DNA from: Crambe crambe
Taxonomy: Eukaryota; Porifera; Demospongiae; Poecilosclerida; Crambeidae
NCBI GenBank assembly: GCA_963924555.1
Contig: OZ004581.1
Coordinates: forward strand, 992,001 to 1,056,000
Length of the DNA stretch: 64,000 nt
Direction of reading: 5' to 3'
The position numbers and the translations under genes were made by a program. Under the pieces are notes generated by a model. The model saw only the letters and a list, made by a program, of their open reading frames with translations. It had not been told where the DNA came from and did no database searches. Of the stretch, positions 1-64,000 are shown piece after piece. Position 1 is the first letter of the stretch. Each line of letters starts with the position of its first letter.

Positions 1-445
1 GTTCTGTGTGCAGTATTTATTTAAAGTTCAGTAAATGGCCTATCTTGCACCTTGCCAGCAAGCAATTCTTACCGAACTTAGCGGTGGGAACTCTATAATC
101 AGTGAATATTATTTCAGAAGCGTTGGAAGTCAAGCCCCTCTCTCTAGCACTGGCCATTTTACCAGCCAGCTAGCTTGGGGCCGAGTAGTCGAACGGGGAA
201 TCCCGCAAATGCTCGCGCATGCGTATAGTGTTGAACACTCGCGCATGCGCGGAGTGAAAACGACATTACTCACATCGCCTGATATTAGCCTCATACGATT
301 CCCCACTATGCATGCAGAGCATGATGCATCAAAATCGTATTATAATAGTATAAACCAGAATAGGCATTGCCCTGAACTAGCTATGCTGCTTGGTAAGAAA
401 TTAGCCTTAAGTTAGTGTTAAAATTATCAGAAAATCAAGTTCTAC
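1..445. other. Intergenic stretch, no recognised gene
   Basis: This lies downstream of the fatty-acid-hydroxylase gene. A 126-codon open frame (35-415, plus) shows no domain, signal peptide or splice support and is treated as chance. Around 205-250 there are two CpG-rich copies of a CGCGCATGCG-type palindrome about 33 bp apart. Nothing else stands out. Confidence 0.5.
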
Positions 446-3400
446 TCATTCATTTTTTTTCTTTCCTCTCCCTCCAAATATATCTTCTCCATAGACTCTG
501 TCCTTCTTCCTCAAGGTGCCATGGAGACGGTCAAATAGATTCATGTTGAACCCAAAGTTGCAGTGGAAGTATCTGAAGTTTGTATTGAGTAATCATTGAT
601 AATGGTGGGCTTATGTAGCATTAAATTAATGTAGGCTAGATAAGGGTATTATATGAAACAGTGAGGTATTATGGGGAACACTCTCTTGGAATCCGTTTTC
701 TACACTAGCCCTAGCCCCAGCCCTAAATAATGAAAGTATTCCATAATACCCCACTCTTTCATAATACCCCACTGATAACTACAGTGGAAGCTCTCATTTT
801 TAGACCATGAGATGTGTCCTGTTTATGTAGTGCTCTTTTGTTGTTGTTGTTGTTGTTGTTGTTGTTACTGCTGCTGCTGCTGCTGCTGCTGCCGTGCCTC
901 CAACCTGTGAACTTTGATTTCAGTACCATTTTCAGTACTTTCAGCATTAATTTTTATACAGTATAGCCAGTAAGTTTATTTTCGGTCAAATTTCAATCTG
1001 ATGAATCAGTATGGTTGGAGGCTCTGTTGTTTGGCTCCCACTGCATGAGCTGCAGTACCTACAAGCTACTTATACTCAGTAACATATCCCACCACTGCAT
1101 ATTGTATTGTGTGGAGGGGGGCAAGTGTACTATTGAAAAGGGGGCGGTAGAATTTTTCTCTCACCTGTGATGATCATCATGGAACATGGTATGTGGTTGC
1201 CAGGGAAACCAAGAGTCCATTTTGATGCCTGAGTGGTCCATGAGTCCGAAGTAGTAGATATAAACGACCTCCACCACGTAGACCATAGCATGGATGGGAA
1301 ATAGGAACAGGGGAATGATGGTCGCACCATCCAGGAAAATGAGATCTATGGGGCTCATGGCGATTGCTGAGTAAGCAGTTGGAGAGTGGTACCTGTAGTC
1401 ACATGAAAGTCATGTGATTATAAAATTAGTCAATGCATAGCTAATACAATAAATAATGAGCTGCAATCATTGGAATAATTATACAAGCATCAAAGCATCC
1501 TTTTAGATTTCCATAAACAGTGTCTAACTACAGCTTACATGAGTAATGTAGGTGAGTGGGTATTAAGCAAAAAGTCACATTGTTTGTTTGTTTGTTTACA
1601 CATATACCTGTGGTGGTGTTTGTGGAACATCTTGTAGAACCATGGGAAGTGGAACATGGTGTGGATATAATAGGCCGTAGCTTCCAGCCACAGAAAGAGT
1701 AATACAATGGAAAGAAAGAAGTAGGGATAGCCATACTCGTCCACCCGAAAGTACATGGTGGTGTAGTTCCCACTTTTAATCCAGCATGTGAGAAAACCAG
1801 AGACTCCTATGGGGAATAGTAGAAAAATTCAGAAACTCTTGGAAGAACAGTATTGCTACCCCAATCCTCTCTCCCTCCCCTCCCCTCAGGTTTCCCCTCA
1901 GGTTTCCCCTCCCACCCTTTCCTCTGGTCCCCACCCCCTCCTCCACCCATAACCACACCCAGCCCCTCCAATGTCAGTCTTTTCCTCTTCTTCTTCTTCT
2001 TCTTATTGAGGAAACCCTTTGCCAAATTGCTTTTGGGAGGAACTTTAAAACCTTACCATCATTCTGGGTTGAACTGCAAACTCACCTCCTGCCAAGCACA
2101 TATTCACCGTCCCCACCACAATCTCGTGCCTTTCGTTCGACTGTGTGAGAAAACGATGAGGTTGACATTTCCACTTCTCTGGCTCTCCTCTCTTTAAGAC
2201 GTAGAAATACACTTGAAGAAACCCGCACAAGATGTGGTAAGTAAGTTGGGAGGACAGCATGCCAATTGCAATATGGTAGAGCAAGTCTGGGAGATTGAAT
2301 CTGTTGGGGAGCTGAAAAGAGTCGGGCAGAATCGTCTCCCTTTTAGTGATGTTGACCTCCGATATGATGGTGTCATTCTTATTGGTATAGGAAGTTGAGT
2401 TTGCAGTAAGGTTGGCAGGACTCGATGTCATGAATGAAGCTGCATAGGTCTTGTATGTAAGGTGTGTGAAAAGCATTATGTCACCTGGAAAAGACATGAT
2501 GTATAAGTCCTATGGTCTTAATGGAGAGATGGTCTTGAATAGGAACATGGTGGAATGGCCTTAACAGAGGAATAGGTGCTGTTGGGACATGGTGGAGTGG
2601 CCTTAATAGAGAGGTGGTCTCTTTAGGAACTGGAAAGGTGGAGTGACCTTAATAGAGAGGTGGTCTACACATGCATACACTTCTATATTCAAAATCTCAT
2701 ATTAGGGACATTTTCCACTAATAACAAATTGAATCTCTGAAAAGCAGACACCGTCTCTATTCAGTAAAAGTACTGGTCCCAAAATGTCCACTACAGCCTT
2801 AATACTGAGTGAGGTGGTCTCTTTGTCAACAAGTAGTGTGATTAGACGACACTAATCACTCTACTAGCTTTACCATCAAGTTCTTAGTGCTTGCCTGCAA
2901 TATCTATTTACCACCTTGAATGAAAAGTGTGGTAGGCTATATCACCCTTTACACTATCCCTTAATTCTCTTTGTGATAAGAGATCTTGATGTCGGCTCAA
3001 GGCTGAACCGGCTAATGACCTTTTGTTGTGATCGTGAATTTTAATTACGTGCACTGAGCATGAGCAAATAACATTCACGATTCAAGTCATGTGACCTGAT
3101 ACAAGTCATGTGACCTGATATAGCTATATGGCCAGTGCTAGTGATTGACCTCTTTTTCTCCATAACCATTGCCACCCATTGTGGCAATGGTTTTGGCCGT
3201 TAGTGGCAATGGTTAGCCAGTTAGCGAGATCAAATGAACTGATAAGCTTTTGCTGAATGTATACATCAAAGCCACTTCTTCATGCAAAACAATAGCACAA
3301 AACATTAAATTTTTAATAGCAGCTAGCTGGCTAGCTGTTTAACATTGACTAGTTTCTGTTCCTGCTTTGAGCCAACCAGCTAACTGTCCTTAAATATAAG

Positions 3401-3809
3401 CTAAAAATTTAATCCTGCACAATACTGCACATGCAGGTATGTCAATATGAGGCTTAAGACCAGACCCCTGGCTTTTAAATGTACCATTGTAAAACTGGTA
3501 GCTATAGTTGCATATCCCATCTAGTTCATATTTCAAACTCTGGATATTCATAAGTGAGCCTATATTAACTGTCTCTTTACCTCTCAGTGCACATGCCAGT
3601 ATTGCCACCACTCCAGTCAGGAGGACAATGCTGAGATGTTGCATGTAGATCTGATAGTTCTTAAAAATCCCACAAAGTTTCCCTCCAAGGGCAAAAGGCA
3701 GGAATGGAAGCTTAGTAGACTTGCTCTCTTTCTGTGAAGTAGTACAGGAGGATTCTGCAGTAGCAATGGAGGTTCTCGACACCTTCTTATCAACTGTATC
3801 ATGTCCCAT
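446..3809 (-). CDS. Fatty acid hydroxylase / sterol desaturase superfamily protein (FAXDC2-like)
   Basis: Predicted membrane-bound di-iron oxygenase of the fatty acid hydroxylase superfamily, which acts on lipids or sterols in the ER. Five exons keep phase across every junction: 3581-3809, 2086-2484, 1618/1608-1806 (donor after 1608), 1165-1392 and 446-572, giving 393 residues. The histidine clusters of the family are present: HTMFH then HKHHH in exon 3, and HTMFHDDHH at the end of exon 4, followed in exon 5 by YFHCNFGFN and LFDRLHGT. Hydrophobic segments lie in exons 1, 2 and 4. Exon 1 has a cytosolic-type start followed by a membrane anchor. The layout matches FAXDC2 and its invertebrate relatives rather than ERG3, but this is judged by eye and the substrate is unknown. 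Intron 1 is the only long intron (about 1.1 kb). Confidence is high for the family and moderate for the first exon. Confidence 0.85.
838..896. repeat. (TTG)n/(CTG)n trinucleotide microsatellite
   Basis: About ten TTG units run directly into about eight CTG units, inside the last intron of the fatty-acid-hydroxylase gene. The antisense frame gives a run of N and S codons that is not coding. Confidence 0.9.
2515..2670. repeat. Degenerate minisatellite, about 60-bp unit, 3 copies
   Basis: Repeats of the form 'gtggtctcttta..ggaac..tggtggagtggccttaatagagag'. The same unit recurs at 15775-16135 and in degraded form near 55540-55620 and 60470-60560, so it is dispersed through introns of several genes. 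Confidence 0.7.
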
Positions 3810-4933
3810 CTTTCTTGAGCTCTTTGAGACTGTTTCTATCTTTCTTGACTGGAATGGCTGTGGGTATAAACTTTACTCAGCTTAGCAGAGTTGTTACACA
3901 ACTTAAATTAGACAACACTACAGCCTCATACAATAGCTATAATACTACACAATAATACTAAACATGGGAGTGGTCAGGCTAAGAATGTGTCTTTTTGTAT
4001 TGGGCAGCAACTACAATAGCTAAAGATATTCATAGTGGTCTCTATACATGACTAATTAGCTCTGCAGGTGTATATTAGCCACTAATGCAGTACATGATAT
4101 AGTTACATGCTTAGCTATTATGCATTCACCTTGCCCTTGATCATTCACTATAACTGCTATAACTTTCTCTATTTTTAACCAAATTTCAAATTTCAAACAC
4201 CAGCAGAGAGAGTGGATAATCAGCTCTCTGTTGATGCATTAAACGTTAAGAAATAGCAGTTATAGTGAATGATCAAGGGGCAAGGTGAATGTAAATAGAC
4301 TTGAATGGTGACAGCTGATAATATAAATTTCTGGCACCTATACTATATGCATGGAAGTAGCTATAGCTAATTCCTAACTGACTTTTTTTTTTTTTCCCCC
4401 TCAGGTACTCCGAGCTAGAGTTATTGTTTCTTACTTCACAAGAGCAATATAGCTATGTAGAAACAAACACGGCAAAAAGTCAAAGAAGAAAGTGTTGTTC
4501 TGCATCATGATCAAGCACCTAATCCTCACTCCAATTGAAGTGTCTGGAATTACTTAATTCTTGGAGCACGGAATTTCATCAATGCAATAAGAGAGAATTT
4601 GTCATGATAACTAATATCTTGTGAATTATGTCAATATGTATGATGTCAGACCGAAGCAAATCTTGATCAGACATTTGACCTTTTGACCTGGGCCTATAGC
4701 AGCTCAGGAGAAGCAATTGAGGAAAACAAGGAGGTCAGGGATTCAACTAAACCAACATTATTGCCTCCAGCACAAGTCATGCACTATAGTTATGTAGCAG
4801 GAATCTACCCAAACCATCCTTGACAGTAATTTATAGCCAAACACAATTTTATTAGCTAGCTGGGGCCACATGGAGGAAAATAAATGCCAGTTCTGTTGAG
4901 AATTGATCTATAGAGGCCAGTATCTTCATTGTG
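3810..4933. other. Intergenic region between FAXDC2-like and WSCD-type genes
   Basis: No coding exon could be placed here. It holds the 5' flank of the fatty-acid-hydroxylase gene, the 3' flank of the sulfotransferase gene, one complete family-A hairpin element (4134-4290) and a T13 run near 4384. Confidence 0.6.
4134..4290. mobile_element. Family-A hairpin MITE (TIR starts ATTCACCTTGCCC)
   Basis: Non-coding 157-bp element with inverted ends of about 40 bp: 'attcaccttgcccttgatca' on the left and its complement at 4251-4290 on the right. The middle contains 'cagcagagagagtggat'. A second full copy lies at 55988-56150, and decayed copies at 25328-25465, 31020-31200, 33275-33345 and 62975-63080. 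No protein and no clear target duplication was seen. Confidence 0.8.
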
Positions 4934-5301
4934 TTAGCTCTCTTTCAAATATTTTTGCACTCCTAATGCATTGGCATAAGTGGATTTCTCCTTTAAGAAG
5001 TTTATGGTATCCTTCAAACGAGAGTTCACATAGATTTTCTGTTTTTCAGTGAAGTGTTTAAATGGTTTTTCTGGAGCTCTCCTGCAAAAATTAACAACAA
5101 AGTACAAAGTACATACAGTGAATATGGATCACACAGTTTCACACCTCTTGAAAACCACAAAATCTTCCCGTAACTTCTCTCCAACTTCAGATCTATTGAA
5201 CTTGAAGCCAATAAAGTGTAAAATTCTCGAGATCTGCTTCACTTTGTCTTCTTTGAGATTATCATACCTGCAAGGAACAGTCTTATCATTGAGCTGCTCT
5301 T

Positions 5302-5390
<89 letters not shown>

Positions 5391-7339
5391 CTTACTTGAC
5401 AATGAGCAGTTTATAATCACCATTGGCTGCATCTGACACTGACTGGATGATCAGGTGTTTCCAGGAATTGGAGTTGGCATAAACATAGCGATTCCACAAG
5501 GCATTTTCGCCTAGAATTTTTATAATTCGAGTTAGCTACATAGTTTGAGTGAGGGTAGAGCTAGATATCTAATTTGAATATTAACGATTATTTAGCTAGC
5601 ATCAAAACAATCAATACTTCTAGGTATCAAGGTGAAGTAGATGTAAAATCAACTTTAGTAACTAGCTAGTTGTAAGATGCAAAACAAGAGGCATTATGTA
5701 ATGTTAGCTAATTACTATTACCAAAAGATTTGCTCTCAGAGAATGCTGAGGTGTGATTCATCCTCTTTGAGGATCGTCTGTTCCACTCAGAGACCAGTGC
5801 TTCGAATGGGTTCCTCACAATCAGCACCACTGACTTGAACTACGCATGAGAAAAGACATGCACAATAGTGAAGGTTAAGAGTGTGCTCCGCTGTATACAG
5901 AGGTGGAGGGGTTCCACTGTATACAGAGGTGTCTCCATTTCAGGGGGTCGGAATAGAGGGGTTCCTCTGTATACAGAGGTGTCTCCATTTCAGGGGGTTG
6001 GAATAGAGGGGTTCCACTGTATACAGAGTGGTGTCTCTGTTGGTTAGTTCAAGCATGGAGGAGGGATTGGACTAAAGGGACATACCAGGTGGGTGTTAAC
6101 TTTCTTTTGAGCGTTCAAGTGATGGTGCATCTTCACTGCCAGGACTGCCCCACTGAACACACCTTCCCCCACCATTCCTTGCTTCATCAAGGAGAAGTCA
6201 TGAAACACAGAGCCTATAGAAGAAGACAAGAATCCAAGCAGTTTACTAGACATTACAAGCAGTTTACAAGAAGTTCTTGTACGTAATAGCTACTACTGAC
6301 ACAGTGGACTCTCAATCATGTCAAGAATAGAATGTGTCCCACTTAAAGGTATAGCTACTGTCCTTTTTTCTAACTGCTATTACAGCCATGCCACTAACCT
6401 GTGCATATTCCAGTGGCTTTTTCCAGTAGTCCTCTGACCCACGTGTTTCCTGAGCCTGGGAAACTGATAAGTGCCACTGGAGATCTGTTGGAAGCATTCA
6501 TGAAGCGACAGTTTGCCTTTTCACACACACTGCAGTAGTAGTGAACAGTGATATTTATGTGGAACCTCAGTATAGCTAATACTAAAGGGATTAGCCATTT
6601 TGTCTTTGTAGAGAGGTTGTCTCTCTTTAGAGGTTAAAAATGTAGGACCTAGCTATGTAGGAGGTAGAAAATGTTTGGAAAGTGAATATCTGGAGTCTTG
6701 AAGGTTCTCCTATGTACGTAGAGAGGTTGTCCTCTCTTAGGAACATTAGCTAGGACCCTTCCTCAATCCCTCCAAAAAGTGTCCTCATGAGAAGTTCCAC
6801 TGCATACATGTGGTAGCTAAAAACTCTGTCCATAGTTACCAGCTGTCAGCATGTATGGAAATCTCAACTGGTTATAATTCATTTAGAGAGGATAATATGC
6901 ATGGGAAAGTGAACCTTGAAGTTATTTCTATTGTGTCTCGTTTATCAGGAGATCCCACCGTATTAGCTATGATTTAGCTGGCTATATACAGTGTTCATCT
7001 TACTTCCTGTACACTTGCCAAGCTCTCAGATCACTCTGACTCAAGTAATAACGTCCAATTTTACCACTGTTGTAGGAAGAAGAAGAAGAAGAAGAAGAAG
7101 AAGAAGAAACTCAAGTAGATAGACTGATTAAATACTAAATACCCTGTACCTGCATTTCTCTCTACTAAATGTATCCTCTGTCCTCAAAGCATGTTTCGAT
7201 GGGCTGCACGTTGTGTCATCTAGATGACAACTGTGATAGAGTGACTCTATTGTAACAGAATTAGCAGTATAATCTTGGATACATCAAGATTCACACCTAT
7301 ACCTGAAAAACTTGAGGTGATGAAGAAAATTACCACCAT
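4934..7339 (-). CDS. WSCD-type sulfotransferase, paralogue a
   Basis: Predicted Golgi type II membrane sulfotransferase that uses PAPS as donor and is related to vertebrate WSCD1/2. Nine exons agree in phase: 7303-7339, 7150-7246, 7004-7066, 6399-6529, 6086-6213, 5722-5839, 5396-5510, 5145-5267 and 4934-5081, giving 319 residues. Residues 1-12 ([12 protein letters not shown]) form a short signal anchor, followed by a cysteine-containing stem. The 5'-phosphosulfate loop is [19 protein letters not shown] in exon 4, and the 3'-phosphate region is [12 protein letters not shown] in exon 6. No intact WSC lectin domain is seen. The first exon is only 37 nt, the same length and phase as in the tandem neighbour paralogue b, which supports both models. 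The start is the only in-frame ATG after a stop. The stem is much shorter than in paralogues b and c, so a missed upstream exon is possible. Confidence 0.85.
5305..5387. repeat. (GA)n microsatellite
   Basis: About 41 GA dinucleotides lie in the intron between exons 7 and 8 of paralogue a. The 116-codon plus-strand frame that crosses it is an artefact of the repeat. Confidence 0.95.
5880..6045. repeat. Minisatellite, about 60-bp unit, 2.7 copies
   Basis: The unit is 'gaggggttcc(a/t)ctgtatacagaggtgtctccatttcaggggg(t)tgga'. It lies in intron 5 of sulfotransferase paralogue a. The same unit forms another array at 30361-30570 inside paralogue c, but in the opposite orientation relative to the gene, so it was not simply inherited by gene duplication. 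Confidence 0.85.
7075..7108. repeat. (AGA)n microsatellite
   Basis: About eleven GAA/AGA units lie immediately upstream of exon 3 of paralogue a. On the coding strand this is the polypyrimidine tract before the 3' splice site. Confidence 0.9.
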
Positions 7340-8152
7340 TGAAGAGAAAGTGATGAGTATACCTGTCAACCAAACTACTCAATGATAACACATAGCTAAC
7401 TCATATCACTTGCTATCAGAAAGACATGCACAAACTTAATAGCTATATGTACAAGCTCAGCAAGCCATTGGTACTAGCTAACAAACTTACAAAAACAGTT
7501 CTTTAAGGTAGATCTAGCAACCATCACCAAGAATGAATCACTAGCTAGCTATAGTAGGCTATGTCAAGTAGACTTTGATTTAAATAGCCAACCTAGCCTC
7601 TATTTTCAAATGTCACTCATACAGAATTAGAACTAGCTGTAGGTACATGTGGCTGGAACAGTCATTATCTGCTGGTAGCTAGCTAACTAGATAGAACTGA
7701 ATAACTATTAATAGTTACATTAGCTATGATTTCTCTAGCTACATTGGCTGACTAGTATTATATGGAACCACCTGGTGGTTGGCTAGCTATAGCCGCAAGC
7801 CATACCAAGACAAAACCATGCCTCGAGTGTTTGCCAGTATCCAGGAAGTCTCAGAATCCTATAAAAATAAAATTCCATAGATGCTCATCTGCTACTAGCT
7901 AGCTATAGTGTATAACGAAAGCATAGCTTTAGAACAGCTGTAGCATTATAATAGCTATAGCAACTGTTGCATGAAATGTTTGAGAGGTCAGAAGGTCCAA
8001 TTTTTCCAGAGATGTTGTACAATACATTACGCACATACTATATAGCTAGTTTTCTTTTAATAACTGAAAGGATCATGTGGAGAACTGATGACTGAATTAA
8101 AGGATTACAGCTGTATTATAATGAAAATTGATGGCCATGACATCACTCTTTG
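7340..8152. other. Intergenic region between the two tandem WSCD-type genes
   Basis: No exon seen. It is rich in TAGCTAGC-like words and contains no recognised repeat family. Confidence 0.55.
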
Positions 8153-11100
8153 TCATGTATGAGTTGCGGTTGGGTGTAAGTATCTCTCAATGCCAAATGT
8201 TTGACCTGTGTGTGCCTTGAGATAAGTCAGAGATTTCGATATCGAATTCAGGATCAAACGTTTCTGCGTGGCTGTGAAGTGTTCAAACTCCAGCTTGTGT
8301 TTCCTGTAAGGAAGAGGAAAGAGAAGAGGAAGTTATCGCAGATGTTTTTTCCCCTAACTGACCTTTTGAATGTGCTAAAGTCTTTAACTAAATTCTCCTT
8401 CACTTTGCTTTCTGAATATGGCACTCCTAGAAAGTCAAGGATCTTCTTTACCTCACCAAATGCACTTGTCTTCAAGTCTTCAAACCTGAAGGAAGTGTTT
8501 AGAATTACGATGGATCCTCCAAACCTCTCAACTATGGACTATCTTTTGCATATACACTCTACACAAAATAACCTCCAAAAGAGGACAACCTCTCTACAAA
8601 GGATGAAAAACTTGGTCCTGAGGTTTGTCCATTATTCAGAGGTTTATTTATTATTACTTCAAAATGTGAAGGGGATGTCCCTCTCTTGTTGCTGGGATGA
8701 CCCAAGTTCTGAAGAATAAGTTCCAAGCAGCAAGACGATGTTGGATAAAGCTACTCCACGGAGGGTAATCCCCTGTGATTATATATAATGAATACATGCA
8801 TTATGTTTCATGATGTAAGGAGGAGGAAGGGAGGGAGGGAGGAGGAAAGGGAGGGAGGAAGAGGAAAGGGAGGGAGGGGGGGAGGGGAGGGAGGAGGAAA
8901 GGGAGGGAGGGAGGGAGGGAGGAGGAAAGGGAGGGTCCCAGGGAGAGAGGAGGAGGGAGGGATGAGAAGAAGGGAGGAAGAGAGAGAGGAGAAGAAGGGA
9001 GGGAGGAGGGGGAGGAGGAAGGGATGGGAGGGAGAGAGGAGGAGGGAGGGAAAGAAGGGAGGGCTGGAGGGAGAGAGGAGGAGGAAGGATCAGTGGGAGA
9101 GGAGGGAAGAGAAGGAGAGGGATGGCAGTATAGAGAAAAAGGAGAGGGGAGGAGGAGGAGGAGGAGGGTAGAATAAAAAAGGAGGAGGAAGGGAGAAAGA
9201 AGAAGCAACAGAAGGAGGTACATACCAAAAAAACTTGAGTTGACTACACCAACATGTATTGAGTGTTGCTGATAGGTTTTCTTGCTCAAGTGACGATGCC
9301 ATTCTGACACCAAGGCTCCAAAGGGACTGCGAATAAGGAAAACAGCTGCCCCAAAATATGGCACCTTTTGGAACTGAGATAGAGTAGAAATGGTTGGGCA
9401 ATAACTACAATGGAATAATGGATACATGTCCTCTTTTGGAGGTTATTTTGTGGAGAGTGTGGGTACTATTGGATTGAGAGGTTTGTCCTCTTTCAGAGTG
9501 TCCTTTATCAGAGATTAGTTCTGGAACACACGCTTACTGAAGTGACTGGCTTGTTTCTGGCAGTCCATAGCACTTTCCTGTGGTAGTGTGTCTTGACGAC
9601 TAGGACAGATCCACCCTGAACCTTCTCACCATTGAAACCGGCAGCCCTGATGTCAGCATCACAATAGACAGCACCTAATGACAAATAAAAAGAGAGCTGT
9701 TCTAGATTATGAATATTATCTGTTATTGGGAAACTGCACAACTGTTACTCATGGATTGAACATGTAACACACACACTGTCACTCATTGAACACATGAAGT
9801 ACAACAGCCACCTTATGAAAACAACTGGAACACTCACGGAACATGTCTGTTTTACCATGCTTGTTCCAAGTGTTAGTGTTAGTAATTATTACAGAGGAAC
9901 CCCTGAGTAAAGGACCGATCAGCCATTTTATCCTTTGCAGAGAGGTTGTCCAGTACTAATGCTGTGGGAAAGGGGGCCCCAAAAAGAGCATCATCCTTTT
10001 TCTTGTTGGGAGGTTGTCCATTTTTCTTGGAGGGTGGTTCTATAACAGTTATTCTGTTATTCCATGTGTTACAGTTGTTCCATGTGTTGTTAGCTATGAT
10101 GAGTGATTCCCAAATAAATACAAGATTACCATGTCATGCATATTACATTTTTACATGAAGAAAATTCATCAGTACACACCTACAATCATCATACATTATA
10201 CGAAGTCTAGAACTATGATTTAGCTACCTGTGCATATTCCAGTGGCCTGTTCCAAGAGTCCCCGAAGCCATGTGTTCCCCGAACCAGGAAAGCTGACGAG
10301 TGCCACCGGAGCTCTCCCTCTCCCGTCCATGAAGTGACACTCGCCCTGCTTCAAGGACTTCTTACCGTGACCCTTCTTTAACGAATTATTCAGTTTCACT
10401 CTGAAAGCACAGCAGAAAACCTCTTCAAAGCAAATGTGACTTATGTTGCTAGCTAGCTAGGGCTAGGGCTAGGGCTAGGGCTAGGGCTAGCTAGCTGGTT
10501 CAAACTTACACGGCTCTTGATGTACAGTATTTGTAGTTGATTATATCTGGTCCCTGCAAGAACTCTGAACATAAACTGTCCCTGTGATGAAGGAATACAT
10601 ACAAGTAGCCAATAGGATCATTAAATAATGACCATCCATACACGGTGGAACTTCTAGTGAACTCTATAATATATTTAGCCCATTTTTGAAGGAACCAAAC
10701 CATACTGCTTTTAAACCTCTAAAGAGTGGAAAACTTCTCTATTATATTTAGGAATAAAAATAGCTGGTCCCTCTAGCTACATTGTATCACCATTGATATC
10801 ACATCAAGGGTTTAGGAAAATCAGAAAGTACAACAACAGCTCTGATGATCTGTCATTACGCCCCCCACACACAATTATTGATGTCTGACCATCCCAGAGT
10901 GATTTTGAACTATTGTTGTTGGCTACGTATGGAGCACGTGTGTGATCTTAATGTACTGCTCAATTATCAATTAGCAGTACTCTATGAGGCCTGGCCTCCA
11001 TGGGGGCCCATATTCCTACGTATGCCTATGACAGATAGCAGGAATTGTGCAGTGCCTAGCTTAGCAGTCAGTGCCCCTACAATCAAGGATGATAGCTTCC

Positions 11101-12060
11101 ATTTACCTACAAGTGTAGCTGCCTACTCTAGCTGGTGGAAAGGAAGTGGAGAAAAAAGGATAGTCTTCAATTATAAATCGCTGGATCTTCTTTTCCATCT
11201 TCTTAGACCATGAAGAGTTGATGGGAAACTAGTGAGTGAGTGAGAGAGAGAGAGAGGGAGAGAAAGAAGACGTATGGCTAATGATACATATTGAGTGTAG
11301 CTACTAGCATCTCACAGATATGTGATTCTTGATTTTTTGGGGAGATATGGTCTTTTTATCATTATCCAACAGAGTGTCCATTTGATCTTCCTCCTCTTCT
11401 TCCGCTTCTTCTTTGAGTGGATCCTTGTTACCACCATACTCCGCACTACTCTTTCGTTTAGATTCATGTTCAGAAATCTGTCTCATACTGCTGCCATGTT
11501 GACTTTCATGATCAGATTCTTTTTCTATGTTCTGTAATAATAACCTATTCAGATAACATGAAAGAAAACAGTATGATTCCTTTACATGCATACTGATATA
11601 CCTTTCAGGAAGAAGTCCACTGTTTTTTGCCATTGTAAGCTCTTCATCTTGTGTTAATCTCTTCCGCATCTCTCCTCTCTGTCTTGAACTTTGAATCAGG
11701 ATGTTAACACAGATGATCAGGAACGAGATGAGTAGAAGCCACTTTGTGAGCTGAAAAACTAAGAGAAAGCATTTCTATTCGAGAGATGTGAACAGTGCAA
11801 AAATTGCTGCCAAGTTCATTACTATCATAGTAGCTAGCTAGCTAGTGCTCACAAGTCTCAGCAATTTCAGAACTGTCCAGCTGCTGAGATATTATAAGTT
11901 CATAGTAGCTATCTACAGCTGCTGAGAGACTTATCATAGTAACTAGAATGATATCCTGCTCTGAAGTCTCAGCAGTTTCAGAACTGTCCTGACAATTTGA
12001 AATTAGCTACTCCACTAACTTACGTTTTCTGAGCCTTCCTATCATCCTATCTAAAAGCAT
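8153..12060 (-). CDS. WSCD-type sulfotransferase, paralogue b
   Basis: Predicted Golgi PAPS-dependent sulfotransferase, tandem neighbour of paralogue a. Eleven exons keep phase: 12024-12060, 11602-11758, 11316-11544, 11107-11228, 10510-10581, 10228-10400, 9538-9674, 9226-9373, 8658-8772, 8363-8485 and 8153-8303, giving 487 residues. Residues 1-40 hold a basic start and a membrane anchor ([16 protein letters not shown]). A long acidic and charged stem follows (exons 2-4, with an E-rich run), then a Cys stem region. The phosphosulfate loop is [19 protein letters not shown] in exon 6, GAVYCDA opens exon 7, and [13 protein letters not shown] is in exon 8. The last four exons match paralogue a in phase and nearly in length. 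The 57-nt intron 11545-11601 is a multiple of three without stops, so retention would add 19 residues. The intron at 8773-9225 is almost pure polypyrimidine on the coding strand. Confidence 0.85.
8817..9215. repeat. 400-bp polypurine tract (GGA/GGGA-rich)
   Basis: Nearly uninterrupted purines on the plus strand fill most of an intron of sulfotransferase paralogue b. Open frames on both strands (R/E/G-rich on plus, P/S/L-rich on minus) come from the composition and are not genes. Tracts of this kind can form triplex DNA. Confidence 0.9.
10459..10492. repeat. (GGGCTA)n hexamer repeat
   Basis: About five copies of a telomere-like GGGCTA unit, flanked by CTAGCTAG words, in an intron of sulfotransferase paralogue b. 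Confidence 0.85.
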
Positions 12061-12502
12061 AACTGTAGACTAGCCTGTTACATTTCCTACTGTAGGTAAC
12101 TGTAGCTAGGTATAGCTTGGAGATAATGGTATGTGTCACCACATCTCTCCACCTTAAAGGCTGATAAACCCATACTAGTGCTGTACCAGTTGTAAGGTAA
12201 ATTCAATTTTAGCTAACCATGTTACCGGGTGGTCCAGTCAAAGTCATGCTGAAGGCAGTTCTAAATCTTCTTAATCATTTAACTTTGGAGTGCATATTTA
12301 CGCATGCGCAGAAAGTATGGGGTGTGGCCGAATTTTGATGTAAGAAATGACTGTACAGTGATGTGTGAGAATATATGACTATAATTATAATGATGGTGAG
12401 ATTAAAACTGATGTCTGTCCTGTGCAGTTCAAGTATGAGAGATGTCAACTCATGTGAACATCACATGACATGTATATGAGTTGCTATAACAGTGGCATGG
12501 AG

Positions 12503-13928
12503 TCACATGAAGTCACCCAATGCTGAACGCTGCTTTGGATGACACATGTAGCACTTCCCTCGTCCTGCTAATCCATAGAAGTGACTCCCACACTTGCGAC
12601 AATGGACCTCTCTGTAGTCACCTATGTGAGTACATATCAAAGAGCAGCATCAGAACTCTCAACACTTTGGGTAAAACCCTGTAATTACACTCATCAATGC
12701 ACATTACCGTTATATAGCAAATATTTTGGGTAATTACACTCACCAATGCACATTCCAAAGCCAGGACAGGCCTTGCAGTGGTTGTGGAACTTGCCACAAT
12801 CAAAGGACGGGTTTCCTTCACAAATGTTAGTCACGTAGATGCCAGCACAATCCTCTCCAGGACAACGAAATGTGGCAGATTCTCCACCCTATGATAAAAA
12901 ATTGTACTAATTATGAATTTTTCTTGTGGTTCATGTGTCAGAGAACACCCTTAATCTCCTAGACCTTCAACTCTAAAACCTGAAATAGGAAAGGTCCTAC
13001 TGATGCATGCCAAAGTGAACCTTAAAAACATAAACCCGACACTAGTGGCCTTACAAAAACTTACATCCTCATAGTCCATGCCACCATAGTCAGGTTGGTA
13101 AAGAATGTCTTTAATAGTACACTCCAAATCAGAATCACACTCAGTCAGACAATTGCCTCTAGCTATGACCTGAAATGAATGTGGAGCAAGCAATACATCC
13201 AAGGACATCATGAAGAGAGAAACTGCAACATTAGGACATTACGAAAGAACGCAATTGGGTGGGTCATCAGTGCTATCCTATTGTACTCACGAGACAAAAT
13301 TTCTCAGCCAACTCTCTAGTGTGGAACTATGGATCTAATATCTCACCTGATCCAAACCAAATTTCTTCTCTGGGTCATCCTCTGGCTTTAGGAGTTTGAC
13401 ATAGCCATTGAGAATCCCAGCCTTGAGGCACATAGACACATTGGAGACGTTTGTCACTCCATGAGCTTTCAAAATAGCATTCACACCCTGAACCGTCATT
13501 TTCTTGGCTGTAGTGGGAGTCCTGAAATAAACAAGACAACTTCAAAAATGCTTAGCTATCGTGTATCATTCTTACCTTGCAGCTGGTTTAGCACCAGTTC
13601 GGGGTTTCTTAACAGCTGCATATCCATCCACACCTACCTTCTGCTTATTCTTAGACCCTGAAAACAACCAGTGAATACCTAGTTTAACTACTGCTCTATT
13701 TTGCAGCCTACAAAAAGCTAGAAACAGTCTGGCAAATAACACTTACCACCAATGGAGCTTACTAGAATACAATTTGAGCTTACCTTTTGGCCTGCCTCTG
13801 GCTCTTTTGGTTGGTAGAGAGGCGCCAGCACCAACTACTTCAGGTTCTGCTGAAGCAGTAGCAGGCTCAAGTGTGGTGTTATTTTCAACAGATACAGAAG
13901 TTATGGTGAGTTCAGGTGCTGTAGCCAT
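12503..13928 (-). CDS. AT-hook, cysteine-rich zinc-binding-like protein
   Basis: The family is not recognised. Six exons agree in phase: 13784-13928, 13576-13657, 13347-13521, 13065-13169, 12744-12888 and 12503-12621, giving 256 residues. Residues 38-50 contain a classic AT-hook core (RARGRPKGK), followed by a basic lysine-rich stretch, which suggests a nuclear DNA-binding protein. The C-terminal half has about 16 cysteines with histidines in paired spacing: CLTEC, FRCPGEDC, CGKFHNHCKAC, MCIG, HCRKCGSHF, CYMC. This implies several zinc sites. It is vaguely IBR-like, but no known order of ligands fits. The start is the ATG of MATAPELT, 182 bp from the end of the PHF10-like gene. The intervening promoter region holds CACGTG and a CpG-rich AAAATGGCGCG element. 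Confidence 0.75.
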
Positions 13929-14110
13929 TATCTTGGAGAGAGAAATACAGTCAAAGAAGAGTTTTTTAGCCAGCTATAATTCTGGAAAGAGGACAGAAGC
14001 AGCTGCTTTCTTGCCACGTGCTCATGGCGCGCGCTAGCTAGCTAGGAAAAAATGGCGCGTTAAGTCGCGCATGCGTCCTTCTATTGAACTTGAACTTGAT
14101 AACATTCATA

Positions 14111-17100
14111 TCATGTACATGTAGAGGTTCTGTTCTTTTTATGATATTTGTCAACAGCGTCTCTGACTTCCCCACGACAGATGCAGCAGACGTAGGTAGA
14201 CTTATCCTCCTTGGAGAGCTCCTTATACCTCTCCTCGCTAATACCATCACATTCTGGAAGAAAACGAGCAGTTTAATATTGGCAGACAATGGAACCTCCA
14301 ATAATGGGACCCAGCCTTTTGTCCTTTGTAGAGAGGTTGCCCTCTTTTGGAAGTTATTTTGTATAGAGTGTATATACAAAGGTAGGCATGCACTTTAGTG
14401 TCTTTAAGTAGAGGCTCAATTGTATATTCAAGTTACCTGTATGAATCCAGCGGTCACATGAGTCACAGCAGACCATGGGACTGTCTGTCTCGTCATCATG
14501 GTAAACTTTCAGGCAAATTGGACAGAAAAATCCCTTACGAAAGTAGGCCGAGCACTCGTGACACAAGGTGTGTATGAACTTTCCCTTGTGATACTGCACA
14601 AAAAGAGAAAGTAAGTACAGTGGAACCTCCAAATAAAGGATACACTGCAGGACAGGCATTTTATCCCTTGTAGAAAAAATGTCCTCTCTTCAGAGTTGTA
14701 CATTATTCAAGGACTCTCTTAAAGAGGACAAACCTCTCAACAATCTCTACAAAGGATGTTTGCCATAACTTCTGCATTACCTCATGTTTCCATCTCACTT
14801 CTGCTGAATCAGCTCTCCCCCCGGGACCACTTGGTGTGATGCAACCACAACTCGCACAACTACTGCAGATTTTGCACGACCACTGACCTGAGCAAGAGAA
14901 GAAAGAGTGATACTGAATGTGGAATCCCTGAAATGCTAAAGATATTTCTATGTCCCATTGTATACGTATATCAATTCATATCCTGATAAGGCAGTTCCAA
15001 ACTAATCACTTGTTTAACGGATTTTTTTCTCCTTTCTTATAGGCAGGCAGGACGAAATAAACTTAAACATAAACTACCTCAGTATACTATGCATCATGTT
15101 TATATGGTCATGTGTTCTAGTATACAGAGAAACAAGAGTATACTGGGATCTAGTATACAAAGATGATCGGCAGTATATTGAGAATATACAAGTTTAAATT
15201 TATTTCAATTCTGTCAAAATAGGGCAGGGAAATCCGTTAAACAAGTAATTTATTTTGAACTGCCTAATAATAAAACATACATAGCTGTGAGAATATCTAT
15301 ATACGAGGAAATCTCTGAATAATGGGCACATTCGGGACCCATCTTTTAGTCCTTTGTAGAGAGGTTGTCTTCTTTTTGGAGGTTATTTTGTATGAAGTGT
15401 ATATACAAAGGTACTTTTAGATTGTCCTTTGTTGAGAGGTTTGTCCTCTGTCCTTCAGAGTCACTGACTTCTTACCTGAAGGTATCTCAGTGAGACCAAC
15501 ACAGAAGGAGTGGTACCCTCTATCGCACTCATCACAGCACATCATCTTGTCCTCGTTGTCTGGGTTACTGCATAGCTGGCAAGTCTTGCAGTCCAGACAC
15601 TGCCAAGGGTAGCTCCGTAAGATGGTAAGTCCCTTCTTGTTCAGATCATAACAGGAAGGATGGACTGCAAAATATCAGCTATTGAGTGCTTCAATCTGAT
15701 GCATGTATACTAAGAAAGTTGTGTGTATGCAGCATACTGATCTCCAGTTCAGGACAATACATCAACTTTAGAGATGGTGGCTCTTTAGAGAGGCCAATAT
15801 AGGAGATTGGAATAGGTGCTGTTTGGGACATGCTGGAGTGGCCTTAATAGAGAGGTAGTCTCTTTAGGGAGGTTGAAATGGTTGAAATAGGTGCTGTTTG
15901 GGACATGGTGGAGTGGCCTTAATAGAGAGGTGGTCTCTTTAGGGAGGTTGAAATAGGTGCTGTTGGGACATGGTTGAGTGGCCTTAATAGAGAGGTGGTC
16001 TCTTTAGGGAGGCTGAAATAGCTGGAATAGGTGCTGTTGGGACATGGTGGAGTGGCCTTAATAGAGAGGTGGTCTCTTTAGAGAGGTTGAAATAGCTTAT
16101 CTCTTTAGGGAGGCTGAAATAGCTGGAATAGATACATAGTGGATGGTACTTACTTGAGCCGTTACAAATGGAACACGTGATCATGTCTTCAGGATGACCC
16201 AACTTGTTACACGAACGTCCTTTAAAACAAACTCTGCAAAGAGAGGACTGAAAAGATGATTATTAATTAAAGGAGTTACCTCATTATAGGACTGAACCAA
16301 CCTTTATCGTCTGTTTTACTTTTGTGTCAATGGATGCAGATGGCATTTCCTTAGCAACAGCAGGTGAGCTGGGCACAATCTTGACACCACTGCTACCCAC
16401 AACTGTGACGTCTACTTTACTTCCATTATTGGTTCCAATCCCTAAAGATGCATTTTTAGATTCCAAACTGACACTTTCATTGGCATTGACTCCTCCGACA
16501 TGTGGTTTTAGAGAGTTTTTGGCAGCTGAAGCAGATTGAAGTGACTTTGACAGTATTGCAGAGAGAATAGAACTGGAGAGAGAGATGTTTGGTTTTGGAA
16601 GTGATGTTGATGGACTGGAACTGGATCCCGATACAGAACGAGAAAACAGTGATCTGAGAATGGAATTTGAGATTAAGTCTGTAGAAGACGTGGAATCGGA
16701 AGTGATTTGTTGCTCAGGTACCTAGGAAATAAAATCATGGTGAACTTTACACTTGTGGGACCAGAAATGTCCTAATACAAAGCTAGATGTCCTAATATAA
16801 AGCTAGGTGTCCTAATACAAAGCTAGATGTCCTAATACAAAGCTAGGTGTCCTAATACAAAGCTAAGTGTCCTAATACAAAGCTGGGTGTCCTAATACAA
16901 AGCTAGAACAAAAGGTCTTAGGTGTCCTATTACAAATAGGACACCTTGTTTTAATATGAAGCTAGGTGTCCTAATACGAATCCAGGTGTCCTAATACAAA
17001 TCTAAGTGTCCTAATACAACTAGATGTCCTAATACAACCTTTTTGATTATTGTAGATGCATCCACGACTGTGTTGAGTGGCAGCTTGTTCAGCTCAGTAG

Positions 17101-19111
17101 CAGAGTACTGCCTCACTTGGTCACTGTACTGACCGGGAAGGAGGGCCACTGGGTAACGAGAGAGACGTGGGGAGGGAAGCACCACAGGAGGTCTTCTTGG
17201 GACATGGACCAACTGCACTCGGGTATGCAAAAACAAACAAGCAAACATGATACAATAGTCAATAAAGGTACATTGTATATATATAGGCTTAAGTGGAGAG
17301 ATTATTTTGTGAGCAATTGTATTAGCAGATCAACTGACATTCGTTTGATTGTCCATATATTCCTTCCTCACACTGCGACGGATTTCTGCCAACTGAGAAT
17401 TATAACTGACCACACCCCTCAATGCTGCATCTGTGATATCACTGGCAATCACCATAGACTCTGCCTATAATGCAAAAAAGGCTACTAATAATGCACATCA
17501 GTGTGACTAGCAGCCACTTGGTTCCACTGTGCAAAAGGGTCACCTCTGTATACACAGCAGTTCAGTCCCAAGCAAGCTAGCTAGGGTGACCATTATAACT
17601 CTGTATAGCAGTCACTTTATTGTTCAGTCCCAAGGGTGACCTTTATAACATGGTTTCCACTATGTAAAAGGGCCACCACTGTAATAGCAGTCACTTTGTT
17701 GTTCAGTCCCAAGGGTGACCTTTATAACATGATTTCCACTATGTAAGAGGGCCACCTCTGTAATAGCAGTCACTTTGTTGTTCAGTCCCAAGGGTGACCT
17801 TTATAACATGGTTTCCACTGTGCAAAAGGGCCACCTCTGCAATAGCAGTCACATTCAGTCCCAAGGGTGACCTTTATAACAAGATTCACTCACCTGCATC
17901 GCCACTCGTTTGGATTCCATTCCTTTTCTTCTCAGGGTGGCTTGGAATTCCCTCTCCTGTAGGATGGCCTGGTACTCCTCATACTTGCGGGGATACTCCT
18001 CAGCCATCAGTTCCAATACTTCCTCACTCCGCAGAGCAACCAGCCCTGAGGCAATAATAATATCATCACATGATGCCATGCATAACACTCTGTAATATTC
18101 TCTGCATGTAACCTCTAAGTGTGGACACTTTAAGGATCAGTGATAAGTGTCCTGTATTAAGGAGGTGTCCTCAATTCAGGGGTGAATTAATACCTAGAGA
18201 GGAACCTCTAAGTGTGGACACTTTAGGGACCAGTATTAAGTGTCCTGATAAGTGTCCTGATTAAGGAGGTGTCCTAGAGTGGAACCTCTAAGTGTGGACA
18301 CTTTAGGGACCAGTGATAAGTGTCCTGATAAAGGAGGTGTTCTAGAGTGGAACCTCTAAGTGTGGACACTTTTGGGACTTGTCGTCCTGATTAGAGAGGT
18401 GTCCTTAATTTAGGGGTGAATTAATTAATATATTACAGAGGGATATACCGAAACGTGTCAGGTTCAGAGTCCACATTTAGGAATTTTGATAAAAGGCAAT
18501 GGTCAAATTGACTGGACAAAGGGGGGAGGGGATAAGACAGAAGAGTCTGGTGTTAGGCTGCTATTGTGAGCACCCTAACAAGATCTATCAGCTAGATAAA
18601 CTACTATACCTTACCCATATTACTTTGCATTTCTGTGACAACCCCTCTACCCAACAGATACTTCCGCTCATCAATATCCATGTTTCGCCGATACAAATCT
18701 ATGTAAGGAAGGCATAATGACATACTGGCATTGAATACTACTCTGCATTAGTAATTACTGACCAGGATACTTCCTCTGTATTCCCCGGATATCCAAGAAT
18801 TCCTTGACCTGTTCCTGTAGCATGTAAAAATCGGCTCCATCATTGCCTAAGGGCCACTGATACTCAAAAAGTTTAGAAGCAGGGAAATAGTCTGTTTTCA
18901 GTCTCTTCTCCTCATTGGTGATTTCTTCCTCAGCTAAACTGCTGTCAACACTGCAGGAACGACTTCGCTTACTTCTTGATGAAGAATTCTATGATATGAA
19001 AAAATGAAAGAATGTTGACTAGACTCCAGGTATCTTGCAAAACTACAGGGGCGCTTTAATTAGAATAGTGATAAAAATTTAATTATCTACCTCATTCTTA
19101 TTTCTTTCCAT
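14111..19111 (-). CDS. PHF10: PHF10/BAF45A-like PBAF subunit with extra C-terminal PHD-like region
   Basis: Predicted chromatin-remodelling (PBAF, SWI/SNF) subunit that reads histone tails. Twelve exons keep phase: 19091-19111, 18763-18988, 18615-18698, 17894-18045, 17372-17464, 17039-17212, 16302-16721, 15476-15664 with 16154-16247 before it, 14781-14887, 14437-14593 and 14111-14253, giving 619 residues. The N-terminal SAY region (about 40-250) is well preserved: FEYQWPLG, GADFYMLQEQV, LVALRSEEVLELM, SRYPVALLPGQY, LNKLPLNT. A serine-rich linker follows (251-390). Two PHD fingers come next (about 391-500; ITCSICN, MMCCDECDRGYHSFC, WSCKICSSC). A further zinc block then occupies about 510-605 (LCHECSAYF, FCPICLKVY, MVCCDSCDRWIHTGECDGI, YVCCICRG), which vertebrate PHF10 lacks. 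Introns carry four different minisatellites. Confidence 0.88.
14286..14415. mobile_element. Family-B hairpin element, intronic copy
   Basis: It carries the family words 'tggaacctcc', 'gtcctttgtagagaggttg', 'ggaagttattttgtatagag' and a tail word 'gaggctc'. It lies in an intron of the PHF10-like gene. Further copies in the same gene are at 14616-14745 and 15312-15462. Confidence 0.75.
15312..15462. mobile_element. Family-B hairpin element, intronic copy
   Basis: About 150 bp with 'ctctgaataatgggcaca' at one end and 'cctttgttgagaggtttgtc' near the other. It sits about 10 bp from exon 9 of the PHF10-like gene. Confidence 0.75.
15775..16135. repeat. Minisatellite, about 66-bp unit, 5 copies
   Basis: The unit contains 'ggtgctgttgggacatggtg' followed by 'gagtggccttaatagagagg'. 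It fills most of the intron between the two exons that encode PHD1 of the PHF10-like gene. Related units lie at 2515-2670. Confidence 0.9.
16765..17040. repeat. Minisatellite, about 20-bp unit, 13 copies
   Basis: The unit is 'gtgtcctaatacaaagctag' with small changes. It occupies the intron between exons 6 and 7 of the PHF10-like gene and ends at the 5' splice site. Confidence 0.92.
17520..17885. repeat. Minisatellite, about 78-bp unit, 4-5 copies
   Basis: The unit includes 'cagtcccaagggtgaccttt' and 'tttccactatgtaaaagggc'. It fills the intron between exons 4 and 5 of the PHF10-like gene. Confidence 0.9.
18107..18425. repeat. Minisatellite, about 65-bp unit, 4 copies
   Basis: The unit includes 'aacctctaagtgtggacact' and 'ctgataaaggaggtgtcct'. 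It lies in the intron between exons 3 and 4 of the PHF10-like gene. Confidence 0.88.
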
Positions 19112-19491
19112 GGTCAGAATTATCAGTCACTTGCACTAGATATCATCAGTGAAATAAAATAAACTGTTAATTACTAGTCGAGCAACAGTGGTCATCTCTA
19201 TAGCACTTGGACTTCAAGTCTAGTCTTGGTACATATTATGGTAAGGGTCGCCTCTACGCGCATGGGTTGGTAAGGGTCGCCGCTGCGCCAGACTCGATTC
19301 TACATACAGTAGCTGTAGCTGTACAGACAGCAATTATTTAACAATTATTATTGTGATTATTGTACATATTAAATGTGAAGCACACAAAATTAATGTAAAA
19401 AAAAATTTCCAACACTATCTGTAAATATATTAGTGGTTTGTGTAAAGGAATCAAGTAGTTGTGAGGAATAGTGAGAGGATAATCCTTGTAA

Positions 19492-22194
19492 TTAGTGGTA
19501 AGGGTGTGGAGGGTGGCCACTGCTGCCTCCCCCAAATTGTGATGGATGAGAGGGAGTGTTCTCGTGGGTGGGGTTAGGGGAGGTGGAGCCTGTGGATCGA
19601 TCCCTACCATCAGAGGGGTATGGCTTGTAGGACCCGTCGGGACGCGAGTATTGGGATTGGGATCGAGATGGGGGGACTGGTGTAGGCCTGATGAAAAGAA
19701 AAGAACACACTTACACAATTATTATAGCAAGTCTCTCTCTACATCATGATTCATGCACTAATTCAGACCAATTACAATACAAAATATTTAAAGGTGTTAT
19801 CATGTAATGAGATGGTGAAGGAGGATTGAAGAAAAACTGGCAACCCACTTGGGTTGCCAGTTTTTCTTCAATCCTCCTTCACCATCTCATTACATGATAA
19901 CACCTTTAAACATGCCTAGATGAGAGATAACCATCATTTGTGAATACAAAATATATTGAGAATATCCAGTAGGTTTACAAGAATATACAGAGAGAATATC
20001 CAGTAGGTTTACAAGTATATCCAGTAGGTTTACAAGAAAATACAAACATTTTGATTTTGTTATTATCCTTACCCAAAGACTGGTTGTTGAGCTCCTGACA
20101 TTGGGTGGTATGTCCCTATCGGCATCCCTCCCCTGGGAGCAACTGAGGGAGACACCATGGGCACAGGATGGTACCCCGTACTGGACATATAGCGACTCCC
20201 GCTCATATCAACCCCCCTACCTCCATATGGGGGAGGACCATGCACACCCCCAATGTTGCTGGTGCTTCGTGGGGCACTGCTAATAGGCTGAGTCATGGAT
20301 GGAGACGGGTGATAGTGACTTGTCATCGGTCCCATAGATGCAGTAGGAACTCTATTCATAGGCATACCTGGTGGGTGAATAAAAAATGCACACTAGTGTT
20401 ACTGTCCTGGATATAGAGGGTGTCCCTTAATACAGAGAGTCCACAGTGAGAGGTTCCACTGGGACTAGAACAAGTGTCCTGGATATAGAGGGTGTCCTTA
20501 ATACAGAGAGTCCACAGTGAGAGGTTCCACTGTGTTAGTATGGGACTAGAACAAAGTGTCCTGGATATAGAGGGTGTCCCTTAATATAGAGAGTCCACAG
20601 TGAGAGGTTCCACTGTGTTAGCATTATATGGGACTAGAACAAGTTAAATTTAATTTAGTTCATATTACTTGTATTAGGTGGTCCGAATGACTGGTTCACT
20701 GGACAAGTGTGCCGACTTGGGGTGGTGGGGACCGTCCCCATGGGAGTCGGGGGGTTCTGGCTGGAAGAGTGGGGGAGGGGCTTTTCCCCTCTCTGCCCCC
20801 CACTCCTGGGGTAAGATGGCATCGGACTGTTGGAGCGATGGCTGCAGGAAAAATTCACATGTCATAGCATGCATGCTACATGCATGTCCTACGAATGCCA
20901 CAAGCTACATGCATGTCCTATAAATGTCACATGCTAGCATGCTACATAATTACTGCATCCATTAAGATCACACCTCCTACCTTGAGTTGGGTGGCAACTG
21001 CGGCTGTTGGTGAAGGTTCAGAGCTACTGGTTTTTGCTGTGGAGGGACGTTACTCGGAGCCTGAGGCTTGTCTGGGACATTTCTGCTCATCAAGGTTTGC
21101 TGCAAGGGGAAAGGCATTGTAATCTTTTTTGAAGGTGAAAAGTTAAAATATTCTCTTTATCTTTTTTTGTTTTGTTTTTTGTTTTTTTTCCTTTGGTCTC
21201 ATGAAAACATGATACGGGGAGACCACACCAGCTAGATAAGCTATTAATAATGAAGGGGGTGGCCCCAACACCAAAGCCTACTGGTTAGCCTACCTTTGCA
21301 GCAGTTGAAGGATTGAAATTAGTGCTGACTCCAGCATTTGGGGTATCAGCCACTGCATCAATGTTAAGCCCGGAAGTGTTTCCAATGAGAGAAGGGGCAC
21401 CGCCTGTTCGGAATGTGAGGGGAAAAGAGCTCGTGGGGTTCTATAAGATAAGAGGATACAAATGTTATATTATTCTGTTTTATGCAATGAAATTATTTAC
21501 ATATGATATGCTTGGGTACAAAGTACAGCACCATAGTTACTAGTGGAAGCTCCTGTAATTACTCAAAGCTGTAGTTGTCGCCCATCACCATTAATAAATT
21601 ACTGGATACAAAGGGCACATTACATCTCTCTCTCTCTCTCCTCCCACCCCCAAGGAAGCAACATAGGATCCACCTCTGATGCATGATTAACTTACAACTC
21701 TGCTATATTTCAATTGGCTGATCGTGTTGTTCATCTCAAACAGTTTGACTTTCAACTCTCTTATCTCGTTCTCCGCAACTTCTTTGTCATCCTGCACCTC
21801 ATGCATCTAAAAATACAAGATTAAAAACTAAGTTCAGAGCTCAAGTGATGCATACAGTGGAACATCTGTAATATAATATAGTGCATGTATTTCTATTAGA
21901 CTGCTTCCCAGCCCTTCCTCTCTCACTAGATATCAAAGGAAAAAAATTAACATTTTTCTTTATTGAGAGGCTATCTAATAGTGAGAAAGGAACAAGGCTG
22001 TATTTCTCCGAGTTAAAATGCTTACACGTGACGTCACATCTGACATTTCACTCTCTTTTTGTTTGAGTTTGTTTTGGAGTTGGGTGGCTTGACTGTCGGC
22101 CATCATATACTTCAGGTTCGATTCTTCTAGCTCTATTCTTATTGAGCTCAGATCTATGTCCTTGCTTCTTAATTCTCTTGAGTAGTCTTCAACC

Positions 22195-22234
<40 letters not shown>

Positions 22235-25200
22235 TATTGAAACCGCTTTGCTCCTTTTGATGAAAATCCAATCAAACCTGTTTGTCCATGGTCTTCTGTA
22301 GTTCCAACAGCTCCTTCTGTAGGCGCTCCACGATGTCATTTCCCCCCGAGTTTCCGTCTCGTGCCCTGTCCAACTCAGACTTGAGGGACTCTATCTGTGA
22401 GCTAAGCTCGTCACGATCAGACAGAACGGTGGCATAGAGATGTGTTAGTTCTTCAACCTTATCTTGAAGTTTTTCTGGAGGGGAGGGAGAGATATAAAAC
22501 CTGAGTCAAACCAAAGCTATTACTCTTACCTTTCTCAAGAGATATCTTCTTTGCATTTCCTTCGAGCTGGTTAATTTTGTCGAGATATTCGGCCTTTTCT
22601 TTTCGCTCTTGCTCGAGAGTGGACTGCTTCTCCTGAAGCATTTTCTTTAGGTGGCTAATCTCCTCCTTAGTGACATAAGGTGTTGCGTCCATTCCCACTG
22701 GACCTGGGTCTTCAGTCTAATCACAATAATAATAATAATAATAATAATAATACATTTAATCACCAGGAATCTCCTCATAGTGATGTGATCCATACATATA
22801 CATGCATACATACAAACATACATACATAACAATCATACATGCACCCTAACAAAAACAAACTATTTCAAAATATCCTGTTTGATAACAAGAAAAAGGAAAC
22901 ACAATCAACCAGATCTGACAATATCTGAATAATCCCCAGCATTTGCCAACTTCCTTGCTTTCATACTCAACAAGTTGAACACTTTCCTGCTAAAACGATG
23001 TGTTTATAAGGAAGAAAGCCTTCAAATAAAACCTTCCGGGAATAAAGAAGTGTTTATTCATTGTGCTAGTAGAATTAGAAGCATGTAAACAATGAGATAG
23101 GCAAATGATGTAATAAGCTATCATATTACCAACTATCATATTGCCACAGAGGGAATTAGGCCCTGAGATATAATTAAACGTGATGATGATTAAATCCATG
23201 GAGTGAAGCTAGAATGGCCCAGTGTGTTTATTATCAGTATACTATTAGTGTACTAGTATCAGTATACTGAATTTGGCTGTGGCTATTCCCTCAACGGAAA
23301 AAAAAAAGAAGAAGAAGAAGAAAAAGATGATTAGAAGTCGCTAATACAGTCCAATATATCACATGAAGCTCTCCTACTATTTCTACTGCAGATGCTACAT
23401 TGTGGACAAGACTAAAGGGCCGCCTTAAAATCAACCCACAACTAGCTGCACACACACACATGACAATAACAAAGTGATAACACTAGATTATAATCAACAA
23501 CAAAAGATGGAAAAAAAATCCCTTCAAATCAAGTTGAAAATCAACTTCAAATGCTCTCACTGGTTAGCTACCATATTTGGTCATCTGAAGGCATAGTTTA
23601 GATGCACACACTTGATTGCCTAGTCCAGTCCCCTTGGCAGTGTTATTGTAACTATGGTATTTGAAACTGATGCACAAAGATTACTTAGCCTTTTCTTTGT
23701 CAATGTTTATAGTGCAAATCTTCGCTATGTACTGCCCCCCTGAGGTTTGGAATTAAGACTGTTCTGTCCATCTTGGCTTAAAATGGTGTATTCATGAGAA
23801 GTTCAGGCAGTATTTACTAGTGTCCTGGATATAGAGAGGTACAGAGAGTCCACAGTGAGAGGTTCCACTGTGTTAGTATGGGATTAGAACCAGTGTCCTG
23901 GATATAGAGGGTGTCCCTTAATACAGAGAGTCCACAGTGAGAGGTTCCACTGTGTTAGTATGGGACTAGAACAAGTGTCCTGGATATAGAGGGTGTCCTT
24001 AATACAGAGAGTCCACAGTGAGAGGTTCCACTGTGTTAGTATGGGATTAGAACCAGTGTCCTGGATATAGAGGGTGTCCTTAATACAGAGAGTCCACAGT
24101 GAGAGGTTCCACTGTGTTAGTATGGGACTAGAACCAGTGTCCTGGATATAGAGGGTGTCCCTTAATACAGAGAGTCCACGGTGAGAGGTTCCACTGTGTT
24201 AGTATGGGACTAGAACAAGTGTCCTGGATATAGAGGGTGTCCTTAATACAGAGAGTCCACAGTGAGAGGTTCCAGAGAGTCCATAGTGAAAGGTTCCACT
24301 GTGTTAGTATGGGACTAGAACGAGTGTCCTGGATATAGAGGGTGTCCCTTAGTACAGAGAGTCCTAATCAACCAAAAGATTCCACCCCAGCATTAGCACA
24401 GGACCAGAACAAACATTTACATTCTATTCCCATGCCCAAGAGCAAATCCACCCCCAATAGATGATTAGAAGCCAGCCAGTGCAGCTGCATGCTAATAACA
24501 TGATATAAACAGTAGACAATCCCCACACAAAAACCATATACAGCTCATTGGCAGAGGGATAAAGATATCCACACAAAAACACAAAAGGAAATTTCCCCTT
24601 TCCTTGACTTGCATGCTATGTTCATGGAGATATCCATTGGCTAATTTGAGAGGTCACAGGTGTTAAGCGTAAACATGTCTGTGGGGAATTCACCTCAACA
24701 CCATTCAATATAAACAATGCATTAGTGATACAATACTTAAACTTCCTGCATATTTGTATGGAATTGAACACTAATTCTCGGAAGTATATGGCTTTTGAAA
24801 CGCATAGTAATTGTACCGCCTAATAATCCCACACTTAAATTTCAGATGGTATATAAAGAAGTTAATATACATAGCAGGAATTATATGCCTGGTGAGGGGC
24901 AGTACCTCAACAAGGGTAACATGAATTGTCAAGGTAACTTTGAATAATGGCACCAGTAGTAAACATGTAAAAAGATCTCTTTTCCCCTATCCGCTCCCCC
25001 TGTGACTCCATTAATATCCAGGAGTCTCTACAAATATATCATATTCTCCCTCCCTCCCTCCCCCTAATTAAGAGTAACCCAACCTAAGAGTAACCTAACC
25101 CTTCCAATTTACCTCACTGATTGGACGTCCACTGGAGCTGCTGATTTCAGAGTCACCACTCCCTGACTTCGTGACCTCCTTGCCCCCATCGACCTCACTC

Positions 25201-27888
25201 TGCATGGAATTCAACTTCTTCTGGAGTTCAGACACCTGTTGACTCAACAAGCTGCAAAATCTGTCTTTAACCTAATGAAAAAATATATGATGAATTTATT
25301 AATTAAGATCTATTTGCACTCAGTTCATCATTTGCTATAATCAATCCTCGACCAAATTTCACATTTAAAATACCAGCAGAGAGTTATCACCCACACTCTA
25401 CCAGCTGATTTTTGAAACTTAATTTAGAATTGATCGAGTTATAGCAGTTATAATGAATGATCAAACGATAAGTGAAGGCTAATATTGAAAAGGGGAAATT
25501 ATGAAGCCAACTTGCTGAAGCCAGTTCAAGGCGTGTTGCATAGCAACCATCTAATCACTGCCTAATTTCTACATTGTCATCGATTTTTGATTAATCTTCT
25601 TGTACACAACCATCTTCATAACAAAGTATGAATATCAAAGAAAATGCACCCTTGGGATTAGTGCAACAGGAAAAATAATGACCTTTGAGACTGGCTGTAT
25701 CAGGAATACTGTGGACAGGACACTCTGAAAGAGGATGAACCTCTTAACCAAAAGGTGTCAGTGTATATATACACTCTATATAAAATAACCTCCTAAAGAG
25801 GACAACCTCTCAAGTGTGTCTATTATTTGGAGGTTCTACATCAGTAGTGGTCCAGAGATGGTGGCATCGCACAGAATAGACTTAATGGACACGGGGAACT
25901 GTACTAACTTAGGGGACGCCTCTCCATCACATGGAATTCCAAAGAAGTTATCCCTTTTAAAAACGTACCGCTGCCATCTGCTGCATCTTTATCAATTGTC
26001 TCTTTAGAGGACCTGTATCAGTCACACTGGCCGGGAGGGACATCCCTCCCCCCTCTAACGCACTCTCCTCCTCTCCGCTAGAAGTGAGCTCCATGATCTG
26101 ATTACGAAGCGTGTCTATCTCCTTCTTCTGCTGCTCGATAAACTCTTCCAGCTGGGTAGTTTTCTACATCAGAAAAAAAAAAGAAAAAAATAGAGTATAT
26201 ATTACGCAAGTGTGAAGTGGTCAGAAAGATCAAAAGTCCCTCTAGGACCATATTGTAAAGTATCTCATCCCTCTAGGACCATATTGTAAAGTATCTCAAG
26301 GGTTAAAGTCCCTCTAGGACCATATTGTAAAGTATCTCAAGGGTTAAAGTCCCTCTAGGACCATATTGTAAAGTATCTCAAGGGTTAAAGTCCCTCTAGG
26401 ACCATATTGTAAAGTATCTCAAGGGTTAAAGTCCCTCTAGGACCATATTGTAAAGTATCTCAAGGGTTAAAGTCCCTCTAGGACCATATTGTAAGGTATC
26501 TCAAGGGTTAAAGTCATATTGTAAGGTATCTCAAGGGTTAAAGTCCCTCTAAGACCATATTGTAAGGTATCTCAAGGGTTAAAGTCCCTCTAGGACCATA
26601 TTGTAAGGTATCTCAAGGGTTAAAGTCCCTCTAGGACCATATTGTAAGGGTTAAAGTATGTGAAAAAGGCCACCTCAATCCAAATTGGCTTTAGTTTTCT
26701 CCCTATGGTTTTTATTTTTTGAGGAAATAAATTATAATCACAAAAAATCAAAATTCCCATTTCCTCCTTAAAAGTAGTGGTACCAGAGAAAGCAAGCAGT
26801 GATAATTATTGGATAAACAGTAGCTTAACTGACAGCTGTGATAATTTACTGAGGCTGGGAGGTTATGTCCCTTGTGGGTTTGTTTGGGTCAAAAAAATTA
26901 AATTCATGGGTCTTCAGGAACGGATGGTTTGTATTGCCTACAACCTTCACTTTCAGAGTGTAAGTAGTAACCATGGCATTTTGGGGGTATCCAAGAGCAG
27001 GCTGGTCACGTACAAACTTTGACCTCTTAGATAACTGTTAGTATAAAAAGTGGAATGCATTCCCTCATCTTGAAATACCTCAAGGTGGGTATCAATTCTG
27101 AACTAAGTGAAATTTTCATTTGGGGGGGGGGGGGGGGGGGGGGGGGCAGGTATTTCCTTTTCATGTTAATTCAAGTAGAACATGTTATTGCTACACTTAA
27201 TTAACTCTCAAGCTTTGATGCAAAGGGAGGGGGAAGCTACTTACTGGGTTTTCCCCAGGCTTTAATCCCACTTATTACAGACTCATTAACCTCCAGGCTT
27301 TTAGTAGTTCTTGGGCTGCTGGAGACTAAATGTTGACAGGATCCCAACATCCATTAGGATGAGCATATTAAAGGATACCACTGTTATGTAGTGCAAACCA
27401 TACACATGATAATGCAACATCTACTCTTTCTCTCTTACCACTGCTTCCAAATAACCAGTCGATCCCTTCTTCTGTAAACTATTAACAGTCTTCTTCAGTT
27501 CTGAATTCTCCTGCATCAGAGTTTCCAAAATTTGCCGGGAAGGTCCCGGTATGAACGGGGACTGCCCGGGCTTTGCGCTGGGGATGCTACTGTTCTTTTG
27601 CGACTTGATCTGCCTTTCGAAATTGGCACATCTGTTTTCCAAACGCACCACAGAGACTTCTAGTCTCTTATTCCTCTCTTTCAAAACTGTGACCAACTCG
27701 TTCCGATCTTGCAACAAACGTGCAAGCTCATTCACTCCGAGAATTCGCAGCTGTAATTGATGGTTTTCCTCTCTCAGCTTCTGACATTGATAGTCCAACT
27801 CCTCAACAGTCATGTCTGACTTGTTCTGAAAGATGAAAGAGGGAAGCTCGCTCAGCGGATAAGCAGGGGCCTTCTCCATATCGGTCAT
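19492..27888 (-). CDS. Coiled-coil scaffold-like protein with proline-rich tail, paralogue A
   Basis: The family is not recognised. Twelve exons keep phase: 27439-27888, 25969-26163, 25113-25271, 22530-22716, 22278-22474, 22026-22193, 21696-21806, 21294-21440, 20981-21099, 20669-20841, 20073-20367 and 19492-19687, giving 798 residues. Residues 25-480 are mostly heptad-rich coiled coil broken by short linkers (SPFIPGPSRQILETLMQENS near 115, an acidic ESALEGGG linker near 190). Residues 520-798 are a low-complexity Pro/Ser/Gly/Met tail with SRSQSQ and PPPYGGRG words and no domain. The layout (coiled coil plus disordered tail) is that of an adaptor such as TNIP or NEMO-type proteins, but no diagnostic ubiquitin-binding motif was found, so no function is assigned. 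Paralogue B at 37328-40997 shares exon order, phases and long identical runs. Introns are heavily invaded by minisatellites and hairpins. Confidence 0.82.
19787..19910. repeat. Perfect 61-bp inverted repeat with 2-nt loop
   Basis: Left arm 19787-19847 and right arm 19850-19910 are exact reverse complements, separated by CT. It lies in the last intron of coiled-coil paralogue A, so its transcript would fold into a 61-bp perfect duplex. It encodes nothing and matches no other repeat seen in the window. Confidence 0.95.
20396..20645. repeat. Minisatellite, about 74-bp unit, 3 copies
   Basis: The unit has 'tgtcctggatatagagggtg' and 'cagagagtccacagtgagag' followed by 'gttccactgtgttag'. It is intronic in coiled-coil paralogue A. 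The same unit forms the larger array at 23818-24370 in another intron of that gene. Confidence 0.92.
22726..22752. repeat. (AAT)n microsatellite
   Basis: Nine AAT units directly beside the 3' splice site of exon 4 of coiled-coil paralogue A. A (GA)n run at 22197-22232 sits in the same position at exon 6. Confidence 0.9.
23818..24370. repeat. Minisatellite, about 74-bp unit, 7 copies
   Basis: Same unit as at 20396-20645. One copy has an internal partial duplication near 24270-24295, consistent with slippage. Copies are near-identical, so the array is young. Confidence 0.94.
25690..25845. mobile_element. Family-B hairpin element, intronic copy
   Basis: It carries 'aaaataacctcctaaagagg' and 'gtctattatttggaggttc' in the order typical of the family, in reverse orientation relative to the copy at 35279. 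It is intronic in coiled-coil paralogue A. Confidence 0.7.
26220..26655. repeat. Minisatellite, about 42-bp unit, 10 copies
   Basis: The unit is 'gtccctctaggaccatattg' plus 'taaagtatctcaagggttaaa'. Copies are nearly identical, with a shared A-to-G change in the later half. Intronic. The even spacing is CRISPR-like only in appearance, as there are no unique spacers. Confidence 0.94.
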
Positions 27889-29648
27889 TTCTGACGTTCT
27901 CTCTCTTTTTTAGAGTTTATACAGTGGGTGATTTTTTTTTCCTGAAAAAAAATATTTCAGCTTTGAAATTGAAGGTAGCTATTTTTGTTTTTGGTGAAGC
28001 TAGAAAAAGAAAGAGAAACAAAACTCGTCACGACATACCTTCATTATAATCATCATTAACTACATACACATGTAAGAGTTCAAGCAATTCCAGCTTCTTT
28101 ACAGTCAGCACTGTACTGTTGCCAAGAAGCCAAAAGTATGTAAACAATGGAGTTGCATATCCTTATCATATCCTCCCCAAGAGAGGATATTGAGATAAAT
28201 CTCAGACATAACCTTTCTCTTGGATCATTCCCTAACACAGAGCCAGTATGCTGCCTGTACAGCCATTGGGGCTATAAATGAAATCACAATAGGAACAGTA
28301 CCCTGCCTACTACGCTATTAGTCAATGGTCTGAAATCACAACAAAATTAGAGCTGAATGATAATTTTTCAAGAAAATATTTTGCTAGGTAGATGTTGGCC
28401 ATCACCTACACAGCGAAAAATCTACAACTTGTAACAGGTCTGGACTGCCCCACATACCAGTTATAACCTGTACACTGTAACAGGTCGAAGTCTGTAACAG
28501 GTCTGTATTTTTGGACTGTATCAGACCTGTTGACCCACCAACTGCCTACAGATCAAAAATTAGTATACCAGAATGTAGTAGATTTTTCGCTGTGTAGGCT
28601 ACTTATTGCCCCTAGTCATACAGCTTACAGCTAACGAACAAGTGATTCAGGCCCTCTTGATCCTAGCCATTACAGGTTGTTGAATAACCCTAGACCTAAT
28701 GATAGACTTGTTACAATGCCCCCACAGCTTAAAGTTATGCAGGCTGTCTTATCAATGACCTATTGTCTACTCACTAGTAATTGTGTACTTACACTTACCG
28801 TTGGTTATACAATAGCGATGATTCAGCAGCTACTGTAGATTGATAGCTTGAATCCTGAGAATTCGAATGGCGAAGCTGGGATATCGCACGATATTATATC
28901 CACCAGCAAGTGCTGACTAGTTCTGACTTCACCCAGGTGGTAAGATATGATATATCCAGCTAACAAACGAATAACGCAAGCACTTACAGTCTTAGGCAGA
29001 GATGATAAAATCCAGTTCAGGGGAGGCCCAACAGATGATCTTCGCCTCGCTTTTCCTCACAGGGATAATAAATGTCTGAGGTCACTTGCCGCTACGACCA
29101 AATACTGTCTATGACCTCAGACTCCCGTACTTCCCCTGGTTCCCACGCTTTCAAATAACACCATTCATAGAAGAGGGCCAAATTTAGTCACTGACTTGTA
29201 AGCTAAGCTTGATTTATACGAGTGACTCAAGTGTTCAGTAAGACTCCGATCTTATTTCAGCTATTAGTTTTTGGCTGTAAACCTACTGTACTATACTAGA
29301 CCACCTGCCCTTTAATACATCACACACTTTCAACTTTGCACGCTGCCGTCTAGCTAATTTCCCGGGGGTCCCCCAGCTAGCTAGCTAGAATTAGATCATG
29401 CATCGAGCGCGCACGCGCGAACGCGCGCGCTTACCCGGTACGCGGTACCGGTACCGTACCCATGCGCAGAATAGTGCCGAGTCAGCAAATAATAATAATT
29501 ATCAAAAAACGATTTTTTATGTTTTGAAGCTAGAAATATGAGCTTATCGGAGTATCCAGTCAATATGATAGGGTTGTAGTAGTTCTACTACATCATACTT
29601 CCCATATGGAGAACAATGACTCTATTAAGAAATAGTTGCTAGCAAAAG
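27889..29648. other. Divergent intergenic region between coiled-coil A (-) and WSCD-c (+)
   Basis: It likely contains both promoters and 5' non-coding exons, which cannot be placed without RNA data. It holds a TIR element (28405-28598) and a CpG-rich block at 29395-29465 with nested palindromes (CGCGCGCGC, GGTACCGGTACC), the most CpG-rich spot in this part of the window. Confidence 0.6.
28405..28598. mobile_element. Small TIR element (194 bp, 21-bp perfect TIRs)
   Basis: The exact 21-bp inverted ends (28405-28425 and 28578-28598) begin CCTACACAGCG. The interior has internal repeats of 'taacaggtct' and 'cagacctgtt' and no coding potential. It looks like a MITE. No target duplication is evident. 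Confidence 0.88.
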
Positions 29649-32600
29649 ATGAAGCTGTATTTAAAATTTCTTCTTTCTCTTATCATCACATCTACAGTTG
29701 TCTTGTTATTAACTGTGAACCATTTATCTGGCAGCAAGGGACTTGGGGAAAGACTTGGATCTATGAACATCAAATCAGATGCGATCTTATTTCTACGTAA
29801 GTATCCAGATGGAGCCACGTCTTTCAGGAAATCAAAATCCAATATCCCTTCACTTGGTGTAAATTTCCGCTCAAAGGAACACTTAAATGGCATCTCTGGA
29901 GCAAATTTTAATGAAACCAAAAAACGGCCTCTTATTCACACCAGTGGCAGTATCCCTGGCATCAAGATTGGAAGCCTTAGAGCAAGTCATAGTATGGGTG
30001 TATCGAAACAGAAGAGAAAGGGTATCCTTATTGATTCTACTTCCCACTCCTGTAAGGATGCTCTGTGCACAGAATATTTATCTGACTTTGAAAGGAAATC
30101 ATTCCTCAACTGTCAGAAGAATGCTACAAGAAGACTTGAGAAGATGCTGAATATAAGCAGGAACAGAAGTAATTCTTCTCTGACTCCATCTAATGTAGTA
30201 GCAGAGGAATCTTATGGAGGTGTTTTGGCTTCTGGGGGTTGTAGATTCATGAATGGGAAAGGTGTGTATCTCCCTGACAGTGTCAAAGCATTCCTTCTGC
30301 ACCAGTCCTAGTGGTAAAACAGAAATTTACGCTTTCATGGTCTCCCCACATTCAATAGCTGTACTTCCATTTCAGGGTGTTGGAATTGAGGGGTTCCAGG
30401 TGTCTCCATTTCAGGGGGTTTGAATAGAGGGGTTCCACTGTATACAGAGGTGTCTCCATTTCAGGGGGGTTGGAATAGAGGATTCAGAGGTGTTCCATAT
30501 CAGGGGAGAGGGGGCTCCACTGTATACACAGGTGTTTCCATTTCAGGAGGGAGATGTCTTTTCATGGGGGTTCCAATGTACTGTAGTAATAAATTCTTTC
30601 TGTACAGGAAGAGGTCCAGTGGGTTTGGTTAGTTTTCCAGGCTCAGGAAACACATGGGTCAGGGGACTGTTACAGCAAGCCACTGGAATATGCACAGGTA
30701 AAAAATGAGCAGGTTTGGTGACTAGTTAATGTGTGTGTGTTGTATGAGACGTAAGTATCCTGTGCTACGATAGTATCAGTGATTTTGTGGAGTCAAGGGA
30801 TATCAATATCTAACATTTAATAGCATTATAGCTAGTAGTAGTTTGGACGCACTTGGGACCCAGCCTTTCATCGAGAAGTTGTCCTCTTTTGGAGGTTATT
30901 TTGTATTTAGTGTGGATACAAAGGTACGTTTAGATTGTCCATTGTCGAGAGGTTTGCCTTTGCCTTATACAGGAAGAATCCTTTTTACATTGCAATGATT
31001 CTGGAGTTATTGTATTTGCATTCACTTGTTCCCTTGATCATTCACTATATCTCCTTTAACTTTCTCAATTCTTGACCACACCCACTCTATGAGTTGTTTT
31101 TTTTGCTTTTTTTTTTTTTGTTTTTTTTTTTTGTTTTTTTTGTTTATTGTTTTTAATTAGTTGGTTAAGAATTGAGAAAGCTATGACAATAAAATCAAGG
31201 TTTTGGAGTTTAGTGTTAGTGTAGGAGGACTATTCATGACCATTGTGTGTTGGTTTTGTGGATATACTTAATGGTTGGAAGCAGCTGAAGCATTTATAAG
31301 ATTGCCAAGTGTAACCTTGTACCACAATGTGGCAAGCCGCTTGTATGGGGAACATCATGCTCAACATTCTTGGAACCAAATATCAAAGCCTTGAAAGGTT
31401 GAAAGGTTGGCAGGTTGCTTTTTGAAGTGAAATGAACTCTTGTATTTAAAACATACACTTCTAGAGATTTCAGTGTAGAAGAATTTTCCCCTCTAATTGA
31501 CCTCTTTGACCCTCTTGGGTTGACAGGTTGCTTTTGAAGTGTGAACTCTGGTTTCATTGTAGTCGAGTTTTCCCAAAGCCTGCCACTGCAAGAAAGTATG
31601 GCACTTGTTATGTCATTTCTTGATATTTTTTTTTTTTGGTCCATTTTCCTTCATTGTGTTCCATTCTTTATTTTCCATTCCACTCCTCACAAATTGATAG
31701 TCTCAATGTTTATGATTTCTATTCCACTTCCACTGTTTGTATTCCAGTTCCAACTGTTTGTCAGTGCATTCCATTTGTTATCATTCCCCCCTCCGTTCTT
31801 TATAATACATTTCCATTCCAGTTCTACTACTTGTATACATTCCTTCCACATTCCCATTCCAGTTCCACTGTTTGAGTACATTCCCATTCCAGTTCCACTG
31901 TTTGTGTATAATATTATTCCAGGTGCAGTGTACTGTGATGCTTCCTTGCGTCTGGGGGGGATGGACGGTGAGGGTATCCAAGGCACCTCTGTGCTCATCA
32001 TCAAGTCCCACTCCTCGAAACCAACATGGAGTGCCAAATTGAATCACACAGAATTTGGTGGATGGAAAGTGAGTGATGTAATTATTGTATTCAACTATGA
32101 GGCCACAATGTAATTAACTACAACACTCCATTCAAACCTCCCAACAAAGGACAATCTAAAAGTACCTTTGTATATACACTCCATACAAAATAACCTCCAA
32201 AAGAGGACAACCTCTCTACAAAGGACAATCTAAAAGTACCTTCGCTACACGAAATAACCTCCAAAAAGAGGACCCAACACTTGCAAGTGTGTCCATTATT
32301 CTGTGGTTCCACTGTACACATGATATGCCATAGAAGACTCTGGCTCTCTTCCTCATCAACGAACCATTAAAATTAATCTTGTTCAGAGCCCAAAGAGTAA
32401 TAGCCATTGAGATTTTGTTGTATGTTCACTAAAATAGGAAAGGATTTTATTTGACTCTGTGATTTTCATCATCCGGAACCCATTCCACGCTTTGGTATCA
32501 GAATGGAACCGTGTACTTTCCACCAAACGATACAGCCGTGGGAATCAGATGGGAATGTCCCATGTGGAGCAGCACGGGAAGGAGCACTTTGGCTGGAACA

Positions 32601-33864
32601 GGAACTGGACACGATTCATCAGGTCCAGGCTCAAGAAGTGGGAAAAGCAGTTTAACTGGATCATAAATTGTCCTAAAGATCGTCGGATTTTCGTCATCAG
32701 ATATGAAGATCTCAGGAGGAATGTATTCCATGAGGTGCAAAGGATGCTTGCCTTCTTGCAGTATTATGATTATTCACGTAAGATTTGAGGTGTAGCTTAA
32801 GATTAGAGGGTGTGGTTTATAATTAGAAGGTGTGGCTTAAGATTAGAGGGTGTAGTTTATAATTAGAAGGTGTGGTTTAAGATTCTGATTAGAGGTTGTG
32901 GCTTAAGATTAGAGGGTGTGGTTTAAGATTCTGATTAGAAGTTGTGGCTTAAGATTAGAGGGTGTGGTTTAAGATTCTGATTAGAGGTTGTGGCTTAAGA
33001 TTAGAGGGTGTGGTTTAAGATTCTGATTAGAGGTTGTGGCTTAAGATTAGAGGGTGTGGTTTAAGATTCTGATTAGAGGTACTAGGTTGTGGCTTAAGAT
33101 TAAAGGGTGTGGTTTAAGATTCTGTAGAGGTTGTGGTTTAAGATTAGAGAGGTTGTGGTTTAAGATTAGAGGGGGTATGGTTTAAGATTGAACACTTTGC
33201 TGTGGATCTAATCAAAATTTTGACAATAACCTGAATAGCAAGGCGAGAAGTCAAGTCTAGAATGGTTTTTAAAAGTTGAAATTTGGTTAAGAATTGAAAA
33301 AAAAAAAAAAAAAAAAGTTATAGGAGTGATCAAGATACAAGATAGACTTAATTATTATGAGTAGCCTGAATAGCAGACTGTTTCACAAGTTGAGTCAGTA
33401 TACATGTATAGAGTGCACATCCAAGCATTACATAATATGGGAGAGGTGGCCCTCATCTGCTTGTAGATAATGGTTCTCTACAACGGTGCATGTTCTTGGT
33501 CTCAATTCATTTTAAAAGCATGCACTGTTAGAAAAGTGGTCTGTTGGCAGAAAGGTGGGTTAGTAACTACATAATCAGCTTCATTGTTAGTGACTACTCT
33601 TTTGACAATACATTCAAAACACAATAAGCTTACACACTTTTTTTTCTTTCTTTTTTCACAGACTCACAGCTATTGAGAAGGTTAAGACATGGTTTACAAC
33701 AGAAGACCTTTCAGAGACCAAAGGGGCTAGAGTTTGAACACTTCACCCCCGCACAGAGGAAACTGGTAAACAAGGTCATTCAAGACGTGATACAAAAACT
33801 CTTACCCAAAGTTGGAACCGACTATCACATAGAAGAATACATCCAATCTCAAGTTGAAGACTAA
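29649..33864 (+). CDS. WSCD-type sulfotransferase, paralogue c
   Basis: Predicted Golgi type II PAPS-dependent sulfotransferase. Five exons keep phase: 29649-30261, 30608-30697, 31923-32068, 32438-32777 and 33662-33864, giving 463 residues. Residues 5-24 form the membrane anchor ([17 protein letters not shown]) after a basic start. A stem with a Cys motif ([19 protein letters not shown]) leads to CRFMNGKG. The phosphosulfate loop [19 protein letters not shown] lies at about 212-230, [11 protein letters not shown] opens exon 3, and the 3'-phosphate region [13 protein letters not shown] is in exon 4. Compared with paralogues a and b, the stem exons are joined in one exon and the middle sulfotransferase exons are fused, yet the junctions before and after the PAPS loop keep the same phase. 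It is on the opposite strand, 17 kb from the tandem pair. An AATAAA signal lies at about 34048. Confidence 0.9.
30361..30570. repeat. Minisatellite, about 60-bp unit, 3-4 copies
   Basis: Same unit as at 5880-6045 ('gtgtctccatttcaggggg' plus 'gaggggttccactgtataca'). It lies in intron 1 of sulfotransferase paralogue c. Confidence 0.85.
30838..30970. mobile_element. Family-B hairpin element, truncated copy
   Basis: It has 'cttgggacccagcctttcat', 'gtcctcttttggaggttatt' and 'cattgtcgagaggtttgcc'. Intron 2 of sulfotransferase paralogue c. Confidence 0.7.
32130..32315. mobile_element. Family-B hairpin element with internal duplication
   Basis: It has two copies of 'aaaggacaatctaaaagtac' and two of 'ataacctccaaaa', ending in 'tgtggttccactg'. 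Intron 3 of sulfotransferase paralogue c. Confidence 0.75.
32788..33190. repeat. Minisatellite, about 46-bp unit, 8 copies
   Basis: The unit is 'agattagagggtgtggttta' followed by 'agattctgattagaggttgt'. It starts about 10 bp after the 5' splice site of the last intron of sulfotransferase paralogue c. Confidence 0.92.
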
Positions 33865-34044
33865 TTCTCATCAATTATTTTAAAATCATTAGCTGCTAGT
33901 TCAACATAAGAGAATCACTAGTTTGATAGCTATCAGCATTATGGCTACTGCACATACATAGAGTATCCCAGGTGGAAATCAAATCAAATGTTGGCATTCT
34001 TGCTCTTTATAATCATCCATTTTAATTTATATTATTATTTTTGT

Positions 34045-34055
34045 ATTAATAAAAA
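34045..34055 (+). promoter_or_regulatory. Candidate polyadenylation signal for WSCD-c
   Basis: An AATAAA word about 185 nt after the stop codon, within an A/T-rich run. It is the first such word downstream of the gene. Confidence 0.45.
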
Positions 34056-34273
34056 AAAATCTAATTAGCTATAATATAACATCTGTGAGTCTGTGACTAT
34101 TGCTACTGTGTTACCTATGGCAACTGTATGATAATAATGATGGTTTCAAAGGTGAATGATTAAAAAGATTAGTAAGTATATTGAGAACTGCATGATCCTG
34201 AAGAAAAAAAAAGAGTAGCTAACTAGCTATAGGGTAGCCCAAGAATAAGTAAGTATTCTAGTGATACTTTCCA

Positions 34274-37000
34274 TCATTTATACTTCTCTGAAATCCGCAA
34301 AGCGATTCTCTGATCAATGACTGTCACTGCTTCTACCAATGACTGCCACGTTGGAGGAACAGTCACTCGTTTCAGCCAGAGTTTCAACATCTCACGCAAA
34401 CAGTTCTGTGGCTCATCATAGCTGCACTTGATATTGGCTAGTTCATCGCTTGATATCCCCAGGAAGACGCCGAGGTTCTCCCAAGCGTGTGCAACTGGGT
34501 AGAGAATGCGAAACGCCTCACTGAGTGATGGGTTTGCCAGAGTCTGTGAGGTTAGGGTTAGGGAGAGAGGAGGAGAAGAAGTGTCACTGGTAGAAGTCTG
34601 TGACTGTGGTGGATTAGCCATGGAAGATTCAGAAACTGTATATGTATATGTAATGTAATGTAATGTAATGTAATGTAATGTAATGTAATGTAATGTAATG
34701 TAATGTAATGTAATGTAATGTAATGTAATGTAATGTATATGTAACTGTATATGTAGAGGTAAGTAATGAAGATGACTTTAGCTATATACAGTAAAGCCTC
34801 CGAATAATGGACACACTTGGGACCCAGCCCTTTTGTCCTTTGTACAGAGGTTATCTTCTTTTGGAGGTTATTTTACATAATTATAGTTACATTAGAGCCT
34901 GTCCTCCATTGTTTAAAGGTTTGTCCCCTTTTGGAGTGTCTTTTATTGCCATATTAGTAGCTAGCTCGTGATCCGGCACAGATCACAAGTGCTCTTTTTC
35001 GTTAATCATCATGTGATCATCACATGTCCTCACTTACCTGGTATAGGGACTTTGATGTTATAAGAGAGATTTGTATCCAGTCCAGAGACTCCAAGCCTAA
35101 TGCTTGCCTGAGGCTGGATCACAGAGTATCGAATGGAAAGAGTCGGAGGATAGGGGTACTTTGAGATGTCCCTGTGCAACTCCTCAGGCAGATCAATATG
35201 TCTTCTCAAGATCTAAATATAAAGTCATGTGACAGTCATGTGATAGTCATGTGAAAGAAGAGTAAAGATGCAATTGAGACAGTGAAATCTCTGAATAATG
35301 GACACACTGGGGACCAAGCATTTTGTCCTTTGTAGAGAGGTTGTCCTCTTTTGGAGGTTATTTTGTATAGAGATATACACTCAGAGGTACTGTCCTTTGT
35401 TGAGAGGTTTGTCCTCTAGCTTTCAAAGTGTCCTTTGACAGAGGTTCCACTGTAGTATTTGGAATGTTACAAGCTGCTTCAACTAACAGTAGCAGGTTCA
35501 GTTTCAAAGATGATATCCCATCCTTTCCCATCCACCACACAGAGAGTAACTTCCTCTGATTCAAGCTGAACAGTGCGCTCACTCAGTTCCCAACCCTGAG
35601 CACTCTCCTTCATAACTGTTCTGTCACAATGCTGTATGCATGCATCATGATAATATGTGACAGTCTATAGTTCCATGTAGATTTATCCACTTTTTAAACT
35701 TTGGCTCCCCATAACTCATGACTACTAGTGGCCATAGTCTGGAAATTTGGTGTAGAGATAGCCTAACCATTATAGAACACATGACAGAAGTTTGGAACTA
35801 ATTCATCAAAGCATATTTGAGAAATAAGCAGTATAATCAGGTATATTAAATTAATGCCCACCAACCTTCTACTATTGCAATATAAATTAAGTACCTCAGT
35901 GTACACTTCTTGGTATAAACAGACACAGAATTTCGCTAAGTGTCTGGATAAGTTCTTGTAAAGCCTCGCAGAATAGAGCGTTTCTATAACCACACACACA
36001 TAATACATACATACATACATACATAGATACATACATATATACAATTGCAAATCAAATTTTATAGAAAGCTGTCATTTTTATGAATAAGCTAATACAGTGG
36101 AACCTCTGATGAAGGACACTCTGAAGGAGGACAAACCTCTCAATAAAGGACAATCTAAAAGTACCTACACTCTAACCTCCAAAAGAGGACAACCTCTTTA
36201 CAAAGGATAAAAGGATGGGTCCCAAGTTGTGTCCATTATTTCTATGTTCCACTTTTTAATCATTTCATCTTTATGATTTACCGTTGCTCCTCTTAAATCC
36301 AGGAATTATTGAATCAGATTCTCGTTTTCGTTTACCCACTCTGATCAACAGAAATGCTTGAGGGCAATCTCTCCCACTTGACATCCTGGTCTGAACACTC
36401 CCTTGGGTCCTTTGATTTCTTTGAAGATGTGCATTGATTTCGACTCTCTCAAAGCTGGTGTGGAGCTGGCTGAAAGAAACACCATATCACCACAGTCTTC
36501 CTCACTCTCTAGGCGAGCGTAGTGATCTATTTTGACTGTTACGTCATTTAAAAACTCGACTTTTCTGCTGTATTTGATCATGTAAACCGGGCTTGCTGAC
36601 TTGTAACCGTCTGGTAATTTGAATGGCCCGCCGATACAAGGATGAACGGACAGCGTGACACTTTCCTCTGTAGGACCGAGAGAGTTTTTAGGGATGGTTA
36701 GGTGAATTCCTGGTCCCTTAAGAGACACTTCTTTGAACGATGTTATTTCACACTCCATGGGTTCCTGATGGAATACGATTTCAGAACAAGTGCCTAAAAG
36801 TAGAGAAGAATAGTACACAATTAGCCATTCTTTAGTATATTATTGTTACTGAACCATTGGACCATTGGACTATCTTCACATCAAATTTAAGTCTACAAAG
36901 CAAGTGTGTTCTGTAATTGTTGGACTATTTGAGTTATGGAGAGCTAAAGTGTGAAGAAGTGAAAATGTACTACCTGAAAACATGCAGAGTACTTACCCAT
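34274..37000 (-). CDS. ZU5-UPA-Death domain protein (PIDD/UNC5-tail-like), one apparent frame break
   Basis: Predicted cytosolic death-fold signalling protein. Exons: 36997-37000 (ATG G), 36282-36793, 35895-35983, 35488-35631, 35038-35212 and 34274-34635. Exon 2 encodes a ZU5 domain (GPGIHLTIPKNSL, GPFKLPDGYKSASPVYMIKY, DMVFLSASS, GVFRPGCQVGEIALKHFC). Exons 3-5 form the UPA-like part (CLYQEVYTE, WDIIFETEPAT, YPPTLSIRYSV). Exon 6 is a Death domain (LGVFLGISSDELANIKCSYDEP, LKLWLKR, PTWQSLVEAV). Every junction matches the receptor gene at 48244-54108. Within exon 2, just after KHFC (about 36345), the frame stops, but the next frame reads IRVGKRKRESDS, aligned with LGKRKREP of the paralogue. This fits a one-base loss in a T run, an assembly error or a young pseudogene. 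The four-base first exon is inferred. Confidence 0.75.
34651..34736. repeat. (TAATG)n microsatellite
   Basis: About 17 copies of a pentamer sit directly upstream (on the coding strand) of the Death-domain exon of the ZU5-UPA-Death gene, about 15 nt from the 3' splice site. Confidence 0.95.
34790..34960. mobile_element. Family-B hairpin element
   Basis: It reads 'aataatggacacacttggga', 'gtcctttgtacagaggttat', 'ttttggaggttattttaca', in an intron of the ZU5-UPA-Death gene. Confidence 0.78.
35279..35458. mobile_element. Family-B hairpin element, reference full copy
   Basis: The most complete copy, about 180 bp: 'cagtgaaatctctgaataat' at the left and 'gacagaggttccactgta' at the right, which pair as inverted ends. 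The interior pairs 'gtagagaggttgtcctcttt' with later 'gttgagaggtttgtcctct' as direct half-repeats. No coding capacity. Confidence 0.85.
36094..36255. mobile_element. Family-B hairpin element, full copy
   Basis: It starts 'cagtggaacctctgatgaag' and ends 'gtccattatttctatgttcc', in the reverse orientation to the copy at 35279. It lies in the next intron of the same ZU5-UPA-Death gene. Confidence 0.85.
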
Positions 37001-37327
37001 ATCTTTGCCTCCTTCTTCTCTTTCTCTGCTAATTAATGATCATTTTACTCCATCATACAAAATAGAAAGAATACAAGATTGGGAAAATGAAGTGTGCAAG
37101 TGTGCTTTAATAAATAATTATTTAAGCAAAAATGGGATGATGGTCATTTTCCACGAATTATACAAAGAGTGTTCCCAACTCGACATTCTTCACCAAAAAA
37201 CTTTCATAGTCATGCCAAGATAGCACTCACTGTCTAGATATGGTACAATACCTAATTGATACTCTGACAAGTGCCAGGGTGACATTTTGGGTGACATTTT
37301 GGGTACTGTAGGTGGATTAACTTAAGC

Positions 37328-40300
37328 TTACCTCAAAATGGCATGCTGTGTTCCTCTATGTACTCCGGGTCCCACTCTCTTGGGGGTAAATGAGGACAAC
37401 GGATAATAATGAGACCTTGTACCAAAAACAGCATGCCCTCTATTTCCATCTCTCTCCCTATCTCCATACATAGGATGAGTGAATATGCCCCCAACGTTCC
37501 TATGGGGCGGTGGGATACCTAAAGCAGAACCTCTAGGAGTCACAGAATGAGGGGGAGATATTTTTTCTTTTCCTCTCTGTTCCATGTCTGGATGCATGTA
37601 AGTTGATGGTCCATACATAGGATGAGTGAATATGCCCCCAACGTTCCTATGGGGCGGTGGGATACCTAAAGCAGAACTTCTAGGAGTCACAGAATGAGGG
37701 GGAGATATTTCTTCTTTTCCTCTCTGTTCCATGTCTGGATGCATGTAAGTTGATGGTGGACTGTTGAGGGGAAATGTCAGATACATTTACATATATGTAA
37801 ATTCACATGCATGTTGTGTACAGTATACTACTACATGCATAGGTACATGTACATTAATGTTATGTAATTACCACATGCATGTTATTATTATACATAGCAT
37901 GTTATGAACAGCATGTTATGTAACACAGTGCATGTAGCCATACATGCATGTTATGAAACTTATGATACAGCATGTTGTACATGTAACTACCACATGCATG
38001 TTGTTAGTATATGTACAGCATGTCACATGGGAATTCACATGTACATATTACATACATGGATGAGGTTTATTATGCATTATATGACACAATACCTCATGCT
38101 TGTCACATGAATACCACATGCATGTTACATGAATACCACATGTATGTCACAGGGACTCATCTTAAAACACACCCACCCTGAGTTTGATGGTGGTAGCTGC
38201 TGAGGCTCTGGCTCTTGCAGAGGAAACTTGCTTTGACTTATGAGGCCCGGCTGGAAGGAGGGAAAGGAATGGATGACCTGATTATAATGGATGGCATGGT
38301 CCACATTGATTGTAGCAGTGTACCAAAGCACAAAAAATTTCCACACAATTCTTAACCACATGAAAATTTTGTATGTGTTGTTGTTGTTGTTGTCATCATT
38401 GTTATGGTTGTTGTTGTTGTTGTCATCATTGTTATGGTTGTTGTTGTTGTTGTTGTTGCTGCTGCTGCTGTTATTTGTACCTTGAGTTTTAGGGAGTCCA
38501 CATTGGCATGTATGTATGTACCTTGATTAGAGGAGGATTTTTTTTAATGTGTACCTTGAGTCGGTTGATTGTGTTGCTCATCTCAAATTTCTTCATTTTC
38601 ATCTCTTCAGTGGTAATTGATAAGTCAGCCTGTAAACCAGCAACCTAAACATGGAGGGAAAGAGAGAGGGAGGGAGAGGGAGAGAGGGAGGGAGGGAGAG
38701 AGAGGGAGAGAGAGAGGGAGGGAGAGAGAGAGAGAGGGAGGGAGGGAGAAGTAAAATGAAGTCACAGTGTAATGGGGACCTTTATTCCATTGACTTACTA
38801 GATCTGCTACCTTCAGTGATTTACCTTCAGTGATTACATACGTATATACATTACCTGAGTTTTCAACTCTGAAATTTCGATCTCTTTCTGTTCAAGTTCT
38901 TTCTTGGATTTATAATTTTGACTCTCAGCTATCATACAATTCAAGGAAGAGTCTTCCAGCTCTTTTTTCATTGAGCTCAATTCCTTTGAGTAGTCTTCAG
39001 CCTAGTGAGTGAGTGAGTGAGTGAGTGAGTGGGTGAGTGTGTGTGTGAGTGAGTGAGTGAGTGAGTGAGTGAGTGAGTGATAGCCTCGTTCCCAGGCCTT
39101 CCTCTCTCACTGGTATAGTCTCTCATGAAGAAAAGCTAAAGTATTGCGGAGACTACCAATGAGAGAGGAAGGCCTGGGGATGAGGCTAAGTGAGTGAGTG
39201 AGTGGGGAGGGAGAGAGAGATTAAAACTGTTCTGTTCCATTTCTTAAAAAATCCTATCAAACCTGTTTGTCCATGGTCTTCTGTAGTTCCAACAGCTCCT
39301 TCTGTAGACTCCCCACGTCATCTCCCCTAGAATCCACCTCACGTGCCCGGTCCAACTCAGACTTTAGAGACTTGTTTTTTGAGTGAAGATTCTCACACTG
39401 AAGTAGAGTATCAGTACGGAGTTGCACCATCTCTTCAATCTTATCTTCAAGTTCACCTGAGAGGATCAAGTTGTGAAAATGACGTACATAGAAGCTTTTA
39501 AGTTACATCAAGAGCACCTTTTTCCTTAGACAAATTCTTTATGTCTTCCTTGAGCTGATGAATCTCGCCGAGATACTTGGCCTTCATTTTAGTGCAGATA
39601 TATAATACATTACAGGTCACATATCTTAATTAACAGGCCACATATCTTAATTAACAGGTCACATATCTTAATTAACAGGGTTCTCCTCATAATAATATGT
39701 GATAGTACTTGAGAAAAGTGTGCAAAACATTAAAGGCTGTTAAATGCTTGTAAAGTTTACAAGCTAGGTATACATGATATGTAAAATTCGATTGAGTATA
39801 ACTTGGGAAGAAAATCTTTAGAATGATACTGATAACTCCGTTTTGAATTTTTTGCTCCATAAGACCCCTTTTCTCTCAAGTACTAATCTTAATCAACAGG
39901 GTTCTCCTTATATTGTTATGATACGATAATGATCAAAGGAACATGTGCTAGATTGATCCTTCACCCTCTCTATTCAATTAAGAGAAGACTACCTTAAATT
40001 TACCTCTATATCAACATCAGTGTCACCACTCCCTGACATCTTGACCCCAGCCACCTCACCCTGCATGGATTTCAACTTCTTCTGGAGCTCAGTCACCTGC
40101 TGACTCAGCACACTGCAAAACCTGTCCCTTACCTGATAGGATATGGGTCTAGTAGTAAATAGTAAAAGTTATGCACCTGTATGACTAACGTACTGCCATC
40201 ATCTGCTGCATCTTGATCAATCGTCTCTTCAGAGGACCTGTATCAGTTACACTGCCAGGGAGGGACAATGGTCCTCCTCCTTCTCCTCCTTCTCCTCCTC

Positions 40301-40997
40301 CTAATGCACTCTCCTCCTCCCCACTGGAAGTGAGCTCCATGATCTGACTACGTAGTGTGTCTATCTCCTTCTTCTGCTGCTCGATAAACTCTTCCAGCTG
40401 GGTGGTTTTCTACATCAGGAAAAGTAAGGTCATTACCATGGAGATAAAGATCAAAAAGGGTTGTTATACATACCTCCATAAAAGGCTAACACAGGTTAAA
40501 GGTCAGCACAGGGGTTAAAGGTGAATATAGCTAGCAAAAGTAACTAACTAAGCCATTTCCCCCTCTCTTACAACTGCTTCCAAATAACCGGTCAATCCCT
40601 TCTTCTGTAAATTATTAATAGCCTTCTTCAGTTCTGAGTTCTCCTGCATCAAAGTTTCCAAAATTTTCCGGGAAGGTCCCGGGATGAACGGGGACTGCTC
40701 AGGCCTTGTACTACTAGTACTACCACTCCTTAGTGATTCAATCAGCCTTTCCAAACGCACAACAGAGGCTTCAAGTTGTCTATTCTTCTCTTTCAGAACA
40801 AAGACCGACTCATTTTGGTCTTGCAGCAAACGTGAAAGCTCATTCACTCCAACGTTTCGCTGTCGAAGTTGCTGCTGAAGTCGCTGGTTCTCCTCCCTCA
40901 GTCTTTGGCATTGAGAGCTCAAGTCCTCCTCATTAGTCAACCCAGAATCCTCCTCACCCGGGGAAGTCATCAGGAAACTGTATGACACACCACACAA
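37328..40997 (-). CDS. Coiled-coil scaffold-like protein, paralogue B
   Basis: The family is not recognised; it is a paralogue of the gene at 19492-27888. Exons: 40572-40970 (or -40997), 40194-40409, 40004-40132, 39518-39581, 39263-39456, 38855-39001, 38555-38644, 38177-38250 and 37328-37760, giving 581 residues from the ATG at 40970 (nine more from 40997). Coiled coil covers about 15-430, with the same marker words as paralogue A (QSPFIPGPSRKILETLMQ, KTTQLEEFIEQQKKEID, LQKELLELQKTMDKQ). Exon 4 is shorter than in A and has a weak 3' splice site, so the piece between exons 3 and 4 may have been lost. The tail differs: a 49-residue segment (PSTYMHPDMEQ to THPMYG) is present twice, almost identical in DNA (37470-37760), so the duplication is recent. 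The last codons AGG TAA overlap a GTAAGC donor, so one more downstream exon is possible. Confidence 0.78.
38377..38475. repeat. (TTG)n-rich microsatellite
   Basis: Two near-identical 33-bp blocks of TTG with 'tcatcattgttatgg', then TTG and CTG units. Intronic in coiled-coil paralogue B. Confidence 0.88.
39005..39080. repeat. (GTGA)n microsatellite
   Basis: Tetranucleotide repeat immediately beside the 3' splice site of exon 6 of coiled-coil paralogue B. A purine-rich GGGAGA run at 38652-38750 sits the same way at exon 7. Confidence 0.9.
39081..39188. mobile_element. Family-C hairpin element (108 bp)
   Basis: Inverted ends of about 29 bp ('tagcctcgttcccaggcctt' at the left, its complement with two mismatches at the right) plus an inner pair 'tagtctc/gagacta'. 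It is inserted in the GTGA repeat of coiled-coil paralogue B. A degraded relative may lie at 21897-22010. Confidence 0.82.
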
Positions 40998-42325
40998 CTA
41001 AGAAACAGCCTTTCTGTATCAGTCACCCTGAGGGATAAAAATACATGTTTACTAACGATAATTGATAGTGAAGAGGCTGTGGTTTATGGGTCTTATGATA
41101 TCCACCGGATCACAAAGTATAGTTTGTCCCTGGACATTGCATCAGTGTGCATTTTGATCAGTACTTCTTGTCCTGACTAATTGGCCGTCATAAGCTCTGC
41201 TCTAGTTATGTAAACTGCTAGTGCCGGCAATGTATTTAAGAGATTATAAAATGTTTGTAATAGAGGAATGGACTAATAATTATCTACATAAGTGAAATAG
41301 GGGGACACTATCCCAATTATTTTACATCAGGAATCCAAGGTCATAGGTAGAAGTGGATGGGGGGAGGGGGGCACACACAAGACTATCAAAGATCAGCATT
41401 GCTAAGCATACATATCCCTCTGGAATATGAATCAACAAGATATCTCTCAAAATCGCCAAATAAAAAATGTAACCAGATTAGGCCTTATCTACTTGATGTA
41501 ATTGTTTCACAGATTTCAAATAGGGTCGGTAGGCAGGCTGGGAGAAGAGATGCAAACTTTAGACACAATTCATCACAAAACTTGGCTTCGGCTTTCTCTG
41601 ATAATGTACTCACTGGATTATGTAGCACCCCTCTGAGAATTAAAGACCTTTAGCATTGCAAACACTCTGCACGTGACACCGATTCAGCCATCTAGCAATG
41701 TTGCAATGTCAGTACACATAGCTATGCACGTCATTTTTTTTCTCTCCAAGGGCAAGGTCATTTGGATCTGTGAAATAACTAATCAAGTAGGTATGGCATT
41801 ATTACTATAACAACAACAACAACAACAATGAAAACAACAACATAAAAAACCTGGATGGCACATAATTCAAGACTTTGTTTTATGCTATATATAAGACAGA
41901 CTATTTCTATCACATTACACCCTGGATTGCATGACCCACCCCAATGCCATTCATAATAATCTCGGAGGTCACCTCAAAAATGCTAGACCCAAAGCTATAA
42001 TATTGGTCAATAATCAGACCCCCCTAGATGGCGCGCTTCGCGCACTATGGTACAACCCCCCCACTTTTCAGTAGCTGTCTGCACCCCTGGCCCTGTATAA
42101 AGCTTCTAATGTTAAACTTACTATCTCAAATTCTGGCTGTTCGATCGATCGTCGACAAGGATGGGGAAATCCCGAAAACTCGACCACGAACAACTATAGC
42201 TCCACCCCTGCCCCTCCCTTACTGCTCCTCCCCCTTCGTCAATGGTGGAAAGATTGCAATGGAAATTCGCTCCTTCCAAGAATCCGTGGTTCCGCATATT
42301 TTATGGTGCTATCTTTCTTCCATTT
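40998..42325. other. Intergenic region left of the TIR element
   Basis: No supported gene. Open frames at 41357-41653 and 42028-42327 have no recognisable domain. It contains a CAA-rich run (41812-41842) and a CpG-rich palindromic block at 42027-42045 (GGCGCGCTTCGCGC). Confidence 0.5.
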
Positions 42326-42696
42326 AGGCCACACCAAGTCAATTATTAGTTTCTGGTCCCCCGCCCGCCTGCTAATCGCGCTCGCGGGAATTTGGGACTA
42401 TAATGATATGTAGCAAAAGAAGTAGAAGAACAGAGGACCTCGTGCGTGTTGTGTGAAATAATTATTGTGAAATGTTGTACTAGTTGCTCCACCAGCCATG
42501 CCTTTGATCAACGTAGAACTGTTATATCTGAACATTCTACCTAGTCTGGCGGCGCAGCCCCGAGCGCGCGCGAGCGCGAGGGTCTGGAATCACATAATAC
42601 TTCGAGTTGTTCCTTTATCAGAAAACCTGATAAATGAATGAATATCATTAATTTACGTGTTATGAGTCATAATGAGTCACGACATAGAATGACCTA

Positions 42697-43229
42697 TTGA
42701 CCTTTCTGAACGTTATGGCAACTAACCCAACTAACCTGAAAGAAGCAGCTACCCATGCTGCAGCGAAGCTGGGATATCAAGGGTTGAAGGAAGAGCAACT
42801 AGAGGTTCTGATAGCATTCCTATCTGGGAGAGATGTTTTTGCCGTCCTTCCCACAGGATTCGGGAAAAGCTTGTGCTATGCATGTCTTCCTCTTGCTTTT
42901 GAAGAGATAGAATCTTCACCAGCTGATCAGAAACCTATAGTGATTGTTGTGAGCCCATTAATTGTTATCATGAAAGATCAGGTAAATACTAGCTGTAAAT
43001 GAGCAGATTAGTGCAGCCGGTTATGCAGTTTTTAATATTCATACTAAGCAAGTCAAAGATGTGTTTATCTCTCATGGCACTGCAGGTGGATAGCTTCAGC
43101 AAAAGAGGGCTTTCTGTTGCTTGTGTTACTGGAGGTCGTGAGGATACTTCAATGAAGAAAGGGGTGCATGCTGGAGAGTATCAGTTGGTATTCATCACTC
43201 CAGAGTTATTGCTAGATAGCAATGAATGA
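42697..43229 (+). pseudogene. RecQ-like helicase, N-terminal fragment
   Basis: Two exons, 42697-42981 and 43086-43229, join in phase. The Walker A motif reads LPTGFGKSLCYACLPLAF, motif Ia reads IVVSPLIVIMKDQV, and exon 2 gives SVACVTGG and YQLVFITPELLLDSNE. The DEAH box and everything after it are missing: the frame ends just after FITPELLL, where the facing DUF6589-like gene begins. The left TIR lies 100-370 bp upstream and may carry its promoter. RecQ-like fragments of this type belong to mobile DNA, not to host repair genes, which is inferred from the TIR setting. Confidence 0.85.
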
Positions 43230-44227
43230 TCTTTGAGATTTTCCTTCCATTTCTTTACCTTGATGTCATGGTTGGAGCCCAGCTGACTTAAAGTACGAAT
43301 TACTGTTGAATGTGACATGCAGATATTCAGTCTTTGAAGCCTTATATACACCTTTCAGAGTAATATTACATAGAGTATCATATCTTAATAAATGTAAGGT
43401 ACACACCTGTTTTGAAGTATGCCCAGCATAAAGAATGATAGATATTATTTTTTGAATAAGGCTCATTCTGGAGTAGCGATGCTTGAGGAGAATAGAGGCA
43501 CACATGCCAATGACAGCTTTTTCATTAGAACATTTGGTTTTTGTTTTGGTGAGGCATTGAAGTAAATTAATAAAGATAGGAGCATATTTGTTTAATTCAT
43601 TCAGAAGCATATCCCATTTAAAATCTTCCAATTTAGAACTCTGAAGAATTGAGTTTGATTCCAGTGAGACCATTGTTTTTATTTCTTTGCATATGATATT
43701 ACCAAGGTAATTAAGAACAAACTGCCTGGTTTTGGGATCAGTAAAGCACTCTCTAACTATAGCATATTTGCTCCCCCTGGCAACAGCTTTACCAATCTTT
43801 TTCCTAGTTGGAGTCAACATATATACCTACACAAAAATATAATGTTATAGCTAATTATGCTTTTCTTTTATTGCAAGATTCATACCCCAACAGCTGGAGA
43901 AGAGCTTGCAGAGGAATCAGTTGACAACATAACAGGACTGGGGTCAAGTTTGATTCGCTTGGGTGTAGTGCTTTGTTCATCAAAATATTTCACTAAATTA
44001 TTTTCTATTTTTTTCTGTAGGTCTGCATATCGCTCAAATGCCAAGAAGCAAGATCTACACATGTACTCAAAGCCTTCACCAAGGTTGCAAGAATAGTCTA
44101 AATGGGTTACAAAAGCCTTCCAGAGAGAAAAGACATGTTGTGATTTGGAAGAACGTAGCAGTCTCCTGTTTGTCTTCTTATCTGTGACATCATTGCCACA
44201 ACCACAGCAACGGTCACACTGACTCAT
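43230..44227 (-). pseudogene. DUF6589-like protein, N-terminal fragment with ZAD-like zinc motif
   Basis: Three exons agree in phase: 43886-44227, 43407-43826 and about 43230-43351. Exon 1 starts MSQCDRCCGC and has a C-x2-C ... C-x2-C arrangement (YMCRSCFLAFERY) like a ZAD or THAP-type zinc module. Exon 2 has CLTKTKTKCSNEKAVIGMCA and ILLKHRYSRMSLIQ, then AGHTSKQ. Exon 3 has RLQRLNICMSHSTVIRTL and NHDIKVKKWKENLK. These words are familiar from large repeated gene families in cnidarian and sponge genomes that are annotated as DUF6589 proteins; the assignment is from memory. The catalytic-like C-terminal half is absent. It starts 110 bp inside the right sub-terminal TIR block. Confidence 0.72.
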
Positions 44228-44865
44228 AATTAACTCACCACGACATCGACTATCACATTGACCACGTGGTCATGACGTGACGTATATATTGTATCATTTC
44301 CGTCATGCTACGTATTCAATTAACTTTTGACGCGTGCGCGTAGGGAACAACTCGAAGTATTATGTGATACCAGACCCTCGCGCTTCGCGCTCGGGGCTGC
44401 GCCGCCAGACTACATTCTACCCTTCTACCGTGGAAGATTGCAAACTTGCAGCAGCCATGATAGTCGCAATTACCGCCCGCCCGCATGTTAATTTAAAAGG
44501 GGAAAGACCAGAAACTAATAATTGACTTGGTGAGACCTGGAAGAGCATGAAAACAATGTTAATTTTTTTGTGTAATTTTTAGAAAATGGCACAAAATGGT
44601 AGAAATTGGTAGAAAGTGGTAGAAAATGGTCACCTAGGGCATGGTATAGGGAACAGTGTGTTGAATTAAATTTCCCATAACCATGTTATGATGGTTATGA
44701 TGGTTATGATTTCATTGGAGAATTATACACTGTGTTAGCTATTACATATCTTACACAAGGATGGATGAATAATTTCATTGAAGAAAGCTATTCCATATCT
44801 TGCACATACTGGCTATTAGGTTATAATTGTACACTATGGTGATGGTTATGAAAAATCGTACATCA

Positions 44866-45048
44866 TGGTTATAATTGGTTATACATGGTTATTGCTGGTT
44901 ATGCATGGTTATTCATGGTTATCCATGGTTATTGCTGGTTATCCATGGTTATTGCTGGTTATGCATGGTTATTTATGGTTATTCATGGTTATTTATGGTT
45001 ATTCATGGTTATTGCTGGTTATGCATGGTTATTCATGGTTATTTATTT
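44866..45048 (+). repeat. 10-bp minisatellite, left (forward) array
   Basis: Units of TGGTTATNCA/TGGTTATTGC, about 18 copies. It is the reverse complement of the large array at 45890-46983. The two face each other across the transposase-like fragment. Confidence 0.95.
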
Positions 45049-45049
45049 A

Positions 45050-45775
45050 TTAAGCTAGACAAGGGCTTGGAAGACTTGAGTATGCTGACCACATGTAATA
45101 AAGACACAGGTGAAAAGAAGAGACAGCAGCAGTGGACCAGGGGTGTGTGGTTTTGTGTCAGTAGTGGAGGTCACATTCAGATGTGGCAACCTCTTTATAA
45201 GTATGTGAAAATATGACATTTGAATGCTATCTACCGTGCTAATGTTACACAGATCTGAAGGTCCAGCACAAGTGTTTCTCCTAGTCTTGAATTGGCTTGT
45301 GGCAGCTTTTGGCAATGCAACAAGGGATGATTGGAGAAAAATCATTGTCAGTTACGACAATATGTGCCACCTCAACAATCTCAAAGTAGCTAAAGAAGCA
45401 CTGCCTTTGCCCGGAGATTTGAAATATATATGGTTGGATGTAAGAAAAATTATTGACTCGTTGCATTTAAGGAACCATAAGGACGATCGTTGCAAGTCAG
45501 AGTATGATCCAGCAAATGTTCTAAGTGAGGGTATGAATACAATGTCGTGTGAGCAAACCTTTGCTTGGCTTTCCAGGTATGTTGTCAATTTTCTACTATT
45601 GCCATCTACTCCTGTTAGCTACTCCAGGTATAAGAAGATATTGAGCGCGATGCCAAAGATTCACCACCATTTCTACCTGCATAGAATGGTGAAGAGAAGG
45701 AATGAATACATCTCTCGGTGCTATGAATTGAAACGTAGACCGTTAAGGATTAGAATAAAAGGATATGAAAACTAG
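45050..45775 (+). pseudogene. Transposase-like gene, C-terminal fragment
   Basis: Three exons join in phase: about 45050-45200, 45253-45576 and 45628-45775. The product contains IIVSYDNMCHLNNLKVAKE, then IIDSLHLRNHKDDRC, NTMSCEQTFAWLSRYKKI and HHFYLHRMVKRRNEYISRCY. The pattern (a YDN-type acid, a CH/C zinc-like knuckle, then an E before FAWLSR) resembles the catalytic core of KDZ-like or CxC-type transposases seen in many copies in marine invertebrates; the family is uncertain. The N-terminal half is missing. It is flanked on both sides by inverted arrays of the same 10-bp minisatellite, which may be the element's sub-terminal repeats. Confidence 0.65.
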
Positions 45776-45889
45776 TGACTTGTTGTATTGTATACTGTAA
45801 TTAATTACTGCATTAATGATATTATTTGCACATGCAATACAGTGGCATGTCATGACTGTAATATGTATAACATTGTATAAATCCTTAAC

Positions 45890-46983
45890 CATGTATAAAC
45901 CATCAATAACCATCGATAGCCATATATAATTAACCATATTAACCATGTATAAGCAACTAACTACCATCAATAATCATAATATTATGTATAATTCCTTAAC
46001 CATGTATAAACCATCAATAACCATAATAACCGTCAATAATAGGCTACTAATGTACTATCATATATATAGGCTACTAATGTACCAGCAATAACCATGGATA
46101 ACCATGAATAACCATGCATAACCAGCAATAACCATGAATAACCATGGATAACCACGGATAACCATGAATAACCATGAATAACCATATATAACCATGCATA
46201 ACCAGCAATACCCATGGATAACCATGAATAACCATGCATAACCAGCAATAACCATGAATAACCATGGATAACCATGGATAACCATGGATAACCATGGATA
46301 ACCATGGATAACCATGGATAACCATGGATAACCATAAATAACCATGGATAACCATGGATAACCAGGAATAACCATAAATAACCATGAATAACCATAAATA
46401 ACCATGCATAACCAGCAATAACCATGGATAACCAGCAATAACCATGGATAACCAACAATAACCATGAATAACCATAAATAACCATGCATAACCAGCAATA
46501 ACCATGGATAACCAGCAATAACCAGCAATAACCATGGATAACCAGCAATAACCATGGATAACCATGAATAACCATGCATAACCAGCAATAACCATGAATA
46601 ACCATGGATAACCATGGATAACCATGGATAACCATGGATAACCATGGATAACCATAAATAACCATGGATAACCATGGATAACCAGGAATAACCATAAATA
46701 ACCATGAATAACCATAAATAACCATGCATAACCAGCAATAACCATGGATAACCAGCAATAACCATGGATAACCAGCAATAACCATGAATAACCATAAATA
46801 ACCATGCATAACCAGCAATAACCATGGATAACCAGCAATAACCATGGATAACCATGAATAACCATAAATAACCATGGATAACCATGGATAACCAGCAATA
46901 ACCATGGATAACCATGAATAACCATGCATAACCAGCAATAACCATGAATAACCATGGATAACCATGAATAACCATGCATAATC
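45890..46983 (-). repeat. 10-bp minisatellite, right (reverse) array, about 1 kb
   Basis: About 95 units of ACCATGNATA/ACCAGCAATA on the plus strand. Variants (GG, GA, GC, AA, CAGC) alternate in higher-order blocks: 46230-46560 and 46560-46850 are similar strings. Because the period is 10, all three minus-strand frames stay open for about 300 codons (VIHGYPWL-type repeats). These are artefacts. Confidence 0.95.
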
Positions 46984-47329
46984 AACAAATAGGATTTCTA
47001 AATTAACTTGCAAGGAATGTACAATAACCAAAAAACTGGTTATTACTAAAATAATTCACACTTTGTTTTCCCTATATCTTGACGGGTCTAAAAATGGTAT
47101 ACAGAATGGTAGAAATTGGTAGAGAATGGGTGGTAGAAAATGATAGAAAATGGGTACAAAATGGAAAACACATAGCTAGTCGCTGGCATCCAAGCACGCT
47201 TCATTAGTGTCATCCTTGGCGAATTTAGGAATATTTTCTGCAACAATTCCTAATTAGGCGGAAAACTCCCTCCACTTGCAAGCAATTGGTGAGAGATCAT
47301 TTAACTGGTTAACAACAGAAATTGATGTA

Positions 47330-47515
47330 AAAAATGATAGAAAATTAGAAAATGGTAGAAAATGGTAGAAATTGGTACAAAATGGTAGAAAAATGGTAGA
47401 AAATGGTAGAAATTGGTACAAAATGGTAGAAATTGGTAGAAAACGGTACAGAATGGTACAAAACGGTACAAAATGGTACAGAATGGTATAAAATGGTACA
47501 TAATGGTACAAATAC
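47330..47515. repeat. Minisatellite of 'aaaatggtag' 10-11-bp units
   Basis: About 17 units. Short stretches of the same unit occur at 44575-44640 and 47095-47170, that is, outside both arrays of the other 10-bp minisatellite, in direct orientation. Confidence 0.9.
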
Positions 47516-48243
47516 CAAATTTCAGGAGTAAGGCTATAAACTAGAATCATGATATATAGCTAATGTATGGAGAGGACACCCTTGTTCTTTGAGTTGGGGA
47601 CCTGGAGGGACAAAATAGCTGATGCCCTTTGAAGTTTGAACTTTCGGATGATAAGTGCAAGATACAATTACAGTGAAACCTGTCAAATCAGTCACCCATT
47701 TCTCCACTCCCTAAAGAAGATGCTAGCTATTTTTCAAAGAAGCCACTTCTCTCCACCATGTCCCAACACAGCTATAGCTAGCAGAAGTTTTTTTATCACA
47801 CATATCTTCTGTCTTCCACTACCAGGGAATTTGGAGTAATTTATGTGGTTCAAAATTATACCCCACAAATATTTCATCTATGAGCGGGAAGGCTTTGTTT
47901 CCTGGACAGAGAACATGGTCACTCCCATTCATAATCATCCAATCCTGTTTAGACCCAAAATCCGAAAAATGTTTAAACCAACTCTTTCATTGTTGCTCTC
48001 TTATTGTTGGGATTTCTAGCTACTGGCATCAGCAGTTATTATGGAAGGGTTAACTTTTTTCAATGTCATTATGAATGTATAGTACAGAAACTCACAAAAC
48101 AGAAATCATCCAATGAGATAGCAAAGTGTCACATTAACAATTACAAAGTCTACAAGATAAAAATAAACAACAAACAACAAAAAATAAAAACAAAAAACCC
48201 TAGAGCTATAATTATAGATAAAAAAAGAGCTGTATGCAGAAGT
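47516..48243. other. Intergenic region downstream of the receptor gene
   Basis: No supported exon. The plus-strand frame at 48004-48327 runs antisense into the Death exon and has no domain. Confidence 0.5.
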
Positions 48244-51200
48244 TTAATGATGCTTTTCGATCTCCAATGCAACATCATTGCGGTGAACCAAAACATCTCT
48301 CAGGGCCTTGCAGAGGTTGGTCCATGATGGTGACTCACTCCCTTTCCTCTTGAACCATTGGTCTACAACTTCCTTTACACACTGCCTCACATCGCCAGGG
48401 TTATTAGTCTTAATGGTGTCAATATCTGATTCGGATAATCCAAGAGCTTCTGCTAAGTCATTCCATTCCTTTGTTATGCCCTGCAGTGCTATCTTCACAC
48501 CACGACGACCTTCATTAAATAGAGTTGTGTGAAATATGGTCATAATTTGTAGAGAGTATAGTTGACCCTTTACCAACCATAGTTGGTAAAGGGTAGAGAG
48601 GAGGATAAGTAGCATACTAGGATGCAGAATAATAACTCACTTATTGGAGAATTTTCATCCTGATGATCTCTTATAGGACCTAATTTAAAAAATATATATT
48701 GTAGCTATAATTATAGTGGTTAATAATTGAACATCCATGGAAATTTCCAACTTCTCTGGAGTTGCATGAGTGAATACACTCTTGTAGATAATATCATTGT
48801 AATTTATTCATCAACAGAAAGAATATCTATATCACTAAGAGTCTAAGACTAAACATTCCTGCAGCAGCAGTGCTGTAAGTACTAACATCTTTAACTGCAA
48901 AGGGTCAGAGGAAGAAAAATATTGCTTAGTACATACCTGGTATGGATACAGATGTATCATCAGCAACAGTTATAGTGAAATATTGATCCTTTTCAGTAGT
49001 TCCCAAAATATTCACGTTGTACTCCAGTGGGTTGACAATAGACACTTTCTTCAACCATCTGGCCTCTATCTCACAGTGAGGTACAGTTTCCTTCACATTT
49101 TCAGTGTCATCGACATCCCTCTTACGTACCTGATATGTTGGGTGAAGTTTATGCAGTTAGCTACAGGCTCAAGATGAAATACCTTTGGGAATTTTGTAGG
49201 ATAGAGTCTCCATTCATCATGTAGAGTGCAGCCTGTTGTAGGCAGATCTAACTTAATCTCATCACCTTCAAAATACAGTGGTTGATCCGTTCCAGGCTGA
49301 GCATTTTTTGAGGAATACTGTTTCCTAACAGTCTATATTACAAAGAATACAATAAGATAGTATGCCATGCTACAGGGAAAGAGTAATAATTTTGGTGAAG
49401 AAAACTCTGAAATCTAGCTATCCCTATACCCCTCAGTTGTGGTAGCCAGATCCTACAGCCCAACAGAATCATTCTGGCACTCTAGTATTTATATAAACTT
49501 ACAATCACATGTGCATCATCATGCCATGTTACAGCAAAATGTATTTTTCTACGTATATGGGGTCCCATGTAGAATACACTTGACCAGTAGCGGCGTTTAT
49601 CAGATCCCTCCTGTACTACAGCAAGTCCACTAAAGCGATCCAGAGGTATGACTCCATAGGAAGTATATTCATTGAAAATCCCTCCAGGAATGACTTTGAA
49701 GGAGTATGGAAGATGTTTCTGGCTACACAAAGCTCTGGCCATGGAGAGACGGGAGGTATTTTCAGGTGGAGCACAATGCTGAATCTCCAAAATGAGTGGC
49801 TTTTGGAATTTACAACTTGGCACACATTTTAACCAAAAGACTGGACTGACTAGCACCATTTTCTCTGGAAAGGCATACTTGCCACATAGAGAGGCTTTTA
49901 TGGTGATTTTGCAGGTACTAATATCTTTTGGTAGAGCATTGACAGGGATTGTAAGCCTTAAGCCATAGTCTTCCCAAAAAAAGTGTTTGGAAAAGCCATT
50001 AAAGACATCAATAGTTACTGTTTGGATCACCATCACTCGTTTCAAATCAATATCCATACTAGCTGCTAAAAATTAATAATACAAAACATAATTATTAATG
50101 AGACCAAGGTAAGTAATAGTCTGAGATGCCTACAATAATGCAGTGGTGAACTTTTCTATTAATTATAACAGACTCTGAGGAACCTCTGGCTAGCTACAAC
50201 CCTAAGGCACAGATTGATCTTTTTTTTCCTTCCAGCTATAGAAAAATGCAATTCAAAAGTATTTACGAAGGATAGCCTCTCAGACTCTGTGTAAATTATA
50301 GATCATGAAACCGAGTAGTACTCACTTGAGTGATCTAACCCAGCTTAAAACAATTAAAGCATTCACTGCAACAACACAGCTCAATTGTAAATGAAGACAT
50401 AATATTAATACTTACATGAAAGATAAGGTTTGAGTAAAGGAGATTGTGAGTCAGTTGGGATTCCTTTAAATGCAACAGTGCCTGGAAGTGAGCAAGAGGA
50501 TTGTTACTCAACCCGGCATGCAACAGGCATTCTCCAATTACTTACTTGGCATGTTATAAGAGAGCTCTCTATTTAATCCAGTGACTTTCAGTTTGATACT
50601 TGGCTGCGGATGAGTCACAGAGTAAGAAATGGAGAGACTTGGAGGATATGGAACATCCTCCTGTGACTGATTAGATAGATCAACATCTTGTCTTGAGATC
50701 TAAGAAGAATTTAAGCACCTTATTATATAAATTACTGCCTATAGTCTAGCTATAAATGGTCAGAAGACTAACCATGGCAGGTTCTCCTATAGTGATGTCC
50801 CACCCTTTATGTCCACCGTCTACACAAAGAGAAACTTCCTCCGATGTTAGCTGAACAGTGCATTCATGACTTAACTGCCATCCTTCCTTCATAACCACTT
50901 CGTCACAATGCTGTATGCACATAATACGCAAAAATACTGACAATCATGCTCAAAAGATTGAAGAGGGAATCTTGCTTGCATTACGACTATATACCTTGAT
51001 GTATACTTCATGGTATAAACATATGCAGAATTTCACCAAGTTTTGGGATATATTTTGGTACATCCTTGCAGAATACTCTATAGATTGAAAAGAATGATAA
51101 ACATGACAGTCATGTTAATCGTTATTATACTTTTTTTAATCCCAGATCCAGGAAATGGTGGTTCCCTTTTTCTCTTGCCTAAGCATAAACAGAAATTTCG

Positions 51201-54108
51201 ACATTCAGGTTTGAACACTCCATTGACTACTTCTATTTCTTTGAAGAAATACTTAGACACCCTTAAGACTGGAGCTGAGAGAAATACCATATCTTCACGG
51301 TCCTCTTCACTCTCCAGACAAGCATAGTTATTGATCCTGACTTTTATGTCATTCTGTAATTTTACTTCTCTGCCAAGTTTGATCAGGTAAACAGGACTTG
51401 CTGCTTCATAACCATCTGGCAATTTGAATGGCCCACTGATACAAGGATGAACAGACACTGTGGCACGTTCCTCTGTAGGATTCAGCGAGTTTTCAGGGAT
51501 GGTCAGAAAAATACCTGGTCCCTTGATAGTAACTTTTTCAAGTGAAATTTCCACTTGTATGGGTTCCTGAAGGAATATTATTTCCGGAGTACCTACGAAT
51601 AACAGTTACTTTGTGGTAAATGATTTAGAGGATCATGCAGCCATTATAGTATTACACAAGTTTCCCTACATGCATCTATAGTTAACTTCCTTTGTAATCC
51701 TAATACCCATTATACATACCTGTATCCATAATTCTCTCTCTCAGTCTGTACACAGTAGCAATAATCACTTGAAGAAATTTCAAATACTCATAGTGAACTG
51801 CTAAATACATTATCATAAGTAGAGGGAGGAATAGTAGCACATATAGAATGATTGATGCAAAAAGAGGTGGCTGACTACTTTGAGATGTGGCATAAATAAA
51901 TACGTTGACAATGGCCAAGTCAGCTAAGATACAAGTAGTCACTAGATTCAAGACATTGTTTTCTCTTTTATATGGCTGACAATAGGCTATAAGAGTGGCC
52001 ATAAGTATGGTAGCTATCTGTTGTATAGCGAAGCTTTGTAACCATGAGCCACTCAAAACAGTGGAAACATTGATGGTTAAATGGAAAAGAAAAAAAAATC
52101 CAGCAAAGAAACGAAAGTGCTTCTTGTAAAATTCTAGAAAGTTGTCTATATGTGCAACCTTTCCCTGATCATCATCGATGAAATAAGCATAGACCAAAAG
52201 AAGTGTTGGAATAAATAAAACAAGTAAAATAAAGGCTAGAACTAATATTAGTATAGGCCAACCTTCAGGTATAGTTGGTTCTTCATGTTGCAGGTACAGG
52301 GACCTTTTGTCTAGACCTAGATTAACTCCTATGATATACGATGAAGCGAGGCTGAACTTGGAATATGAAAGGAGAAGAGAAGTTGGTACAAGTGATTCAG
52401 TGTTTTGTACCGCAGGGAAAAAAATCAGAAAATAGTTATTCAATATGGAAATCCAAATCAGGGGAAATAGTGCAATTCCATCATTCAATAATAAAAAACT
52501 TGTAGTCCAATTCAAACAGACCGTGGGGAAAATTTTTTCAATGAAGTCAAAGTTGAATAAGCCATAAAAAAATTTATAACTATTCATTATTAAATCTTGA
52601 CTTCCATCTTCAAAATCGAGAGCACTTGTAACCACATGTGAGTAAAGAATAAAGGCATGAGCTGGGCCACTAGTAAGGCGAATATCAAATAAGGCAAGTA
52701 TTAGAAATACAATAGTATAAGAGAAGCCTTTTAAAACAAAGTATAGAGCAAGGCTACGGGTATGGATATTAGTACAGCCAATTGAAGAGTCATCAGTAAA
52801 CGTGCTTGTGCGTTTGAAAATGATAGATCCTGAACTAGTGAACCTGCTATCAGTGGTGTTAATAGGTTCTGATGCTACCATATCTATAACACCACCTAGT
52901 TTACCCAAGTTGTCTTGAAATGTTACATTTGTTATTTTCAGAAATATTTCCTTATAAGCTGCTTCTTTCAGACTCTGATCAAGAGCTGTCGATACTAATA
53001 GACCGCCTCCATACATTGCTGTATTAGAAAGAAACTCACTGTGGGCTATTTCAATATAATTACCTGTGTGATTATTACTTGCAAGATCAAAGCTAGACAT
53101 GTATCCAATTCTCATTCCACCTCCAGTTCCAGTACCGGGACACTTATTGTGGCTCAAAGTACAGTTCGTAACATAAGCTGAGTTATTTGCTGCACTATCG
53201 TGAAAGTCTATAAAAAGTCCACCACCCCACTGTGCCATATTGTTCGTGAAATGACAGCCAGATATATTAAATAGATTATTCATAGCAGCCCCTTTCATGA
53301 ACACAGATAACCCTCCCCCTCGGCCAAAAGCCTCATGGTATATACTAGCATTCTTTTCGATTCCATTCCTTTTGGCAATATTGTTTAAAAAAATTGAATT
53401 TCTGATGGAATAGTACGCTCCATCAATTTGATTTCTACTGCCTTGGTTATGGTATGAAAATTCCACATAGACCCCACCACCTCCATAATGATGATGCGAT
53501 ACACTATTGTTCATAAACACACTATCTAAGATAGTGTTGGTTCCTGTCGTATCATACATAACCACACCTGTTGCATTAGGACTGAAACTAACATTTACTT
53601 GTCTCATGCTGACATTGTCACACGACTCGAAGTAAAGGCCGACTTTAAACTTAGAGAACACTAATGAATCAACACTTACATTTCTACTCGTGCTCTCTCT
53701 TGTTGCAGCACAGTGCAAGAAAGTCACATTTGTGATGTCAATAGTCATTACATCAATAAAGGCTAATCCAATTTCTTCTCCATCGCATTCAATAACCGAT
53801 CCCTTACCTCCAAGAATTGTGAGAAATTTGAGATCTTTAAAAGGAGCCACTGTTTTTTTAAGTTTGTAGATAGTATCTTCCTCAAGAATAAAAGTGGCCA
53901 TTGTGTTCTTTGGATATAAACTAAACTTAAAGGCATAATCAAGAGTCTCACATGCGACACCAGAGGAATTTGAAGTCAGACAATAGGAGTCGTCTATTCC
54001 ATTGATTGGATCGATGTAAATATTATTGCGGAACATATACGGCGGTATCTCACCATTTGTCACACAAATCAGCTCAATAAGAGCAATAATACTAGCAAAC
54101 AGACTCAT
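48244..54108 (-). CDS. Beta-helix multi-pass receptor with ZU5-UPA-ZU5-UPA-Death tail
   Basis: Predicted surface receptor with a death-fold signalling tail. Eleven exons keep phase: 51720-54108, 51131-51592, 50995-51077, 50773-50910, 50546-50699, 50416-50481, 49503-50065, 49183-49332, 48937-49129, 48641-48679 and 48244-48509, giving 1500 residues. Signal peptide 1-20. Residues 25-440: Asn-glycosylation-rich ectodomain with beta-helix turns (ISGCHFTNNMAQWGGGLF, IAHSEFLSNTAMYGGGLL, ITNVTFQDNLGKLGG). Residues 450-790: 7-8 hydrophobic segments ending near YCQPYKRENN and VLLFLPLLMIMYLAV. Residues 797-950: ZU5 (GPGIFLTIPENSL, GPFKLPDGYEAASPVYLIK). Residues 951-1097: UPA-like. Residues 1098-1285: second ZU5 (GLRLTIPVNALP). 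Residues 1286-1400: second UPA-like part. Residues 1425-1490: Death domain (LAEALGLSESDIDTIK, PSWTNLCKAL). The large exon joins the ZU5 exon in phase (ACA G|GT ACT), which is the key link. Alternatively, exon 1 could end as its own short product at 51700. Confidence 0.8.
48565..48594. repeat. Short perfect hairpin in last intron of receptor gene
   Basis: 13-bp arms (accctttaccaac and its complement) around a CATA loop, about 55 nt upstream of the Death-exon 3' splice site on the coding strand. It could hide or expose the splice site. Confidence 0.85.
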
Positions 54109-55227
54109 TTTTTGGGGCTTTTGTAGTTAATCGAGCTACACCCCCAAAAATGGCACGGCAATGTCACGTGATGATACTGCGCAGATGACGTCATGTCAGT
54201 AGAAATTTATGGGCGCGCGCCAGTTTGCAGTGCATCTGTTGGAAGATTGTTGTGTTGAAATGCTGTCAACAGCAAAAAAACATTTGGTTAAGCATACAAC
54301 CACCCTATCAGTTTTACAAATAAACATCACTCGGGAAATAAAGCAGACCTGTGTACATTAACAGGGTTGTGTACATTAACAGGGTGTATTGCTTTGGTTT
54401 CTCAGAGTAGGCAGTCCAGCTTTGTCTAGGAGATCATTGTAGCCACAATCCAACTGACACAGACACATCCTCAATGCAAACTTCTTTATTTTCGACATAT
54501 ATATATATACTTGAGGTGAGGACAGACCATAGTGATATACAACTGTAAAAGACCCTCATCCATACCATAAAACCTCCGGTAGAGTAGGCCAATTAGCTTT
54601 ATACAGAAGCATGTCATCAGCATATTTCACGGTATAGAGGAATGTTGGCCATGTCATTATAGATCAGAATCACTATTACCGTTATGTTTAAACTTCGTTG
54701 TATTAGGGAAAAGGAATCACAGCATAATTGTTTTTGTAAGCATGGCACATGAAAACTTGCCATGCCCTTGTGTATATCAAGTTTTCTACACTAATAGGTT
54801 TCAGGCTACAATATCAGTGTTTCTTTTACACTTGTGTTCAGTGACAAGTGATCTGCAATCCACAGTAATAATCTGATGTGTCCATCAGTCATGTGACAAC
54901 TTTGAAGTTTTAGCAGAATAAAGTGGACACACACTAAGGTTATAGCTACCAATCTTTTAAACAGATCATTGGCATAACCACTATGATTAATAAGAGATTT
55001 CCCTTGCATTTCCAAGAGACAGTGTATTTTTGTAGGGCATGGCATAATTATTTAAAGTTGAATAGGAAACTTGCTATGCCCTTGCATATCCTTGATGAAT
55101 TTCCTTATTATTTTAGTACATCAGCATCATAATGAAAAGGCAGCTAGTGATACGCAGTTGAAATTTTAAAAGAGAGGTATAAAAAGTACAGCCGTCTAAT
55201 GACTATTGCTAACTCTCTGGCTGTTGA
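54109..55227. other. Intergenic region between receptor and mannosidase genes
   Basis: It holds the receptor promoter side (a GC-rich GGGCGCGCGCC palindrome at 54211-54222) and the mannosidase 3' flank. No exon was seen. A short (AT)n lies at about 54499-54510. Confidence 0.55.
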
Positions 55228-58200
55228 TTACACAAAATTTGATTTCTTTTTGCTTGCCATCTCCACTGAGAATGTTCGTATCTGCATGGGACTCAGGACA
55301 ACACTAAAGCCTGGAGGAACCACTGGGATAGGTGCTTGGACACCCTTGCGCTTTTGTTGAGGACCTGAGGGATATAAATAAATAAGATACCCTTTTGGAC
55401 AACAGCGACCTCCAAACTCCGCAAGTTCTCTATAATAGCCAAACTGAATGGAACAAAATGCTATAATATTATACCAGGGCCAACCTCTCAGATAATTATT
55501 ATCTAGCTAGCTACAGAGTGTCTAATCTGTACCCATAAAGAGACCACTCCACCTCTACCTCTCAATTAAAGCCACTCCACCATGTCCCAACAGCACCCAT
55601 TCCAGCTATTTCAACCTATACTAGCTATAGCAGTAACCTTCTGTCTTCCATTTAAGCCTGTCAACTGAAGCCTCCACATTTGCTGCCAGACTTAACTCAC
55701 TGACAGATGTTATAGCATACTCACTAAACAAGTCCTACAAACATAATCATCAATATAAAAAAGTGCTAAGCTTATATATTATGTGACAGTCCCAGGTAGA
55801 AATCAGACGCATTTATTCTTGGCATACTTTAGCTGTCCATAACTCATAAAGAAATTTAAATAGCTTAGGGGCTTCTGCTTACTATGTATACTTATTATGG
55901 AGAGCTAAAATTCTAAGATTATTACAGCTTAGGCTTTTCTCAAACACACTTGAGAAATGAGCTACCTATGCACTAAAGTCTATTTGTATTCACCTTGCCC
56001 CTTGATCATTCACTATAAATGCTATAACTTTCTCAATTCTTAACCAAATTTCAAACACCAGCAGAGTGAGTGGATCATCAGCTCCCTGATGATGTATTAA
56101 ACTAGAAAGTCATAGTAGTTATTAGTGAATGATCAAGGGGCAAGGTGAATAACAGATTATAGCTAGCTAGAATTACATACTGCTAATGAAACATTGGCTG
56201 GTGTATTCAGTGGAGCTTCATCAGCCTCGAACTGGTGTTCCAGACGTATCAGGTACTTCCCATCATTCATCAGCTTGAAGGTGAGGAGGTGGACATTGGG
56301 AGGGAACTCAGTGCTTGTGAGCGAAAACTGTAAGAAAAACGGTATAGCTGATATTGATATTTCATCATGACATGGAGTTAACTTTGAAGTTTAGAACTAA
56401 AATGCTGGAAAAATGGCTACTGATTCTACCTGTACAGTGGAACCTCTATATATAGTGGACAGTTTGGGACCAGCTATTTTTGTCCTTATTTTCCTCAATA
56501 GAGAGGTTTCCACTCATCAGAGGTTCAATTTGTATTGGCAGTATGTATGGTTTGGTTTCTTGAAAATATCTCTAATAGGGAGGACTTTTGTACTGTGTCC
56601 TGAATATAGAAAGTTCACCAAGAGAGGTTCCTCTGTAAATGAACTCACTGAAGTTGGAAAGTTTTTAATCCAATTTTCCACACTGGAGGTGTCCCGGATG
56701 AATACTGAATAAGGACGTAACATTAACGCTTCTCCCACCAAGCGATGGTTAATGGTGGAATTAGTGATGTTGTCCAGGAGAACAAAATGCCTTCCTCGAA
56801 TTATCAGCCCCTGTCCATCAAGACCAGTCTCATTGATTGGTTCGGCCACTCCTCGTTTATCATCATACAGAGTTCGTCTATGAAGCTAGAAGAATAATAA
56901 TAGCTATGCATGTACATGAATGGGTGATGAGGATGGTCAAACAGCAGTTACCACTCAATGATACCAGTACAGTGAAAACTTGTTGCTACTCTACTAAGGC
57001 CAACTCTGCCATTCCCAACAGCACCTATTCCAGCTATTTTAATAAGACCACCTTTCTATTATGGGCACTCCTCTTAATTAAGCCTACCCCACCACTATGG
57101 TACTCCACCACTATGGTATTCCACCACCATGGTACCCCACCACCACCACCATGGTACTCCACCACCATGGTACCCCACCACCACCACCATGGTACTCCAC
57201 CACCATGGTACCCCACCACTATGATACTGTATACATTACTATACCATTATCTCCAATTCTCCATCGTTCAAACTAGCTCCTCCCTGGGACCTGTCTGTTA
57301 GGACCGTGAATTGAGCAGGACCAAGTTGATCATCATTATACTAAAGAAAGATATCAATATTACATGACAATGACATCCTTATCATGTAGTTTACTGACTT
57401 ATTGGCCTGAATATCCTACAGCTTACTGACTTACTTACATGAATATCCTAGAGTTTACTGGGTAGCATAGTACATATATTGACCCTTTAATATCATGTAC
57501 ATGTATGTAGTTTACTGACTTACATAATACACATACGTATTGACCCTTATCATACACATAGTTTATCATAACTAGAGATGCTCGTATAGCATTAGTTAGG
57601 CGAGCAAGCAGCCAGTGGTCATTTCAATGTGCTCCTCCCTCACTTATGATTATATAGCCCCAACAGTGACTTTCGATATCTAGCTATTCAGGTTGTTAAC
57701 TGACTTGGTGCATTCCCAGTTAGCATTAGAGTGTCTTCTCTGAACCCAGGCTACCACTCCTGTTCAGACTCAGTAGCTAGTCCTCCTTCTAGCTCTGTCT
57801 CTTTCATTTCTTTCATGAGGTCTCGCTCTTCTTTGCTGGTCAGTTTCTAGAGGGTGTTTTGGGACCCTCCTTCGCTTGTTTTCTGGTTCTCTGGGTTCCA
57901 TAATACTCGCTACAATAGTGTTTCAACTTCAAGCTTAACGAAAATGATTGCTTATTATGACGTTGCTTAGTAGCTATTTCATGCGCATGCGCATTTTGAG
58001 TGACGTACGTGTAACATATAAATATCGCAATTTTCCATTTTGACCAATTAGTGTGGGGCTTCGCTCGCTTCGCTCGCTCGCCAATTATTACGTATACATA
58101 GTTTACTTACTTACTTGCATGAATATCCTAGAGTTTACTGGGTAGTAGTTTCCAGCAACAGGCTCAGTGTTATTGAGTGTCCAAGTAGGTCGGAAGTTAC

Positions 58201-61200
58201 GTCTAAAAAAAAACACCATAGTTTAAAAATCGATTATTGTGTACAGCACATGATCATCAACTATTGTGCACATGTACAACACATGATCCTTATTACACAT
58301 GATCACATGCACTATTAAGAAGTATGTACTGCAGATCCAACCAAATTCAGCCTATGACTGAATCAATCGAATCTTTCTTAGTTTGGAATAGAATTGTGTT
58401 TAATTGACTCACACTCTTTTCTGCATTTCTCTTCCATTGGCATCAGTGTACCAAGTCTTATTGGTGACAGCATTGCTCGAGTACCGAGTGATAATCTCTT
58501 TACCAAGATCATCCCTGCAACACAAAAAGATACAGTTTTCACTTCGAAGTACAAAAAAAAACAACAACTATCGAGAAGCACCCCTATGGTGTCACTGTGT
58601 GCACTAGAACCAGGACAGGACAAACTTCTCAACAAAGGACAATCTAAAGTACCTTTGTATATACACTCTATACAAAATAACCTCCAAAAGAGGACAACCT
58701 CTCTACAAAGGACAAAAGGCTGGGTCCCAAGTGTTGTATAATGCACCATAATAAGCTAGTATATGAAGGGAGGGGTCTTTGGGGGTAACATTGAGACTGC
58801 ATGACAACTTACTTGAAAGGAATAGGTCCAATGATGTAATCGAATTCCACGAAGGGGAAGTCCTTATGGACGCGGATGCTCTGTTGTACCCAATCGGAAA
58901 AGGTCTGCTGCACTTCTTGAAAGAGAGGCCCCTGTGACAATTATAATAGGATAAATATCCAGGTAATACTGGTTTTTCCTGTTGGTCTGACACTAATTAT
59001 AAAGAAGTACGTAAAGGAGGTACTTGAAATCCAATGGAGTGCTATATGCCATCAAATGTCAGGTCGACTGCATGTTTGAAATCAGTCCCAATCTGTTATA
59101 TATAATTGTCCCTATTACATACAATATTGTACCTTGATGGTGTTGATCTTGATTGTAGGGTTTGACCCGTTGACGTACCATGCCGTAGTACCATTAGGTC
59201 TACAGTTAAACAGAATCTCTTTATTCAATAGCCAATTAAAAGTGCCCCTATTATTAATACTATTTCAATCAAGACACGGAAAGTATCTAATAAAATGCTG
59301 CATTTCAGGGGGTCCACATTGAATTATTGAGGGGCCTAAAGTGCAATGGGATGTATTATGCCAATATGATGTCAGACCAAGACTGTTATAATCCTCACTG
59401 CACTGTACATGGGAAAAGCGTCCAGGTTTTGGGGGTTAATGTCTGTTGAGATACTTATTTTCTTCAGGGGGTCTATGTATCTGTGTACGTACATTGAAGA
59501 GTAATACTGTATACTGGGCCTATGTACCGTACCTAAAGATGTAAGCCCCTGAGGGCTGAGTGCTGTTGACGTTCTTCCCGTCACTGGAGTTGTACCAGTA
59601 AAAACTCTGGTCCATCTTGAGACTGAGGAGGCCATAACTGTTCATGTACTTGAGTCTGCCCGTCGTACCATCAACTGCCACTTGAATTATCTACAGTATT
59701 GAAAAGTAATGCTCATGATTATAGGCATAGACGAGTTCTTAATTGGCCGCCATATTTAGAGTTTGCTTTGATAAAATACTATCCAATGTCATGTGTTCTA
59801 TAATGGTTGAACTATCTCCACACCAAATTTCAGTCCCCAAGGCTACTAGTAATCATGAGTCATGGAGAGCTAAAGTATCCCATTTGTCCTAAACTTCTGT
59901 CATGTGTTCTATAATGGTTGGGACTATCTCCACACCAAATTTCAACCCCCAAGGCTACTAGTAATCATGAGTTATGGAGAGCTAAAGTATAAAGTACTCC
60001 AATGTATCAATATTAATCGTAGGGATATCCCCTTCCAAAAATATTTTGAATCCAACATACATACATCGTTTCCAATGACACTGTCATTCTCCTCATGTGG
60101 TTGGACAGATTCAGTTTTGGAGAAGGTTGTCTTGGATGTCGAGGAGTTGGAAGGTGTTTTCCCACGTATAAAGTAAGTCTTCATTCCGAGAGCTGGGAGT
60201 GTGTCCTATGAAGGGGAGGAGGGGGAGGAGGAAGAGAAGGAGTGGAGAGGTGGAGGAAGGGGGAGTGGAGAGGGGAGGAGGGGGAGGGGAAGGGGGAGGA
60301 GGGGAGAAGGAGAATCATACAGTGCTATAGCTACGTATATATTATAAGAAGGCAAGAGAAAGCAAGCTTCACTGATCAGTCGACTCACAGTGAAGTATAG
60401 TTCATATTCAGCGTTTCCTCTCTTCCCCCTGACTCTGGCAACAGCCTCAGACACTGGAGAAATCTGGAGAGGGGAGAATAAGTGGCCACTTCTCTATTAC
60501 TCCACCATGTCCCAACAGGACCTATTTCAACCTCCCTAAAGAGACCACCTCCCTATTAAGATAACTTATTCCTAGATTTCTCTGAACTACGAAATGTAAT
60601 AATAACTTTCTCTATGGCATATGTAGCATACATTACAGGAGCTACCACAACTGTAGTAGCAGCCCCTCCCTCATTCAGTGGGTACTTGACTTACCTGTGC
60701 TTCCATCTTGTTCCCCTTATCATCATAGACATCCGCCACATTGGTAGTCATAGGGACGACGACAACATGGGGCACAGAACGACCAATCGGATTATAGACA
60801 ATAAGATTGAACTATATACACACATAAATAAAGGAGAGAGAAAAAAAATGTTTGTGTATCATAATATGGCATGAAATTTAATTTCGGAATATCGTGAAAA
60901 ATCCGCTATAATAATAATTGTACATGAGAATTTACGAAAATTTAGCCCCCACTAAAATTCCAGTGGCCCACTCTATACTACTGCAAACTCACTGAGTTAG
61001 TCTCAGAAGGAGCACACAAGCTGACGTTGAGGTATTCGCAGGTCTCCATGGGTGGAGGGGAGGCACCCGTCTTGGACTTGAGGTACTCTCCGAGGTAATC
61101 GTGGATCAAGGTGTCACACTCCATTGCCCCAGCATGGAGACGCATGGCGTAGTCGTATGCAACATGCTGTTTTTCAGTTCCTCTGTAGAAAAAAATTAGC

Positions 61201-63847
61201 TACAACTTTTGTGATTAGTTACTGTTGATACTAGCTAGGCCCATGCCTTCACCTTTCAAGTAGGGACAATATCATTTTATGAACTTTGAAATGGCTATCT
61301 TCTAGGTACGTTACTTACATCAGTACATAACAGTAAGTTAAATTTATATTCAGTAGCCCCAAAATTGGATGATACATAACATGACCAGTTATACTAACAA
61401 TGCATATGTATCGTATAGCGTGATATTTTCGTGGGTAAAATTTTCCGTGGATTTCGTGGTTTGGAATTTATATAGTTCACACGTCAATATTTGCAAAACC
61501 ACGAAAATTTTGCGCTATACGGTACTTATGATAGGTCAACTTACGATACTGCATCATGGTGCTGCAACACTCCCATGGCTTCCTCTATAGAAATATGTGT
61601 GTTCTAATTAAAGAGGATCCACCAAGAAATATTGAAATATTGTTTAAGTTTGAACATGCAGTGGAACCTCACAGGACAAACTTCTCAATATTCAAAGGAC
61701 AATCTTTGTATATACATGTATGTACACTCTATACAAAATAATTTCCATAAGAGGACAACCTCTCTACAAAGGATGAAATGCTTGGTCCCAAGTGTGTCCA
61801 TTATTATGAGGTTCCGTTGTAAATATACTTACGAAGTTTTTGTGGAGTTGACTCGCTGATCTGTTTTCCTGTCTTTGCCATGCTGAATGCTTCTATCTGG
61901 GAACAGGTCTGAAGCAAACTGTTCATCTGACGGACATATCCCTTCAGGGCAGGACGAGATGTAAAATAACCTGTTAGTGTGTCATGTGACATAACAGTAT
62001 CATTTAGTGTTAAGTCATGTGATTAGTCATGTGATCAGTATAGTGCATGTACCAAAGTCATGTGATCACTGTACTTAGTACATGAACAAGTCATGTGACC
62101 AGTATACCATTATGTACATGTACCACTTCAGAGTTAAGTCATGTGATTAGCACATGATCATATGTACCTGTCCAGTAGCTGTAAGGTCTATCAGCATAAG
62201 GGAAGAAGTCGTCAGTCTTGATGGGCCAGGTTTTGTCGGCACTGTGCAGAGCATCCATATAGCGGGAAGGGGTGGAGTAGAAGATCTCTATGCTGGAATT
62301 CTGAACAATAGGGGATGGGAAGGGTTAATAAGAAGACTACGCTAATAGCAGGCTGGTGAGAGGAGAGGGAGGGAGGGAGGGAGGGAGGGAGAGAGAGCAC
62401 ACCTTCATTCTAGTGTACTTCATGATCTTATCCATGTTGTCAAAGTTGAGCCTGGCGTTTTCATACTGGAAGTCCTCACCCATGGTGAACATGATGTGAT
62501 TAGTGGCATAGACTCTGGCATACTTATAGATCTGCTCTATGAAGAGATCTGTTTCCTTGTCAACATTGTAACCATAGAGATTGGGGTCATCCTGTGTGCA
62601 TGTGTATAAAGGACTGATTCCACACTGTCACATGACTATCATGTGATGGAGTACGTGTTATAACCATGGTAACAATATTGACAAGTACGAACTGATCTTT
62701 CTTATAGTGTTGCTTCTGCATATGTACGCTCACCATGGGTGGGTGGATCCAATTTCTCAGTACGACATTGCCAGGTTCAACTTCAACGACATGAGAGGGC
62801 AGTGGGAGGGGAGGGTGTGGATGGGGAGAGGAGGGGTGTGGATGGGGAGGGGAGGGGTGTAGAGGGGGAGGGGAGGGGAGGGTGTGGATGGGGAGGGGAG
62901 GGGTGTGGATGGGGAGGGGAGGGGTGTGGAGGGGGAGGGAAGTCGGTTATTACGTATAATAAATTATTTATCTTGCTCTAACGTTCTCAATTCTTGACCA
63001 AATTTCACATTAAAAACACCAGCAGAGAGCAGATCAATCACTCTATGAGCTGGTCTTTGAAATTGGAACAAGTGAATGCAAATAAACTTTATACCTTCAT
63101 TCGAGTGTACTTCATAATCTTATCCATGTTGTCAAAGTTGAGCCTGGCGTTCTCGTACTGGAAATCGGATCCCATGGTGAACATGATGTGGTTGGTCACA
63201 AATGCTGCGGTATACTTATAGATCTGCTCTATGAAGAGATCTGTTTCCTTGTCAACATTGTAACCATAGAGATTGGGGTCATCCTATGTCAAGGAGTATA
63301 AAGATTAAAGGGTCACAGGTCACATCTGACCATTCAAAGGGAGTGGTCAACTCTATTTTAGCATCCATTGTATTAAGGAGTGAAATTTAGATCACTGAGT
63401 CATGTGACTTAAAATGAATTAGTCATGTGACTTGAAAAGAATTGGAAGTATATATATATATATGAAGCTATATCGGATAGAAGATACAATTTCAGGTCTT
63501 CTATATGTACTAACTTGTATCTAACTAAGAGCAAACCTGAATGAAGTCGTTCTGACACACAGTATCGAAACAGAATCCCTCAGGCTGGCCGTAACCATTG
63601 TACAAGACCCCAGTGAACAGGTCCCCACTCTCCCCCAAGCTCCTGCTTGGCTGCCACACCATCTCCAGTGTGGAGTGGTTCAACCTGATTTGGTGGTCAT
63701 TGTAGTCCTGTCGTCCGAAGAAGAGGCCGTCGAAACCCATGGCAGCGAAAAGGGCAGCCATGGTGGAGGAGTGACCAAAAGGATCTATTTGCCAGGCCAC
63801 ACGAGGTCGGGCCGCCTCACCAAAGTTCTCTTCGATGAATTGTAGAC
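55228..63847 (-). CDS. MAN2B1: Lysosomal alpha-mannosidase (GH38), partial, missing N-terminus
   Basis: Predicted lysosomal enzyme that removes alpha-mannose from N-glycans. Twenty exons keep phase: 63537-63847, 63095-63283, 62403-62591, 62168-62300, 61833-61970, 61545-61584, 60993-61182, 60695-60811, 60389-60463, 60065-60205, 59533-59690, 59133-59199, 58813-58931, 58413-58514, 58115-58202, 57245-57340, 56649-56885, 56181-56327, 55638-55734 and 55228-55364. About 860 residues are visible if one of the two 189-nt exons is used. Catalytic nucleophile region [10 protein letters not shown]; acid region [10 protein letters not shown] or [10 protein letters not shown]; zinc ligand region [10 protein letters not shown]. 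Downstream family words follow closely: [25 protein letters not shown] (split by an intron), [42 protein letters not shown]. The first about 150 residues, with signal peptide and first zinc ligands, lie beyond the window. Exons at 63095 and 62403 are duplicates. Confidence 0.93.
55988..56150. mobile_element. Family-A hairpin MITE, second full copy
   Basis: 163 bp with near-perfect inverted ends ('attcaccttgccccttgatc' and complement). It is intronic in the mannosidase gene and closely similar to 4134-4290, including the 'caccagcagagtgagtggat' centre. Confidence 0.85.
56425..56645. mobile_element. Family-B-like element, diverged
   Basis: It has 'acagtggaacctctatatat' at the left, a central 'gaggtttccactcatcagag' and a right 'agagaggttcctctgta'. 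Intron of the mannosidase gene, touching exon 56649-56885. Confidence 0.65.
57095..57220. repeat. CCACCATGGTAC-type minisatellite
   Basis: About 20 to 36-bp units of 'ccaccaccatggtaccccac' in an intron of the mannosidase gene. It encodes H/P- or G/V-rich open frames that are artefacts. Confidence 0.9.
57380..57560. repeat. Degenerate copies of a mannosidase exon end
   Basis: A 28-nt string from exon 58115-58202 and its donor (58118-58145) recurs exactly at about 57443-57470. Weaker copies with 'gtttactgacttac' words follow. This is a partial internal duplication in the next intron. Confidence 0.7.
58612..58745. mobile_element. Family-B hairpin element
   Basis: It has 'caacaaaggacaatctaaag', 'acaaaataacctccaaaaga', 'caaaaggctgggtcccaagt', in an intron of the mannosidase gene. 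Confidence 0.8.
60209..60315. repeat. Polypurine tract (GGGGA/GGAGG-rich)
   Basis: About 105 bp of purines in the mannosidase intron before exon 60389-60463. On the coding strand this is a long CCT-rich tract just after a donor. Similar tracts lie at 62358-62396 and 62790-62945 (GGGGAGGGG units). Confidence 0.9.
61655..61820. mobile_element. Family-B hairpin element, full copy
   Basis: It starts 'cagtggaacctcacaggaca' and ends 'tccattattatgaggttcc'. The inverted ends face each other, and the copy lies about 12 bp from a mannosidase exon. Confidence 0.82.
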
Positions 63848-64000
63848 CTGGACGTGTACATGCAATGGAGAATTCAAGAGCAGGAACATCAAGTCATAAA
63901 ACACTTAAACAGTGAATGTGGATCAATGGAGATAACAACAACAATACCAATACCAACAAGGTGTTCCCAACAACAACAACAACAACAATAACACCACCAC

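Follow-up and report, generated by a model that had tools for sequence, protein, structure and literature searches.

The window, a 64,000-nucleotide stretch of the Crambe crambe genome, contains a minus-strand gene model of 11 exons. Spliced in silico, these exons (54108-51720 through 48509-48244) give one continuous frame of 1,496 residues, from a start ATG at 54108 to a stop codon ending at 48244. All ten introns are GT-AG, and no junction breaks the frame. Exon 1 (51720..54108) encodes a leader, a beta-helix-like ectodomain, a polytopic membrane part and a short, basic, presumably cytosolic end. Its phase 1 donor lies after 51720 and joins the exon-2 acceptor at 51592 across intron 1 (51593..51719; 127 nt, GT-AG). 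Ten small exons follow: a first ZU5 domain (ZU5-1) in exon 2 (51131..51592), the post-ZU5-1 region in exons 3 (51007..51077), 4 (50773..50910) and 5 (50546..50699), a linker in exon 6 (50416..50481), a second ZU5 (ZU5-2) in exon 7 (49503..50065), the post-ZU5-2 region in exons 8 (49183..49332) and 9 (48937..49129), a 39-nt linker in exon 10 (48641..48679), and a Death domain with the stop codon in exon 11 (48244..48509). The first-pass annotation had called a single gene with an in-phase splice from one large exon into ten small ones, and its coordinates proved exact. The fused transcript is a prediction from these frames and phases.

The ectodomain (residues ~29-440) follows a signal-peptide-like leader (residues 1-20). 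Fourteen N-glycosylation sequons fall within residues 21-440 and two within 441-796. Of the beta-helix fold claimed in the first-pass annotation, ectodomain repeats are supported. The ectodomain contains six ends of a polymorphic-membrane-protein-like repeat motif, whereas 2,000 shuffles average 0.10 and never exceed 2; the motif pattern was composed after the sequence had been seen. The Pfam family Chlam_PMP scores the window protein at 20.3 bits, just below its cut-off of 20.6. Chlam_PMP matches four of six receptor family members at E up to 0.1, and passes its cut-off in a relative on a second contig, C12 (27.7 bits), and in other relatives. The best stretches in these proteins (residues 552-569 in the C12 relative) lie in a region absent from the window protein, whose exon 1 lacks ~400 residues that relatives have between the beta-helix and the membrane part.

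The membrane part (residues ~450-776) is polytopic, as annotated, with seven strong and three weak hydrophobic segments in exon 1. In six of six family members, the loops after segments 3, 5 and 7 contain more Lys and Arg than those after segments 4 and 6. This charge pattern in the last loops suggests that the C-terminus of the window protein is probably inside, the side on which the proposed topology places the ZU5s. In a plain seven-pass model, however, all six members have at least as many Lys and Arg in the long loop that follows segment 2 (outside) as in the one that follows segment 1 (inside), which leaves the pass count in the first half of the membrane part unsure. No GPCR or channel family by name is among the four Pfam families that match the six members at E up to 0.1, and the exon-1 family has no match among PDB profiles.

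The two ZU5 domains of the first-pass annotation are retained, on different grounds. Exon 7 matches Pfam ZU5 (PF00791) with 31.4 bits against a cut-off of 21 (E 2.4e-7; 1.8e-8 when the spliced tail is scored), with no match in the PDB. Exon 2 alone has no Pfam ZU5 match and is a ZU5 by homology: the other six of seven aligned members of its family match Pfam ZU5, and profile-profile comparison of ZU5-1 with ZU5-2 returns a probability of 98.6 (E 1.4e-15). Exons 7-9 keep their phases, 1-0-0-1, in all five genes read.

Each ZU5 carries a candidate self-cleavage site, NF-C in ZU5-1 and RF-S in ZU5-2, and the two sites coincide in the hhalign alignment. Self-cleavage at the F-S of ZU5, with Ser documented as the nucleophile, is described for CARD8, NLRP1 and PIDD (PMC3210808). 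Neither window site is the HF-S motif, but Phe followed by Ser or Cys is present in all ten ZU5-2 exons read. Because both window ZU5s keep F-[S/C] at the position cut in PIDD, NLRP1 and CARD8, a self-cutting tail is plausible; at NF-C, Cys would have to act as the nucleophile.

Ankyrins act as anchors, and the window tail could likewise serve for anchoring or as a scaffold, after the manner of ankyrins or UNC5, and neither cut itself nor signal death. ZU5-1-type sequences lend this reading some weight, as four of the ten inspected have Phe followed by S or C, while the other six have SLQ or SLR at the site; UNC5b has Leu-677 there in place of Phe (PMC3210808). Against it, Phe and a nucleophile are kept in both window ZU5s, and we consider a pure anchor unlikely.

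The first-pass annotation had also placed a UPA domain after each ZU5. These assignments follow from position alone (exon 3 onward, and exon 8, which is UPA-sized but by sequence not UPA), and no comparison bears them out. Pfam UPA (PF17217) does not match the window tail, and PDB profile comparison gives it no support. Global hhalign of the post-ZU5 region against the UPA of NLRP1 and CARD8, with shallow profiles, yields a probability of 0.1, and the local score is equalled or beaten in 157 of 200 shuffles; profiles of this depth could miss a remote homology. A UPA search across the whole genome gave nothing, with positive controls equally silent. The Death domain claimed for the end of the tail, by contrast, is clear: exon 11 matches Pfam Death (PF00531) with 44.3 bits against a cut-off of 22.6 (E 2e-11), and the closest solved chain is CRADD (2.5e-6).

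Is the fused gene functional? Its exon 1 has a long branch in the tree (1.08), and this branch, together with the ~400 absent residues, suggests that exon 1 may be relaxed. The protein might then be a true fusion in decay, or serve as a decoy: a short, quickly evolving copy that has lost its signalling. The altered first residue of HF-S fits this as well. However, the 1,496 codons are free of stops, and the Death domain scores far above its cut-off. Moreover, dN/dS is 0.19-0.41 in seven of seven pairs, with dS > 1 in the three receptor pairs; by part, it is 0.36-0.41 for exon 1 and 0.19-0.35 for ZU5-2. Decay therefore appears rather improbable.

The same design recurs in a second gene. On C12, a receptor frame of 1,292 open codons is followed, across an 80- or 92-nt intron, by a ZU5 exon 62% identical to that of the window, then by another two homologous exons and one that resembles Death. 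The C12 junction joins phase 1 to phase 1, identical to the window junction. Its last exon scores 13.3 bits as Death, below the cut-off of 22.6. With the design present at another place in the genome, a misreading or two genes adjacent by chance are improbable explanations, and the C12 copy supports the predicted fusion in the window gene. The two fused genes may stem from one fusion event or from two. A receptor DNA tree joins them with support of 67, and a clade of both is compatible with AU tests (p 0.11, 0.268 and 0.142), although trees disagree; the last exons match different subfamilies, which is compatible with either history.

Both halves of the protein belong to larger families. The receptor family of exon 1 is represented in this genome by at least 36 copies that were scored, one of which contains stops. 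Its beta-helix part is 33-59% identical to eleven relatives and its membrane part 28-39% identical to five. Among the 36 scored receptor genes, a ZU5 is listed within 18 kb for just two, the window gene and the one on C12. Four unfused relatives were read from end to end; each finishes within one exon, with a different tail that is similar among themselves and that the window exon 1 lacks. The ZU5 and Death families of the genome are very large. No relatives were confirmed in viral and prokaryotic contig collections, a result with little bearing on other animals.

That unfused relatives end in one exon, and that read-through into intron 1 stops right after MYNGY (~51700), could mean two adjacent genes, a receptor ending there and a separate ZU5-Death gene downstream, but we find this very unlikely: intron 1 is 127 nt long and free of AATAAA, ATTAAA and TATAAA words (polyA words decide little, as none lies within 500 nt past the last exon of the gene either), no ATG precedes the ZU5 core in the open frame that spans exon 2 (51605-51078), so that a gene of its own would have to begin in a leader exon not visible here, the same-phase join is repeated on C12, and the window exon is without the receptor family's own tail.

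We thus moderately favor a single gene for a plasma-membrane receptor with a cytosolic ZU5-ZU5-Death tail, made by exon shuffling. A cassette of ZU5 and Death exons bounded by phase 1 introns would have been joined to the end of one member of the large receptor family, replacing that family's own tail. The receptor would present a glycosylated beta-helix-like ectodomain and cross the membrane seven (or nine) times, with the two ZU5s and then the Death domain in the cytosol. Its ectodomain may bind a carbohydrate or microbial surface pattern, the ZU5s may cut themselves at x-F-[S/C], and activation could expose or release the Death tail, which might recruit Death-domain adaptors (CRADD/FADD-like) and engage caspase or NF-kappaB signalling. 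A more specific version, which we regard as doubtful, casts the protein as a ligand-gated, membrane-borne counterpart of PIDD and NLRP1. Both ZU5s would self-cut, the Death tail would be held non-covalently beneath the membrane until binding at the ectodomain freed it, and ZU5-Death cassettes would be plug-in outputs on various sensors of this genome (the beta-helix receptor, coiled coils and other N-terminal parts).

To speak of a new receptor class, as was done earlier, overstates the case, since both halves lie in large families of this genome and sponges are already known for unique death-domain architectures (PMC8195603). The protein is better described as a putative ZU5-Death variant whose novelty, as far as searched, lies in the combination; a literature search covering titles, abstracts and selected passages found no beta-helix plus ZU5-Death architecture. 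One predicted protein would nonetheless place a ZU5-Death output behind a pattern-type fold outside the cell and a polytopic membrane domain, and does so twice in this genome. Cleavage at x-F-[S/C] offers a concrete test of whether self-cutting ZU5 tails, otherwise those of cytosolic PIDD, NLRP1 and CARD8, also sit on surface receptors of an early-branching animal.

Four comparisons place the window protein among known systems. The receptor family of its own genome is homologous to exon 1, but in the four unfused relatives the tail is the family's own, and the nearest 18 kb contain no ZU5 among those listed. UNC5 netrin receptors are likewise membrane receptors with a cytosolic ZU5 and Death, but have an Ig/TSP1 ectodomain and a single pass, whereas the window protein has a beta-helix-like ectodomain, many passes and two ZU5s. 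Absence of an Ig/TSP1 match in Pfam and the seven or more hydrophobic segments rule out UNC5 itself, and Phe plus Ser/Cys stands where UNC5b has Leu-677 (PMC3210808). The protein is also not PIDD1: it has no LRR match, and it has a leader and a membrane part. PIDD is cytosolic and carries LRRs. In both proteins two ZU5s precede a Death domain, with a candidate self-cleavage site in each ZU5; the window protein differs in being membrane-borne and in having RF-S/NF-C instead of HF-S. The FIIND of NLRP1 and CARD8 offers a similar order, a ZU5 with an x-F-S site, a region of ~150 residues and then a death-fold domain, from which the window protein departs in a UPA similarity no better than shuffles, in ending in Death rather than CARD, and in being a membrane receptor.

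The window gene reads as one spliced minus-strand frame. Eleven joined exons from 54108 to 48244 give 1,496 codons and a stop, all ten introns are GT-AG, and the first junction (51720/51592, phase 1) lies exactly where the first-pass annotation had placed it. Pfam bears out the Death domain proposed for the last exon (2e-11) and one of the two proposed ZU5 domains, in exon 7 (2.4e-7; ZU5-2). Exon 2 alone gave no match in a Pfam search; its identity as the other ZU5 (ZU5-1) comes from its family, in which the other six of seven aligned members match Pfam ZU5 and whose profile matches the exon-7 profile at E 1.4e-15 (hhalign). Exons 2–6 have phase-1 boundaries at either end and so could have entered by insertion as one unit. 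Among solved chains the Death domain is closest to CRADD, followed among natural proteins by RIPK1 and FADD.

The UPA domains proposed beside the ZU5s drew no support from any test. Pfam, PDB profile and global hhalign searches were all negative, and the local hhalign score of the post-ZU5 region against the NLRP1/CARD8 UPA was equalled by 157 of 200 shuffles. A whole-genome Pfam UPA search was uninformative, its controls being as silent as the search itself. The sole likeness is size: 157 residues separate the RF-S site from the end of exon 9, approximately the length of a UPA. In relatives, the region matching 49183–49503 (exon 8 with the last part of exon 7) gave faint ubiquitin signals: one of five post-ZU5-2 regions had a weak ubiquitin match (0.0061), and designed ubiquitin variants topped the PDB profile list (E 0.16).

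Exon 1 encodes the receptor half, which opens with a hydrophobic leader and carries 14 N-glycosylation sequons at residues 21–440. This putative beta-helix ectodomain has six motif ends in a polymorphic-membrane-protein-like pattern (mean 0.10 and maximum 2 in 2,000 shuffles; the pattern was composed post hoc). The Pfam Chlam_PMP repeat in exon 1 is sub-threshold. The over-threshold repeat matches of relatives fall in a region absent from the window protein. Ten hydrophobic segments lie downstream, seven of them strong and three weak. In all six family members, Lys and Arg are more numerous in the loops after segments 3, 5 and 7 combined than in those after 4 and 6 (10 versus 0 for the window protein), which most likely puts the C-terminus inside. 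The simple seven-pass count fared less well, since the long loop that follows segment 2 has at least as many Lys and Arg as the loop after segment 1 in all six members. Weak segments near this long loop may also cross the membrane; an outside N-terminus with an inside tail requires an odd number of passes. For six members searched against Pfam, four families were listed at E up to 0.1, none with a GPCR or channel name.

The receptor half belongs to a large family, with at least 36 related copies in the same genome (best candidates from a search with the receptor on contig C12; one copy has stops). We compared these 36 copies with the ZU5 places on the same contigs, both being best-candidate lists. 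Among the listed places, a same-strand ZU5 immediately follows just two copies, the window gene and the C12 gene; the next nearest listed ZU5 lay 18.3 kb from a receptor copy, on contig C5. In the C12 gene, 1,292 codons stay open to just beyond a phase-1 donor, for which there are two candidates; after an 80- or 92-nt intron, a phase-1 acceptor begins a ZU5 exon that shares 62% identity with exon 7. An intron this short offers scant space to fit a promoter and a polyA site. Two homologous exons follow; by eye, the gene then continues through a short linker to a last exon that resembles Death (13.3 bits, below the cut-off of 22.6). Each of the four unfused relatives read over its whole length has its own cytosolic tail, with a common [L/F]F-x-RAE-xx-N pattern that is absent from both fused genes.

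Exons 7–9 keep phases 1-0-0-1 and similar lengths in all five genes read, three of which (C5, 2.47 Mb) have nothing matching exon 1 in the flanking sequence that was read. Upstream of these three is a long open frame that looks death-domain-like by eye. Among the matches listed, the nearest ZU5-1 relative (65%) is found on the same strand at a distance of 14 kb.

A single fusion with exchange afterwards and two separate fusions both stand as histories, because the trees disagree and the last exons match different copies. In the receptor protein tree, three C5 genes and the window gene form a group that leaves out C12 (92/91), although the test does not reject a tree that keeps the two fused genes as a pair (p 0.11); the receptor DNA tree joins the two (67). 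The ZU5-2 protein tree does not settle the grouping (p 0.268), and the DNA tree of exons 7–9 puts the window gene with C5 (81/83; p 0.142 for the fused pair). Synonymous distance is lowest for the fused pair (0.65 versus 0.96 and 0.97; three ZU5-2 pairs). The window Death domain is 73–79% identical to its best eleven copies on contig C8, and the C12 last exon is 66–68% identical to two copies adjoining C5 ZU5 genes.

Also on the minus strand, neighbouring exons at 34274–40970 for coiled coils, a ZU5 (22.4 bits), post-ZU5 sequence and a Death domain (6.8e-8) look by eye like parts of one gene. The ZU5 frame of this gene stops immediately after HFC, where two relatives continue, which suggests a broken frame or a sequencing error. 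A dispersed repeat around AAAAGRGGACAAMCYTC occurs at ten window places (at most 2 mismatches; 0.11 expected), four of them between exons of this gene (34916, 35336, 36123 and 36181), and by eye in the C12 gene too. Two similar minus-strand coiled-coil exons (27424–27909 and 40551–40970) have a common PFIPGPSR motif, the former with a centrosomin N-motif below cut-off (23 versus 28.5 bits). Long open frames cross a minisatellite at 46087–46981 (20-base unit, 44.8 copies) in all three minus-strand frames, and the plus strand carries a DEAD helicase fragment (42688–42999; 1e-9), RecQ-like by eye.

Two reports lead one to expect shuffled death-fold proteins in sponges. In Amphimedon, unique architectures are reported for up to half of 357 TRADD-N proteins, most of them containing Death-like domains, and ZU5/FIIND forms are predicted to undergo autoproteolysis (PMC8195603, eLife 2021); a 2026 sponge genome paper describes 128 Death-containing genes, with NACHT-ZU5 a recurring architecture (PMC12909245). 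The literature searched, with most subscription papers, preprints and supplements outside its scope, listed no ZU5-Death receptor that is polytopic or has a beta-helix.

Both ZU5s of the window gene contain a candidate cleavage site, and the two coincide in the hhalign alignment. All ten ZU5-2 exons read, from at least 123 genome matches, have Phe followed by Ser (five) or Cys (five), with His before the Phe in four. The ZU5-1 family has F-C in four of ten sequences and SLQ or SLR in six, from at least 150 matches. PMC3210808 terms the His of HF-S functionally important, yet describes only a slight effect of altering the residue before Phe in Nup98 and CARD8. By acyl-shift chemistry, we infer that Cys could substitute for Ser. 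Given the kept F-[S/C] sites and a Death domain nearest CRADD, we think that the window protein, by its predicted anatomy, is a surface receptor bearing a Death tail that may cut itself and may be retained until activation. PIDD, NLRP1 and CARD8 are cleaved between Phe and Ser at the ZU5 end (PMC3210808), where the window gene has RF-S in ZU5-2 and NF-C in ZU5-1; UNC5b has Leu in place of Phe at this site (PMC3210808), whereas the window gene keeps Phe with Ser or Cys in both ZU5s.
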